Notes under the pieces: generated by a model
The model's input: only the letters and a program-made list of their open reading frames with translations
What the model was told of the DNA's origin: nothing
Databases searched by the model: none
Virus record (IMG/VR): IMGVR_UViG_3300020406_000014
Coordinates: 1 to 32,719 of that record
DNA: 32,719 nt
Reading direction: 5' to 3' (one strand)
From: a virus
Made by a program: the position numbers and the translations under genes
Shown here: piece after piece, positions 1 to 32,719 of the stretch
Layout of the letters: each line of letters begins with the position of its first letter
How positions within the stretch are numbered: the first letter of the stretch is position 1

Positions 1-1687
1 CACCACCCTTATAATCGGCAGATTCATAATATGATTTCACATGAGCATTGTGCCTTGGTTTATATAAACCATCGTACACTCGGTCCACCATAGCATTGAT
101 TGCCTTGCCATCCGTGTCATCATCGTAATCCGTATTTGGATCATTCATGCTGTTTTGACGAATGAAATTAATAGCCTCGTTTCGTTCCATCCCGTCCCTC
201 ATCATATTATGCACCGCATCCATTTGGTTGGTTGTAACCTGCGACATTGGATTGAGGTCAACAATACCGTTAGGCATATACTGGTGAAGATCTGTAAATT
301 TATTAAGCTCATCGATTGTAAATCCACCGTAAGTTGCTCGGACATTTTTATAAATGTCTGGAATTACTTTCTTCTGAAATTCGGTTGCCCTACCGTCCAG
401 TGCATCTGCAAGAGACTGAAACATTTTCATGTCGGCAGCGGATAAGTTTGCACCTCCTAAATAAATTGGATCACCCTCCTTGAAAACTTCTCCCGTATCT
501 GGATTGATTGAGTTTTGCCACGCAGGATTTTGATCAATCATATCCTGTGTAAGATCAACTGACTCACCAAGATTTTTTTCAATCAATCTTTCGTAACTGG
601 CTCCGATTCGTTGGCTGCCCTTGATTAAATTAACATCTTGGTTGGAAAGAACACCCACACCCTGCGCAATCCGTGCCATCTGCATAAGCGCAACAGAAGC
701 TGCCACTGGATTTTTGATTCCCATTGTGCCATCCTCTTTTTCTATCAAAGTTTCATCCAGCAACTTACGGAAGTTCCCCATAGTTCCGACATTCGTCTTC
801 ATTGCCTCAGCAAACGCTCCAAATCCAGATGCCTCCATTTCTGTCTTAAAAAGTTCACGGGCAGTCTTCTTTCCCCCTGCACCATCGATATTTAACTTTT
901 GCCTTTCGATTAATGCGTTGCGTTGTTTAACAGGCAATTTTCTTCCAGCAGGTGAATTTAACAATGCATCAATTTGCTTAAACATATCTGCTTCAGAAGC
1001 AAAATTTCTATATGGCAATTGCGTACCATCGGTATCTGTTTGTGCAAGTGAATCTGAAAACATTGATAGAATCCGTGGGTCATGCATTCCAAGACCCAGT
1101 TTTTCATTTACTGCGAGAACAGCTTGATAGGCTGCTGGGTTATCTGTAGGAAATCCACCAGTAGGGTCATCTGAGTCCCTATAGAAAACACCATCATCGT
1201 TCTTGGAATTTAGGTGCTGCATATAAAGCAAAGATTGATCCTGTAAATCATCTTTCCTCTGCAATTCTTCTAATTGAAATTTATTTATTTTTCTCTCTTG
1301 TTCAAATAAAATTTCTTTTTGCCTATCTGTTTCTTGCAGCTGATCAAAAGCATAATTTGCCTGCACTTGTGCCATGAGTTTATCGATGCCTCCTGCCTCT
1401 CGCTGGGCATCATAAATAAATTTTTTCGCTGCCTTCGGATCCTCGTTTAGTTTATCTAATTCATCCTGCGGCATCCCTTGACCCCTTAGATATGCCTGCC
1501 CCATGTCTGATTTTGCAAACCTTTCGGCTTGCTTCATCTTTCCTTGTCTCTCGAAATAGGCAGATCCAAGTTGTCCTATAGCTGCCCCTGCCTGCTGGTA
1601 GGCGGCACCCATCGCTTGTCCAGCATCTTTGAGCATACTGAAGTCCTGCTGCGGCAGGTTTATTTGACTAAAATATGGTGATGCCAT
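1..1687 (-). CDS. large internal virion / ejection-type protein, C-terminus cut by window edge
   Basis: I translated this by hand: the minus-strand frame starting at ATG 1687 stays open for about 562 codons to position 1 with no stop, so the gene is truncated at the left edge. The start follows a strong GGGAGG ribosome site and lies one base after the stop of the 535-residue gene. The product is soluble and helix-rich. Its N-terminus is Gln/Ala-rich (MASPYFSQINLPQQ), a Glu/Lys/Gln-rich coiled-coil-like stretch lies around residues 110-165, and Met-rich helical sequence follows. No enzyme motif was recognised. Position after the tail genes and next to another internal-virion-like protein suggests a structural or DNA-ejection protein (inference from gene order). 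Fold and full length cannot be judged from the visible part. Confidence 0.8.
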   Translation of the reverse strand, partial: MASPYFSQINLPQQDFSMLKDAGQAMGAAYQQAGAAIGQLGSAYFERQGKMKQAERFAKSDMGQAYLRGQGMPQDELDKLNEDPKAAKKFIYDAQREAGGIDKLMAQVQANYAFDQLQETDRQKEILFEQERKINKFQLEELQRKDDLQDQSLLYMQHLNSKNDDGVFYRDSDDPTGGFPTDNPAAYQAVLAVNEKLGLGMHDPRILSMFSDSLAQTDTDGTQLPYRNFASEADMFKQIDALLNSPAGRKLPVKQRNALIERQKLNIDGAGGKKTARELFKTEMEASGFGAFAEAMKTNVGTMGNFRKLLDETLIEKEDGTMGIKNPVAASVALMQMARIAQGVGVLSNQDVNLIKGSQRIGASYERLIEKNLGESVDLTQDMIDQNPAWQNSINPDTGEVFKEGDPIYLGGANLSAADMKMFQSLADALDGRATEFQKKVIPDIYKNVRATYGGFTIDELNKFTDLHQYMPNGIVDLNPMSQVTTNQMDAVHNMMRDGMERNEAINFIRQNSMNDPNTDYDDDTDGKAINAMVDRVYDGLYKPRHNAHVKSYYESADYKGG

Positions 1688-1688
1688 T

Positions 1689-3296
1689 TTATGCCTCCCT
1701 AATTTTTGTATCCATCCAAGCTCGGATCCTTGCTTTTAATCTTGGCTTATTTTTTATAAATCTTGCAAACCTTTCTCCGAAAGTAAGGTAAGTTGCACGG
1801 AACCAGAACGGGCTAATGTTTAGCATCCACTCCCTAAAGGTCATCCATTTTGGATTATGTACCCCATAGACTTCTCTTGCTACCCAGCAGGCAAGTATTG
1901 CCGCACTTCCAATTCCACCAGCGGCATTCATGAATCCACCAAACATTCCTGCCTGTCGGCTTTGTTGATTTGCATACATATTTGCATTAAAATTATTAAG
2001 ACCTGCTGTTTGGTTTGCAATAAATGCGGCACCCTGTGACGGGTTGTACAAAGTAGGACCAGCATTAATCCCAGCAGCCGCATTGCCATACAAGCTTTGC
2101 CCAGAACCCACTGAGGCTCCACTTGACCGTCCAGTGATAGCCATAAACGGATCTGCACTGGTTGCCTGTTCTAGACCAATTCTTTGAGCAGCAAATGCCC
2201 TGTCCTGTGCCAGCCCTTGATCAGCTAAACCTAGAACCTGTGAGGCAAATAATCTTCTCTCCGATTCCCGTTGCCTGCTCATGGTTTCATTAGCTGCTAC
2301 CTCATCGACAACACCTGCAAAATCTCTTGATCTACCTCTCGCACCCATTGCTGCCCTTGAGGTCTGTTCAACCCTTCTGCGTTCACGATCCGTAAGATTT
2401 CCACCAGCAGCCAACTCGTCTGATGCCATGCCAACCAGTGCTGATCTCAGTCCACCATGATCAGATGTTTCCCTGCCCAGCATGTTATAAGAATCTAATG
2501 CGTCCTGTATGCCGCCTTGCGCGCGATATGCTGCTGTTAATCCCTGTCCATATCTATTCGCCAAATCGACTTCAGTTCTGGTTTGCTGGTCTTTAGCCCG
2601 TTCAAGTATGTCCTGCTCAAGCTGAGATGTTCCTAAAAAATTACCTTGTGCATCAAAGCCTGCCCTGCGATTCGTACCGTCAGAAAACATTCCTTCTTGG
2701 TCTCCAGCGATAAGCGAAACTGCACCTCCACCCTCTCGGACTTTCTTGCCAGCCATTGACTTATCCATGAAGATGTTACCATCTGCATCCCTTTTGTATT
2801 GCGGCTCAAGTTCACCTCCACCTAGATCATCCCTAACATAAGCTAAAGCATTGTCGATATCTCGGAATTGAGTATCTCCAGTATCGACAGCTTCACCAGT
2901 TTCTCTGTCAATAATCTGAAAATTATTTACAAGTTTCTCAACGCTAGCTGGCGTGGTTCTGTTTCTGCCTCTGTTCCGAATACTTCCCCCTGTACGAGTC
3001 GTTATTGAACTCTTCGTACTCTCTATAGTTGGGTTATTTACAACGGTGTATCTTGCTCCTTGACCTCCTTCATACCCAGTTAGAATCCTTCCCTCTGAAT
3101 CATAGGTAGTCTCTGCACCAAGCAAACCTTCTGAAACCAAATCCTGTTGCAGTCGTGCATATGCTGGTCTACCGAATTCTCTATCAGACTCTGAACGAAA
3201 CAAGTCTGGTGCCAAGTCGATTTGTGCCTGCAATGCTTCACGCATTGTTTCTTGGTAGTCATTAGAAATATATTGCGGTTGTCCTCCTCCACCCAT
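1689..3296 (-). CDS. internal virion / core-like structural protein
   Basis: 535 residues. The N-terminus is Gly-rich (MGGGGQPQYISNDYQE). The middle is polar and alpha-helical with many Arg, Gln and Glu (roughly residues 220-370), and a Gly/Ala/Asn-rich segment with GGFMNAAGGIGSAAIL follows at about 445-470. The C-terminus begins CWVAREVYG, continues with an aromatic FREWMLNISPFWFRATYL stretch and ends very basic. As I recall, this type of C-terminal block occurs in putative internal or ejection proteins of marine podoviruses; that is memory, not a search. Its start overlaps the preceding stop (TAATG) and it sits between tail-fibre genes and a second large virion protein. A role in the ejected core or tail tip is an inference. 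Confidence 0.75.
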   Translation of the reverse strand: MGGGGQPQYISNDYQETMREALQAQIDLAPDLFRSESDREFGRPAYARLQQDLVSEGLLGAETTYDSEGRILTGYEGGQGARYTVVNNPTIESTKSSITTRTGGSIRNRGRNRTTPASVEKLVNNFQIIDRETGEAVDTGDTQFRDIDNALAYVRDDLGGGELEPQYKRDADGNIFMDKSMAGKKVREGGGAVSLIAGDQEGMFSDGTNRRAGFDAQGNFLGTSQLEQDILERAKDQQTRTEVDLANRYGQGLTAAYRAQGGIQDALDSYNMLGRETSDHGGLRSALVGMASDELAAGGNLTDRERRRVEQTSRAAMGARGRSRDFAGVVDEVAANETMSRQRESERRLFASQVLGLADQGLAQDRAFAAQRIGLEQATSADPFMAITGRSSGASVGSGQSLYGNAAAGINAGPTLYNPSQGAAFIANQTAGLNNFNANMYANQQSRQAGMFGGFMNAAGGIGSAAILACWVAREVYGVHNPKWMTFREWMLNISPFWFRATYLTFGERFARFIKNKPRLKARIRAWMDTKIREA

Positions 3297-3634
3297 TAGA
3301 TTTTCCTCCTAAGTATTTGTTCAAGTTTGTACCACTTGACTGGTCTATTTTTTAATTCTCTCATCCAACCCACAAACGGAAGTGGATATGGCATACAATT
3401 TATAAAGTGTCCAATGTGGTCTTCACCTACTGCGGTTTTCACGAACCAAGCATCTGGGGCAACGACATTCCACTGGTCATTTGGATCTCCATCCTCGGTC
3501 CTTACTGCCTTACCCATTATTAATGAATTTGGAGTTTTAACGACATATTCATGTTCTAAATACATGGCAATATCTTGGCACATATTTTGACCAAGATTAC
3601 TGTAAAGATCTTCTACTTTTTTTAAGATAGTCAT
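3296..3634 (-). CDS. small hypothetical virion-region protein
   Basis: 112 residues, family not recognised. The sequence is mixed alpha/beta with conserved-looking aromatic segments (DAWFVKTAVGEDHIGHF, YPLPFVGWMREL) and a basic C-terminus. There is no signal peptide or membrane segment. It overlaps its neighbours on both sides: its start lies inside the end of the 289-residue fibre gene, and its TAATG stop is shared with the internal virion protein start. The context suggests a virion component, or an acetyltransferase-like accessory protein as seen near some podoviral tail genes, but no motif supports that. Confidence 0.7.
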   Translation of the reverse strand: MTILKKVEDLYSNLGQNMCQDIAMYLEHEYVVKTPNSLIMGKAVRTEDGDPNDQWNVVAPDAWFVKTAVGEDHIGHFINCMPYPLPFVGWMRELKNRPVKWYKLEQILRRKI

Positions 3635-4500
3635 CTGGCTAAAAGAACATCGTTCAATCTGGATCCGACACTGAAAAACGAAGAATCGACAAACAAGTTA
3701 TTTCCGTTTGATGTGTCTGGATGAGTGTAAAAAGTTACATAATCTAAGCCAATTTTTTCAACCTGCTCCGTGTTTACTGAGAACTGGCTTGCATTTGAAA
3801 AAAGAAAATTATCGTCTTCTGTTTTGTATCGATAACTTCCATTAGTTTTTAGTTCAACCACCTCTAGAATATCATTGAAACTCACGGTTATGCCGCTATT
3901 GGTCCAAGGGACAGTCACCCTTCTTAATTCTCCTATTGCAAAAGTTGTGGAAGTTACTTGGTAAATAGATTGCCTTTTTTGAAACCTAACTGAATTATCT
4001 TGAGCGTAATGTCGAATGCGAAGAAAGTCACCTGTCTCAATTGACCCACTGGGCAATGCCTCTACACTTTCAACGGTAGCGGATCCATTGGATTCCAGCA
4101 CCAATTCAAAAGGATTTACATTTTCAAAATCAACATCTGCATATGTAAAACCAATGCGGACAGGTGACTGTGCGATTTGGAATTGTACATAACCGTTCGA
4201 ATTTCCTTCAATAAAATTTGTAGATGATGCCCCAGCATTATATCCATTGGATCCACTGATTTTTTCGATTCCACCATTCCCGTTTGCTTGGACCGTTCCA
4301 CCACTTGTCACAGTATCACTTCCTACGGTAATCTCTGTTAGATTTGTCCATTGTACTGCGGCAACGGTTAAATCATTTGTTGGAGGAGGAGTCTGCGCAC
4401 CTAGGGCAACAATTTCATTTTCTGCACTTGATAATCGTGTATCAAGGTTCTTCAATTGAGTACCAAGCTTTGTTCCAATCTGTGATAAAATATCAGTCAT
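3631..4500 (-). CDS. tail fibre / receptor-binding-type protein, paralogous N-terminus
   Basis: 289 residues. The first ~30 residues (MTDILSQIGTKLGTQLKNLD) match the start of the 212-residue protein encoded at 4754-5392 (MATDILGKVGEKVGTEIKAV), so both probably use the same anchoring helix. After a Pro-rich linker (QTPPPTND) the rest is Ser/Thr/Asn/Gly-rich beta sequence with no Cys, typical of phage fibre distal domains. Role inferred: host-surface contact. The start shares TGATG with the stop of the upstream lipoprotein. No enzymatic (sialidase or lyase) motif was seen. Confidence 0.75.
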   Translation of the reverse strand: MTDILSQIGTKLGTQLKNLDTRLSSAENEIVALGAQTPPPTNDLTVAAVQWTNLTEITVGSDTVTSGGTVQANGNGGIEKISGSNGYNAGASSTNFIEGNSNGYVQFQIAQSPVRIGFTYADVDFENVNPFELVLESNGSATVESVEALPSGSIETGDFLRIRHYAQDNSVRFQKRQSIYQVTSTTFAIGELRRVTVPWTNSGITVSFNDILEVVELKTNGSYRYKTEDDNFLFSNASQFSVNTEQVEKIGLDYVTFYTHPDTSNGNNLFVDSSFFSVGSRLNDVLLAR

Positions 4501-4757
4501 CAGTATTTATAATTTATTCCACCTTCAAAATAACTTTTATCTTTTTTTAAGTGTTCTGGAATTTGCAACCGTTCTACCTTCAAGTATTCTTCAAAAAAAT
4601 ATTGAAATGCATCAGAGTCATTATTCTCCTGTGCTGATCTGATTTCATTCAAATACATAATTTCCAGTTTTTTGTTTTCCTTATCTTTGATTAATAATTT
4701 TTTTTCTGTGGTGGAAATGGAACATCCTGTGAGCAAAATTATAAGTATCCATCTCAC
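4500..4757 (-). CDS. small lipoprotein inside the tail-fibre cluster
   Basis: 85 residues with a GTG start that overlaps the upstream stop (GTGA). The N-terminus MRWILIILLTGC is a short lipoprotein signal with a canonical lipobox (LTG followed by Cys12). The mature part is charged and helical (KKLLIKDKENKKLEIMYL, then EYLKVERLQIPEHLKKDK). It is predicted to be exported and lipid-anchored in the host envelope, so it is not a virion fibre. Its place between two fibre genes is notable: some phages place a receptor-blocking lipoprotein beside the receptor-binding gene (T5 llp is the classic case). An o-spanin role is an alternative. Function is not proven. Confidence 0.75.
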   Translation of the reverse strand: MRWILIILLTGCSISTTEKKLLIKDKENKKLEIMYLNEIRSAQENNDSDAFQYFFEEYLKVERLQIPEHLKKDKSYFEGGINYKY

Positions 4758-5392
4758 GATAGTGCTGTAGTAAATGCTGATTCAAAAGATGCGTAATTTC
4801 CTAGCGATACATTATTAATCAATATATCTGATCCACTGCCTACTTTTAGCTTACCTGCCTGTACAATTCCTACTTTAAGATTTGCATCTGCGGTTCCTTT
4901 TTTTAAGTGAAACAAATCATTCCCATCGTCCCATATAAACTGTGCCTTATCTAGAACCGCACCAGCATTATCCTTTCCACGATTGATTTGAATACCCCCA
5001 GTCTGTGCAGTTTCGGATCCATCACTTGCGGTCAGATTAACCTCAATGATATTATCCTCCACCTCAACAGTCTGCGTGTTTAGAACCGTGCGAGTTCCTC
5101 CCACAGTTAGGTTGCCAGTAATCGACAAATTCCCAGATGCATCAAATGAAGGTGCGCCAGATAGTAAACTATATGGAATTGTTCCTGCACTTAATGTTCC
5201 GACAGTAGTTAAATTTGTTGATCCAGCCCAAGTGTTCACTGCAATGTTCTGGACATTGCCAAGACCAACTTGGCTTTTATTTACGCTATGTGGATTATCT
5301 CCACGATTCGCATGATTTGAAATAGTAGTATTTACTGCCTTAATCTCAGTACCTACTTTTTCCCCCACTTTGCCTAATATATCTGTTGCCAT
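4754..5392 (-). CDS. tail fibre protein
   Basis: 212 residues. The N-terminal helix (MATDILGKVGEKVGTEIKAV) is shared with the 289-residue fibre downstream. It is followed by an NPHSVNKSQVGLGNVQN motif, a segment found repeatedly in phage tail fibres, and then by beta-helix-like repeats rich in Gly/Thr/Asn (SGNLSITGNLTVGGT). The C-terminal third (FIWDDGNDLFHLKKGTAD) resembles other fibre shafts. It is likely a trimeric fibre or a fibre segment. It lies in a row of short fibre genes, which suggests the fibre is assembled from several polypeptides. Confidence 0.8.
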   Translation of the reverse strand: MATDILGKVGEKVGTEIKAVNTTISNHANRGDNPHSVNKSQVGLGNVQNIAVNTWAGSTNLTTVGTLSAGTIPYSLLSGAPSFDASGNLSITGNLTVGGTRTVLNTQTVEVEDNIIEVNLTASDGSETAQTGGIQINRGKDNAGAVLDKAQFIWDDGNDLFHLKKGTADANLKVGIVQAGKLKVGSGSDILINNVSLGNYASFESAFTTALS

Positions 5393-5399
5393 GATTTTC

Positions 5400-5663
5400 C
5401 TAATTTATGATTGTTTCTGCAAGTCCCAGTTCAAAAGAAATTTCGTTTCCGTACTCGCCTCTAATTATATCAAGTCCTGCACCATCGACATAGGGCAGAT
5501 CATTCCAAGAGGTAAATCCATCACCCACTTTAAGCCTGCCTCCACCACCAGTGCCATCCTGCTCGTTTAGAACAACTCCAATCTCACCTTCTTGTAAGGC
5601 TGGATTGATTTGACTCCAATTAAATGCAGTATCTCTACGAAGTTTTATTCTTCGAACGCTCAT
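5400..5663 (-). CDS. tail fibre N-terminal / hyaluronidase-type module protein
   Basis: 87 residues. The pattern IKLRRDTAFNWSQINPALQ, then EGEIGVVLNE, then LKVGDGFTSWNDLPYVDG is the familiar phage fibre module in which W, NP-L, GE-G and K-GDG-T-WNDLP are conserved. It is usually the N-terminal part of fibre or hyaluronidase-like proteins; here it stands alone as a separate small gene. The start overlaps the previous stop (ATGA). It probably forms a collar or adaptor segment of the fibre. Confidence 0.8.
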   Translation of the reverse strand: MSVRRIKLRRDTAFNWSQINPALQEGEIGVVLNEQDGTGGGGRLKVGDGFTSWNDLPYVDGAGLDIIRGEYGNEISFELGLAETIIN

Positions 5664-6040
5664 GCATTCCCTCCATCCAGATCAAATGCCGCAACATAAT
5701 CTGGGTCTGAATTTGCGGATCCACCATCAATGACTGCATCCACAAAATCTGTGTTTGCTATCGCTACCCATCGATTTGAAATTCCATTGTATTGAAGGAT
5801 AGAAAAATCTGCTGGATTTGTCGCATCCACATCTGTCACATCGTTAAGAGTAACGCTGCCAGCTGCTGGTAATCCATTTAAGGATCCAGAGATGTTTTCG
5901 ATTTCTGCATTTGTAATTTTTAAAGAATCATACTCCGTAGGAAATATAACTTCTGGAGTTGCTGCTGCCGCAAACCGTGAAGGATTTAATTCTACTCCAA
6001 CAACAGGAGGAGTAATTCTGACTTGTCCATTAGTTGCCAT
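5660..6040 (-). CDS. tail fibre / tail-associated protein
   Basis: 126 residues from ATG 6040 (MATNGQVRITPPVVG), chosen because a GGAAGAGG ribosome site precedes it; an upstream in-frame non-ATG codon is possible. The start lies 11 nt inside the end of the 530-residue tail gene, a coupled overlap. The body is Asn/Asp/Ala-rich beta sequence with a LNDVTDVDATNPADFSIL segment, a motif style common in fibres (duplicated NDV-D repeats). It ends acidic (YVAAFDLDGGNA). Probably a fibre part next to the tail nozzle. Confidence 0.72.
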   Translation of the reverse strand: MATNGQVRITPPVVGVELNPSRFAAAATPEVIFPTEYDSLKITNAEIENISGSLNGLPAAGSVTLNDVTDVDATNPADFSILQYNGISNRWVAIANTDFVDAVIDGGSANSDPDYVAAFDLDGGNA

Positions 6041-7622
6041 AATCTGCGGTTCCTCTTCCACCGTGAACAAATGCTTCTAATGACACTGCTTTGTATTCCA
6101 CATCTCCACCAGCATTCTCAATGTCCACTGAAGCTGAATAACCTCTTTGTCTAATATTAAATCTAGACAAGGTATTCACGGAGCCTGTACCAGTCGTTTT
6201 CTTTGATAGAACTGTTACATCTGGTGCTTTTGTATGGACCTTGATCGTAATACTGCTGTCACCATCAGAAGAATAATTCAGAGACCCTCTTACAAATTTT
6301 TTAAGATCTCGCATTTGCAGTGCGTAGTCCCTAGTCCGTACCCTGCTTTTTATTAAATTACCATCATCAGTGCTAGAAGAGTTATACTTAAAAAGTTGTG
6401 TTTTCGTTAAAATAAATAAATCTGGTCCAAGCGTATTTATATCCATTATTTCAAAATTCTCATCCTCAAAAAAATCAATGGATTCCCAGACAGAGTTTAA
6501 GGAATTATAAATAGCTATACAATTCGGACGCTCGCTAGAAACAGGCAAAGCAAAATACACTCGGTTACGATGGTATTTGACAATTGCTTTATCTATCGCA
6601 TCCAGATTGACGGTCTCCATAAATGGGGTAATCGGTTTTGATAATGGTTCTTGATCTAAAGTAACTTTTGAAATTGCTAATCCGACTCCTTTTGCAGGAT
6701 CTGAAGAAGGAACTAAAACTTGGATGTTGCCTTCAGATGATACAAAGTAGGTGTAGGATCCATTCTGCGCAAATGCACGGTGACCTGCTATTCCATACTG
6801 TCTGGTAATTTCATAGCTCGCAGAATTACCTTCCAGTGCGTGGACCGCATTCACGATATGAATGGATTCTTGATTTAGGACCAAAACCTGTGATTCCATG
6901 AACGGTGCAAATCCAAGAGTGATATCACTTGTTCCTTTGTTACAGAAAAAAGTGTTTATGTTCATAAACGAATTCGAATCCAGAATATCAGAAAACGCTA
7001 CCGTGCTTGGCGAATCAGCATAGAAGGGTACAACCAGTCGATTTGCAAAATACATACCAAAGGGTGCGTCTGGGCAGGCAAAGGCTTCTGCGATGCCACT
7101 AGTCGGCAGCAATGGCAAATCTGAGACTCTTGTATTCGGAACACCGTCCCAAACTTTTGGTCTTCTGTCTTTGGAAAATAAGATTACTTGATTAAAGGCT
7201 TGAATGCCAAAAACTTCATCGTTACTAGAAAATGCAGAATCTAGTGTTTCGTTAATGTTTGCATAATCTGACCAATTATAATTTGCATTTTGCCAAGCAC
7301 CCTCGTTTCGATCTAGGGAAGACGGGATATCAGTGTATCCATTTCCAAGGATTCCTGTTGCTGTAATGATTAGCATATCCTCACGGTTATTGATTGGATC
7401 TAAAAATTTTACCAATGCCTTTGCGTCCGCAACCGTCTTTAATGCCTCTAGTCCTTTTCTGGATGTGATTACTCCTTGATCAATTCTAACATTTTCTGCT
7501 ATTTGCAAAAATCCAGCTTGCAGCAGGACAGGTTCACTTTGCTGATCTAAGCCACGAAAAGCTGGGTCACCATCTTCAACAAATGGATCATCTAATTGAC
7601 CATGTGACCTAAATCTTGGCAT
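6030..7622 (-). CDS. tail tubular protein B-like / tail nozzle protein
   Basis: 530 residues, beta-rich throughout. The N-terminus contains GGL-like core features (FRGLDQQSEPVLLQAGFLQIAENVRI...SRKGLEAL) seen in phage proteins that bind around the tail tube. Later repeats, in which Trp or Phe is followed by Asp/Asn turns, fit a beta-propeller (for example ILFSKDRRPKVWDGVPN and CIAIYNSLNSVWESIDFF). Such proteins form the nozzle below the adaptor in short-tailed phages. The ATG shares bases with the upstream TAA stop. Placement between head-tail genes and fibre genes agrees. I cannot assign a named family with certainty. Confidence 0.72.
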   Translation of the reverse strand: MPRFRSHGQLDDPFVEDGDPAFRGLDQQSEPVLLQAGFLQIAENVRIDQGVITSRKGLEALKTVADAKALVKFLDPINNREDMLIITATGILGNGYTDIPSSLDRNEGAWQNANYNWSDYANINETLDSAFSSNDEVFGIQAFNQVILFSKDRRPKVWDGVPNTRVSDLPLLPTSGIAEAFACPDAPFGMYFANRLVVPFYADSPSTVAFSDILDSNSFMNINTFFCNKGTSDITLGFAPFMESQVLVLNQESIHIVNAVHALEGNSASYEITRQYGIAGHRAFAQNGSYTYFVSSEGNIQVLVPSSDPAKGVGLAISKVTLDQEPLSKPITPFMETVNLDAIDKAIVKYHRNRVYFALPVSSERPNCIAIYNSLNSVWESIDFFEDENFEIMDINTLGPDLFILTKTQLFKYNSSSTDDGNLIKSRVRTRDYALQMRDLKKFVRGSLNYSSDGDSSITIKVHTKAPDVTVLSKKTTGTGSVNTLSRFNIRQRGYSASVDIENAGGDVEYKAVSLEAFVHGGRGTADYGN

Positions 7623-7765
7623 TATTTTTTCTTACTCTCTTGGTATATTTTAACACCCATATAGATAATAGTCATAAGACCAGCAACAATTCCAATGACC
7701 TCATGATAGGTTCCACTAATTGTGGCAAGGCTGCCTCCTATGCCTGCTAATGCTACCCTGTCCAT
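7622..7765 (-). CDS. small membrane protein, holin-like
   Basis: 47 residues, short and easily missed. ATG 7765 shares TGATG with the upstream 38-residue gene and its TAA overlaps the next start, so it is fully coupled. The N-terminal half is Gly/Ala-rich and mildly hydrophobic (VALAGIGGSLATISG). The second half is a clear membrane segment (VIGIVAGLMTIIYMGVKIY) ending in a basic QESKKK tail. Small size, one or two membrane segments and a charged C-terminus are typical of phage holins. It sits beside a lipoprotein with spanin-like topology. Holin is an inference from topology and context. Confidence 0.7.
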   Translation of the reverse strand: MDRVALAGIGGSLATISGTYHEVIGIVAGLMTIIYMGVKIYQESKKK

Positions 7766-7881
7766 CAGAACAAAATATCTAGGCAAATTATACCGATTAC
7801 TAAAATTGCAAAAATTGTTATCATTTTATTTCTTTTGCTAAGTGCTTGGAATTTTTCTTTTATTAAAAGTAAGTTTTTCAT
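7765..7881 (-). CDS. 38-residue single-pass membrane peptide
   Basis: Short reading frame found by hand. The start overlaps the lipoprotein stop (ATGA) and its stop overlaps the next start (TGATG). The sequence begins with a basic amphipathic segment (MKNLLLIKEKFQALSKRNK) followed by one hydrophobic helix (MITIFAILVIGIICLDILF) that runs to the C-terminus. A type II (N-in) membrane peptide is predicted. It could be a holin partner, an antiholin or a pinholin-like peptide of the presumed lysis cassette. No homology was recognised. Confidence 0.65.
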   Translation of the reverse strand: MKNLLLIKEKFQALSKRNKMITIFAILVIGIICLDILF

Positions 7882-8309
7882 TTATCTTGATATGGTCTAA
7901 AAGGTGGACGAGTTTGTTTTTTTGCTTCTGTTATTGAACATTTACGGGCAACAAATATTGGGACGATTAAATAAATTCCAAGAAATGCTGCTGCCACTAA
8001 CAAGATTTTTTTTACGGTTGAAGTGAATTGCTCAAAACCAGTTTTGTGTGAGGCAAGCCCAGCCTCTACAAGTGCCGATACATCTCCGTGAGTTAGACTT
8101 GCAATGGTCTCTTTTGCCTCTGCAACCTCTTCGTTTCCTCTTGCAACCTCCCCTACTAATGCACCTCCAGCGGAGGACAGACCCACAACGACTGGACCTG
8201 CACCTACTGCTGATGCGGTTACAGCAGCTGCCCCTGCCCCTGCTGTTGGATACCATTGTCTAAGGGAGCAGCCAGTAGATAAAAACAAACATAAAAAAAG
8301 AAGCCTCAT
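7878..8309 (-). CDS. lipoprotein with C-terminal membrane anchor, u-spanin-like
   Basis: 143 residues from ATG 8309 (an in-frame TTG lies three codons upstream). Residues 1-14 (MRLLFLCLFLSTGC) are a lipoprotein signal with Cys14 as the predicted lipidated residue; the -3 position is Ser, which is acceptable but not ideal. Residues 22-55 are Gly/Ala/Val-rich (glycine-zipper-like), 57-100 are helical, and 102-121 form a membrane helix (ILLVAAAFLGIYLIVPIFVA) followed by a 22-residue basic tail. An outer-membrane lipid anchor plus a C-terminal inner-membrane helix is the topology of unimolecular spanins such as T1 gp11, which fuse the two membranes at lysis. The two following genes encode small membrane proteins. 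The function is inferred from topology. Confidence 0.72.
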   Translation of the reverse strand: MRLLFLCLFLSTGCSLRQWYPTAGAGAAAVTASAVGAGPVVVGLSSAGGALVGEVARGNEEVAEAKETIASLTHGDVSALVEAGLASHKTGFEQFTSTVKKILLVAAAFLGIYLIVPIFVARKCSITEAKKQTRPPFRPYQDK

Positions 8310-8314
8310 GCGGC

Positions 8315-8719
8315 TCAATCCATCGTGATTGTAAAACCACTAGCTGGAACTTTAAAGATGTCTCCATTCTGAATATTTGCTGATGCATTTAATGTTGCAA
8401 AAAGCAAAAGATTCCCACCTGTGGCAGCATCATATAAAGCAATATGTGTCACCGTACCCCACGCACTCCCTGCATCTGCAAATGTAAAAGCAGATGAGTT
8501 TGTTGCAGTGCCTGTCGATCCGATTGTAAAAGAACCTTGCCCACTGGATCCAACTTGCACTCTCGCATAGTTTGTTCCAGTAACTTCGGTTCCTCCACCA
8601 GAATCTGATGGTGATGATTTCAACAACCCTATGTACGGTTTTCCAGAAAAAGTGACATCTGTTCCACCAAGCAATCCAGTAAGGAATTTTTCTTCTAAAT
8701 AATTAGATGCCTGTGCCAT
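8315..8719 (-). CDS. phage tail / fibre-associated virion protein
   Basis: 134 residues with a GGAGGG ribosome site before ATG 8719. The pattern fits a widespread phage virion protein: an N-terminal helix (YLEEKFLTGLLGG), KPYIGLL, a GGGTEVTGTNYARVQV motif, SAFTFADAGSAWGTVTHIAL, then YDAATGGNLLLFATL and a final GDIFKVPASGF segment. In that family Gly-Gly-Thr-Glu-Val, Tyr-Ala-Arg, Trp-Gly-Thr-Val-Thr-His and Gly-Asn-Leu are the conserved points, and all are present. It is usually encoded near fibre genes, as here. The precise place in the tail is unknown. Confidence 0.82.
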   Translation of the reverse strand: MAQASNYLEEKFLTGLLGGTDVTFSGKPYIGLLKSSPSDSGGGTEVTGTNYARVQVGSSGQGSFTIGSTGTATNSSAFTFADAGSAWGTVTHIALYDAATGGNLLLFATLNASANIQNGDIFKVPASGFTITMD

Positions 8720-8738
8720 TTCTTATTCCCTCCTGTGA

Positions 8739-10604
8739 TTAGAGTGTTGATATTACAAATGAAAATAATTCCTCATATCGAAGGGCATACTTAGTGTAAG
8801 GCACCAAAGTAACTCCTTCTGGCTCCTCTTCTTCACTGGAAAGTTTTTCGTAATTTTCTCCATTTTTTTGGAACCTACCAGTCGCAACTCCATTAATGTA
8901 AACTTCATGAACATCCTCTTTGCAGAAAACCCCATAGTCTCCAGCATCAAGTCCAGCATCGGAAAAAGCTTTTTCTACTTCCTGTGCAATAAAACCAACA
9001 TGTGTTCTTGCATTCTCCTCGCCCTTCATCGCAACAGCACTTTTCAGCTTATATTTTTTGACTAGGCTTTTTAATGAGGAGGCAACTGTTTTTTCTGTTT
9101 CAGACAAAGATTCAATATTTTGTTTTACTTTTTCGTCTGATGTAACCGTTACCGCATTCTCAGATGCGATTTGGTGCCAAGGGTCAGTCTGACTTCCTAA
9201 TTCCATAAATGGAATACTGGGCATCAAGCCTCGCACTTGTGTGCCGTTTCCAACCGCTAAAAACATGCCAGATAATATTCCAACGGAACCTGCTCCACTT
9301 AATCCCGTAACATTTGTTTGTCCATCACTTGACTGAGTCGCATCTTCAACATGATAAAGAATATCGATTGCAGATTTGAATACTCCTGTACCGTCCACAT
9401 TTTCTTTTTGCAGTTGAAATGCGTCTTGCACTTGCTCAAGGTTTCCATTGATTTGCTCCCATTCTTGCGATGGCATCGATCCAGTTGTTCCCCTGTTCGT
9501 GTTACGGTAACCCAGAATATTTCCACTGTAAGTATTACCCTCTTCTTTTATTGCCTTTTGCAAGGATACACCTGTTGCAGTAGTGCTTTCATTGCGGATA
9601 AAACTCCTTACAAAAGCATTGTTTTTGATAGCCCTGTAATTGAGGTTTGCAGAAGTGTCAGAATATAAAACCAACTGGTCAGTTTCAGATCCTAATGCAG
9701 TAAGAACATCCAAGGTATTTATGGGACACAACTTTATAGCCGCACCGATTTTATACATTCCAAAAACTGGATAACTTCCAAGATCCGAATAAGCTGCTCC
9801 AGCACCATCGGACCCGTAAGTATTAGTGAAGGTATCAAACTCAAGCATTTTTGCGGCTTGTGTGAAATCTTCTGTAAAGACATTTGAAACTAAACTACCG
9901 CCAACTACACCAAAGTTCCATACTGAGCCTGCATGCGTAGCAGGTACATCCTCATGGAAATAAGCGGCTGCGGTTGCACCTTTCAAAACTATTGAAGCAT
10001 CTCCACCTTCAGTGGTTTGTTTAGATTCAATATTGATGCCTGCCTCTGTGTTGGAAACAATTGAAAGCTGCCCCTGTGACGCTGATGCCATTGTGTTTGC
10101 ACCACCAATTCTTAACTGTGGACCTCCATCGGCTGCTGCACCAGCAACTTCGACTAAATCAGAATATCCTGTTGCATCAACTCCATCTGTACCATCAGTT
10201 CCATCAGTTCCATCGGTTCCATTAGTTCCGTTGGTTCCGTTGGTTCCGTTGGTTCCAGCTTGTGCAAGGATCCCCCAGAAAGTTGTATTAGTTGGAGCGT
10301 TACCAGTTGTGCTTTGTTTGGCAATGTAACTGGACCCATTAAAAACGACAACATCGTCTTTTACATAAGCAGTGCTGGCTGAATAAGTGCCTCTGTAATC
10401 AATGTGCGGCACCCCAGTAACAGTACCAGTAACATCGAGCGTACCATCTACTTGAACACCAGAAGAAGAAACTTTTAATGCTGATGTGGTGCCTTCACCG
10501 TCTTCGACATTTCTTAATGTTCCATCTACTCCGTTATTAGAATTAGATACCTGTAGTAAATCTTTATAAGTATCTTTGATTGCCCGTCCTTGTAATGTAG
10601 CCAT
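8739..10604 (-). CDS. tail fibre / spike with collagen-like repeat and S74 auto-cleaving chaperone
   Basis: 621 residues from ATG 10604 (a TTG six codons upstream is less likely; GGGAGG precedes the ATG). An N-terminal part of about 70 residues is followed by a YRGTYSASTAYVKDDVVV carbohydrate-module-like segment, then eight Gly-Thr-Asn/Asp triplets (about residues 117-141), a long beta-rich shaft, and a C-terminal ~130-residue intramolecular chaperone of the peptidase S74 type. The S74 region shows SDEKVKQNI (autocleavage Ser and conserved Asp), THVGFIAQEVEKAF and YALRYEELFSFVI. In this family the chaperone trimerises the fibre and is then cleaved off at the Ser. Probable main receptor-binding fibre. 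Confidence 0.9.
   Translation of the reverse strand: MATLQGRAIKDTYKDLLQVSNSNNGVDGTLRNVEDGEGTTSALKVSSSGVQVDGTLDVTGTVTGVPHIDYRGTYSASTAYVKDDVVVFNGSSYIAKQSTTGNAPTNTTFWGILAQAGTNGTNGTNGTNGTDGTDGTDGTDGVDATGYSDLVEVAGAAADGGPQLRIGGANTMASASQGQLSIVSNTEAGINIESKQTTEGGDASIVLKGATAAAYFHEDVPATHAGSVWNFGVVGGSLVSNVFTEDFTQAAKMLEFDTFTNTYGSDGAGAAYSDLGSYPVFGMYKIGAAIKLCPINTLDVLTALGSETDQLVLYSDTSANLNYRAIKNNAFVRSFIRNESTTATGVSLQKAIKEEGNTYSGNILGYRNTNRGTTGSMPSQEWEQINGNLEQVQDAFQLQKENVDGTGVFKSAIDILYHVEDATQSSDGQTNVTGLSGAGSVGILSGMFLAVGNGTQVRGLMPSIPFMELGSQTDPWHQIASENAVTVTSDEKVKQNIESLSETEKTVASSLKSLVKKYKLKSAVAMKGEENARTHVGFIAQEVEKAFSDAGLDAGDYGVFCKEDVHEVYINGVATGRFQKNGENYEKLSSEEEEPEGVTLVPYTKYALRYEELFSFVISTL
10179..10256 (-). repeat. 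9-nt tandem repeat encoding collagen-like Gly-Thr-Asn/Asp triplets
   Basis: About eight direct copies of a 9-base unit (plus strand GTTCCATCG / GTTCCGTTG variants) lie inside the fibre gene. Each copy encodes Gly-Thr-Asn or Gly-Thr-Asp, a Gly-X-Y triplet run. Copies of one half are nearly identical in DNA, so length changes by slippage or recombination are plausible and would change fibre length in steps of three residues. Confidence 0.85.
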
Positions 10605-10606
10605 AT

Positions 10607-11377
10607 CTAGCTTGCCTCCCAATTATTTGATTTTTGTGACCAAAGCGAAGTTTCACCACTCCAGTCTTCTATTAAGTTTATATTTACAGTATTTACTGAA
10701 ATTGAAATTGTTGCAGATGCATTGCCTTGAAGGATTGATCCAGCAACAAACTCGGACCATTCAACATCTGCATTTTGCCATTCGATGTTTGATGACCAGC
10801 CTGCGGTGCCAACCGTTACAACTGTGGTAATGTTTGCATTTGCAGTTCGCTCGAAAACTTGGGCAGTAAACTGGCTTGCTGTACTGGTATCTTCTTCATC
10901 CCAGTTAACATCCATGAACTCCCAAAATATTGTTGACTCATAGTCTGCGGTTCCGACAGATGCATTAAGTTTTACCGAAGCATCCGCATTTCTTTCAATT
11001 ATTTTTGCCAAGAAAGGAGTCGATATAGATTCTGGTGCATCCCAGTAAACATCCATATCTTCCCAGTTTTGCGGTAGTTCAAAGTTTGCAGCACCTGCAT
11101 CAAATCTAATCTCAACAGATGCACTTGCTTGTCTTGCAAAATTTTGATCCGATTCAACCGAAGAACTGACACTTATCAAACTGGACGCAGTGCCAACTTT
11201 TATGCTTTTACCTTCAACCAATCCAACTGCTGGAGTTGTTGTAAACATGGTTAAAGTTCCAACAATTCCAGCAACTGCTCCCAAAACTAATGAGCTAACT
11301 TTAATTAGAGAATTTTGTTTAGCCTCGAAATCCTGTCTAGAAATTACTCTGCGAAAACCTTGTCCCGTAATCCTCAT
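10607..11377 (-). CDS. virion structural protein with tandem Trp-Asp repeats
   Basis: 256 residues, family not recognised. The N-terminus is basic (MRITGQGFRRVISRQDF) and is followed by a hydrophobic stretch at about residues 27-50 (SLVLGAVAGIVGTLTMF). The remainder consists of about 3.5 copies of a ~50-residue beta module with the signature W-x3-D-V-x-W (WEDMDVYW, WEFMDVNW, WQNADVEW, then a degenerate SLWSQKSNNW), followed by an ER-x-A-N/D-A strand (IIERNADASV, VFERTANANI) and VGTA. The start overlaps the adaptor stop (ATGA) and the next gene starts two bases after its TAG. Position between adaptor and fibre suggests a tail decoration or fibre-adaptor role. Confidence 0.72.
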   Translation of the reverse strand: MRITGQGFRRVISRQDFEAKQNSLIKVSSLVLGAVAGIVGTLTMFTTTPAVGLVEGKSIKVGTASSLISVSSSVESDQNFARQASASVEIRFDAGAANFELPQNWEDMDVYWDAPESISTPFLAKIIERNADASVKLNASVGTADYESTIFWEFMDVNWDEEDTSTASQFTAQVFERTANANITTVVTVGTAGWSSNIEWQNADVEWSEFVAGSILQGNASATISISVNTVNINLIEDWSGETSLWSQKSNNWEAS

Positions 11378-12366
11378 GCTATCAATCCTTTGAATCCACG
11401 GTCCTGCTGATGAGCTAATTTATCGACTTCTCTAACTAAAGTGTCTAAGGCTAATTCCCCCTGTAGGACTGCTTTTTCATTTTGCCCGTCTGATATTAAA
11501 AACGAGCGATACGCATAATTTTTAATTGCTGGTGCTAAATAATTTAACACTTCTGCCTCTGGCTCATCTGATGAATAAACAGGTGGTTCCTCCCTAAATT
11601 TTACCCAGACATAATTGGTTTCTGTGTGAAGATCTACATAGATGCCTTCCCTGCCATTTTGGAAATTCATGGGAGGGGCAGAATAATATCTTGGATCTTC
11701 AGCATGTACGCTAAATACAGTACCAATTATTTCTTCACCTTCTTGCTCATATCCAATAAATCTCTCAAAGGTAGTGTCTACTTTTTGCCAGTATGTACGA
11801 TTATCAATATTGATTCCGTTTTGTGAGAAATTTACTAGGTACAAGCTTGAATCTGGTGCATTTGCTGGCATCCTACCTAGCTGCGCAATGCACACATAAA
11901 TTTCATCTTCATATGAAACCAGAGATCCGATTTCATACAATCCTGTTTCCTGCCAAGTATCTGCGGTAAATATGTCACCCGTTTCATGCCAAACAGTTGA
12001 GTCTTCTGGATTCTCACCCGTACCGTAAATAAAAGGATCATTGTCCCAACTAATTGATGGACCCTGTGACCTATCCCAGTTTTGCAATTCTATATATGAA
12101 TCGTCCGCAAATTTTTTAAAATATTTATTTTGGTAATACACAATATCACCAATTTCATAATCTGATCCTTCATCCCATTCTGGACGAAAATATCTTTTTT
12201 CTACTCTCGTAGATTCTGCCCAAGGATAATAATTCCAAATAAAACTGACTGCATCGTTTATGAACTCCGTAAACTGGATTTTTTCATGAGCAAGAATGTT
12301 TGCAGGATCAATCCCTGCAATTGCAGCCAATCCCCTTTCAACTTGGGAGTATGGTATTGTGCGCAT
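11374..12366 (-). CDS. head-tail adaptor / tail tubular protein A-like
   Basis: 330 residues. The N-terminal ~50 residues (VERGLAAIAGIDPANIL, FTEFINDAVSFIWNYYPWAE) and C-terminal helices (VLNYLAPAIKNYAYRSFL, ALDTLVREVDKLAHQQ) resemble adaptor (gp11-like) proteins that sit under the portal. An inserted central region has two copies of a Y-E-I-G-D/S-x-V-x-Y module (YEIGDIVYYQNKYFKKF and YEIGSLVSYEDEIYVCIA), the layout of small carbohydrate-binding (CBM5/12-like) domains. The start shares TAATG with the previous gene. The adaptor role rests on gene order and helical ends; the insertion is directly visible. Confidence 0.7.
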   Translation of the reverse strand: MRTIPYSQVERGLAAIAGIDPANILAHEKIQFTEFINDAVSFIWNYYPWAESTRVEKRYFRPEWDEGSDYEIGDIVYYQNKYFKKFADDSYIELQNWDRSQGPSISWDNDPFIYGTGENPEDSTVWHETGDIFTADTWQETGLYEIGSLVSYEDEIYVCIAQLGRMPANAPDSSLYLVNFSQNGINIDNRTYWQKVDTTFERFIGYEQEGEEIIGTVFSVHAEDPRYYSAPPMNFQNGREGIYVDLHTETNYVWVKFREEPPVYSSDEPEAEVLNYLAPAIKNYAYRSFLISDGQNEKAVLQGELALDTLVREVDKLAHQQDRGFKGLIA

Positions 12367-12695
12367 TATAAAGCCAGATTTGCTGACTTACTTTTAATTG
12401 TCACAAGGTCACCAAATCTTTTCTCCAGCCAATCTAAAAAATTTGTATCCTTCCAACATTCGTAACCCAGCTTGCCTCCCCAAAAGTGATAAACTTCTGG
12501 GCAAACTTTAAATCTTAATCTTCCAAAAGGAAGGTTTTTTCTTTCACCCCTTGAGACTCTACTTTCAGCCTCCATGAGTTTTTTCTGTTCGTTTTCAGCA
12601 TTAGCTAGCTCAGTGCGAAAGATGTCGGCAAAACTTCCCCACAAGTCTTTGGTGATGTCTACCCCATCTATTTTGACTTCTTCCGCACCAAGCAT
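12366..12695 (-). CDS. small hypothetical head-region protein
   Basis: 109 residues starting at ATG 12695 (MLGAEEVKIDGVDITK); a TTG three codons upstream opens the same frame. It is mixed helix and beta with a basic central loop (RVSRGERKNLPFGRLRF) and aromatic clusters (VYHFWGGKLGYECW, NFLDWLEKRFGDLV). It lies directly after the major capsid gene, where head-completion or neck proteins are normally encoded. Family not recognised. Confidence 0.7.
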   Translation of the reverse strand: MLGAEEVKIDGVDITKDLWGSFADIFRTELANAENEQKKLMEAESRVSRGERKNLPFGRLRFKVCPEVYHFWGGKLGYECWKDTNFLDWLEKRFGDLVTIKSKSANLAL

Positions 12696-12728
12696 AACTA
12701 ACAACTAATAACTATATGAAACTAAATC

Positions 12729-13778
12729 TTAGGAAAGCGTGTACTTACCGTGATCCAATCCACCAGAATAAGATTTCAAAGAGAACACAGACTCAATAAT
12801 TGAGCGAGGTCCACCCCCAAGATCTGGTAATTCACGGACTGAAGTTTCTTCTGCGAATGCTGATTCAAGCTGTGCCATGTTCAAAATGAACAAGGTATTC
12901 TGCCCTACTGTTGGATCATAGGCACCACTACTCCGTGCGTCTTGCTCCAAGAAACTGGATAAGTTGAGCGTTATTACGCCAAAATCACTTTCGATGATGT
13001 CAACTGAAGCAGCCAATCGTCCTTCATCAGTGTCACGGTTAGAAACAACAAGGTTGTTGGTTCTTGGAGTGAACAAGGTAAAGTTCGATATTGTTTTCTT
13101 AACCGCAGTGCCGCAAAGACCGTAAAAAGTCTTATCGGATTCTCCAGTTTGCTCATAGATGCTTTGCAAGATGTCACGCAAATCTTCTTCCGTTGCAGAA
13201 GCAGCAGCCGAAGTTCCAATGGATCCAGTTGGAGTAAGGAAATCAGTTGGCACTGGCAAAGTTGCTTGTGCTGAAGAACTGATCCATTTTCCAAGTCCAC
13301 GGGTTTGATATGGTGCGGAAGAGGTTTCCTGTGCAGTTTCCTGCGAAGAACAAAGAGTTGCCTCAATATCACGCTTGTGAGCAACCAGTGCTTTGGCGAT
13401 ACTATTAGCCATTTCTTTTTTGTAACCTACTCCAGCAATATCAGAAGTCATGTTTGCTAAACGAGAAACTTTTGGTACTCGTCTGGCATACTGCAAATAA
13501 ATGCTGCACTTTGTGCGATCATCATAATTCTCGAAATCGCTTGAAGAAATATCTTCACCGTCAATCGGAAGTGCATCGCTTACTCCACTACTATAAGTTG
13601 CGGTGCGTACTAAATTATCTTTATGCTTGTCTAAGCCCCACTCCACAAATGAATTTTTGGGTGCGGCACCTTTTTTGACTTGCGACATGAAGGGACAGGA
13701 CTTCCTGTCCACAATGGTCATAAGGTCACTGAGTGACTCTCTTTTAAGGGATTGATCCCGTTCTACTATTCCAGCCAT
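12729..13778 (-). CDS. major capsid protein (SU10 / DUF5309-like, HK97 fold)
   Basis: 349 residues with a strong AGGAG site 8 nt before ATG. The N-terminus (LSDLMTIVDRKSCPFMSQ, KGAAPKNSFVEWGLD) is the pattern of the SU10-type/DUF5309 capsid family: a short N-arm, then x-P-F-x-S-x, then a strand ending in W-x-x-D. Further supporting segments are YARRVPKVSR, a long spine-like helix (YKKEMANSIAKALVAHKRDIEATLCS) and the C-terminal LPDLGGGPRSIIESVFSLK. It follows the scaffold gene directly, the expected order. I am confident it is the major capsid protein; the family name is from memory of the motif pattern. Confidence 0.87.
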   Translation of the reverse strand: MAGIVERDQSLKRESLSDLMTIVDRKSCPFMSQVKKGAAPKNSFVEWGLDKHKDNLVRTATYSSGVSDALPIDGEDISSSDFENYDDRTKCSIYLQYARRVPKVSRLANMTSDIAGVGYKKEMANSIAKALVAHKRDIEATLCSSQETAQETSSAPYQTRGLGKWISSSAQATLPVPTDFLTPTGSIGTSAAASATEEDLRDILQSIYEQTGESDKTFYGLCGTAVKKTISNFTLFTPRTNNLVVSNRDTDEGRLAASVDIIESDFGVITLNLSSFLEQDARSSGAYDPTVGQNTLFILNMAQLESAFAEETSVRELPDLGGGPRSIIESVFSLKSYSGGLDHGKYTLS

Positions 13779-13790
13779 TTTAAATTTCTC

Positions 13791-14780
13791 CTATAATATT
13801 GATTCAATGTATGAGGATGCATCTTCTACTGAACCAGATGAGGCTTGCTGAAGAAGTGACTTTTTACTCACTCCCTTTTTGCGAACTACTGAAGGACTTG
13901 CTCTGCTTGGAACTGGTGCTTTGGGTGCCGCAGATTGCTTGACTGGCTTCTGTGCCTTCCTAGCGTTCACGGTCTTTATCCCTTCAATTGCGTAAGCAAC
14001 AGTAAGCACTGCATACGGATCACGATTATAATAATCCTTGATGTATGGATTTGCATTAAGCACCTGCTGGATTTCCAACATTTCTGGGCTTTGCTTATCC
14101 TTCATCCACTCAAAAGTTTGCATAGCAGTTTGCCTGTTTTGTTCTTTCTGCTGAAGTCTTTGTCCTGCCTGTGGTATATTTTTTCTAAGATCTCGGTCTG
14201 TCTCAACCATCAATCTTCTCGCTTGTCCGTATTCCACTTCATGCTCGGCTCCCGTGATGTCAGTGTATTCACCTCCGTCTGGATTTTCTATTAGCCAATC
14301 CCTTAAATGTTCAGCCTCTGCTTCACGGGCTTGAAGTTCCTTAAAATCTTTTACTCCATCAAATTTTTCCAAACCTTTTGTATCTGGAACTACTTGATTC
14401 GGTGCAGATTCTAGTTCAGCAATCTTTGCTTTTAATTCTTCTGCTTCTGCTTCCGCATTGTTTCTTGCTTCAATTAATTTACCAATGCGTTTCTTAACTC
14501 CATCAGACTCCTCCAGTTTTGGTTCCTCTAGAACTTCCTCCTCTACTTCTTCAGTAGTAATCGGATCTTCTGTCGGCTCCTCAACCTGTTCTGCAACCTC
14601 TTCAGTTTCTTCAGTTTCTTCTGCTTCTACTGGTTCTGGTTCTGAATTTGCACTCTCAAAGAACGAAGATGAGTCCAGTCCTGCTGCCTCGGCAATATCG
14701 CCAATGCTGACAATCCTGTTGTCATCGTTTACTTCATTTTCTTCTGCTTTTAGGGATGCGATCCCATCTGAATCTGCCAT
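13791..14780 (-). CDS. scaffolding protein
   Basis: 329 residues. Residues ~40-95 are extremely acidic (Glu/Thr/Val-rich, for example EETEETEEVAEQVEEPTEDP). A coiled coil runs from ~95 to 150 (KKRIGKLIEARNNAEAEAEELKAKIAELE), a helical middle follows, and the end is basic (from ~280: KAQKPVKQSAAPKAPVPSR, VVRKKGVSKKSLLQQ). An acidic coiled-coil protein with a basic C-terminus immediately before the major capsid gene is the standard layout of a phage scaffold. No protease domain is visible. The start is ATG after only a weak ribosome site. Confidence 0.85.
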   Translation of the reverse strand: MADSDGIASLKAEENEVNDDNRIVSIGDIAEAAGLDSSSFFESANSEPEPVEAEETEETEEVAEQVEEPTEDPITTEEVEEEVLEEPKLEESDGVKKRIGKLIEARNNAEAEAEELKAKIAELESAPNQVVPDTKGLEKFDGVKDFKELQAREAEAEHLRDWLIENPDGGEYTDITGAEHEVEYGQARRLMVETDRDLRKNIPQAGQRLQQKEQNRQTAMQTFEWMKDKQSPEMLEIQQVLNANPYIKDYYNRDPYAVLTVAYAIEGIKTVNARKAQKPVKQSAAPKAPVPSRASPSVVRKKGVSKKSLLQQASSGSVEDASSYIESIL

Positions 14781-14812
14781 AGGTTTTTTGTCTCTGACGG
14801 TGGAACTGTACT

Positions 14813-14898
14813 CGTTGTATCCGCAACGGACGGGTTAATGTTAACCTAAATTGAGCCTATGCTTTGCAGTCTAACAACTCTTACTTTGGAGTTGAGAC
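14813..14898. promoter_or_regulatory. hairpin-rich intergenic region upstream of scaffold-capsid genes
   Basis: The 126-base gap between the small HTH-like gene and the scaffold gene holds three inverted repeats in a row. They are CGTTG/CAACG (14813-14817 and 14824-14828), the palindrome GGTTAATGTTAACC (14833-14846), and a longer hairpin GTCT-CAACTC/GAGTTG-AGAC (14869-14898, two-base bulge, eight-base loop). None is followed by a T-run in the direction of transcription, so they do not look like intrinsic terminators. They could be an operator, an mRNA-stability element or a processing site that lets capsid genes be expressed apart from upstream genes. I see no convincing -35/-10 pair here. 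Confidence 0.5.
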
Positions 14899-14906
14899 TA
14901 ATTGCA

Positions 14907-15146
14907 TCAAAGAAACCTATACCAAACTTTTCTGGTTAATTGTTTTTGTTCCCTGTTCCATTGAGAACCCTTAAATACTTGCGCTTTTCTTTGTTTAATT
15001 AGCGCCCTTAAATATTGATGGGTTCTTGTTTTTCCAAATCCACTTTTTTCTCTAAATTGATCTGATGTAAACCAATCATCTCCCTCTGGAGTTTTTTCAC
15101 CAATCTCCTCGACTTGCTGGAGTTTCTTTGCCCAATTTATGCCCAC
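14907..15146 (-). CDS. small winged-helix-like DNA-binding protein
   Basis: 79 residues with a GTG start inside the end of the phosphoesterase gene (10-nt overlap) and GGAG a few bases upstream. The sequence has a helix-turn-helix pattern: WFTSDQFREKSGFGKTRTHQYLRALIKQRK, read as W-x-T-x3-F, then S-G-x-G-K-T-R-T-H-Q-Y-L-R-x-L, followed by a wing-like KVWYRFL. It is basic overall. It probably binds DNA; target unknown. It is the last gene before the hairpin-rich gap upstream of the scaffold gene, so control of the capsid genes is possible. Confidence 0.7.
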   Translation of the reverse strand: MGINWAKKLQQVEEIGEKTPEGDDWFTSDQFREKSGFGKTRTHQYLRALIKQRKAQVFKGSQWNREQKQLTRKVWYRFL

Positions 15147-15853
15147 TTGTATTCTCCATCAAATTTCTTAGCAATATTAGCCTGCCAGCTTTTATTTGAA
15201 AAATATCCATACACCCAGCCCGTTTCATGAGACAATCGATTAACCTTCGCACGGTTCCATCCCATCTGTGTTTGCGTTAAACAACCAGCACTGATAGCCG
15301 CACCTCCCTTGTGCCTTGGTATTGAAAACATTTGTACCGAATGAATATGCCCGTGAACACAGCATCCACCCTGCTTTGCAAAAGTAAGAGCATGTTGCTT
15401 ACAGGCAGAAACTGCACCGTGATAATATCCGTGAACAAATGTCATGATCCCTAATTCCAGCACTCCTGCGTCAACACTGTAGGGCAACATCTTACATTTT
15501 AATTTCCTACATTTGCTAGTAATATCTTTAATTCCAGAACGCGCGGTATCCCGTACTATTCCAACGGAATGCTTTTCTGCGGTCTGCCACAGTCTGTCAT
15601 CATGATTTCCGAGCAGAAAATAGTGAGGCTGCCAATTAGTTAAAAACTCCATGCCTGCTTCTACATCAGCTTCCATGCTGGCATTTTTCTCGGCAGGATC
15701 CGCGCCACGCATTAAAGGTGAGAAGTCAAAAAGATCCCCACCGAAAATTCGGACATCTGGTTTAAACTCTTCCGTAAATTTATGAAGAGCAGAAACCGTT
15801 TTGGCATCTTGTTTGTCTCCGTGTAAATCCGAAGCAAACACAAATGATTTCAT
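15137..15853 (-). CDS. calcineurin-like metallophosphoesterase
   Basis: 238 residues. All metal-binding motifs of the metallophosphoesterase superfamily are present and in order: D-x-H (SDLHG, Asp9/His11), G-D-x-x-D (GGDLFDF, Asp40/Asp43), G-N-H-D (Asn83-His84-Asp85), a later His (VHGYYHG, His141) and G-H-x-H (HGHIH, His169/His171). It should bind two metals and hydrolyse phosphodiester or phosphomonoester bonds. The substrate cannot be read; nucleic acid ends or cyclic nucleotides are both possible. It sits inside the head-gene block between the basic mini-proteins and the scaffold, which is unusual for a catabolic enzyme and suggests a role in packaging, assembly or countering host signalling. 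Confidence 0.9.
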   Translation of the reverse strand: MKSFVFASDLHGDKQDAKTVSALHKFTEEFKPDVRIFGGDLFDFSPLMRGADPAEKNASMEADVEAGMEFLTNWQPHYFLLGNHDDRLWQTAEKHSVGIVRDTARSGIKDITSKCRKLKCKMLPYSVDAGVLELGIMTFVHGYYHGAVSACKQHALTFAKQGGCCVHGHIHSVQMFSIPRHKGGAAISAGCLTQTQMGWNRAKVNRLSHETGWVYGYFSNKSWQANIAKKFDGEYKWA

Positions 15854-15854
15854 T

Positions 15855-15947
15855 TTATCTTTTTCGCTTCTTGACCGTTGCAGCTTTTACAACTTTCTTT
15901 TTAACGACTTTTTTAGCTTTTTTTGAATGTCCGTAATGTGATGGCAT
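15855..15947 (-). CDS. 30-residue Lys-rich mini-protein
   Basis: Short frame found by hand: ATG 15947 with a GAGGAC ribosome site, stop one base before the phosphoesterase start. The peptide starts MPSHYGHSKKAKK and is almost half Lys/Arg, with alternating Val/Lys and Ala/Lys. It is too short for a globular fold and is likely a nucleic-acid-binding or virion-packaged basic peptide. I recall similar small Lys-rich genes near portal genes of marine phages (memory only). Confidence 0.65.
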   Translation of the reverse strand: MPSHYGHSKKAKKVVKKKVVKAATVKKRKR

Positions 15948-15958
15948 AATTTTGTCCT

Positions 15959-16234
15959 CTATGATTTTTTATGTTTCCTTGCAAATGCTCTGGCGGCTTC
16001 TTTTGATCCAAATCCCCACTGTTTTAAAGCTAGTGCCAATCTGGTTGGCTTGCCTTTCTTGTCTTTCATCGGTCCAGCCATTCCACCAAATCTTCCTGCA
16101 AAACTAATTCGTCTTGGATTAGTTCCACTCCTTACTGGTGCCTTAACACCGAAATGTTTTCTTCCTGCTGCTGATAATCCACCCTTTGGATTCTGGTGGA
16201 CCTTGCGCATGGATTTTGCTTTGGTTCTAGGCAT
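15959..16234 (-). CDS. basic small phage protein (DUF6321-like)
   Basis: 91 residues from ATG 16234, which overlaps the end of the preceding mini-gene; it begins MPRTK like that gene. Pattern: KSMRKVHQNPKGGLSAAGR-KHFGVKAPVR, SGTNPRRISFAGRFGGMAG, then PTRLALALKQWGFGSKEAA. The blocks GGL-x-A-x-GR, NPRR-x-S-F, R-x-GGM and a final Trp-Gly-Phe-Gly-Ser are, from memory, those of the DUF6321 phage family. Very basic (about 30% Lys/Arg), with no known enzymatic activity. Likely nucleic-acid or capsid associated. Confidence 0.75.
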   Translation of the reverse strand: MPRTKAKSMRKVHQNPKGGLSAAGRKHFGVKAPVRSGTNPRRISFAGRFGGMAGPMKDKKGKPTRLALALKQWGFGSKEAARAFARKHKKS

Positions 16235-16394
16235 TTCTTTTTTTTGCAGTCTTTGCTGCTCTGCGAAAATTTGCGGCAGTAGGCGCACCCTTGCTTCCAA
16301 CTTTCCTCATTCTCTCTCCACTGCCAGCTTTTATTCTTCTACGCTTCGCATGAATGTTTGCGTACAAGCCTCTTCTTTTTTTTGTTCTAGGCAT
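16227..16394 (-). CDS. 55-residue Arg/Lys-rich phage protein
   Basis: Read by hand. ATG 16394 lies in the end of the acidic 62-residue gene and the TAG is overlapped by the next gene. The sequence begins MPRTKKRRGLYANIHAKRRR and contains KAGSGERMRKVGSKGAP-TAANF. The combination GLYANIHAKR, then AGSGE-x-M, then GSKGAPTA is a repeatedly seen small phage protein (recalled, not searched). It is highly basic and probably nucleic-acid-binding. It shares its first residues (MPRTK) with the next gene, hinting at an old duplication of the start region. Confidence 0.72.
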   Translation of the reverse strand: MPRTKKRRGLYANIHAKRRRIKAGSGERMRKVGSKGAPTAANFRRAAKTAKKRNA

Positions 16395-16575
16395 CATCTT
16401 CCTCCTCTAAGTTAATATCTGATTCAAATTCTACAATATCTTCGTTGATCCATTCATTTACATCTTCCGCAACAATTTCACAAATGCGCGTATCCTCAAT
16501 GTCTGACTCGTCAATCCATCGATTCAATAAAGCACGATGCTCATTTTTAAATTTTTGTTCAGCAGTAGCTTTCAT
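16387..16575 (-). CDS. small acidic hypothetical protein
   Basis: 62 residues with a start overlapping the previous stop (ATGA). The N-terminus is basic/helical (MKATAEQKFKNEHRALLNRW). The rest is strongly acidic (DESDIEDTRICEIVAED, then FESDINLEEEDDA). It may be a charge partner of the very basic mini-proteins encoded directly downstream. Family not recognised. Confidence 0.65.
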   Translation of the reverse strand: MKATAEQKFKNEHRALLNRWIDESDIEDTRICEIVAEDVNEWINEDIVEFESDINLEEEDDA

Positions 16576-16829
16576 TTTTTGTACTCCTCAAGCCTAGCTT
16601 TTAATCCACTGATTGCATCGACTCTGCCTGCTGCATGAGCAAATTGAGTTACATTGTTTTTTGGATCCGAAACATCATTTACTGCATCTAGAAGAATATT
16701 ATCTAGCACTGCATCAAGTGCCTGCCATAACTTGGCTCCTTCTCCAACTTCCTTGAAAATTCTTGTGATATCCTCGCCACTCATGGGATCTGGATACTTG
16801 ACGAGTTTGGCTTTTTTTTGCCAGAACAT
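16572..16829 (-). CDS. small hypothetical protein next to portal
   Basis: 85 residues, start sharing TGATG with the portal stop. Predicted helical: DITRIFKEVGEGAKLWQALDAV, LLDAVNDVSDPKNNV, and a final FAHAAGRVDAISGLKARLEEY. Proteins of similar size and helix content that end in a G-R-x-x-A-x-x-x-L-x-x-x-L-E pattern commonly follow portal genes in podoviruses; function unknown. Confidence 0.7.
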   Translation of the reverse strand: MFWQKKAKLVKYPDPMSGEDITRIFKEVGEGAKLWQALDAVLDNILLDAVNDVSDPKNNVTQFAHAAGRVDAISGLKARLEEYKK

Positions 16830-18958
16830 CAGTATCCTCCCTGCCCCATAACTGGCTTGACTCCTACTCTTCCAATCTGTGCGTTTTCTTTTTGCTGCAT
16901 ACCAAATTGTAAATACTTAATTCGATTATCTGCCAATTGTTTGACAAGTGGATTCTCATTCATTTTCCGCTGGATCTCCTGTGATTGCTGAACTATTTGC
17001 TGGGCAGTTTGAGAACGAAGTTCAAAATTTACACCTTCTTTTGCCACTGGCTCAATTTCGTTTGCAATCTTAACCCAGCTACTTTGTTCATCATCAATTT
17101 CTTTCTGGGCAGCAGTTTGTTTATCCATCACCACTTGCTTTGCCAGCATTGGATCAATTGATTCAGCAATAATTTCAAGCAATTTATTTCGGTCCAACGC
17201 ACCTGTCACATCAAACTGGGTAAGTTTCGTAACCGCATCCAATTTCTTTTCCATGAACTCTGGATTCAAAGTATCCACTGAAAACCTAAGAGATAAATCA
17301 AATCTACCCTCAATGTCTTCTTGCTGCATTGCGATTTCTTCCACTGGTCCACCAGTAATACGGGCAACGAATGCTGGATCCAAATACTGCTGACACAAAG
17401 ACAATGCCTGTGACAATGCTTCCCTCCATGAATCCAACCATCTATTCACCATGCACTGCTGGTAAAGCTGACGGGCTTCTGGCTTCTCTGGATTTCCAAA
17501 GTATCTCTCTGCGTCCGCTATGGCTGCGGATTCTGCCTCCATTGAACTCTGCGACAATGGTGGAGGTTGCAACCAGCCCAAATCGTCTGGTCTGGTAATG
17601 GTAATCTGCGAAGCAGGTTGAACCAGTAAATTTAATCCACCCCGTCTGGCATTTACCAGCAGTGGCGGTATGACTCCAATTTGACTTGCATCATTTCGTA
17701 AATCTCTCTGGACCTTTGCCTCGTATTGATTTGTTGCAACCAGTTCAGAAATTCCTCTGGAGTCAAATATGGACCTAGATAATCTTTCTCTGGTAAAGAG
17801 AACAAAAGGCATTTGGTTGTGACCGTATTCTAGGATTTCATGCTTCCCGTAAAGTTCTGGAACATGGGATGAAAATGCTGTGCAGTAGATTGCTGGCACA
17901 TTTGTATCCTCATCATATTGCCTCTGATAAGCATAAAAAATTTCGTACAGGTCATTGAAGTCACCTTCTACTCCCTTGCCCAGAGTATGAACCCCAAGTT
18001 GAATAGGATTGCGATAATCATATTCCGCAACTCCAGACTGTCCCTCAGATTTCTCCAGAATTGCCTCAACAAATTCTTCACTAAATCCTTCGGTCATTAT
18101 CTTGTCCCGTAGCTCGGTTTCCGATAACCATTCCCTACGCATTATCACCCTAGCTCGGTCCAGCTCGGTGCAATTTGCATCCACAAAAACATCCTCGTAC
18201 AGTCTGTGGGCAACAAATCTCGGACGGTTTTCATGAATAGATGGAGTGGGTAATTTAGTTTGCCCAGTTTCTCTAAATTCTTGGAGTCCCTTTTTTAACA
18301 CCTTTTCCTTAACACCAACAAAAACCTGTGCCATCAGTGCTAAAGATTGTTCCTCCATATCTGGATCCTGTAAGACCGTCATGATTTGTTGGACAGCAGC
18401 TTCATCTCCTCCCTGTTGAGTGACCATTTGCACAACATCCTGCATAGAAAATGTTTTCATCCGCATGATGGTTTCCTGCTGCCAATAAACACCAAGTACA
18501 CCAATCGCTGGGGATCCAGAAAACATTTCCTGTGCTAGAATTTCAACTTCCCTGCGTAGTTCTGGCAACATTCTTTGCTCTAAAAAATAAGCAAGGCAAT
18601 CCCTCCAGTAGGCTGCCTTTTTCTGATCGCTTGTTTCGATACCAGAAACAGACATATTTGATCGGAAAAAAGCTTCCGAAACCATATGTACATGTTCATT
18701 GATTAAGCGATCAGCAAGTCGCATATGGATGTCTGATGCACCCTCCCAAGGTATTGGTCTGTGACCGATAAATTCCTCATGCTTTCTCCCATCGTCCGAC
18801 TGCCCTTCCCAGCGAGCATATCTTACATCATCATAATCATCTCTCCTGCGAAGATTTCTGCCAGCGTCTTCAAGAATATCTGTTAGCTCAGACTGCAACT
18901 TTGATACATCTGGCTCATTGCTGGCTTTATTTTTATCTGAATCGTATTCGTACCTCAT
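16829..18958 (-). CDS. portal protein
   Basis: 709 residues, the usual size for large podoviral portals. The N-terminal ~100 residues (DVRYARWEGQSDDGRKH, PIPWEGASDIHMRLADRLINEH) match the pattern of portal proteins in which W-x-G-x-S-D and P-W-x-G-A-S-D recur. A wing region with many helices follows, then a long stem/crown region, ending in an extended Gln-rich helix (AQQIVQQSQEIQRKMNENPL). It forms the dodecameric ring through which DNA is packaged by the terminase. It lies upstream of the scaffold and capsid genes in the morphogenesis block. The start overlaps the preceding stop (ATGA). Confidence 0.88.
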   Translation of the reverse strand: MRYEYDSDKNKASNEPDVSKLQSELTDILEDAGRNLRRRDDYDDVRYARWEGQSDDGRKHEEFIGHRPIPWEGASDIHMRLADRLINEHVHMVSEAFFRSNMSVSGIETSDQKKAAYWRDCLAYFLEQRMLPELRREVEILAQEMFSGSPAIGVLGVYWQQETIMRMKTFSMQDVVQMVTQQGGDEAAVQQIMTVLQDPDMEEQSLALMAQVFVGVKEKVLKKGLQEFRETGQTKLPTPSIHENRPRFVAHRLYEDVFVDANCTELDRARVIMRREWLSETELRDKIMTEGFSEEFVEAILEKSEGQSGVAEYDYRNPIQLGVHTLGKGVEGDFNDLYEIFYAYQRQYDEDTNVPAIYCTAFSSHVPELYGKHEILEYGHNQMPFVLFTRERLSRSIFDSRGISELVATNQYEAKVQRDLRNDASQIGVIPPLLVNARRGGLNLLVQPASQITITRPDDLGWLQPPPLSQSSMEAESAAIADAERYFGNPEKPEARQLYQQCMVNRWLDSWREALSQALSLCQQYLDPAFVARITGGPVEEIAMQQEDIEGRFDLSLRFSVDTLNPEFMEKKLDAVTKLTQFDVTGALDRNKLLEIIAESIDPMLAKQVVMDKQTAAQKEIDDEQSSWVKIANEIEPVAKEGVNFELRSQTAQQIVQQSQEIQRKMNENPLVKQLADNRIKYLQFGMQQKENAQIGRVGVKPVMGQGGY

Positions 18959-19155
18959 GCAGGTGCCTCCTGCTCAAGTACATTGACCTCAATATCTTTC
19001 TTAACAAAAAAAGCACGGGCATTCTTGCGAAAGTATTTAGGTTTTAAGATCCCATCTTTTACTAATTGGGTCATTTCATGGTCTGCTAGTCCCAGCCAAT
19101 TCATGACCTCCCTTCGTCTCAAAAGGGCTTTGTTAGGTTCATTTTTTCCTGCCAT
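18955..19155 (-). CDS. small helix-turn-helix DNA-binding protein (excisionase/MerR-like)
   Basis: 66 residues. LLRRREVMNWLGLADHEMTQLVKDGILKPKYF is a winged-HTH pattern of the excisionase/AlpA/MerR type (x-x-E-V-x-x-W-L-G-L, turn, x-x-x-L-V-x-x-G-x-L-x-P). It is followed by a wing (ARAFFVKKDIEVNVL). Located directly before the portal with an ATGA overlap. Candidate roles are the small terminase subunit, which also binds DNA through HTH, or a regulator; I cannot choose. Excisionase is less likely because it is far from the integrase. Confidence 0.72.
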   Translation of the reverse strand: MAGKNEPNKALLRRREVMNWLGLADHEMTQLVKDGILKPKYFRKNARAFFVKKDIEVNVLEQEAPA

Positions 19156-19185
19156 TGCAGGAATTACCCTACAGGCAGAGAACCG

Positions 19186-19395
19186 TCAAGTTTTTTTCTT
19201 TTTAATTCTGACTAGTTTATCAATTGCTTTTCCCATTCCCTGCTTATCCTTTTTTAAGATGTGAATGGTTTCTGGTAAAACACGGGTGCGCAATTGAACC
19301 CGTCTTAGGTGATCTGGTAAGGGGGGTCTGCCATCTTGGTTGACTCTGGGTCCACCCCAACCCAGCTTGGGCTTGTCTTCGTTTTCTTCTGTCAT
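19186..19395 (-). CDS. small ribbon-helix-helix-like protein
   Basis: 69 residues. The first half is Gly/Pro-rich and basic (KPKLGWGGPRVNQDGRPPLP). The second half reads VQLRTRVLPETIHILKKDKQGMGKAIDKLV, a beta strand followed by two helices as in Arc/CopG ribbon-helix-helix proteins (x-x-R-V-x-P-E-T-x-x-x-L, then M-G-x-A-I-D-x-L-V). Likely DNA-binding. It is one of the first genes after the palindrome-containing stretch at 19475-19512, which it might bind (inference). Confidence 0.68.
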   Translation of the reverse strand: MTEENEDKPKLGWGGPRVNQDGRPPLPDHLRRVQLRTRVLPETIHILKKDKQGMGKAIDKLVRIKKKKT

Positions 19396-19401
19396 GTGAC
19401 A

Positions 19402-19590
19402 TCATTGTGTATCTTGTTTCCCAGAATGCAAGGAGCAAATCGAGTTGTTTTGAGAATCTATTATTATGCAATTACCCTTCATTAAATCTCTGTAACAGAG
19501 ATGAATAAAGGGATCATCCTTTCCTATGAGAAAGGGAACACTGAGAATAGAGCAAAATCTTCTTATTACTTGTACTCTAAGATCACTCAC
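19402..19590 (-). CDS. possible small CDS, weak support
   Basis: 62-residue frame with a GTG start that overlaps the upstream stop and an AGAGG 9 bases ahead; it ends just before the next gene. Those features fit the tightly packed style of this phage. Against it: the product (MSDLRVQVIRRFCSILSVPF...) has no recognisable fold, is rich in Cys/Ser/Ile, and the frame runs through two clear inverted repeats that look regulatory. The 187-base stretch may instead be a non-coding control region. I lean slightly to non-coding. Confidence 0.33.
   Translation of the reverse strand: MSDLRVQVIRRFCSILSVPFLIGKDDPFIHLCYRDLMKGNCIIIDSQNNSICSLHSGKQDTQ
19475..19512. promoter_or_regulatory. 38-bp imperfect palindrome with perfect 17-bp core, operator-like
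   Basis: The core ATCTCTGT-A-ACAGAGAT (19486-19502) is a perfect inverted repeat around one central base. It is flanked by a second matching layer (CCCTT at 19475-19479 and AAGGG at 19508-19512). No T-run follows on either strand, so it is more like a dimeric repressor binding site than a terminator. A second, smaller inverted repeat (CCTTTC / GAAAGG) lies near 19518-19535. The position, just before the block that leads into the portal gene, suits control of late structural genes. Confidence 0.5.
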
Positions 19591-19843
19591 GGGATTTTGC
19601 CTCTAATGCTAGATCAACTAATTTTTGACCAAGCTCTCCTGCTTCTTGGATATTATCAAACCAGAGAAATGCCTCGAAAGTTCCATCTCCAACTTTAATG
19701 TGATCTATCTTATCTTGCAAGCCGCCATGTGAAACTTGGTGATCATGGATTCCGACTGGGATCTCTGCTAATGTTTTACCACTCCAGATTCCAAACGCTT
19801 CCGAATGGGCGCTCCTATTTTTGTGCTGTTTTACTATTTTCAT
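19583..19843 (-). CDS. small hypothetical protein
   Basis: 86 residues, not recognised. Contains HDHQVSHGGLQDKIDHIKVG with several His and Asp, then a FEAFLWFDNIQEAGELGQKLVDLAL strand-helix. Soluble, near-neutral. Nine bases separate it from the coiled-coil gene upstream, and no clear ribosome site is visible. Member of the accessory block between terminase and portal. Confidence 0.65.
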   Translation of the reverse strand: MKIVKQHKNRSAHSEAFGIWSGKTLAEIPVGIHDHQVSHGGLQDKIDHIKVGDGTFEAFLWFDNIQEAGELGQKLVDLALEAKSRE

Positions 19844-19852
19844 TATTTTGTT

Positions 19853-20254
19853 TTATTGAGTTAGTTGTTTGCAACGATCAAGGGCATCTACCCAAGTGTC
19901 TATGTACACTTCTTGATCTTCTAAATTTAAAGTCTTATCGTTTTCGATGTAAGCAGGGTGATTAAAATCATAATGTAAATCATGGGCATTGATTATCCTG
20001 CAAGCTTTTGCCTTGGCTTGTTTTTCTGCCTCTATTGTATTCGCAGCTCTTTGCTTTTGTTGCTTCAAAAGGTTGACATCTGCTTTTGCATTTTCAAGCA
20101 ATGTGTCAATCTTGCTTTTGGTTTCCTCTAGTCCCAAAGCATACTCTTCAGCATTAGCCAACTCACTTTGTAACTTTTTGTATATATGTGTCTGGGCTAC
20201 TATTTCTTCGTTTAGCTCAGAGTTTTTTGCTAGGTCTTGTGATTTATATTTCAT
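19853..20254 (-). CDS. coiled-coil protein
   Basis: 133 residues, start overlapping the upstream stop (ATGA). Residues ~10-85 are a long coiled coil (IYKKLQSELANAEEYALGLE, KIDTLLENAKADVNLLKQQK) rich in Ala, Glu, Gln and Lys. The C-terminus is a different domain with Asp/His/Tyr (NAHDLHYDFNHPAYIEND, then EVYIDTWVDALDRC). No signal sequence or membrane segment. Could be a scaffold for the neighbouring Cys/His proteins; function unknown. Confidence 0.68.
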   Translation of the reverse strand: MKYKSQDLAKNSELNEEIVAQTHIYKKLQSELANAEEYALGLEETKSKIDTLLENAKADVNLLKQQKQRAANTIEAEKQAKAKACRIINAHDLHYDFNHPAYIENDKTLNLEDQEVYIDTWVDALDRCKQLTQ

Positions 20255-20610
20255 TGATGTAATGCGATTTGTACACGGTCCCAGAAAAGCTGGAACCTTG
20301 GGTTTATTGTTTTGCGAGCAGGAGCATAGGTTGCCCGTTCTGCTTGCGGAAAGAATACGATATCGGTCTCACCAAACTGGCTGGCAGATAAGTCTATCTC
20401 GCCAAGACCAATTTCATTCCAGTAATGCTTTACATTATGGACCCTACCTGTGCGGATCTTGCCGCCAAGTAATTGCTGGACCGCATATGCTACGCAACCG
20501 CAATGATTATGAAGTGGACCGTGCTTATCTGGGTTGTAATCCCCGTAAGCAGTGTCCGCAGATGCTGCATACTTGAATGCCGATACGAAAAGTTGTAGTT
20601 TATCAATCAT
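20251..20610 (-). CDS. YunG-like protein with papain-type Cys/His/Asp pattern
   Basis: 119 residues. The pattern HCGCVAYAVQQLLGGKI, then VKHYWNEI, then GEIDLSASQFGET matches the YunG-like family as I recall it: Cys followed by A-x-x-x-Q-x-x-x-G-G-x-I, H-Y-W-N, and E-I-D-L-T-x-x-Q-F. The Cys37 (or Cys39), His62 and Asp73 order equals that of papain/NlpC-fold enzymes, so thiol-hydrolase activity is possible but not shown. Both ends overlap neighbours by ATGA. It may act on host protein or cell-wall amide bonds; phage role unknown. Confidence 0.72.
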   Translation of the reverse strand: MIDKLQLFVSAFKYAASADTAYGDYNPDKHGPLHNHCGCVAYAVQQLLGGKIRTGRVHNVKHYWNEIGLGEIDLSASQFGETDIVFFPQAERATYAPARKTINPRFQLFWDRVQIALHQ

Positions 20611-20867
20611 TCAAATTTATATTTTCTGATGACCTTGGTTTTACGGTCTGGTGATTTACTTATCATTTGGGTCACTTGATAGCCCCGTTTTGTGTATTGA
20701 CGGGAAAGTGTTTCGCTGCCGCCTAGCCTGCGGAACCAAGGTGCCGCATCAACTGCATTCCTGTGTTCCTCGTATGTAACTTCCTTCGTTTCCTCAGACT
20801 CAAGTTCATACACAGTCTTAGTGCCTTCCTTGAGAGTGAATATTTGGTGATGTAATGTAATTCTCAT
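20607..20867 (-). CDS. small basic hypothetical protein
   Basis: 86 residues from ATG 20867, which overlaps the stop of the 30-residue membrane peptide (ATGA). A longer upstream extension of the frame crosses that peptide gene in another frame and is unlikely. Beta-rich start (MRITLHHQIFTLKEGTKTVYEL), then ETKEVTYEEHRNAVDAAPWF and a basic end (SPDRKTKVIRKYKFE). Not recognised. Confidence 0.65.
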   Translation of the reverse strand: MRITLHHQIFTLKEGTKTVYELESEETKEVTYEEHRNAVDAAPWFRRLGGSETLSRQYTKRGYQVTQMISKSPDRKTKVIRKYKFE

Positions 20868-20956
20868 TTGGATAATAATTCCTTTGCTATGGTGAATAAA
20901 AAAATGGTCACTGCGATTGCAGGACCGATAAGAATAAGGTGATCGTAAATGCTCAT
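20864..20956 (-). CDS. 30-residue transmembrane peptide
   Basis: Short frame read by hand between two longer genes; both ends overlap neighbours by ATGA, which strongly supports translation. The peptide starts MSIYDHLILIGPAIAVTIFL, continues through a hydrophobic helix and ends AKELLSK. A single membrane segment (about residues 7-24) with a short charged tail. May anchor or cooperate with the adjacent cysteine-type proteins, or act as a small membrane effector. Confidence 0.65.
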   Translation of the reverse strand: MSIYDHLILIGPAIAVTIFLFTIAKELLSK

Positions 20957-21351
20957 TTCCTTTTACGCTTTGGAGTAAAGGTCCAGATATCACGGATCTC
21001 ATGCCGCCTGCCTTTGGTCATCCAGTCCTCAATATTGCCATCCTTGACCACAAAGACATGTCTGGAAGTCAAAACTATAACGGTATTCTGGGACAAGTAT
21101 TCTGGTTCTTCCTTGAACAGGGTGCGAACCTGCTTGAAACGATACCCCCACAATGGTGCTTGGTCTAATTTACCGTACCGTTTAGCGACACGGACCCATT
21201 TTTTAATATTGAAGCCTTTGTTGAACTTGCGTCCTGCCCGTGACAAAATTTTCTGTGCGTCTTCAAACGCAATATTAGCAATAACTGAAAGTGCTATTAC
21301 GGTGCAGGAATTGCGGTCACCTTTTCTATCTATGGTATTGTATGTTGTCAT
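20953..21351 (-). CDS. papain/C39-like cysteine protein of phage type
   Basis: 132 residues. DRNSCTVIALSVIANIAFED places a Cys (16) at the start of a helix, the usual catalytic position in papain-like folds. SRHVFVVKDGNIEDW then gives a His (98) followed by an Asp (104 or 109), and RRHEIRDIWTF closes the domain. I recall small phage proteins with this Cys...H-x-x-x-V-x-D-G layout; they are usually unannotated. A catalytic triad is plausible but unproven. One of the three repeat elements sits directly before its start. Confidence 0.72.
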   Translation of the reverse strand: MTTYNTIDRKGDRNSCTVIALSVIANIAFEDAQKILSRAGRKFNKGFNIKKWVRVAKRYGKLDQAPLWGYRFKQVRTLFKEEPEYLSQNTVIVLTSRHVFVVKDGNIEDWMTKGRRHEIRDIWTFTPKRKRK

Positions 21352-21413
21352 GATTTGAATCTAGTATATTGGGATGCAATAAGCAAGAATTAAATAAATT
21401 TATGACACAAGTT
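21349..21413 (-). repeat. intergenic repeat copy A (gene-start module)
   Basis: About 65 bases running (minus strand) from the last codons and stop of one gene (ACTTGTGTCATAA) through ATTTATTTAAT, TCTTGCTT and TGCATCCCAATAT to the ATG of the next gene. Two further copies lie before the ATGs at 22362 and 23055. This copy is the most diverged (CCCAATATACT where the others have CCTAATATGC). Likely a promoter or translation-start module. Confidence 0.72.
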
Positions 21414-21651
21414 TTGCTTTGTCTCGGATCTCCTTGATTTGCTGAAAGTATTTTTCGTTATCAATGAGATTGGTAAGAAACAATTTGCAGGCTTCCAATT
21501 CCTTGAGACTTGCCCGTTTGCGGCTGGCTACACGGTTTGCAAATTTCTGGAGCCGCTTGCGGTCATCAATAATTGCCTGCTTGGTCTCTTGGTATTCTTT
21601 GTCACCCTTCCAGTTCCAAAGGATGTCTGCTTTAATTGGATTAATCTTCAT
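21400..21651 (-). CDS. small basic coiled-coil protein
   Basis: 83 residues from ATG 21651, 11 nt inside the preceding gene. A longer in-frame extension exists but overlaps the upstream gene far more. Sequence is MKINPIKADILWNWKGDKEY followed by Lys/Arg-rich helix (KQAIIDDRKRLQKFANRVAS, LKELEACKLFLTNLIDNEKY). Its last codons and stop (KLVS) lie within repeat copy A. Not recognised. Confidence 0.65.
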   Translation of the reverse strand: MKINPIKADILWNWKGDKEYQETKQAIIDDRKRLQKFANRVASRKRASLKELEACKLFLTNLIDNEKYFQQIKEIRDKAKLVS

Positions 21652-21985
21652 AGATTGCACTGCTCCATCGATACATTCCCTCACTCCAGAACCCGTAATC
21701 TTTAAGGAAATTAATTTGGTTTTCATAATCTTCGTAGGATCCAGCCTCGTAAGAATAATCCATCGAAAAGAATGGTGCATGATCTCCACCTTCATGGAGG
21801 ATGATCAAGGCGGCATTTTTACCGAAAGGCTCACCTCTGTCATTCCACTCCTGTGGCGAGTAGAATACTTTTTGTCCAGCGAACCAGTTGCGTTGTTCAG
21901 CTAATTTAGCTAAAGCCAAAGCCAGCTTACGGGCTTTGCGTGAAAGACCATTTGGGATGGTCCAGTTGTCTTTGTCGTAACTCAT
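21641..21985 (-). CDS. hypothetical protein
   Basis: 114 residues, ATGA overlap with the upstream gene. Helical, Ala/Lys-rich N-terminus (GLSRKARKLALALAKLAEQ), then many aromatic and acidic residues (HAPFFSMDYSYEAGSYEDYE, FLKDYGFWSEGMYRWSSAIY). A soluble alpha/beta protein is expected. No family recognised. Lies in the repeat-bounded accessory block. Confidence 0.68.
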   Translation of the reverse strand: MSYDKDNWTIPNGLSRKARKLALALAKLAEQRNWFAGQKVFYSPQEWNDRGEPFGKNAALIILHEGGDHAPFFSMDYSYEAGSYEDYENQINFLKDYGFWSEGMYRWSSAIYED

Positions 21986-22362
21986 AATTTTTTTGCAGTT
22001 AAAATTCCCTGTTTAAGTGCTTTGCGATTCCAGTCGGTAGTTCCTACTACCAACCAATCCCATTCTTCGTCTTTGCCATGATTGGTACTAAAGCACCCAG
22101 TGCAAAAGATGACAGCTTCGCAGCCAAAATCTTCTGGATTTATTGTTTTGTCTTCGCTGTTACCAGCTTCCATGCACCACTGAGTTTTTATCACAGTGTG
22201 CGTTCCACGCTTACTGTCGAAAAATTCTCTGTTGTTTGGGTTAACCAGCTCAACCGAAAAAGTTTTTCCGTTTTTAGTGACTCGCTTGCCACTAGAGAAT
22301 CCAAATCTAAATTCCCCTACGCTTTTGCCTTTAGTTCCGTTAGTAAAATCAAATATCTTCAT
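21982..22362 (-). CDS. hypothetical protein
   Basis: 126 residues, starting directly at repeat copy B. Beta-rich N-terminus (KSVGEFRFGFSSGKRVTKNGK, TFSVELVNPNNREFF). A small Cys cluster follows (CMEAGNSED, CEAVIFCTGCF), then EEWDWLVVGTTDWNRKALKQG. The three close Cys residues (CEAVIFCTGC) could bind metal, but no known finger is matched. Unknown function. Confidence 0.68.
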   Translation of the reverse strand: MKIFDFTNGTKGKSVGEFRFGFSSGKRVTKNGKTFSVELVNPNNREFFDSKRGTHTVIKTQWCMEAGNSEDKTINPEDFGCEAVIFCTGCFSTNHGKDEEWDWLVVGTTDWNRKALKQGILTAKKL

Positions 22363-22424
22363 GTTTATAATTTTGCATATTAGGATGCATAAAGCAAGAA
22401 CTAAATAAATTTATGACACAAGTT
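22360..22424 (-). repeat. intergenic repeat copy B (gene-start module)
   Basis: Minus strand: ACTTGTGTCATAAATTTATT, then TAGTTCTTGCTT, then TATGCATCCTAATATGC, then AAAATTATAAACATG. It includes the last codons and stop of the upstream gene and ends at the ATG of the next. An inverted repeat TGCAT-N6-ATGCA lies in its centre, and TAATAT could serve as a -10. Shares long exact stretches with copy C. Confidence 0.75.
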
Positions 22425-23055
22425 CCGATTCAACCAAACTCTCGTAAGAATCTACCTGCTGCTGGCGGTATTCTTCGGACAACAAACTGCCCAGTGCGTC
22501 ACGGGCTTGGCTATTGGCAACTTTATGCAAGTAAACCAATGGTAAGTCTTTTTCCCAGCCAGCAACTTCGACATTGTGCATGTAAACAAAATCTACATCT
22601 ACCCACTTGCCATCTACCATTTTGTCGCTGTAACGAATGCCGATCTTGCGAACTTCCTTGCCTCCGAAACGCTGGCGAGCGCCAATCCAGAAAACAAAGC
22701 CGACATTGCCCTTGGCAGTCCTACCTTTGACTACCTTAACTTTGCTGGAAATTTGAACCTGCTGGCGATTTGCTTTCTCACGCTCAACCAAAGCCTTAAA
22801 ATTTTCTTCGGTCATCAGCTTGTGGGCAGCTTCAGCGATTTCTGGAAGTGCATCCACTTTCGCAAAGCATCCGTCACAATTGAAGCGCGTTGTGGCAAAC
22901 TCCACATGCTGCAATGAATCAGTCCCTGCATCATAAACTACCGCATACCAATCGGAATCATGGTAGCCATTGCGTTCGTAAGTGTAAAGGGTACTTCCGA
23001 CATGGCTGACCTTGTCTTCGTAACCTCCGTTTCGGTATAAGCGTATCTGTATCAT
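22411..23055 (-). CDS. hypothetical protein
   Basis: 214 residues from ATG 23055, chosen because it sits at the end of repeat copy C exactly as the other two genes do; an upstream extension of the frame runs into the terminase end. Sequence: beta-rich start (MIQIRLYRNGGYEDKVSHVG, STLYTYERNGYHDSDWYAVV), NCDGCF with two Cys, a Lys/Glu helix, then a beta segment (GNVGFVFWIGARQRFGGKEV) and a C-terminal helix. Not recognised. First gene after the terminase. Confidence 0.7.
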   Translation of the reverse strand: MIQIRLYRNGGYEDKVSHVGSTLYTYERNGYHDSDWYAVVYDAGTDSLQHVEFATTRFNCDGCFAKVDALPEIAEAAHKLMTEENFKALVEREKANRQQVQISSKVKVVKGRTAKGNVGFVFWIGARQRFGGKEVRKIGIRYSDKMVDGKWVDVDFVYMHNVEVAGWEKDLPLVYLHKVANSQARDALGSLLSEEYRQQQVDSYESLVESELVS

Positions 23056-23118
23056 GTTTATAATCTCGCATATTAGGATGCATAAAGCAAGACCTAAATA
23101 AATTTTCTTTGTGTCATA
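23053..23118 (-). repeat. intergenic repeat copy C (gene-start module)
   Basis: Minus strand: TTATTTAGGTCTTGCTT, then TATGCATCCTAATATGC, then GAGATTATAAACATG. Nearly identical to copy B over the ~45 bases before the ATG. It differs at the far end, where the terminase gene stops, and there GTGTCATAA is replaced by an inverted or rearranged CATAAA/ATGACAC arrangement. Confidence 0.72.
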
Positions 23119-23120
23119 AA

Positions 23121-24749
23121 TCAATAAGTGCCTCCAGAGTCCAGAATTGCACTGTTTGGGTCTAAAAAAGTTGGTCCAGACAGGCAAAAATAACGCAAAG
23201 TATCAATAAAATCTTTTGAACTTCCATGCCTACCGTCATTTCCCGTCCATGTTGCGAGCGAAAATCTGAGGTTTTTACAATTTTCGTGAACATATAATCT
23301 GGGGCAATTGATTGCTGTCATCTCTTCTTCTTCATTCCAGTCGAGCAAATCATTGATCAAAGTAACACCCTCTTCAATTCTGGCTCCGATACTAGGCTCA
23401 AAAAACATACCCAGATCTGCCATCTGATCTATGAGGGTAGTCATGCCAGATTTTGTTGGTGTAGGGGACGCTCCAAATCGACTGTCCATGATACGCAGGA
23501 AAATTTCTTCCCCATTTTCAGCCTCTTCTATCGTTTCTTTGTATCTGACCAGAGAAAAACCAAGTGGATCCTGTGCTGGTCCTTTATCACCATCTATCTT
23601 TTTTCCACTCACTGCCCACTCTCCCAGAAAACCAAATCCCTTGACAGGTTCCACTTGACTGGGAAATTCACGGTAAACATAGCATTTTCCGTCCTTGGCA
23701 ACACGGACCCAGATCATTACCCAGTTTTTTCCGTGAGATGGATCACAAATCATATAATTTGTCCCTTCTTCTGGAATCTGATCATCAGATACTAGGTGAT
23801 CCTGCGAAAAACGGGGAAACTGACCAGACTGGACGCGCGTGGGCAGCCCAAACGCTCGCATAAGAATTTTTGTCTTCGGATCTGCCTGCAAAGTGCGTTT
23901 TAGCTGCTTATAATCATTAAATTTATTCCATTCGGACCAAAAATAGATAATTTTTGCATTTTCTTTCAGAGGTTGCTGGATAATTGGCACTTTTTCTTTC
24001 ACCAGCAGATCTGGATCTGCCCAGTCCCATTTTTCTGTGGTTGCACCCTGCAAATATTCTCGGACCGTAGGAGTATATCCAGTCACGGGAGTAAATGTAA
24101 TCATCATTCCTCGCCAAGGATAACCTTCTGGATAATTCGGTGCTGGTCTTTTTGCTCTCGTTACGAGCCTAAATCTAAGCGCTTGGACATGGTCCAGACC
24201 GCAGAGTTCGTCCATCCAAACTAAATCCCATTCCGAGCCTTCCAAGATGCCAGAATCCAAGTTCTGTGAATAGTTACGAAAAAAGATTCGTGATCCATTC
24301 GGTGCAACGCAGCAAGATTCCGTAAATCCACCTTTCTTGGAAAAAGTCATGTTTGTAACCTTTCCTTTCTTAGCCGCTTTCCACTCACTGGGGATAAAGT
24401 CCCAGATTAATTGCTGCTGCTGCTCAACGCTGGTGCTGGCAGTGGTATGCATACAAAGCACATTGGCTTCTGGAATGTCATTTATGCATTTCACCACTCG
24501 CTTCGAAGCCCAAGTAGACTTTCCACTCCTGTTTCCCCCAAGTACCAGAAGCTCATCGACTTGTGAAAACTCATCATCAGCCATTTTCCAATGTGGCGGC
24601 TCAATTCCATTATGAAAAGGATCCTTTGCAGACTGTAGAATTAATTCTTCTCTCTTAGCTAATAATTCACTTAGCTTTTCTGGACCCATTTCCGCAGCCT
24701 CACTTTGCGTAGGCAATCGATAATAAGGATGTGGAGTAGGCTGAATCAT
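23121..24749 (-). CDS. terL: terminase large subunit
   Basis: 542 residues from ATG 24749, which overlaps the upstream stop (ATGA). ATPase: Walker A GGNRSGKS at residues 71-78, Walker B DLVWMDE ending in Asp180/Glu181. RNase-H-like nuclease: acidic residues in ICDPSHG (Asp336), RIMDSRFG (Asp422) and KDFIDTLRY (Asp512/Asp515). This is the motor that cuts and pumps phage DNA into the procapsid through the portal. It lies before the accessory block rather than beside the portal gene, with small genes upstream, one of which may be the small subunit. Confidence 0.93.
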   Translation of the reverse strand: MIQPTPHPYYRLPTQSEAAEMGPEKLSELLAKREELILQSAKDPFHNGIEPPHWKMADDEFSQVDELLVLGGNRSGKSTWASKRVVKCINDIPEANVLCMHTTASTSVEQQQQLIWDFIPSEWKAAKKGKVTNMTFSKKGGFTESCCVAPNGSRIFFRNYSQNLDSGILEGSEWDLVWMDELCGLDHVQALRFRLVTRAKRPAPNYPEGYPWRGMMITFTPVTGYTPTVREYLQGATTEKWDWADPDLLVKEKVPIIQQPLKENAKIIYFWSEWNKFNDYKQLKRTLQADPKTKILMRAFGLPTRVQSGQFPRFSQDHLVSDDQIPEEGTNYMICDPSHGKNWVMIWVRVAKDGKCYVYREFPSQVEPVKGFGFLGEWAVSGKKIDGDKGPAQDPLGFSLVRYKETIEEAENGEEIFLRIMDSRFGASPTPTKSGMTTLIDQMADLGMFFEPSIGARIEEGVTLINDLLDWNEEEEMTAINCPRLYVHENCKNLRFSLATWTGNDGRHGSSKDFIDTLRYFCLSGPTFLDPNSAILDSGGTY

Positions 24750-24997
24750 TTTATCCTGCGTTCCAATTCCGCAAGGTAAAACCATGCATCTATGATTTCT
24801 TCTTTTATTGAATTCACCAAATCCTTAGATTTCATTCTGGCTAATCCCTTAGTGCCATCTGAATTATGCTCCAAGATACCTTTCAAGAATTTATCTCTGG
24901 CATTATATTCAAAATCCAACAAAGCCTCTTCCATAATTTCTTCGTCAGTTTTTTGGGTCAGCTTTTCATCACCCTCTAATGTCTCCCACTTACTCAT
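24746..24997 (-). CDS. small helical protein upstream of terminase
   Basis: 83 residues, overlapping both neighbours by ATGA. Acidic helical start (EGDEKLTQKTDEEIMEEALL) and a C-terminal helix KEEIIDAWFYLAELERRI. The E-E-x-x-D-A spacing is reminiscent of MazG-like nucleotide pyrophosphohydrolases, but the remaining metal ligands are not visible and it is short, so this is only a possibility. A small-terminase-like role is also possible from position. Confidence 0.65.
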   Translation of the reverse strand: MSKWETLEGDEKLTQKTDEEIMEEALLDFEYNARDKFLKGILEHNSDGTKGLARMKSKDLVNSIKEEIIDAWFYLAELERRIK

Positions 24998-25137
24998 TTC
25001 TTTTTCTTGGGTGCTTTCTTTGGTTTCGGCTGCGGTTTTATGATTGCCTTAATCAGCTTCATCATTGGATCCACCTGCCCCTGCATCTTCTGCTGCTCCT
25101 CCCATTGACGAACAATATTTTCGCTTTCTCTGCTCAT
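24994..25137 (-). CDS. small Lys-tailed protein
   Basis: 47 residues from the ATG at 25137 (MSRESENIVRQWEEQQKMQG), which shares TAATG with the previous stop and has a GGAGAGGAAG site. Helical N-terminus, then MMKLIKAIIKPQPKPKKAPK and a run of Lys at the end. The Pro/Lys-rich tail suggests DNA or protein binding. No family recognised. Confidence 0.6.
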   Translation of the reverse strand: MSRESENIVRQWEEQQKMQGQVDPMMKLIKAIIKPQPKPKKAPKKKK

Positions 25138-25538
25138 TAGTATCTTCCTCTCCATCTTGGGCAGCGTCCAACCATTACCCAAATATTATTATGATCTTTG
25201 GACGGTCTGGCTTTAACCGTCATGCCCAGTAAAAAGTTTTTATTATCCTTTACCTTAATTCGTATATCATCACTCAAGATCATTCTCGGATTTCTAGGGA
25301 TCTGGGTGACCTTAAAATCTTTTGGTTCTTGTGGTGCAGGCAATGGATCCGACAATTCCTGTACCAGTAGTCTTCTCTGGATAATATTTCTAACCTCATG
25401 CTCGCCTTCTGGATGATAAACAATTCGATTGCTCACCTTTATCCAGCAGGATGTCGATGTGGTCCCGTCCTTTCTCCAGCCAACCAACATTTTTCGATCA
25501 ATGCCCAACTCTTCTGCCAATTCTTTTTCTGTCTTCAT
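25137..25538 (-). CDS. HTH-containing protein, candidate small terminase subunit
   Basis: 133 residues, ATGA overlap with upstream gene. Residues 1-30 form an HTH: KTEKELAEELGIDRKMLVGW (x-x-E-L-A-E-E-L-G-I-D-x-x-x-L-x-x-W), like Cro/MarR or terminase small-subunit domains. The central part has VSNRIVYHPEGEHEVRNIIQ and a Pro-rich linker; the C-terminal ~60 residues are a basic beta domain (MILSDDIRIKVKDNKNFLLG, MTVKARPSKDHNN). An N-terminal HTH located three genes before the large terminase fits a small subunit. A regulator is the alternative. Confidence 0.65.
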   Translation of the reverse strand: MKTEKELAEELGIDRKMLVGWRKDGTTSTSCWIKVSNRIVYHPEGEHEVRNIIQRRLLVQELSDPLPAPQEPKDFKVTQIPRNPRMILSDDIRIKVKDNKNFLLGMTVKARPSKDHNNIWVMVGRCPRWRGRY

Positions 25539-25975
25539 TTTACTTTCAAAAAATAATCAATATCGAAATAAACACATGGCTCTCGGTCCACTGACCAATT
25601 ACGCTTGTGCGGACACATCCCACCCATTTTGACGGTAAAATCCTTAACCTTACTTGTGTCCACATAGTAGTCACCGTCCGTAAATCCAATACCAAGCAAA
25701 ACTGGCAGGTGACTGGATGCGGCAAACATTCGACAGGCATTCCATTTCTTTAATCCGATCATGTATGTCGGATGAGTTCCAAACGAATGGGTGCGGCATT
25801 TCATCTCAACCAATGCAACCGTTTTACCATCCCTGTTTGCTGACCAGTCCAGTGCATATGCTGATGACAAATGCTCCATCTCGACTTTCCATGCCTTCTC
25901 CAGTCGGTGCCGAAAAAGATCCTCATTCCTTCTGGATTCATCTGTCTCCCTCGGTATAAAACTGGCAGTTTCCAT
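25535..25975 (-). CDS. PD-(D/E)XK-type nuclease
   Basis: 146 residues from ATG 25975; a TTG six codons upstream opens the frame and has no ribosome site. The core reads YALDWSANRDGKTVALVEMK followed by CRTHSFG: an acidic residue (Asp in ALDW), a turn, a strand ending in E-M-K, which is the PD-(D/E)XK arrangement D...(E)xK. A Gln/Glu-rich helix precedes and a GLKKWNACRMFAASSHLPVL helix follows, as in this fold. DNA cleavage is expected; whether it acts in recombination, packaging or host DNA attack is open. Confidence 0.72.
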   Translation of the reverse strand: METASFIPRETDESRRNEDLFRHRLEKAWKVEMEHLSSAYALDWSANRDGKTVALVEMKCRTHSFGTHPTYMIGLKKWNACRMFAASSHLPVLLGIGFTDGDYYVDTSKVKDFTVKMGGMCPHKRNWSVDREPCVYFDIDYFLKVK

Positions 25976-26002
25976 AATCGTAAAAAACTTCAAGCAGAGT
26001 GT

Positions 26003-26371
26003 TCAATGTAAGGACAACCTAGTAGGACTACACAAAACCTCTAGGTTTAGAGCAGAAATGCTCGCACCAAAAGCCCTTTGTTTAATGACATCCATTAACT
26101 CTATGCCCCTGTTTGAAGTTAAAATTTTTCTTTGTGCCAATCGGTCTCGATATATGGGGAAATTTGGACCCCCACCCCCCCCTCCGTGGCGGCAGAGGAC
26201 AAGGAATCCTCTGCACAGCCGCATAAACACTGGGCTTCCGCTTGTTGCCGCACCATTACCGACCAAATCCATACCATTTTCCACCAAAAATGAGAGCATA
26301 ACGGGTACGCGCGCGTGAGTGCAGGAGCCGCCTGCATGCGTCAACCGATTTATCTGCCATGTGGTGGGCAT
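26003..26371 (-). CDS. possible CDS through G-rich tract, weak support
   Basis: 122-residue frame. For: a GAGGAGG site lies 7 bases before ATG 26371, the start overlaps the upstream gene, and the frame is open to just before the nuclease gene. Against: the product (MPTTWQINRLTHAGG...) is unlike a known fold, includes a run of six Gly from a poly-G tract, and the apparent ribosome site encodes Glu-Glu-Asp of the previous gene. The stretch from 25976 to 26349 has otherwise no gene. It contains the hairpin GCAGAGGA/TCCTCTGC (26192-26214, 7-base loop), a second TGCAGG/CCTGCA (26320-26336) and locally higher GC, so an RNA or cis element is equally possible. Confidence 0.35.
   Translation of the reverse strand: MPTTWQINRLTHAGGSCTHARVPVMLSFLVENGMDLVGNGAATSGSPVFMRLCRGFLVLCRHGGGGGGPNFPIYRDRLAQRKILTSNRGIELMDVIKQRAFGASISALNLEVLCSPTRLSLH
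26192..26214. other. strong hairpin in a GC-richer stretch
   Basis: Arms GCAGAGGA and TCCTCTGC (8 bp) with loop CAAGGAA. Preceded on the plus strand by CCCCCACCCCCCCC (G-tract on the transcribed strand sense). No T-run on either side. A second hairpin TGCAGG-N5-CCTGCA lies at 26320-26336. Could be a structured RNA or a DNA element. Confidence 0.45.
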
Positions 26372-26703
26372 TTAATATCCTCCTCATTCCAAAGCTTTGC
26401 TAGGGCTTGTACATGGTTATCAATGTCATTCCAGCCTAATTCCTTGTTCCTTGCCTCTAACACCTTGTTACGAGCCTCCTGTAGCCTCATATAGTCCATT
26501 ACCTTGCGTTCCCACATATTACGGATCCTAGCATTACCAATTTGTGCCAAAAGTATGCTCAGTGCCTCTTCTGCGTCTTCAAAAGTGTAGGACTGTACCT
26601 GCGGTAATTGGTCTTTGCCTGTCTTTTTCTGATCTGACAAAGATTGGTCTTTTGCCCGTACCGACATTTTTGATGATTTCTTTCTTTTTCCAGAATTCTT
26701 CAT
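26350..26703 (-). CDS. hypothetical basic helical protein
   Basis: 117 residues. Lys/Ser-rich start (MKNSGKRKKSSKMSVRAKDQ), then helical: FEDAEEALSILLAQIGNARI, RNMWERKVMDYMRLQEARNK, with a final acidic-aromatic segment and His-Gly-Arg end. No enzyme motif. Eight bases after the preceding stop. The pattern of a basic tail plus amphipathic helices suggests DNA association. Not recognised. Confidence 0.65.
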   Translation of the reverse strand: MKNSGKRKKSSKMSVRAKDQSLSDQKKTGKDQLPQVQSYTFEDAEEALSILLAQIGNARIRNMWERKVMDYMRLQEARNKVLEARNKELGWNDIDNHVQALAKLWNEEDIKCPPHGR

Positions 26704-26711
26704 AACCTAAG

Positions 26712-27227
26712 TCAACTGCTATTATGTCCTGTTTTGTGAAGATGACTAGCATTTGGTCCCAATTGTCCACTGCTACCATTTTTTCGTCCCATGACAGGTT
26801 CATCATTAATTTCCTCCACTTCCACTTGTTTTGGTAACTTTTTTATAAGTTCACTAAATTGCTCTGGTGATAAACCTTTTTTGGTCACCTCAATTCTCTG
26901 GGTTGGTTCACCTTGAATCCTTACCATTGCATCATTAATAATTGAATAAAGTGCTGGCAATCGATGCGTAGGCACCTTTTCCAGTTCATTAATCATTCGA
27001 TGTAATGCTTTATCGCTTAAAAGCCGCAAATTGCTCTCCAGATGCCTTTTAAACTCTTCCAGAGGTAAATCCATTAGGGCATCTCTTGCCTCAATGTCAG
27101 AGTCCAGTAATGCGAACGGATGTTTCTTATCCATAATCACATCCACCTTATCCGAGATGATTTGATCAATTTTACCTAATTCTAGGTTTTTGATTTTCCT
27201 ATCTGTAATCTTTGATCTGCCTGCCAT
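26712..27227 (-). CDS. hypothetical helical protein (replication/packaging side)
   Basis: 171 residues. Mostly helical and charged: DRKIKNLELGKIDQIISDKV, FKRHLESNLRLLSDKALHRM, INELEKVPTHRLPALYSIIN, then IEVTKKGLSPEQFSELIKKL. The C-terminus is a loose, Asn/Ser/His-rich tail. Overlaps the upstream gene by 29 nt. Length and helix content would suit a small terminase subunit or a replication accessory protein; no motif settles it. Confidence 0.65.
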   Translation of the reverse strand: MAGRSKITDRKIKNLELGKIDQIISDKVDVIMDKKHPFALLDSDIEARDALMDLPLEEFKRHLESNLRLLSDKALHRMINELEKVPTHRLPALYSIINDAMVRIQGEPTQRIEVTKKGLSPEQFSELIKKLPKQVEVEEINDEPVMGRKNGSSGQLGPNASHLHKTGHNSS

Positions 27228-27396
27228 CTTTTGAATCCCTTAAATTGATCAATTGGTTTTGAATGTCTAATAATGAGTCCTTGAGAATATCTTTCAGATT
27301 TGCATGGTTGCAGAAAGTCAGAGCTTTCTCATAAACCTTAATTTGATCCTTTAAAACCTCTTCAATCCTATCTTCCGTCTGAACTGATTTTATCAT
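27199..27396 (-). CDS. small coiled-coil protein
   Basis: 65 residues from ATG 27396, which has an excellent GGAGGAG site 5 bases upstream and starts inside the helicase-loader gene (29-nt overlap). A longer upstream extension lacks this signal. Sequence MIKSVQTEDRIEEVLKDQIK and LKDILKDSLLDIQNQLINLR is a helical, charged coiled coil. Probably partners with a neighbour; unknown function. Confidence 0.65.
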   Translation of the reverse strand: MIKSVQTEDRIEEVLKDQIKVYEKALTFCNHANLKDILKDSLLDIQNQLINLRDSKDGRQIKDYR

Positions 27397-28192
27397 TTTT
27401 CTCCTCCGTTTCATCCTGTAGCTGATCAATATTTGTCACATATGGATAACAGGATTCCCGTAATCGATTCATTAATGCTTCCCCTCTTCTTTGATCCGTA
27501 AACAACTTGATAACATCTGATCGCTTTACTTGCGTTGTAATTATCAAAGGTAAATTTCGTGCCATCCTTTGCTCCACAATTTCAAATAAACCAGCCTGCA
27601 TTGTTTCGGTCATTTTTTCCGCAAATAAATCATCAATTGCCAAAACTGGAACTGTAACCTGCTCCGTGACCCATCTCATATAAAATGAAGATCTCTTTGC
27701 ATCCGTAAGGGCGGCATGAAATTGTCCAGCTTGAAACAATTTAAACTCTGTTCCATTTTCGTAGAGATGCCTTAGAAGCAAGCACATGGTCCTTGTTTTT
27801 CCCGTTCTAGACGCTCCGAGTATGTAAACACCCTTTTTGCCAAAAGACCATTTTTGAAGGGGTATGGTATCAAAATCCTCGGATTGATAACCATAACGCC
27901 ACAGATCCCTTGCCTGCTTTGGAAGCTGATTAAAATCCGTCTCCAGATAAAAGGGTGGAATGTAATCCTCTATCTTGCCCGTAAGTGATCGATTTGTATT
28001 TTCTTTGAATTCACTTCTGGCTGCTCGCTCACAGCAGTCATCACAAACCACTATCTTTTTATTATTTCCAAAAAATGCTAAGACTGATGATTTGTAGGGA
28101 ACATCAATTCCGCACTCTCGGCACGGGACCACAATATCATCATGATCCACATCTGCCACGGTTGGAATACTATCTGCAATGTGTTGAGTCAT
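27368..28192 (-). CDS. DnaC-like helicase loader ATPase
   Basis: 274 residues, start overlapping the initiator stop (ATGA). N-terminus has a four-Cys zinc site (C24-x2-C27 in PCRECG, C50-x2-C53 in VCDDCCE). An AAA+ domain follows: Walker A GASRTGKT at residues 126-133, Walker B VLAIDDL near 183-189, sensor-like IITTQVKRSD near 217-226, and an Arg-containing NRLRE box. This is the DnaC/IstB-type layout. It should load the host replicative helicase onto the origin with the neighbouring initiator, as lambda P or DnaC does. No phage helicase is present in the window. Confidence 0.88.
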   Translation of the reverse strand: MTQHIADSIPTVADVDHDDIVVPCRECGIDVPYKSSVLAFFGNNKKIVVCDDCCERAARSEFKENTNRSLTGKIEDYIPPFYLETDFNQLPKQARDLWRYGYQSEDFDTIPLQKWSFGKKGVYILGASRTGKTRTMCLLLRHLYENGTEFKLFQAGQFHAALTDAKRSSFYMRWVTEQVTVPVLAIDDLFAEKMTETMQAGLFEIVEQRMARNLPLIITTQVKRSDVIKLFTDQRRGEALMNRLRESCYPYVTNIDQLQDETEEKNDKISSDGR

Positions 28193-28794
28193 ATATCATC
28201 CTTTGAGAATTTAGTTGCTGGTTGTTTTTGCTCCTGCCCATTTAAGTTTTCATTATCGAAAACAAATCCACTCCACCCTTTTCTGATCGCTTCATGAAAT
28301 CGATGCATCAGCTTTACTTCGCCTTCACTTTTCAGAACCTTATCGATATATCGCTGCTGGAATTTCTCAGCTGATTTGGTAATTGGTTTGCGAATTTCCC
28401 TGCGGTATTTCTTGTAAGCCAGCCATGAGCTTTCAACATCAGCAGAAAGAAAGGTAATAGTATTATTACTATTTATTTTATATACTTTATCATAATTAGA
28501 TATAATGGAAGGCGCGCGCGAGGGAGTGGTTTTTTTGACCTCACTGGCAGGGTCATGCTTGACCTCATTATTTGTGGTCAGAAAATCTTTCGTATTGACC
28601 TCATGTGTAAGGTCATGCTTGACCTCACTTTGGATATTTGGCTTGTCACTCGAAATAGAAAGATGGTGCTGGATTAGGGTGAATTTCACCGCATCATTTA
28701 AGGATAAATCATAGATAGCAGCGAAGCTGCGAATATGATCCTCCAGCACCTTTGGCAAACGAAGTGTTAATTTACATTTGCCTGTATCAGTCAT
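28189..28794 (-). CDS. replication initiator-like protein (RHH N-terminus, DnaD-like C-terminus)
   Basis: 201 residues, sharing TGATG with the SSB-like gene. N-terminal residues 7-45 (CKLTLRLPKVLEDHIRSFAA, YDLSLNDAVKFTLIQ) fit a ribbon-helix-helix DNA-binding fold. Residues 55-95 are a linker with two related units EVKHDLTHEV and EVKHDPASEV, encoded by the iteron-like DNA. The C-terminus (WLAYKKYRREIRKPIT, then HRFHEAIRKGWSGFVFD) resembles the C-terminal domain of phage/DnaD replication organisers, where W-x-x-Y-x-x-x-R and x-x-G-W-x-G-F recur. Followed directly by the helicase loader, exactly as lambda O precedes P. The initiator role is inferred from these points. Confidence 0.75.
   Translation of the reverse strand: MTDTGKCKLTLRLPKVLEDHIRSFAAIYDLSLNDAVKFTLIQHHLSISSDKPNIQSEVKHDLTHEVNTKDFLTTNNEVKHDPASEVKKTTPSRAPSIISNYDKVYKINSNNTITFLSADVESSWLAYKKYRREIRKPITKSAEKFQQRYIDKVLKSEGEVKLMHRFHEAIRKGWSGFVFDNENLNGQEQKQPATKFSKDDI
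28456..28627. other. candidate replication origin: iteron-like repeats plus AT-rich segment
   Basis: Four copies of TTGACCTCA occur at 28535, 28559, 28595 and 28619, spaced 24, 36 and 24 bases. Two are part of the exact 17-mer GGTCATGCTTGACCTCA (28551-28567 and 28611-28627, 60 bases apart), itself containing the inverted repeat GGTCA-N4-TGACC. Next to them lies an AT-rich stretch (about 28456-28508) with the perfect inverted repeat AATAGTA-TTAT-TACTATT (28456-28473). The whole lies inside the initiator gene, which matches lambda ori inside gene O. Confidence 0.6.
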
Positions 28795-29201
28795 CAGAAT
28801 GGCACATCCTCGTCCAATTCTGGATCTGTTGGATCATCTGCAACTTGCTCTGCAATTTCATCAATTGGTGCAATTGCTGGTTCAAGTTCAGCAGGATAAA
28901 ACTTTGTAACCGTATCGAATCCACCATTATTTTTGCCAACTGCAATTTTAATCTCAGATCCGATCAATTCATTAAAATCATTTGTCTTGATTTGGTCTGC
29001 ACTTGGTGCAGTCATTCCTGCTGCCTTGAAGATGTCTTGCACTCTCCAATGGGCTTTTGGAGTCAAGAACACAGAGTCATACAATGACTGTCCTGTCTCA
29101 CAGGCTAATAATAATTTAAGATAAAAGTTTCCATTTCTGGTAATATATTCTTCTCCCGTATCTTTATTTGTGGTGTAAACACCTTTAATTTGAGCTATCA
29201 T
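28794..29201 (-). CDS. single-stranded DNA-binding-like protein
   Basis: 135 residues from ATG 29201 (MIAQIKGVYTTNKDTGEEYI); a longer frame upstream would overlap the exonuclease gene. A beta-rich OB-like domain (FYLKLLLACETGQSLYDSVF, WRVQDIFKAAGM) is followed by an acidic tail that ends DPELDEDVPF. The acidic tail with final D-x-x-P-F is the classic interaction end of bacterial and phage SSBs. Located with the ERF protein and exonuclease, consistent with replication/recombination. May belong to a DUF669-like SSB group rather than bacterial SSB. Confidence 0.75.
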   Translation of the reverse strand: MIAQIKGVYTTNKDTGEEYITRNGNFYLKLLLACETGQSLYDSVFLTPKAHWRVQDIFKAAGMTAPSADQIKTNDFNELIGSEIKIAVGKNNGGFDTVTKFYPAELEPAIAPIDEIAEQVADDPTDPELDEDVPF

Positions 29202-29212
29202 GATATTTTTAG

Positions 29213-29896
29213 TTATAGGTTTTTCTCTGCCAGCCAGTGACCCCAGATGTTGCCACAGACTTCCCAAAATCGTTCAATTACTTTTACTGGTTCACCAAAG
29301 TCCAATTCTATGCTGCCATTAAAATGTAAATAGCCTACTGCGATAGGATTTGAATATCTTGGATCCAGTCCTGCCTTCGCAATAATGTCATCATAATGTG
29401 ACTCTCTGGCAGCCTCTATTTTCTCCTCAATTTTTACAGGATCCTTGAGATTGCCAACCTTTACATTTTCTGGCTTGAACTCTGGTGCCAATGCCATGAT
29501 TTCAGCATCAGATTTTGGTCCAGTTTCAATATCAATAATTGTGAAATTATCACAGATTTCGAATGCATTATTTATTGCATTGAAAACAGATTTTGTCTGA
29601 ATTAAATCATTTTCTAAATAGGATTCCTGCTCTTCCCGTGGAAGCTGGTAAAAGAATTTTCCGTTTCCGTTCTTACCATCACTGCCAATTGCTTTGGCAA
29701 ATGCATCCAGAGATATCCTATCACCAAAAACTCCAGCACTATAGAAATCCATAGTATCAAAGAAAACATCTGCCCAAAATTTACCTCGCTGTGGGACCAA
29801 ATAAGATTTACCTTTTGCACCATTAAAAATGGTGCTGCGTAGCATGTAGGGTAAATCAAATCCCTTGAAATTATGACCAACTACCTTGTGGCTCAT
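29213..29896 (-). CDS. DEDDy 3'-5' exonuclease with circularly permuted motif order
   Basis: 227 residues from ATG 29896 (ATGA overlap with the ERF gene); counting from an in-frame ATG six codons earlier gives 233. Numbered on the 233 form, Exo II (VGHNFKGFDLP, Asp20) comes first, Exo III (YLEND, Tyr99/Asp103) second and Exo I (IIDIETG, Asp128/Glu130) last. The usual order is I-II-III. The rest follows the family with the halves swapped: after Exo I come VKVGNLKDPVKIEEKIEAA, LDPRYSNPIAVGYLHF and ERFWEVC, which normally lead into Exo II. The family is the PolB-related phage exonuclease group (PF10108-like). All four acidic residues and the Tyr are kept, so activity is plausible. Confidence 0.85.
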   Translation of the reverse strand: MSHKVVGHNFKGFDLPYMLRSTIFNGAKGKSYLVPQRGKFWADVFFDTMDFYSAGVFGDRISLDAFAKAIGSDGKNGNGKFFYQLPREEQESYLENDLIQTKSVFNAINNAFEICDNFTIIDIETGPKSDAEIMALAPEFKPENVKVGNLKDPVKIEEKIEAARESHYDDIIAKAGLDPRYSNPIAVGYLHFNGSIELDFGEPVKVIERFWEVCGNIWGHWLAEKNL

Positions 29897-30549
29897 GCTG
29901 CTTTGCTCCTCCATTCTTCAACTTTTTCCATGACTTCATCATCGCTTAGTGCAAGAAATCGCTTTAACTCTTTTTCCACGGTCCTGTGTGGAAAAAACTT
30001 AGTAGCCTCTGCCCAGTCTGCGATTGATAGACTTGTTAATCTTTCATCAACTGCATCGACTAAATCTGGATCTCTTATTGGCTGCTTTTTCGGTCCATGT
30101 TTTTTCGGTGGAATTTTCTTTTCTGGCGGCTTTTCTTTGCTGCCAACTCCGTCCGTATCTTCATCTTCTGGAAATATATTCATCATTCCAAGTAGGGCAT
30201 ATCTTTTGCCATAGGTCAGTGCCGCACCGTAATCCTGTATAGGATTGCTTTTAAAAGTTACAGGCACTTGAGCCTGCTCAATTAGATGCTGTCCACTCTT
30301 ATGGATCAATACGGTCTTAATTGTTATGCAATCATTTTCGATGCCGCCAACCACATGCTGGAATAATCCAAGATCATGTTCAGCCAGCACTGGTTTTATG
30401 ACCGCAAGGATCTGGTCCAATGAGCTATATCTGTACCCGTAACCTTGCGTGTCCTTCTTAGGATTGACAAGATCCGCTTGAGCCAATATGAGACTCGCGA
30501 ATATATGATTCGGCACAGGATGTGCCATTTGATTTTCTGTTTCATTCAT
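29893..30549 (-). CDS. erf: ERF-family single-strand annealing protein
   Basis: 218 residues, both ends overlapped by ATGA. N-terminal domain shows the ERF pattern: IFASLILAQADLVNPKKDTQ, YRYSSLDQILAVIKPVLAEH, GLFQHVV, then DYGAALTYGKRYALLGMMNI and FPEDEDTDG. The G-A-x-x-T-Y-x-x-R-Y-A-L-x-x-x-x-x-I...D-D-D-G signature is that of P22 Erf-type recombinases. A Lys/Pro-rich linker (KPPEKKIPPKKHGPKKQP) and a C-terminal helical domain follow. It promotes annealing of complementary strands, for example for genome circularisation or repair, with the neighbouring SSB, exonuclease and resolvase. Confidence 0.9.
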   Translation of the reverse strand: MNETENQMAHPVPNHIFASLILAQADLVNPKKDTQGYGYRYSSLDQILAVIKPVLAEHDLGLFQHVVGGIENDCITIKTVLIHKSGQHLIEQAQVPVTFKSNPIQDYGAALTYGKRYALLGMMNIFPEDEDTDGVGSKEKPPEKKIPPKKHGPKKQPIRDPDLVDAVDERLTSLSIADWAEATKFFPHRTVEKELKRFLALSDDEVMEKVEEWRSKAA

Positions 30550-30875
30550 TTTTCTATAGTTGTTAGTAGTTCAAGCAGATCCTTAAATCTGCATGTAAAA
30601 AGTTCTTCAGAGTGATTTTTCTTGTGGACCACGCATGGTGGTTTTCCTGCTTTCTTTGCATCAGAAATCGATTGCGTCATGGCAGCATATAAATTTAGTT
30701 TTTCCACATGTTTACATTCCAATGAAAACGGAAAATCTGGTGCGATAACATCAGCATCACCATTGGCACCGCAAAACTGCTGTCCCCGTCTTGCAGTCCA
30801 GCCAGCGTCATTTAAGATATTACTTATACTTCTCTCAAATCTAGCACCTTTTTGCTTACTGTTTATCTTTCCCAT
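30546..30875 (-). CDS. Holliday-junction-resolvase-like PD-(D/E)XK nuclease
   Basis: 109 residues from ATG 30875 (a GTG three codons upstream opens the same frame). Motifs: SKQKGARFERSISNIL (K-G-x-x-F-E-R, the first Glu/helix), GDADVIAPDFPFSLECKHVE (Asp, then E-C-K), matching the PD-(D/E)XK core E...D...E-x-K of Hjc/resolvase-type enzymes. A CVVHKKNHSEELFTCRF segment completes the sheet. It would cut branched DNA in recombination. ATGA overlap with the ERF gene supports a joint role. Confidence 0.82.
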   Translation of the reverse strand: MGKINSKQKGARFERSISNILNDAGWTARRGQQFCGANGDADVIAPDFPFSLECKHVEKLNLYAAMTQSISDAKKAGKPPCVVHKKNHSEELFTCRFKDLLELLTTIEK

Positions 30876-31041
30876 TTTCACCACTGGTTAATTCATCTAC
30901 GATATCCAAAAATTCGTGAACAGATCCCTGCCAAGGTCCATAAGTCTGGATCTCCAAAGTATTATCGCTTTTTAAAGTGATTTTTAAATTGTTAACCTTG
31001 ATTGTCTCAGAGGTTGACGCTGGTATTCCAGAGGAATCCAC
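30856..31041 (-). CDS. small hypothetical protein
   Basis: 61 residues with a GTG start (the frame continues upstream to the integrase stop without an ATG, so the start is uncertain). Sequence IKVNNLKITLKSDNTLEIQT, then WQGSVHEFLDIVDELTSGEN: a short beta-hairpin followed by one helix. Overlaps the resolvase gene. No ribosome site is clear. Possibly a small Cro/excisionase-type partner, but there is no HTH evidence. Confidence 0.5.
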   Translation of the reverse strand: MDSSGIPASTSETIKVNNLKITLKSDNTLEIQTYGPWQGSVHEFLDIVDELTSGENGKDKQ

Positions 31042-31083
31042 TTTTTTTATCGAATATCCTATTTGCTTACCCCATCCTTCCCT

Positions 31084-32121
31084 TTACACCTCTAGTTCAT
31101 TTCTGTGGCTGGTGAGATCACTGTAATATCTCTCTGCCACTTGGACTGAATTTCTCAGCTGCTTCGCTGCATGGTATATGCCATGCTCGGTTGCCAACCT
31201 AGCTCCAAGTATTTTACGAAGACGATGGCAGGCTTTATTTTCCTTGATGCCTACCTCCTTTTTCAAAAACTTGATGAATCGTCTGTGAAGCCTTTCTCCA
31301 CCTTCCACGATACGGGCTGAATTTTTTTGTCCAGATTGCAATTTGAAGTGATTAAATACCTGCTCGGAAACAGGCACCTTCTCAACTATATTGATTCCCT
31401 TTAATTTTGTGCGTTTAGTACTGAAGGGTAACAGTAAAAAATGCTGTCCATTAAAGGTTGTAAAATTTTCATGTTTGACTTGGTAAATTTCTGATTTCCT
31501 TAAACCGCAACCAAATGCCAACAAATATATATTGTAAAAAATTGGATGTTGATCTTTAGCATTATTAAAAAATTTAATAATGTGATCAACCTCTGCATCG
31601 GATGTAGAAAAAGGCTGGGACACTGTGGTTTCCGCAACAAAAGTTACAAAGTTACCGAAAGGCTTTGTATCCCAGCCCATCTTCTTGAACAACAAAATAT
31701 TCTTCCTTCCAAATATAGATCTAACCTGCCGCAACTTATGCGGTAAATTGAAGAGATCCTGCCAGCGTTCTGGCAAAGTTCTGCCTAGTTCATCAGTTAC
31801 AAGTAGACGAGTTGTAGGCTCATCCAAAGGAATATTATCCATCTTAAAATAATGCTTTGCATTACTGACAACTTTCTTTCGAGTATCAATATGCCCAGAT
31901 CCCTTTTCGAGGTAAGTGCTAAGCATCCGCTTGAGAGTGACGATACCATCAATCTCATTAATGTCGATTTTGACGAGGGTAAATACATCTTCAAGTTTAA
32001 TCTCAGATGCAGTGATATTTAGACGGGTAGTCTTCTTGTGACCCTTATACTGATATTTAACTGCAATATATTTACCCCTATCGACTATCGTGATAGGGAT
32101 GTCCACTTGCGGTAAAGTCAT
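31084..32121 (-). CDS. int: tyrosine site-specific integrase
   Basis: 345 residues from ATG 32121. The frame is open another 47 codons through the tRNA-derived attachment core, but those codons spell the tRNA sequence and are unlikely to be the true start. Catalytic residues of the tyrosine recombinase family: Arg208 (FGCGLRKSE), His299-x2-Arg302 (CHRLRKILGARLATEHG) and Tyr332/333 (AERYYSDL). The second His/Trp position is less clear (KQLRNS). An N-terminal arm-binding and a core-binding domain (~60-160) precede. It inserts phage DNA at the tRNA-Cys site next to it. It lacks a strong ribosome site. Confidence 0.9.
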   Translation of the reverse strand: MTLPQVDIPITIVDRGKYIAVKYQYKGHKKTTRLNITASEIKLEDVFTLVKIDINEIDGIVTLKRMLSTYLEKGSGHIDTRKKVVSNAKHYFKMDNIPLDEPTTRLLVTDELGRTLPERWQDLFNLPHKLRQVRSIFGRKNILLFKKMGWDTKPFGNFVTFVAETTVSQPFSTSDAEVDHIIKFFNNAKDQHPIFYNIYLLAFGCGLRKSEIYQVKHENFTTFNGQHFLLLPFSTKRTKLKGINIVEKVPVSEQVFNHFKLQSGQKNSARIVEGGERLHRRFIKFLKKEVGIKENKACHRLRKILGARLATEHGIYHAAKQLRNSVQVAERYYSDLTSHRNELEV

Positions 32122-32188
32122 AATAAAAAAACCGCATTCGGCAATACTTAAATTTAACCAATACTCTTGCTTATCCTCTGACAAAGAA

Positions 32189-32238
32189 TGGAGGCGCGGG
32201 TGAGAATCGAACTCACGAATAGAGGATTTGCAGTCTCC
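32189..32238 (-). other. 3' tRNA-Cys fragment, phage attachment core (att)
   Basis: Minus strand: anticodon loop CTGCAAA (GCA, Cys), stem TCCTC, variable loop TATTC, T-arm GTGAG-TTCGATT-CTCAC, acceptor CCGCGCC, then T and CCA (32189-32191). The 5' half is absent: there is no GGCGCGG or D-arm upstream and the 5' anticodon stem already mismatches. A 3' tRNA fragment beside an integrase gene is the standard phage attachment core, likely attP rather than a rebuilt tRNA gene. Confidence 0.85.
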
Positions 32239-32273
32239 TGCTCGCTGGTAGGAATTGGTCATTTCGTAATTGA

Positions 32274-32303
32274 GTTATACTGAGTCTAATCGGTCAATGT
32301 CAA
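32274..32303 (-). promoter_or_regulatory. sigma70-type promoter reading toward integrase
   Basis: Minus strand -35 TTGACA (32298-32303), 18-base spacer, -10 TATAAC (32274-32279). A near-consensus pair. The transcript would start near 32266, run through the att fragment and into int. Because it lies on the far side of the att core, integration would separate it from the gene. Confidence 0.7.
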
Positions 32304-32312
32304 GAGCATAGT

Positions 32313-32719
32313 TTATTTGCTATCAAAACTTTTGTATTCAGCACCTGCCACATAAATTGCTGACTTGAGATTGCTGCCTACATGTTCCAGTTTCGCAAAT
32401 GCCATGACAGCATTTCTTAATTCAAGGAGTTGTCTGACATCTTGGTTCCATGCAGAATCAAATTTAATTTTCCAGTAATTTTTTAAAACAGTAGAATATG
32501 TTTTATTAAAATCCGCTTCAATTTCATTGTAATAAATAGTGAGAAATTTTGCAAAATCTTCATCATTAGTATCATTACTTTTTTTATCTTGTAAGGATAA
32601 GAAATATCTTTTTAATGATCTAAATCTGCCATCAATTTTAGGCGAATATTTACTGATATCATCTAGAAATTCTTCATAATTTTTAGCATAAAATACAAGA
32701 AACTTATATTTGAAACTTT
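32313..32719 (-). CDS. hypothetical AT-rich protein, N-terminus beyond window
   Basis: About 135 codons, open to the right edge, stop TAA at 32313-32315; read by hand. The product is Lys/Asn/Phe/Tyr-rich and helical (KNYEEFLDDISKYSPKI, YYNEIEADFNKTY, DVRQLLELRNAVMAFAKLEH) and ends AEYKSFDSK. Codons are much more AT-rich than in the main phage genes. Not recognised. It lies across the att core from int, so it is either the other arm of the phage or, less likely, host DNA. Confidence 0.6.
   Translation of the reverse strand, partial: SFKYKFLVFYAKNYEEFLDDISKYSPKIDGRFRSLKRYFLSLQDKKSNDTNDEDFAKFLTIYYNEIEADFNKTYSTVLKNYWKIKFDSAWNQDVRQLLELRNAVMAFAKLEHVGSNLKSAIYVAGAEYKSFDSK

Follow-up and report, generated by a model that had tools for sequence, protein, structure and literature searches.

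The DEDD exonucleases (proofreading domains, DnaQ, RNases D and T, TREX) are among the most studied of all nucleases. To our knowledge, natural circular permutations are uncommon in catalytic domains with a strict metal-site geometry. The closest described relatives of the protein presented here are the phage PolB-like exonucleases of Pfam family PF10108 (DNA_pol_B_exo2) and PHROGs 403 and 25228, such as gene NVP1135O_53 of Vibrio phage 1.135.O and the IMG/VR sequences L124, L125 and L129. These relatives are homologous to it in both halves and share its DEDDy residues and secondary-structure elements, the nearest PF10108-type ones being ~35–49% identical to the permuted group over the best half-length segments; whereas they carry Exo I, Exo II and Exo III in that order in one chain, the permuted group has Exo II, Exo III and Exo I. 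Family B DNA polymerases contain an exonuclease domain (PF03104; e.g. PDB 5mdn, 7b0f) that has the same fold and the same motif set and is matched by the canonical relatives in both profile (E 7e-8) and structure (E 2e-6, TM 0.60), but the permuted exonuclease stands alone, without a polymerase domain, and is rotated. Natural circular permutation also occurs in other phage enzymes, for example the DNA adenine methylases of jumbo phages, where a rearrangement of the same kind, with catalytic motifs kept, affects a different fold (PMC7824862). A survey of the RNase H-like superfamily from 2014 lists PF10108, and no word in it begins with 'permut' (PMC3985635). Among the open-access papers searched, none was found to describe a DEDD or DnaQ-fold exonuclease in permuted form, and the passages combining 'circular permutation' with DEDD, DnaQ, RNase H or exonuclease concerned other things. 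The ordinary-order family is well known; the permuted order is a new feature as far as that literature goes, with priority unproven. The gene described below very probably encodes a naturally circularly permuted, active DnaQ-fold DEDDy 3′–5′ exonuclease of single origin, kept in a phage recombination cassette.

The window, the whole stretch of 32,719 nucleotides analysed (IMG/VR record IMGVR_UViG_3300020406_000014), carries a 227-aa ORF at 29896–29213 between erf and an SSB-like gene. The preliminary description had reported a continuous ORF at 29213–29896; the frame is exact, and we add that it lies on the minus strand, the plus strand across the same interval being full of stops. Exo II (GHNFKGFD, residues 7–14, with D14) comes first, followed by Exo III (YLEND, residues 93–97, with Y93 and D97) and Exo I (DIET, residues 122–125, with D122 and E124), each present once, just as had been claimed. 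The first half of the predicted protein (residues 1–112; 29561..29896, minus strand) contains Exo II and Exo III and corresponds to the C-terminal half of ordinary relatives, with positions 95–210 of the canonical profile mapping to it; the second half (residues 113–227; 29213..29560, minus strand) contains Exo I, strands 1–3 and helix A and corresponds to their N-terminal half, with profile positions 5–94 mapping to 29258–29548. The gene's start overlaps erf (29893–30549) in an ATGA, so that the coupling noted earlier is present, and its end lies 8 bases short of the SSB-like gene. An alternative in-frame ATG lies six codons upstream, at 29914; since the close relative L010 lacks it, the ATG of the ATGA seems the likelier start. 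The motif set is that of the PolB-like DEDDy group, namely D-x-E in Exo I, D in Exo II and Y-x3-D in Exo III. Pfam recognizes only the first half of the protein (PF10108, residues 4–105 against model positions 54–170, E 0.006, 16.7 bits against a cut-off of 24), as does PHROG 403, weakly. All 23 canonical relatives match PF10108 at E<=0.01; the cut-off is passed by three of the 11 permuted records, and by these only through the Exo II/III half. Because Exo II and Exo III precede Exo I in each of the 11 proteins, the window protein is, by sequence, to be filed as a permuted descendant of the PF10108 group and not as a standard member.

The order is not peculiar to this gene. Ten more distinct sequences (L001=L002, L003, L004, L005, L010, L011, L162, L267, L268 and L269), each a single open frame with the same swapped order, were found on independent IMG/VR contigs, five permuted contigs being ~43 kb long and the rest shorter; the preliminary description had named viromes as a place to look for such homologues. 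Pairwise identity among all 11 ranges from 40 to 96%. Since L162 was recovered with an ordinary-order query, the permuted group is not defined by order. All permuted members are on uncultured contigs, and no permuted copy was found in 50,697 phage records, in plasmids or in one-per-species genomes. Over all gathered loci, the distinct ORFs with both halves comprised 152 canonical and 10 permuted ones plus that of the window, and in prokaryote genome contigs 39 of 39 were canonical, counts that depend on the queries used and are no census. Three different contigs of ~43 kb (L267, L268 and L269) come from a single metagenome (3300046168), which suggests that the lineage is locally rich there.

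If the gene is a rotated version of an ordinary one, then undoing the rotation should restore similarity along the whole length. When the protein was rotated residue by residue and each version was compared with a profile built from 25 ordinary relatives, the score climbed smoothly from 78.0 bits in the native order to 145.6 bits when cut at residue 111, and the other ten permuted proteins went from 69–87 bits native to 137–162 bits rotated. The unpermuted controls needed no rotation: with leave-one-out profiles, all 25 ordinary proteins reached their highest score no more than 10 residues away from the ends that they have in nature. Conversely, ordinary proteins scored against a permuted profile peaked when cut just before VGxN (L124 going from 84.7 to 173.2 bits). 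The apparent failure of L162 to respond was caused by an untrimmed extra frame ahead of its start codon; with that upstream frame trimmed off, it went from 77.7 to 158.9 bits. Both halves are hence homologous to the ordinary halves, swapped and present in one copy each. The near doubling of the score on rearrangement, from 78 to 146 bits, and the course of the sweep support the original suggestion that the halves were exchanged at the loop that separates Exo I from Exo II. The new join, from the Exo III Asp to the Exo I Asp, has a length of 25 or 27 aa in every one of the 11 permuted proteins (25 residues in the window protein, Asp97 to Asp122; 29531..29608, minus strand), and the former C-terminal tail and N-terminal head together measure 17–61 aa (median 24) in 22 canonical proteins, 21–29 aa in the nearest relatives L124–L129, and 21 aa in L124 itself. 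The opened loop has 10–19 residues in ordinary proteins and 20–26, split between the two new ends, in permuted ones. Such lengths are what a duplication with slight overlap would leave as its expected residue. The ordinary C-terminus, past the Exo III helix, would have been joined to the N-terminus, which lies ahead of the strand bearing Exo I; the new chain ends would have been created in the loop that connects helix A to the strand leading into Exo II.

Structure prediction agrees with the rotation. The AlphaFold2 model of the window protein reached a pLDDT of 94.8 and a pTM of 0.88 (92.0 and 0.86 for the ordinary control L124); its input alignment combined eight permuted proteins with ordinary relatives split into halves, every half on a row of its own, an arrangement that assists the folding of each half. 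The predicted secondary-structure elements are E H E H H H H followed by E H H E E H in the permuted model, and E H H E E H followed by E H E H H H H in the canonical control, that is, the same elements in rotated order. Foldseek, which is an order-dependent method, gave no match to the PDB at E<=0.001 for the permuted model and 107 matches at that threshold for L124, led by family B polymerases (E 2e-6, TM ~0.60); against a viral library, the permuted model matched annotated 3′–5′ exonucleases over about half its length. When PDB profiles were searched with the alignment of permuted proteins, only chance matches came up (TEAD factors, E 0.3). Because the confident single-domain model has its elements rotated but complete, the catalytic acids likely meet in one site: the permuted chain would fold to the ordinary domain, with D14, D97, D122 and E124 together with Y93 forming one two-metal site. 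It could also be that the linker is too short for the chain to close on itself, and that Exo I of one chain combines with Exo II and Exo III of another in a domain-swapped dimer. A join of 25–27 aa is short, which can favour swapping, and its conserved length is compatible with either case. However, AlphaFold2 confidently predicts a compact single chain (pTM 0.88), and a linker equal in length to the former tail and head combined should impose no strain; we therefore regard such a dimer as improbable.

The permuted proteins form one clade in separate trees of the Exo II/III half (support 99/98) and of the Exo I half (99/97), built with the eight permuted proteins then known and with distant outgroups left out. 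A split of the permuted group in a first Exo I-half tree was due to the very long branch of the outgroup L109, and disappeared without outgroups. Since one clade is found with either half, the permutation appears, on the sequences, to be one old event. An assembly of the gene by fusion of halves from two different exonuclease genes, rather than by rotation of one, has about as little probability in our view as the swapped dimer. In the Exo I-half tree the permuted clade has a weakly supported grouping with L142/L145 (74/73), and its sister is left unsettled by the Exo II/III-half tree, which would leave room for two parents; but by profile score both halves have the same canonical subfamily, L124–L129, as the nearest ordinary group, and each half forms one clade with the same members. 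Rotation of a single gene is therefore preferred. As the sister relation of the permuted clade lacks resolution, we can only infer the route, the simplest being from one ordinary gene, probably by tandem duplication followed by loss of the outer ends. No tandem-duplicate or two-copy intermediate was found among the ORFs of all gathered loci.

Inert relatives usually lose their catalytic residues. In the permuted proteins, 43 residues are invariant in all 11 sequences, among them D14, Y93, D97, D122 and E124, so that the full D-E-D-D-Y set recognized at the outset is kept down to 40% identity. Wherever estimable (Nei–Gojobori), dN/dS is 0.04–0.12 in both halves, which, several synonymous distances being near saturation, stands for strong constraint and not for a precise number. 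The arrangement is thus inherited, in 11 distinct sequences of one clade with low dN/dS. The invariance of the five catalytic residues makes it very unlikely, and somewhat more so than either of the foregoing alternatives, that the fold has been kept without nuclease activity, as a structural or regulatory partner of Erf or SSB, even if the Maelstrom family, of the same fold, has lost or switched its active site (PMC2628886). The canonical-order profile matches each of the 11 records in two swapped pieces, profile positions ~95–212 first and then 4–101; a further piece in the record of L001 is a chance match (E 4.7), and these records yielded neither a second copy nor an Exo I gene of its own, which effectively excludes the upstream Exo I that the preliminary description had allowed for. 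That the contig is metagenomic would be the one ground for suspecting an assembly artefact or a gene broken in this contig alone, a suspicion with next to no probability and refuted by the same order in ten other distinct sequences, which come from independent contigs of up to about 43 kb and have diverged DNA and near-saturated synonymous sites. With the swapped order in independent contigs, the catalytic residues invariant and dN/dS low, an assembly fault and a relic can both be dismissed, and the reading first proposed from the sequence, that a PolB-related DEDDy exonuclease has been circularly permuted in nature, is supported by rotation sweep, predicted structure, half-trees and independent contigs alike.

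The permuted gene is part of a conserved cassette on the minus strand. From upstream, the window has a tyrosine integrase at the cassette's head (31084..32262; PF00589 E 6e-6, PHROG 1 E 1e-7), a PDDEXK or Holliday-junction resolvase-like endonuclease (30546..30884; PF24608 E 5e-11, Hjc E 0.0018, PHROG 244 E 1e-23), the single-strand annealing protein gene erf (29893..30549; PF04404 E 1e-21, PHROG 2324 E 4e-29), the permuted exonuclease, an SSB-like gene (28794..29204), a replication initiation O-like gene (28189..28794; PHROG 678 E 0.005) and a DnaC-like helicase loader gene (27368..28192; PHROG 50 E 2e-18), the support from Pfam and PHROG being firm for erf, resolvase and loader and weak for the O-like protein. 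The product of 28794..29204 had no Pfam match, and its position and acidic ...DEDVPF C-terminal tip suggest that it is SSB-like. This order is common to the window and eight permuted contigs, except that one contig begins inside erf and that L263 has no detected O-like match; the integrase is syntenic in the permuted loci that extend that far, and erf identities across the compared permuted contigs fall to 27%. Judged by its motifs, the window protein is most likely an active 3′–5′ exonuclease of this recombination cassette. Its role would most likely be to trim 3′-ends for Erf-mediated annealing, which is the more direct reading; less likely is proofreading in trans, which, since no family A or B polymerase was found in the seven permuted-exonuclease records searched for these families, could serve only the host polymerase. 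As ordinary-order relatives in other phages also adjoin ERF, SSB or resolvase genes, the job of the exonuclease is probably older than the permutation. In this reading, purifying selection has kept the permuted gene in the resolvase–erf–exonuclease–ssb recombination and replication cassette of this phage lineage.

One could speculate that this is the first known natural circular permutation in the DEDD (DnaQ-like) fold, fixed a single time in one phage lineage, and, at the same time, that the new chain ends, synthesized directly after Erf from a cassette with coupled translation, alter docking to Erf or SSB, or entry of the 3′-end, giving the permutation a function, but we consider the two together doubtful. 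In any case, the permuted clade and its ordinary relatives at ~35–49% identity constitute a natural experiment, with matched pairs for testing what the order of elements contributes to folding, to the docking of partners and to fidelity. Permuted proteins are missed, or found only by halves, in standard profile searches and in fold searches that depend on order, and permuted nucleases are therefore probably under-annotated in viromes.

Some further features of the window may be mentioned. The terminase large subunit (23121–24785, minus strand) has a single relative among 50,697 phage records, in Phage C75C1 (31%), so that the lineage is almost without cultured kin; the integrase has no relative in the same records. 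The terminase of the phage represented by L129 is a distant relative (35%) of that of the window, and in L129 the ordinary-order exonuclease relative (3977–5019) is the immediate upstream neighbour of a related resolvase gene, an arrangement that possibly pictures the cassette before permutation. A 709-aa protein (16829–18958, minus strand) has a sub-threshold match to the DnaG helicase-binding domain (17.4 against 25.9 bits), possibly by chance in a long helical protein. A second PDDEXK-type nuclease (25535–25993, minus strand; PF24579 E 5e-24) lies near the terminase and is kept in several permuted-exonuclease contigs. Finally, the start of the integrase frame (32190–32262, minus strand) crosses a stretch resembling a tRNA 3′-half, GACTGCAAATCC...GTTCGATTCTCACCCGCGCCTCCA, which looks like tRNA-Cys, and integrase relatives carry the same tRNA-like stretch (GDCKSSIREFDSHPRLH in translation); this stretch is likely the attP core, and the integrase therefore probably starts further in.
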